Below, piece after piece: positions 1 through 9,391 of a stretch of 9,391 nucleotides of DNA. This stretch comes from Nitrospiraceae bacterium. Lineage in GTDB: Bacteria; Nitrospirota; Nitrospiria; Nitrospirales; Nitrospiraceae. The number at the start of each line of letters is the position of its first letter. Within the stretch, counting starts at the first letter, position 1. A program made the position numbers and the translations under genes. The notes under the pieces are model-generated. The model had not been told where the DNA came from. It saw nothing but the letters and a program-made list of their open reading frames with translations, and made no database searches. The stretch covers positions 1 to 9,391 of the forward strand of contig JACVSD010000068.1 of assembly GCA_014534095.1 (NCBI GenBank), in the 5' to 3' direction.

Positions 1-98
1 AGGCCTTCACCGAGTTGAGGCAATTTGCCCGCGCCAAAAATGATCAACACGATGATCAAGATCAGCATGAGTTCCATCCAACCGAATGAACCAAACAT
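1..98 (-). CDS. tatA: Sec-independent protein translocase subunit TatA (N-terminus only, runs off the window edge)
   Basis: The first 32 codons are visible on the minus strand. They start [20 protein letters not shown], a single membrane-spanning helix, followed by the TatA/TatE hinge signature [12 protein letters not shown] that leads into the amphipathic helix. TatA multimers form the protein-conducting element of the twin-arginine pathway, which exports folded proteins across the inner membrane with TatC. TatB proteins usually carry an LGPERLP-type hinge, so FGAGKLP points to TatA. The ATG at 98-96 is preceded by GAGG (104-107) with a 5-base spacer, which supports this start. The rest of the gene, including any tatB or tatC neighbours, lies outside the window. 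Confidence 0.9.
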
Positions 99-247
99 CA
101 GGGCCTCGTGTTCGCTGAAATGTGACGAAGGATGTCAACGCGGGAACGCGCGACAAGTAATCGATATATGTTCGGAAGGAATTTACTGGGTACGGATCTT
201 TGACGGACGCTCTGGGCCAACACGACCTCTCCGTTGTCCTACCAAAG

Positions 248-262
248 GGGGGAGGGTCCCCC
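248..262 (-). other. Short hairpin at the predicted 5' end of the tatA leader
   Basis: GGGGGA-CCC-TCCCCC is a perfect 6-base-pair stem with a 3-base loop. It would lie about 6 to 20 bases after the predicted tatA start point. On the minus strand it is followed by only three T residues, so it is not a convincing terminator. It may stabilise the 5' end of the message or may be incidental. Confidence 0.3.
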
Positions 263-274
263 ATTCCGCGGGGA

Positions 275-303
275 AAGGTATAGAACTTCATAGAACATGT
301 CAA
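275..303 (-). promoter_or_regulatory. Candidate sigma-70 promoter for tatA
   Basis: On the minus strand there is a perfect -35 TTGACA (303-298), a 17-base spacer and a weak -10 TACCTT (280-275). TATACC with a 15-base spacer is an alternative -10. Inside the spacer lies a direct repeat, GTTCTAT-GAA-GTTCTAT, with copies one helical turn apart, which could be a regulator site. Transcription from here would give tatA a leader of roughly 170 bases. The -35 is strong; the -10 and the assignment to tatA are inference. Confidence 0.45.
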
Positions 304-454
304 GTGCAAATTTACCGGAACCCCTTGTCCTGTGCGGATTTGCATCGCGACGACAACCAGACGACTGAGAAGACCAAGTGAGGACCCGAATATGACTCTC
401 CGCCGACCTAGGGTCGAAGCACTGTGGTTAACACGAGCGGCCGAGCGGCGGATG

Positions 455-1891
455 TCAGAAAGAAAGGTGATAGTACTCAATGGGACTGGGAGGAGCGGTC
501 AAGGCGATGCTGACCGTTTCAGGATCATAGCCGACATCTTCCAAGTCTTTGGATGCCCGCGTCAGTTCTTCTTCCGTGATATAGGCCACCGTATCGGGAA
601 TGCCGTCCCGCTTCATGGAGAGCAGCATGCCGTTCAATGTCTCGCGCTCCTCCGGCGGCATCTCTTTCCCAAGCGGGAACTCGAGTTTGCGCGAATACGG
701 GCTTTCGTACGTCTCGTTCAGCGCCCTGATCGTCTTGAGCACCAATCGGTCCTGTTCCCACGCTTTGAGCTTGGGACCCGCCGAGGGATGCGTCGCCAAA
801 AGATCCATGAGCGTGATGACGTTGGTATTCAAGACGCGTCCAACGAATTCACGTTGCGGCTCCAACGACACTTGCCGCACGCCCAGATGCTTGGCCACCG
901 CTTCCACCAAGGCAAAATTGATCATGAAGCTATACTGCCCGCCGAATTGCCCATAGCAGGGCTTCTCCGGATCGTTCAGCACTTTCATATCGGCGGTCCC
1001 GGCCTCGAACGAGCTGAACCCGACGGCATTAGCGGCCAGCACGCGCTTCGCCTCTTTGACCGTGGCGAACGCCCCCAGATTGATCGGCACGAGCACGTGC
1101 TCGTCGATCGGCTTCAGAAACTCGGTGATCGTCTTCCGGTAGGGGACGTCTTTCCATTCGACTTTCCGATATTCCTTCTCCCATACGAGATCATCCAGAA
1201 ACGGCGGGAACGTTTTCAGCACGTCCAAATCCTTCGCATCAAACGCCTGCACGAAGGTGGACCAATCCTGGATCTTGGCATGGAGCGTTTCAGTCAGATT
1301 AGGCCGTAAATATTCTTCTTCGACGTCGCCGGCATTCTTGGCCATCAGCTTCGTAGGAAGATCGTTCCACAATTCGCTGCAGATGATGCGATCAACCGTG
1401 CCGTCCGCGACCTCTGCCAGATGTTCCACGGACGAGCAGAGCGCCTCGATCCGTTCGCGATGCGGCGCCACATCGGGATGCGCCAACGCCGCATCCAACA
1501 CGGATTGCTGCGGATCGACCAACACATATCGTACCCGAGGGTAAACGGCGCCTTGCTGATCGAGGCGCTTCAGGTGGCTCATGAAACAGGCGGCGAGATT
1601 GCCGTTCCCGGGTTCCCAGTCCATGATCGTGAGCGGCGATGCGCCATGGGGGTTGGGCGATGAACCGGTCGAATGCTGGGAAGAGGCCTTGTCCCGCTTC
1701 GTGACGCGCTCGAAATAATGGGCGGCCAACGCATGCGCGAGCCGATAATCGGCTGAGGCAAAGGTTTGGTAATAGGACCGTACCTGATCCCCGCGCAGCC
1801 CATAGAACAGGTGATTGATGTGGGCTTGCCACTGATCGAGCGGTTTATAGTCCCCGATAAGTTGCGGAAGGGCATCGGCGTCTTGCAGCAT
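455..1891 (-). CDS. SAM-dependent methyltransferase-like protein, distantly MidA/NDUFAF7 (DUF185)-like
   Basis: The 478-residue product has a class I methyltransferase core. A motif I-like loop IMDWEPGNGNLA lies at about 89-100 in the place of the family's E-x-GPGxGxL. An acidic strand end YVLVDPQQ (about 122-129) should contact the ribose of SAM. IICSELWNDLPTKL (about 169-182) matches the NE-x-x-DALPV block typical of MidA proteins. Family members such as human NDUFAF7 methylate an arginine of a respiratory complex I subunit; whether this one does is unknown. The N-terminal 85 residues and the long C-terminal part (about 200-478, EYRKVEWKDVPYRKT and so on) do not resemble anything I can name. 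No signal peptide or membrane segment is seen, so it should be cytoplasmic. Start ATG at 1891-1889 has only a weak GAG-type ribosome binding site 6 bases upstream. It is transcribed alone, divergently from the exported-protein gene and in the same direction as tatA. The methyltransferase fold is likely; the family placement is moderate. Confidence 0.7.
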   Translation of the reverse strand: MLQDADALPQLIGDYKPLDQWQAHINHLFYGLRGDQVRSYYQTFASADYRLAHALAAHYFERVTKRDKASSQHSTGSSPNPHGASPLTIMDWEPGNGNLAACFMSHLKRLDQQGAVYPRVRYVLVDPQQSVLDAALAHPDVAPHRERIEALCSSVEHLAEVADGTVDRIICSELWNDLPTKLMAKNAGDVEEEYLRPNLTETLHAKIQDWSTFVQAFDAKDLDVLKTFPPFLDDLVWEKEYRKVEWKDVPYRKTITEFLKPIDEHVLVPINLGAFATVKEAKRVLAANAVGFSSFEAGTADMKVLNDPEKPCYGQFGGQYSFMINFALVEAVAKHLGVRQVSLEPQREFVGRVLNTNVITLMDLLATHPSAGPKLKAWEQDRLVLKTIRALNETYESPYSRKLEFPLGKEMPPEERETLNGMLLSMKRDGIPDTVAYITEEELTRASKDLEDVGYDPETVSIALTAPPSPIEYYHLSF

Positions 1892-2123
1892 ACGTATCTC
1901 GTGGGTTGACGGATGTTGGACGATGCGAGAGTCGTGGGATCTTAGCAGACGCGTCGAAACAGCCGCAATGCCTGCCCCTCATGCAGCTGTTAGCAATCAG
2001 CCGTCCGCTTTGTGAGAAGGCCGAGTCACGTGAGAAAGCGGCCGAGTGTTGAGCTGCTGGGCAAGCGCTGCAGTCAGCCTCGGTCCTTGACTCTCCGCTC
2101 GTGAGAGGTGTACCAGTTTTCTT
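1892..2123. other. Divergent intergenic region
   Basis: This spacer separates the start of the minus-strand methyltransferase gene from the start of the plus-strand exported-protein gene and must hold both promoters. On the minus strand the best -10 is TAAGAT near 1938-1943, with a poor TTGCGG 18 bases upstream. On the plus strand TTGACT (2087-2092) lacks a good -10. A small CTCTC/GAGAG stem lies at 2091-2107. None of these is strong enough to call separately. Confidence 0.4.
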
Positions 2124-2675
2124 ATGCGAAACGCGTTTTCGCTTGGCATCGCGCTTCTCCTCGGAGCCTCTGTCTGCCAGGCTGAGGATCTGCCGCTCAC
2201 CAAAAACCTGCCTATTCCTGATTTCCAGAATAAAACCGAGGACGTGAGGCCGTACGACTTCGACGCCCCGCCACAGGGTATGTTCCTCTCCATCACGACG
2301 GCGGAAGGATTTGAAGAGGAGTTGGGCTTTCGCCGGACGCATGAAATCGTACCCGTCAAGCCGACGGAGCGCTTTCCGGTGACCGTTCCGGCGGTCTTCA
2401 TCGTGTTTCATTTGCACCAACACTATCAGGCGTTCAAGGTCTTTGGTCTCTGCTACCCTGAGCAGGTCCCCGGTGTCCCGGCCACTACGCTCGTGAGTGA
2501 GGACGCGATGCATATGGCGCTCGAAGACGAGACCGGATACCTGAGGCTCTTCCCGCCCGGCGACGGCTGGAAGCCGGGCCGCTACAGAGTCGAGATTCAT
2601 GCCGGTGAACAAGTCAGCGAGATGAGCCTGGTCGGCACCATGCGCTTTACCATCGGAACCGATGGCGCGTCATGA
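2124..2675 (+). CDS. Exported protein of unknown function
   Basis: The 183-residue product starts with a clear Sec signal peptide: MRN, a hydrophobic stretch FSLGIALLLGASV, and a likely cut after CQA, before EDLPLTKN. The residue before the cysteine is V, so it does not fit a lipobox. The mature protein is polar and probably all-beta. Its end, GDGWKPGRYRVEIHAG followed by LVGTMRFTIG, resembles the final strands of periplasmic beta-sandwich domains in which a tryptophan and a G-x-Y turn close the fold. I do not recognise the family. ATG 2124 is the only usual start after the in-frame stop at 2088. A ribosome binding site is not obvious: AGAGG at 2104-2108 is 15 bases away. It stands alone between divergent and downstream promoters, so its partners cannot be inferred from an operon. 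Confidence 0.8.
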   Translation: MRNAFSLGIALLLGASVCQAEDLPLTKNLPIPDFQNKTEDVRPYDFDAPPQGMFLSITTAEGFEEELGFRRTHEIVPVKPTERFPVTVPAVFIVFHLHQHYQAFKVFGLCYPEQVPGVPATTLVSEDAMHMALEDETGYLRLFPPGDGWKPGRYRVEIHAGEQVSEMSLVGTMRFTIGTDGAS

Positions 2676-2770
2676 TCCAACAGGATTCATCTCCATCTTC
2701 CTGAAATCAATACTGCGCCAAGCACGGCTCAGATCCAGCGCCCGCAGCAATTCCATCACGGGGCTTTCGT

Positions 2771-2799
2771 TTGACCCTCTATCGACCATCCGCTAGAAT
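2771..2799 (+). promoter_or_regulatory. Sigma-70 promoter of the glycosyltransferase operon
   Basis: TTGACC (2771-2776) and TAGAAT (2794-2799) each match the sigma-70 consensus at five of six positions and are separated by the ideal 17 bases. Transcription would start near 2806, only about 25 bases before the GT2 start at 2830. No other good promoter is seen before the next three plus-strand genes, so this one probably drives the whole set to 6151. Confidence 0.7.
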
Positions 2800-2829
2800 G
2801 CCCCGCGTGATCGCCGTCAATGTTCATTC

Positions 2830-3585
2830 ATGCCGGAGTCAACACCCATCATGACCCTGCCGTCCGCTCCATGGGCTTCTGTCATCATCCCCATAAAAGA
2901 TGAACGCGAGAACCTGTCACCTCTGCTCGCCAGCCTGGTCAAGGTGATCGATCAGTATGAACTCTCGCGATCCCGCCCCTATGAAATGATCCTCGTTGAT
3001 GATGGTAGTACCGATGGCAGCAGCGAGGAATTGGATAGCCTGGCCGCTCGATACCCTCAAGTACGAGTGTTCCACTTTGACCGTAATTACGGCAAGACGT
3101 GCGCGCTGGATGCCGGGTTCAAAAAATCAGCCGGCGACATCATCATTCAGATCGACGGCGACCTTCAGCAGGACAGCGAAGACATTCTGAAACTTCTTCC
3201 CTATACCGCCAGCTACGATGTCGTCTGCGGCTGGAGACAGGAGCGGCAGGACGGCTTGGTCAAGAAACTTTCGTCCCGCATTGCCAACCGGGTCCGAAAT
3301 CGCTTCACGAACGACGGCGTGCACGATACCGGCTGCCCGCTCAAGCTTTTTCGACGGCCGGTGCTCGAGCGCATCCCGCTGTTCGAAGGCCTGCATCGTT
3401 TCTTCCCCGCCTTGGCACTTATGCATGGGTTCACCGTCACGGAAGTGCCGGTCCGGCACTACCCGCGCATCCATGGCGTGTCGAAGTACGGCATGGGGAA
3501 CCGCCTCTTCAAATCGCTCTACGATCTCATCGCCGTGCGCTGGATGCAGAATAGAGTGTTGCGGTACAAATTCCGTGAGCGGTGA
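2830..3585 (+). CDS. Family 2 glycosyltransferase, polyprenyl-phosphate sugar synthase type (DPM1/ArnC-like)
   Basis: The 251-residue protein has the GT-A order of motifs: SVIIPIKDERENL (about 17-29), LVDDGSTDGS (55-64) for nucleotide binding, DGDLQQ (109-114) as the metal-binding DxD block, CPLKLFRRPVLE (169-180), and the acceptor-loop ending VRHYPRIHGVSKYG (208-221) typical of dolichol/undecaprenyl-phosphate sugar synthases. The expected reaction is transfer of a sugar from a nucleotide sugar to undecaprenyl phosphate at the inner face of the membrane. Unlike ArnC or GtrB it has no C-terminal membrane helices, so it should be soluble or peripheral as in DPM1. The sugar cannot be read from sequence. 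No ribosome binding site precedes ATG 2830; an in-frame ATG at 2851 has GGAG at 2835-2838 upstream and is an alternative start. The stop codon lies inside the first unit of the heptad repeat array that leads into the next gene. Confidence 0.9.
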   Translation: MPESTPIMTLPSAPWASVIIPIKDERENLSPLLASLVKVIDQYELSRSRPYEMILVDDGSTDGSSEELDSLAARYPQVRVFHFDRNYGKTCALDAGFKKSAGDIIIQIDGDLQQDSEDILKLLPYTASYDVVCGWRQERQDGLVKKLSSRIANRVRNRFTNDGVHDTGCPLKLFRRPVLERIPLFEGLHRFFPALALMHGFTVTEVPVRHYPRIHGVSKYGMGNRLFKSLYDLIAVRWMQNRVLRYKFRER

Positions 3586-3611
3586 TCCAGTGATGGGTGA
3601 TGAGTGATGGA
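3583..3611 (+). repeat. Heptad repeat array, left arm (consensus TGATGAG)
   Basis: Units read TGATCCA(G), TGATGGG, TGATGAG and TGATGGA on the plus strand. The array begins with the GT2 stop codon and ends with the start of the four-helix-bundle gene. GGTGATGAGTGATG (3596-3609) is repeated perfectly in inverted orientation at 3980-3993. GGTGAT (3596-3601) also matches the extended Shine-Dalgarno complement of 16S rRNA and lies 5 bases before ATG 3607. Confidence 0.75.
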
Positions 3612-4005
3612 ACGGACTGTTACAACTCACAAGGACCTCGACGTTTGGGAAAAGGCCATGGATCTAGCGGTTCGGGCATACGCCCTTACAAGCCAATTCC
3701 CCAAGGAAGAGCTCTATGGTTTGACATCCCAGATTCGGCGTTGTGCCATCTCTATCCCGAGTAATATTGCAGAGGGAGCAGCCAGGCAGTCTCGTAGAGA
3801 ATATGTACAGTTTCTCCACATCGCGTCAGGTTCCGTCGCCGAATTGGAAACACAGCTTATTTTAGCTGCACGATTAGGATTTCCATCTGATGCCAACGCC
3901 CTTGCCCACCTCGAGGAAGTCAGAAAACTACTCCTGGGCCTGCTCCGCTCTCTAAAAAAGAAACTCATCGCCCATCCCTCATCACTCATCACCGCATCAT
4001 CATGA
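3607..4005 (+). CDS. Four-helix-bundle protein, S23 / 23S rRNA-intervening-sequence (IVP) family
   Basis: The 132-residue protein carries the family hallmarks: DLDVWEKAMDLAVRAYALTS helix 1, FPKEELYGLTSQIRRCA (about 31-47), SIPSNIAEGAARQSRREY (49-66) and SVAELETQL (76-84). Members of this family are encoded inside intervening sequences of some bacterial 23S rRNA genes and at many loose sites in genomes; they form small helical bundles, often oligomeric, and their role is unsettled. ATG 3607 is chosen over the adjacent GTG 3604 because GGTGAT lies 5 bases upstream. The last 11 residues (AHPSSLITASS) are encoded by the right-hand repeat array and are not part of the fold. The stop overlaps the next start by ATGA. 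Lower GC than its neighbours and its place inside a glycosyltransferase operon suggest it arrived separately and has no role in the sugar pathway. Confidence 0.9.
   Translation: MERTVTTHKDLDVWEKAMDLAVRAYALTSQFPKEELYGLTSQIRRCAISIPSNIAEGAARQSRREYVQFLHIASGSVAELETQLILAARLGFPSDANALAHLEEVRKLLLGLLRSLKKKLIAHPSSLITASS
3964..3993 (-). repeat. Heptad repeat array, right arm (consensus TGATGAG on the minus strand)
   Basis: Read on the minus strand the units are TGATGAG (3991-3985), TGATGAG (3984-3978), GGATGGG (3977-3971) and CGATGAG (3970-3964), with a looser TGATG run up to 4003. The 14 bases at 3980-3993 are the exact reverse complement of 3596-3609. The array encodes the C-terminal tail of the four-helix-bundle protein and runs up to the start of the LAB_N gene. 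Confidence 0.75.
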
Positions 4006-4301
4006 GCCCCGAAGTTATCTGGATCGGTATCGGGTTCTTGGGACAGGGTCTTTTTTTCGGTCGCTGGGTCGTCCAATGGATCGCCTCCGAGCGGAAGGCC
4101 GAAAGCCGCGTGCCGACAGCCTTCTGGTATATGAGTCTCATTGGGGGACTCATCACGCTTGCCTACGCCATCTATCGTCAGGACCCCGTCTTCATTTCAG
4201 GCCAGGGCATCGGCACGTTCGTGTACATCCGTAACCTCATACTCATCAACCGGGCTGACCAGAGCAAGAATCCGGTTCGGCCGTCGTCACAACAGGCATG
4301 A
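4002..4301 (+). CDS. LAB_N domain membrane protein (lipid-A-disaccharide synthase N-terminal-like)
   Basis: The 99-residue protein is nearly all LAB_N domain: GFLGQGLFFGRWVVQW (about 11-26), a basic loop ASERKAESRVPTAFW (28-42), SLIGGLITLAYAIYRQDP (45-62) and GQGIGTFVYIRNLILI (68-83). This gives three membrane helices. The domain was named after an N-terminal extension of some LpxB proteins but has no catalytic LpxB part here. As I recall, Pfam groups it with SWEET/PQ-loop proteins, and the pattern Q-W...P...W...YxxxxxxP...N fits a SemiSWEET-like triple-helix unit. Stand-alone members are commonly found beside GT2 and GT39 genes. It starts inside the ATGA overlap with the four-helix-bundle gene, and the 25 bases upstream hold no Shine-Dalgarno sequence, so translation should be coupled. 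It also overlaps the next gene by ATGA. A role in moving or presenting a lipid-linked sugar is inference. Confidence 0.85.
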   Translation: MSPEVIWIGIGFLGQGLFFGRWVVQWIASERKAESRVPTAFWYMSLIGGLITLAYAIYRQDPVFISGQGIGTFVYIRNLILINRADQSKNPVRPSSQQA

Positions 4302-6151
4302 TCGGCTCTCACTCCGGTCCGCCGTCCAACGCCGCTTCTCCCAGACCCGAGGCTCCGCACGTGACTACTGAGGAGTCGCCCACCCGACCTGCGCTCATCC
4401 TGCTGGTGCTCCTCATGTTGTCGGGGCTCTTGTTCTTCCTTGGACTGGGCAGTATGGGACTGACCGACCGCGACGAAGGCCGAAACGCCGAAGCGGGTCG
4501 TGAGATGTACGCATCGGGCGATCTGCTGACACCAACCTTTAACGAGGAACTGCGCGTTGCGAAGCCGGTATTCCTGTACTGGTTGATGACAGCCTCGTAT
4601 CACCTTTTCGGCGTCAATGAGTTTGCCGCCCGTTTCCCATCCGCGCTGTTCGGCGTGGGACTGATTTTGATGCAGTACCTCTTTCTCTCAAGACTGCGGG
4701 GGCACGCCGTCGCCCTCTTTGCCTCCTTAATGTTGCTGCTGAATGTGGAAATGCTGGCGCTGGGGCGCATGGCCCTCACCGATAGCGTGCTCATTTTCTT
4801 TACGACCTCGTCGCTCTATGGATTTTGGCTGGGCTTGCATGGAGCGGGGAGGACCCGGCACTGGATGTGGTGGTTCTATGCCGGCATGGCTCTCGCCACG
4901 CTCACGAAGGGACCGGTCGGAGTCGCCGTACCGCTGGTGACGGTGATGCTCTATCTAACCGCGAGCCGGCGATGGACCGCCTATTGGCAACAGGGGTTCC
5001 CCATTGCCGGCCTGCTTCTTCTGCTTGCTTTGGCGCTACCTTGGTACGCCGCGATGCTGGTCGTCCATGGCGACGCCTATACCACTCAAGCGAAAGTACA
5101 TACGGTGGGCCGGTTTTTGAGCCCGATGGAAGGACACGGAGGGACCGTGTGGTTCTACCTTCCCGTGGTGCTGCTCGGATTTTTTCCATGGAGCGGGCTG
5201 CTTCCCGCTGCGCTGTATCGTGCCTTTCGAAGCTGGCGGGAGACGCGCCATATTGCGAAGCGCGTGGAGGCAAACGGCTCCGCCGACCTTCCACGCATCA
5301 CGGATCCCGCATCGCGTCCCGATGATCACCTTGAATGGTTCGCCGCCTTGTGGGTGGTCGGGGTGTTCCTCTTCTTCACGCTGTCCTCCACTCGGCTTCC
5401 GCATTATATTGGCCCATTGTTCCCTGCCGCCGCCATGCTGACCGCCTTGTACTGGTCGGACGGTCTCAAGAATCCGCTGACCACAGGGCTACGCGGCTCG
5501 ATCCACGGCATGATGGCCTTGGGCTATCTCGTCGCGCTGGCGTTTGCGAGCGTGCCAACGCTCTATGAGAAGTTTTCCGGCAAAATGCTCCGAGAATTTC
5601 CGTTGGCTACGCAGTTCGATCTGGGAAGCGGTCCGTATTTGGCCGCCGCGGTGATCTTAATTGGGACGGTGCTCGTGGGGTACTTTGGGCTCAATGATGA
5701 GCGGAGGGGAGCGGCGTTTTGGGCGGCCGGCGGCATGCTGGCCGGCTTAATTCTGATCGTCATCGTGACGGTCATCCCCGGCTTGAACCGGTATGCGATC
5801 GCCCCGCCGCAGGAGCTGGCCTATGCTGCGGGACAAAATCTCGGCCCCAAGGACCAACTCATCGCCTACGGATCAACACGTCCTTCCACCGTATTTTATG
5901 CCAGACGAAAGACGGTCTTTATTCCGTCCGGTGAGGAAGAGCGGTTGCGCGCCACGCTGATGCACCCAGGAAAGACGATGATCCTCTTGCCGGAGACCAT
6001 GCGCGACCGCCTGCCGGTGGAGGCCAAGGCGTTTCAGCCCATTCTGAAACGACATGGGTATCTGCTATTGGCGAGCCAACCAATGGTTACGATTCCGGAA
6101 GGAGTCGTCCCTCCCGCCGATCACCAGGCTCCGCGCATTTTCGGGCATTAA
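4298..6151 (+). CDS. ArnT-like family 39 membrane glycosyltransferase (PMT_2 domain)
   Basis: The 617-residue integral membrane protein has the ArnT/PMT signatures: GLTDRDEGRNAEAGREM (about 52-68) with the acidic catalytic pair in the first periplasmic loop, KPVFLYWLM (about 89-97), ALTDSVLIFF (about 158-167), TKGPVGVAVP (about 203-212) and LPWYAAMLVV (about 247-256). About a dozen hydrophobic segments follow the cytoplasmic N-terminal tail, and after the last of them a soluble domain begins near residue 500 (AGQNLGPKDQLIAYG to VTIPEG), as in ArnT. Such enzymes take a sugar from undecaprenyl phosphate on the periplasmic side and place it on lipid A or another acceptor. Sugar and acceptor cannot be read here. 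The gene begins in an ATGA overlap with LAB_N and ends 39 bases before the convergent PAP2 gene; I see no U-tailed terminator in that gap. The start is weakly defined: an in-frame GTG at 4361 would remove a 21-residue polar tail. Confidence 0.9.
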   Translation: MIGSHSGPPSNAASPRPEAPHVTTEESPTRPALILLVLLMLSGLLFFLGLGSMGLTDRDEGRNAEAGREMYASGDLLTPTFNEELRVAKPVFLYWLMTASYHLFGVNEFAARFPSALFGVGLILMQYLFLSRLRGHAVALFASLMLLLNVEMLALGRMALTDSVLIFFTTSSLYGFWLGLHGAGRTRHWMWWFYAGMALATLTKGPVGVAVPLVTVMLYLTASRRWTAYWQQGFPIAGLLLLLALALPWYAAMLVVHGDAYTTQAKVHTVGRFLSPMEGHGGTVWFYLPVVLLGFFPWSGLLPAALYRAFRSWRETRHIAKRVEANGSADLPRITDPASRPDDHLEWFAALWVVGVFLFFTLSSTRLPHYIGPLFPAAAMLTALYWSDGLKNPLTTGLRGSIHGMMALGYLVALAFASVPTLYEKFSGKMLREFPLATQFDLGSGPYLAAAVILIGTVLVGYFGLNDERRGAAFWAAGGMLAGLILIVIVTVIPGLNRYAIAPPQELAYAAGQNLGPKDQLIAYGSTRPSTVFYARRKTVFIPSGEEERLRATLMHPGKTMILLPETMRDRLPVEAKAFQPILKRHGYLLLASQPMVTIPEGVVPPADHQAPRIFGH

Positions 6152-6190
6152 CCGCTCCCACTGCTCTAGCCTATCGGTGCTTGACCACCG

Positions 6191-7309
6191 TCACCTGAAC
6201 GGCAGCACGCCACGGCCGGAATACAGCACCGTCAAGGCGAGGACCACACTTCCAACTAATGCTCCTTCGGCCAGCATCGCCGGAGTCCGAGATGGCGACC
6301 TCTGGGTGGTGTGATCCGAGCCGCTCTGAGACCAATAAGCGAGACAGGCAAATCCGACGGATGCAACCACCAGCGGAGCGGTCGTCATCGCGGCCAAGCC
6401 GTACGCGAGGAGCCCCCGCGAGAGCTTCTCGTGCGTCGCACCGGCGGGCCAGACACCATGACTCCATCGCACGCGTCGCAGCCAGAGCCCGGTCGCCATG
6501 GCGGCGATGCCCAATGCGATCAATAGGGTGCCGGTCATGCCGGCATCTGCATTATGGGCAAAGGTCCATAGCAGCGAAAAGGCGGCCGCCATTCCGATTG
6601 CCGCGTGGCGGAGCCCCTCCTCAAGCGACGCGCGCCATTCCTTCCAGGCAGCAGATGCCACGGAGCCGCTCAGCAAGCCCATCACCGCACCGCCACATAC
6701 GTCGGTGGGGAAATGCGATCCGCGTAGCACGCGGCTCAATCCCACAAATGCGGCTAGGGCGAACCCCAGAGCAGCGCACCATGGGAACCGCTTGGCCAGC
6801 ACGGTCGCCACGGCAAAGCTCGCAGTGGTATGGCCGGAAGGAAAGGAGTCCAGGCCCGATGCCCAGGAGGGAGCGAACTGCCATTCTCCGGAATGAACGA
6901 ATTTCGGACGAGGACGTCCGAGCAGGTGCTTCACGATGTTGGCTGCCAAGGCCGCTATTCCGTGAGCCCAGAGCGTCTGGATACCGGCCGTGGTGATCGA
7001 CGGCTTGGAGAGCCACCACCCTGTCGCGAGCAAGACTAGGCTTAGCGCCACCAAGTGCGATCCTTCGCCGATCCAATCTCCGGCATTGCTGGTGAAGGCC
7101 ATCCAGGGAATAGTGAGTTGATCCCATGGTAGATGGACCGTCACGGACCTCACATACCGTGTAATCGGCAGGTCGAAGTCCAGGAGACCGTAGAACGTCA
7201 CGCCTAGCGTCGCGCTCGAGCACGCTAGCGAGGTGATGCGCGAAGTGTGAAGAGTGGTGGGCCACGCCGAGGACTCCTCACTCTCAACTGATCCCTCATC
7301 ACTGATCAC
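6191..7309 (-). CDS. PAP2-family membrane phosphatase with a C-terminal membrane extension
   Basis: All three acid-phosphatase motifs are present in order: K-x6-RP in KHLLGRPRP (about 127-135), PSGH (157-160), and SR-x5-H-x3-D in SRVLRGSHFPTD (192-203) with the nucleophilic histidine H199. The family removes phosphate from lipid phosphates such as undecaprenyl pyrophosphate, phosphatidylglycerol phosphate or lipid A. At 372 residues it is longer than a minimal PAP2 protein (about 200-250): after the core, four or more further hydrophobic segments run from about 235 to 365. Start GTG at 7309-7307 has AAGGG 9-13 bases upstream and follows the TolB-like stop by 12 bases. The first dozen residues (ISDEGSVESEESS) are encoded by a heptad repeat array, so the original start may have differed; an in-frame GTG at residue 37 exists but would cut close to the first helix. 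It is the last gene of the minus-strand operon and converges on the GT39 gene, which suggests a shared lipid-carrier theme. Confidence 0.85.
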   Translation of the reverse strand: MISDEGSVESEESSAWPTTLHTSRITSLACSSATLGVTFYGLLDFDLPITRYVRSVTVHLPWDQLTIPWMAFTSNAGDWIGEGSHLVALSLVLLATGWWLSKPSITTAGIQTLWAHGIAALAANIVKHLLGRPRPKFVHSGEWQFAPSWASGLDSFPSGHTTASFAVATVLAKRFPWCAALGFALAAFVGLSRVLRGSHFPTDVCGGAVMGLLSGSVASAAWKEWRASLEEGLRHAAIGMAAAFSLLWTFAHNADAGMTGTLLIALGIAAMATGLWLRRVRWSHGVWPAGATHEKLSRGLLAYGLAAMTTAPLVVASVGFACLAYWSQSGSDHTTQRSPSRTPAMLAEGALVGSVVLALTVLYSGRGVLPFR

Positions 7310-7315
7310 TCAGCA
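7274..7315 (-). repeat. Third heptad repeat array, at the TolB/PAP2 junction
   Basis: Read on the minus strand, six consecutive 7-base units occur: TGCTGAG, TGATCAG, TGATGAG, GGATCAG, TTGAGAG, TGAGGAG. The three units TGATCAG, TGATGAG, GGATCAG match the order TGATGAG, TGATGAG, GGATGGG of the array at 3971-3991 with four differences in 21 bases, so the two arrays are probably related. The array supplies the GTG start and the first residues of the PAP2 protein. Confidence 0.6.
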
Positions 7316-7321
7316 CCGCCC

Positions 7322-8452
7322 TTAGGGCACCCAGTCGGCTAGAAACACATTAAACTCGCCCGGCTCTTTGGCATGTCGGTCGGACACCCACACCAACCGC
7401 TTGCCGTCAGGCGAGAACATGGGAAAGCTATTAAACCGTCCTTCAATGGTCACGCGCTCCTGCCCCGTCCCGTCCTCGTTGATGAGATAGAGATGGAAGC
7501 TGGGCCGGCCTCCTTCTCCTCTAGTCTCGACATTGGAGGAAAAGACAATGCGCCGACCGTCCGGGTGGAAGAATGGGGAAAAGTTTGAGGCCCCATTCGT
7601 GGTGACTTGCTTCTTGTCCGTGCCGTCCGCGTTCATGACAAACAGTTCCAATTGACCCGGTTCAACCAGGCGCTGCGCCAACAACTCGCGATAGCGGCTC
7701 ACCTCGACCGGATCTGTGGGATGTGAAGCGCGATACACGATCCGCTTGCTGTCAGGCGAAAAAAACGCGCCTCCGTCGTACCCGATGTCCTGGGTCAGGC
7801 GGCGGACTTTCGTGCCATCGAGGTTCATGGCATAGATATCCAGGTCGCCATCCTTAACCGACGTCCAGACGATTGTCTTGCCGTCGGGCGACACGGTGGC
7901 TTCCGCATCGTAGCCCGGTGTCGAGGTGAGCTTCTGCATTTCCTGGCCGTCGATCCTCACGGCGTACAGATCATAATCATCAAGGGCCCACCGATAGGCC
8001 CCGTCCCGTTTCGGTTTGGGGGGACAGTTCGGCCCGGCGGCATGCGTGGATGAATAGAGCACTCGCCGATCGCCCGGCAAAAAATATCCACAGGTGGTGG
8101 CGCCCATGCCGGTGCTGACCAACCGCACGGAATCGCTATCGAGGTCCATGATGTACTGCTGATAACAGCCCAGTCCTACATCCGCCGGCTTCTGCGTCGC
8201 GGCGTAGGTGTCTTTCATCCAATTATTGGTCGATTGGAAGATGAGCTTATTACCGGAAAACGAAAAATAGGCTTCGGCATTTTGACGGCCGAACGTCAGT
8301 TGGCGGATGTTGGCCAGATGACGCTCGGAGGTCTTCTGCGCCACGGCCTTGTCCTCTTTCTTCGCCGGATCGGCTGCGGCAACGACGGCCGACACCAGCA
8401 CGGCCAAGCATCCCGAGACTAACGCACGACAAACACGCTCACTGATTGCCAT
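7322..8452 (-). CDS. Periplasmic TolB-like beta-propeller protein (PD40 repeats)
   Basis: The 376-residue product has a Sec signal peptide (MAISERV, hydrophobic core to about residue 26, cut near VVAAA-DP). Propeller blades are marked by PD40-type motifs at about 63-72 (FSFSGNKLIF), 123-135 (LPGDRRVLYSS), 187-198 (VSPDGKTIVWTS), 231-240 (FSPDSKRIVY), 295-306 (FHPDGRRIVFSS) and 346-357 (FSPDGKRLVWVS), each preceded by strands such as LDIYAMNLDGT or LELFVMNADGT. That makes six blades, as in TolB. It lacks the N-terminal domain of true TolB and is not beside tol-pal genes, so a Tol role is not implied; related proteins are often paired with peptidases. Longer in-frame starts exist (to 8566), but ATG 8452 has a perfect AAGGAGG 9 bases upstream and exposes the signal peptide. 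The start overlaps the upstream peptidase stop by 14 bases. Three cysteines (GLGCYQQ, TTCGYF, GPNCPP) in the second quarter could form a disulfide. Confidence 0.88.
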   Translation of the reverse strand: MAISERVCRALVSGCLAVLVSAVVAAADPAKKEDKAVAQKTSERHLANIRQLTFGRQNAEAYFSFSGNKLIFQSTNNWMKDTYAATQKPADVGLGCYQQYIMDLDSDSVRLVSTGMGATTCGYFLPGDRRVLYSSTHAAGPNCPPKPKRDGAYRWALDDYDLYAVRIDGQEMQKLTSTPGYDAEATVSPDGKTIVWTSVKDGDLDIYAMNLDGTKVRRLTQDIGYDGGAFFSPDSKRIVYRASHPTDPVEVSRYRELLAQRLVEPGQLELFVMNADGTDKKQVTTNGASNFSPFFHPDGRRIVFSSNVETRGEGGRPSFHLYLINEDGTGQERVTIEGRFNSFPMFSPDGKRLVWVSDRHAKEPGEFNVFLADWVP

Positions 8453-9391
8453 GAACCTCAACCTCCTTCGTATCCGACACAGGCTCCCAGACATCGCGCC
8501 GCTCGACGGCTCCGTCACGAAACACGACCGCACTATGCCACCCGTAATAGAACAGGAGCCGAGCAACCTTCGTCACCGCTTCAGGCGTCACACCATAGAA
8601 CACCGTGATGACGCTGCCCGGCGCTTTCGTCCGATGGCAAGAGAACAGCACGGCCCAGGTCGGCCCGTCGTACCTCCGTTCGCCAATCTCAAAACCGCCG
8701 TCATGCAGCGTGAACCGGGAGTCGCATGACTCTTCGATAAGTGAACGAACGACAGCCTGCCGATCGCCGGTGGCCAGGATCAACACCGACCCGCTCGAGG
8801 GAAGCGCCGCCGCATCGGCCGAGAGCTGCACTGCCTTCTGTTCCGATGGGAGCGGCGCTTCTTGGCCGGTGATGCGCGCCAGCACCTGTTGCAGCGGAGA
8901 CGTGCTGTCGGTGAACGCCGGCATGACTCCGCGATGCGAATCCGTGACGTACAGGTTCAGCATGGGCGGCAACTGCTCGCGGCCAACCCGTCGAAATGTC
9001 ATCCACTCCGGATCAAGCCGCACCCGTAACGGTCGATCCGGCAGCTGCAACTTGACGCTAGTGTCCGCGCCATCGATCGTGATCCAGCGACTTTCGGTTT
9101 TGTCGTTCATAGTAATTTCAAGAGGAAGAGCGACACGAAACGGCCGGCTGGCCTGTCGGATCTGCGTTGTCAGTTCCCATCGCTCTCCAGTCGCTTCGCT
9201 CGGCAGACGACTGGTCGTGACATCTCCAAGCGATATCACCGGTGCACCCGACTGTTCGATCCATTGAGCGAAAAACCACCGGAGGTCTTTCCCGCTTTCT
9301 TGCGAGAAGACCTGTTCCAGACTGGTCCAATCAGCCGACCGACTCTTATAATGTGTCGCGAGCTTCTTGACCCCGCGCCAGAATGTTTCAT
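8439..9391 (-). CDS. M1-family (gluzincin) metallopeptidase, C-terminal part
   Basis: The reading frame stays open to the window edge, so the start and the zinc site (GxMEN, HExxH) lie outside. The visible 316 residues begin ETFWRGVKKLATHYKSRSAD and WTSLEQVFSQESGKDLRWFF, followed by AQWIEQSGAPVISL. This is the end of the M1 catalytic helical domain, where a FFxQW...GxP motif leads into the beta-sandwich domain (to about residue 140). After a variable stretch comes a C-terminal part with strands SVLILATG, WAVLFSCH and VITVFYGVTPEAVTKVARLLFYYGW, which looks like an extra alpha/beta domain not usual in aminopeptidase N. M1 enzymes cut residues from peptide N-termini; substrate and location cannot be told here. 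A shorter GTG start at 9239 is possible on paper but would cut the M1 domain. The stop overlaps the TolB-like start by 14 bases, which implies one operon. Confidence 0.85.
   Translation of the reverse strand, partial: ETFWRGVKKLATHYKSRSADWTSLEQVFSQESGKDLRWFFAQWIEQSGAPVISLGDVTTSRLPSEATGERWELTTQIRQASRPFRVALPLEITMNDKTESRWITIDGADTSVKLQLPDRPLRVRLDPEWMTFRRVGREQLPPMLNLYVTDSHRGVMPAFTDSTSPLQQVLARITGQEAPLPSEQKAVQLSADAAALPSSGSVLILATGDRQAVVRSLIEESCDSRFTLHDGGFEIGERRYDGPTWAVLFSCHRTKAPGSVITVFYGVTPEAVTKVARLLFYYGWHSAVVFRDGAVERRDVWEPVSDTKEVEVHGNQ
8462..8468 (-). promoter_or_regulatory. Strong ribosome binding site that fixes the TolB-like start
   Basis: AAGGAGG on the minus strand lies 9 bases before ATG 8452 and within the last codons of the upstream peptidase gene. 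It decides between this start and longer in-frame starts reaching back to 8566. Confidence 0.8.

Follow-up and report, generated by a model that had tools for sequence, protein, structure and literature searches.

The genes for S23/IVP four-helix-bundle (4HB) proteins are, as a rule, enclosed by inverted arrays of short tandem units. The units on the two sides match one another and follow the protein tree across locations, the sites are occupied in a scattered manner, related hairpins without the gene are present, and some copies lie within 23S rRNA genes. The explanation that we favour, and to which we give an even chance of being correct, is a mobile element of ~0.46 kb comprising a single S23/IVP gene between inverted tandem arrays, with the protein reading the terminal repeats. 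In the best reading of these data, the intervening sequences of rRNA are the same kind of object.

The element in the window

The window is the whole stretch that was analysed, namely 9,391 nt of the Nitrospiraceae bacterium contig JACVSD010000068.1. The features relevant to the element are the following:

2830..3585, + strand: GT2 glycosyltransferase gene, left neighbour (PF00535)
3583..3610, + strand: left arm, tandem 7-nt units, mismatches allowed
3596..3609, + strand: left copy of the exact 14-nt inverted repeat
3604..4005, + strand: S23/IVP four-helix-bundle (4HB) gene (PF05635, NF008911, TIGR02436)
3972..3999, - strand: right arm, inverted array of the left-arm unit, mismatches allowed
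3980..3993, - strand: right copy of the exact 14-nt inverted repeat
4002..4301, + strand: LAB_N gene, right neighbour (PF07578)
7288..7310, - strand: solitary array of the 7-nt unit of the window arms, at the start of the PAP2 gene

A first-pass annotation of this DNA had reported an exact 14-nt inverted pair, set in 7-base arrays, that brackets an S23-family gene. The pair is indeed present: GGTGATGAGTGATG at 3596-3609 recurs as its exact reverse complement at 3980-3993, and no other exact 14-nt inverted pair at most 800 nt apart was found in the window. Both copies are enclosed by 7-nt arrays (TRF rows 3581-3610 and 3963-4003). A match of 14 nt was reached in 0 of 2000 mononucleotide shuffles of both 76-nt flanks, the longest being 11 nt. 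The enclosed gene, which comprises 133 codons from the GTG and encodes 132 aa from the ATG at 3607, matched PF05635 (E 6.6e-37, 126.4 bits, curated cut-off 33.8), TIGR02436 (125 bits, cut-off 24) and also NF008911. Its product is predicted to form four helices (pLDDT 84.7), and the closest PDB entry is 2gsc, which is XCC0516 of Xanthomonas campestris.

With regard to the position of the arms, the left one takes in the stop codon of GT2 (3583-3585) together with both start codons of the 4HB gene (GTG 3604, ATG 3607), in keeping with the annotated claim that the element sits at a stop/start junction. The right arm lies within the reading frame of the 4HB gene, at its 3' end, and the ATG of LAB_N overlaps the 4HB stop codon. 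The two arms are complementary ends able to pair as a stem. The 4HB gene is the only gene between them, and a transposase or recombinase of the element's own is absent, as had been claimed for the transposase. The gene was also correctly described as lower in GC than its neighbours (0.507, compared with 0.570 for GT2, 0.567 for LAB_N and 0.600 for GT39). Elsewhere in the window, the array at 7288-7310 has neither a 4HB gene nor a clear inverted partner, and a 183-aa ORF at 2124-2675 gave no match in a Pfam scan.

Inverted arrays and their units across the 4HB family

The 4HB family was found in at least 59 of the 79 genomes of the genus; eight genomes that had been picked for a copy next to GT2 gave 41 matches, with matches in all eight. 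The matching of the flanks was expressed as an arm score, i.e. how closely the upstream flank resembles the downstream one once the latter is reverse-complemented. It was calculated for 97 Nitrospira 4HB genes, each with a distinct coding sequence, sufficient coverage of the profile and flanks of 150 nt or more on either side, which came from a chosen part of the 4HB matches listed. The controls were 319 mechanical ORFs of N. moscoviensis and 600 flank pairs taken from different 4HB genes. The median arm score was 18 for the 4HB genes, compared with 9 for the control ORFs and 9 for the mismatched pairs. The 99th percentile of the control was exceeded by 74 of the 97 genes and by 26 of the 600 mismatched pairs, whereas 23 of the 97 genes fell below this cut-off. 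The cut-off is conservative, since among the five top-scoring control ORFs the first is a 4HB gene and no fewer than two of the others fall in array regions. The possibility raised in the annotation that other copies of the gene lack flanking repeats is thus contradicted, while its companion, that heptads occur freely, proved true in the form of the gene-free hairpins described below. The best period was 7 or 14 in 70 of the 97 genes, 9 in 14 and 8 in 7, whereas in control ORFs it was scattered across all periods. The outer length of the element had a median of 461.5 nt (80 elements with a score of at least 14).

Similar arms were observed outside Nitrospirota, in a sample of 22 loci drawn from 45 matching plasmid records. 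This sample comprises 19 cyanobacterial loci and one each from Gemmatirosa, Azospirillum and Riemerella; the loci are not independent events, because several of them are related. Inverted arms reached a score of 15 in 18 of the 22 plasmid copies and in 5 of 92 mismatched pairs. Two cyanobacterial 4HB genes, L234 (707-1066) and L240 (692-1102), have long direct arrays on both sides; L239 has no arrays and L247 only a weak direct match. Three cyanobacterial plasmid 4HB genes (L234, L235 and L241) are located between cas genes (cas6-cas4, cas10-cmr3).

Left and right units match within an element, with a period that is mostly 7 and also 8 or 9. In the 4HB tree, which is based on few columns and leaves many forks unresolved, the unit and its length cluster by protein subfamily, and the 9-nt units, the 8-nt units and many heptads form clades of their own. 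The exception to conservation within a subfamily is L076, a broken copy with another unit. Given that the subfamilies carry their own units, TGATGAG, for whose arrays the annotation had proposed to look around other copies of the gene, is ruled out as a universal signature of the flanks. The idea of fast concerted turnover of the arms at one site was likewise dropped; the tree shows units conserved within protein subfamilies.

The association between protein and arms extends to copies at different locations. Protein identity correlated with cross-arm similarity (Mantel r 0.339, maximum of 2000 permutations 0.095) over 4331 of 4656 pairs, namely those whose outer flanks had no detected similarity. 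Location was judged on at most 1.4 kb of outer flank and often on about 400 nt, so that some same-location pairs may have been misjudged. Among 66 different-location pairs with 55-70% protein identity, 47% shared arms with a score of at least 15, and the fourfold sites in these pairs were saturated (0.287 identical). In different-location pairs below 45% protein identity, arm sharing did not exceed 2%. As arms are shared despite saturated fourfold sites, they are constrained and travel with the protein. Nevertheless, the shared phylogeny of arms and protein could stem from slow evolution of the arms by another cause.

An explanation at the level of RNA would hold that the arms are kept for a stem in the transcript, as in the rRNA intervening sequences cut by RNase III, with the stem shielding or excising the insert and with movement being rare. 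The RNA of the window element does fold with the arms paired (z -3.41), copies exist inside 23S rRNA, and the excision of intervening sequences by RNase III is reported in sections of PMC4990558. We nevertheless regard this explanation as rather unlikely, as it is weakened by two results: mismatches in the arms of 80 elements show no bias towards G.U-compatible pairs (113 vs 112), and the duplex of the sense strand was the stronger of the two in no more than 46 of 97 cases. The wobble test thus gave no support for selection for a sense-RNA stem. Furthermore, a stem requires neither tandem periodicity, nor units that follow the protein, nor the direct arrays of L234 and L240. We prefer the interpretation that the units are recognised as DNA or as a single strand.

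Occupancy of the GT2-LAB_N junction and hairpins without the gene

A search with the GT2 protein of the window gave 80 loci. All but one are assigned to Nitrospira, Nitrospiraceae, Nitrospirae or Nitrospirota, the exception being L022, from an uncultured Nitrosospira. LAB_N was found in 75 relatives, of which 14 have a 4HB gene at the junction and the other 61 have none there, which bears out the claim that the gene interrupts a normally contiguous GT2-LAB_N pair. Its presence in the pair is sporadic, and the claim of a repeat-bounded cassette is supported as well. In two of the 14 occupied loci, L069 and L076, the 4HB match is in two pieces, and five further loci (L021, L029, L062, L032 and L037) carry remnants, as judged by eye. 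On the tree of the flanking genes, 20 of 76 rows are non-empty, requiring 16 changes. Empty sisters exist for the occupied loci L043 (sister L042), L058 and L008. The annotation had suggested aligning relatives in search of an insert-free junction. Junctions with no 4HB gene were found (the 61 above), but the closest occupied and empty pair, L043 and L042, does not offer a clean split: the flanking genes are nearly identical and the whole 75-bp spacer has been exchanged. Neither this comparison nor the second site described below revealed a target-site duplication or the footprint of a new insertion. The GT2-LAB_N spacers of L027, L031, L060, L067 and L073 are about 116-134 nt long, gene-free and hairpin-like, with repeats of the GCGGGAC/GCGAGA type. 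Since some 'empty' spacers contain hairpins of other units, 'empty' sites may hold other elements.

In 26 of the 36 pairs formed by the nine copies of the window type, similarity is higher for the element than for GT2. The identities of element and GT2 are 0.916 and 0.828 for L043/L058, 0.922 and 0.827 for L043/L008, and 0.972 and 0.890 for L024/L010, with the opposite order in L068/L071 (0.866 and 0.884). These identities fit horizontal exchange at the site, possibly via conserved neighbours. The junction also holds different 4HB subfamilies: the window type, that of L017 and L028, and that of L001. The nearest kin of L017 and L028 are at a second site near by, where a 4HB gene is present in L011, L041 and L063 and absent in relatives.

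Spread at the GT2-LAB_N junction may be due to recombination through the conserved neighbour genes. In its strict form, this explanation holds that the gene is repeat-prone and not self-mobile, that slippage makes the arrays, and that template switching between the inverted arms keeps them alike. The replacement of the spacer in L043, the higher similarity of the element than of GT2 at the junction and the deletion remnants at the five loci named above can all be accommodated by it. It does not account for related arms accompanying related proteins at different locations despite saturated fourfold sites, nor for different subfamilies at one junction, nor for the fact that arrays of periods 7-9 are paired far more than those of other periods (see below). 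We consider it quite improbable.

The pairing of arrays was assessed in N. moscoviensis, in which seven 4HB matches, some of them partial, and many hairpins were found. The sample consisted of 20 evenly spaced stretches totalling 400 kb, with one 4HB match inside (L169). An inverted partner at most 800 nt away was found for 16 of 22 tandem arrays of period 7, 5 of 13 of period 8, 21 of 40 of period 9 and 12 of 19 of period 14, the double of 7. The remaining periods from 4 to 15 gave 0 to 4 paired arrays, and a first-order Markov sequence gave 0 at every period. When 22 arrays from other places were compared with the arms of the 97 4HB genes, the mean score was 22.9, compared with 13.7 with permuted units, and 13 of the 22 arrays beat all 40 unit permutations. 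Compared with the 4HB arms of N. moscoviensis itself, a library of five genes from which the broken GT2-LAB_N copy was left out, a good match was obtained only for hairpins resembling GTCTATCTG and GGGGTAAC. Dispersed gene-free copies that share their ends with gene-bearing copies are a MITE-like feature.

Hairpin loci numbered 29 in 1142 kb from ten genomes with the gene and 1 in 738 kb from five without, in a sample that was enlarged after a first look and contains the first sample. With N. moscoviensis removed, the figures are 8 in 742 kb and 1 in 738 kb (p 0.039), a weak excess, and four of the ten gene-bearing genomes show no hairpins. The excess of hairpins in gene-bearing genomes is suggestive only.

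The lack of a nuclease or recombinase in the element would also suit a passenger. In this view an unrelated enzyme, either a transposase or a reverse transcriptase, would recognise the arrays and move the element in trans, and the 4HB protein would be an accessory or cargo. Among 11 gene-bearing genomes, Y1 transposases occur in seven and reverse transcriptases in three, and the protein has a weak fold similarity to Avd, a partner of reverse transcriptases. In contrast, neither the Y1 transposase family nor the reverse transcriptase family (PF00078) gave a match in N. moscoviensis, which is rich in hairpins. With these distributions, both enzymes were rejected as general movers. A single outside enzyme would also not explain why the units change with the 4HB subfamily. 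We give little credence to this explanation. A nuclease of family PF13366 was considered as a partner and rejected, since it had no match in any of the 11 genomes with the gene.

Relation to rRNA intervening sequences and a possible address code

The first-pass annotation had linked the gene to 23S rRNA intervening sequences, and this kinship is upheld by the PF05635 match and by two copies, L121 (Nitrospira genome G005) and L237 (Azospirillum plasmid), that lie inside 23S rRNA genes according to Rfam, applied to ten loci. Both have repeat arms. As G005 also has a GT2-LAB_N copy (L024, L095), one genome seems to carry both the rRNA and the intergenic form, although a binning error is possible given that G005 is a metagenome assembly and the contig of L121 is 4.7 kb long. 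In the Coxiella intervening sequence, as described in sections of PMC4990558, GACAGAT heptads precede the S23p ORF, complementary sequences form the bounds and RNase III cuts; older proposals that intervening sequences are mobile, with the ORF serving mobility, are cited there as well. IVP ORFs in 16S and 23S insertions are reported in parts of a survey of CPR bacteria (PMC11270868).

The elements described here share with 23S rRNA intervening sequences carrying an S23p/IVP ORF the protein family, a size of about 0.43-0.46 kb, complementary ends and sporadic occurrence, and the finding is of this known kind, as a variant of it. They differ in that the window copy is located between protein genes, GT2 and LAB_N, outside any rRNA gene, and in that the units vary by subfamily and follow the protein, which is undescribed in the literature found. 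S23 genes outside rRNA tied to tandem arms were not found in the open-licence literature, and earlier notice elsewhere is possible.

Heptamer repeats are already known and, in the parts of the sources that concern them, unexplained: GGGAATC in Xanthomonas and Nostoc, TAACTGA in Beggiatoaceae and cyanobacterial heptanucleotide repeats (PMC4692102, PMC4679880, PMC6344855). Two Xanthomonas genomes contain 70 and 75 convergent inverted heptamer pairs, and intergenic heptamers are described as generally not associated with mobile elements (sections of PMC4692102). These repeats resemble ours as tandem heptamers between genes and as inverted pairs, but the passages concerned do not connect them with an S23 gene, and any kinship with our elements is conjectural. 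MITEs and REP/REPIN hairpins are likewise short, dispersed hairpins resembling derivatives of a larger element. In contrast, the ends here consist of tandem arrays whose unit is particular to the subfamily, the presumed parent codes for a 4HB protein and not for a transposase, and no target-site duplication was seen at the sites compared. The Avd protein of diversity-generating retroelements has a related four-helix fold (bAvd PF22296, E 0.0007, below cut-off; Foldseek matches 8ub7 and 4dwl, TMq mostly 0.66-0.73, E 0.07-0.5), whereas a reverse transcriptase is absent from the nine window ORFs in a Pfam scan.

In the mechanism that we propose, the S23 protein would bind the terminal units and join both ends, with the length and sequence of the unit set by the protein subfamily. 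The ring protein TRAP offers a parallel, in which each subunit reads one unit on RNA. The S23p of X. campestris is described as a homopentameric toroid (sections of PMC4990558), and a smoothed estimate, which tends to be too high, puts the number of units in the 7-nt arms at about five. Given such a ring and about five units per arm, we propose that one unit is read per subunit, most likely on single-stranded arms. As the element has no nuclease or recombinase of its own, host replication and repair enzymes would be used, which would copy the hairpin with paired ends into intergenic spaces. Gene-free hairpins would be moved in trans, and rRNA intervening sequences would be copies that landed in tolerated rRNA loops.

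A broader reading, which we advance tentatively and rate somewhat below an even chance, is that these elements form a new class of mobile element in bacteria, with a private address code. Each subfamily would have a ring protein that recognises a 7-, 8- or 9-nt unit peculiar to it, with one unit for every subunit, at the two ends of the element and of the gene-free hairpins. Such elements would be a main source of bacterial intergenic heptamers and of rRNA intervening sequences. The 7-letter repeats that occur, so far unexplained, in many bacterial genomes may thus originate from elements of this kind. As the protein family is tied to a repeat family through matched ends, a shared phylogeny and gene-free copies, the puzzles of both families become open to direct tests of binding and of mobility.
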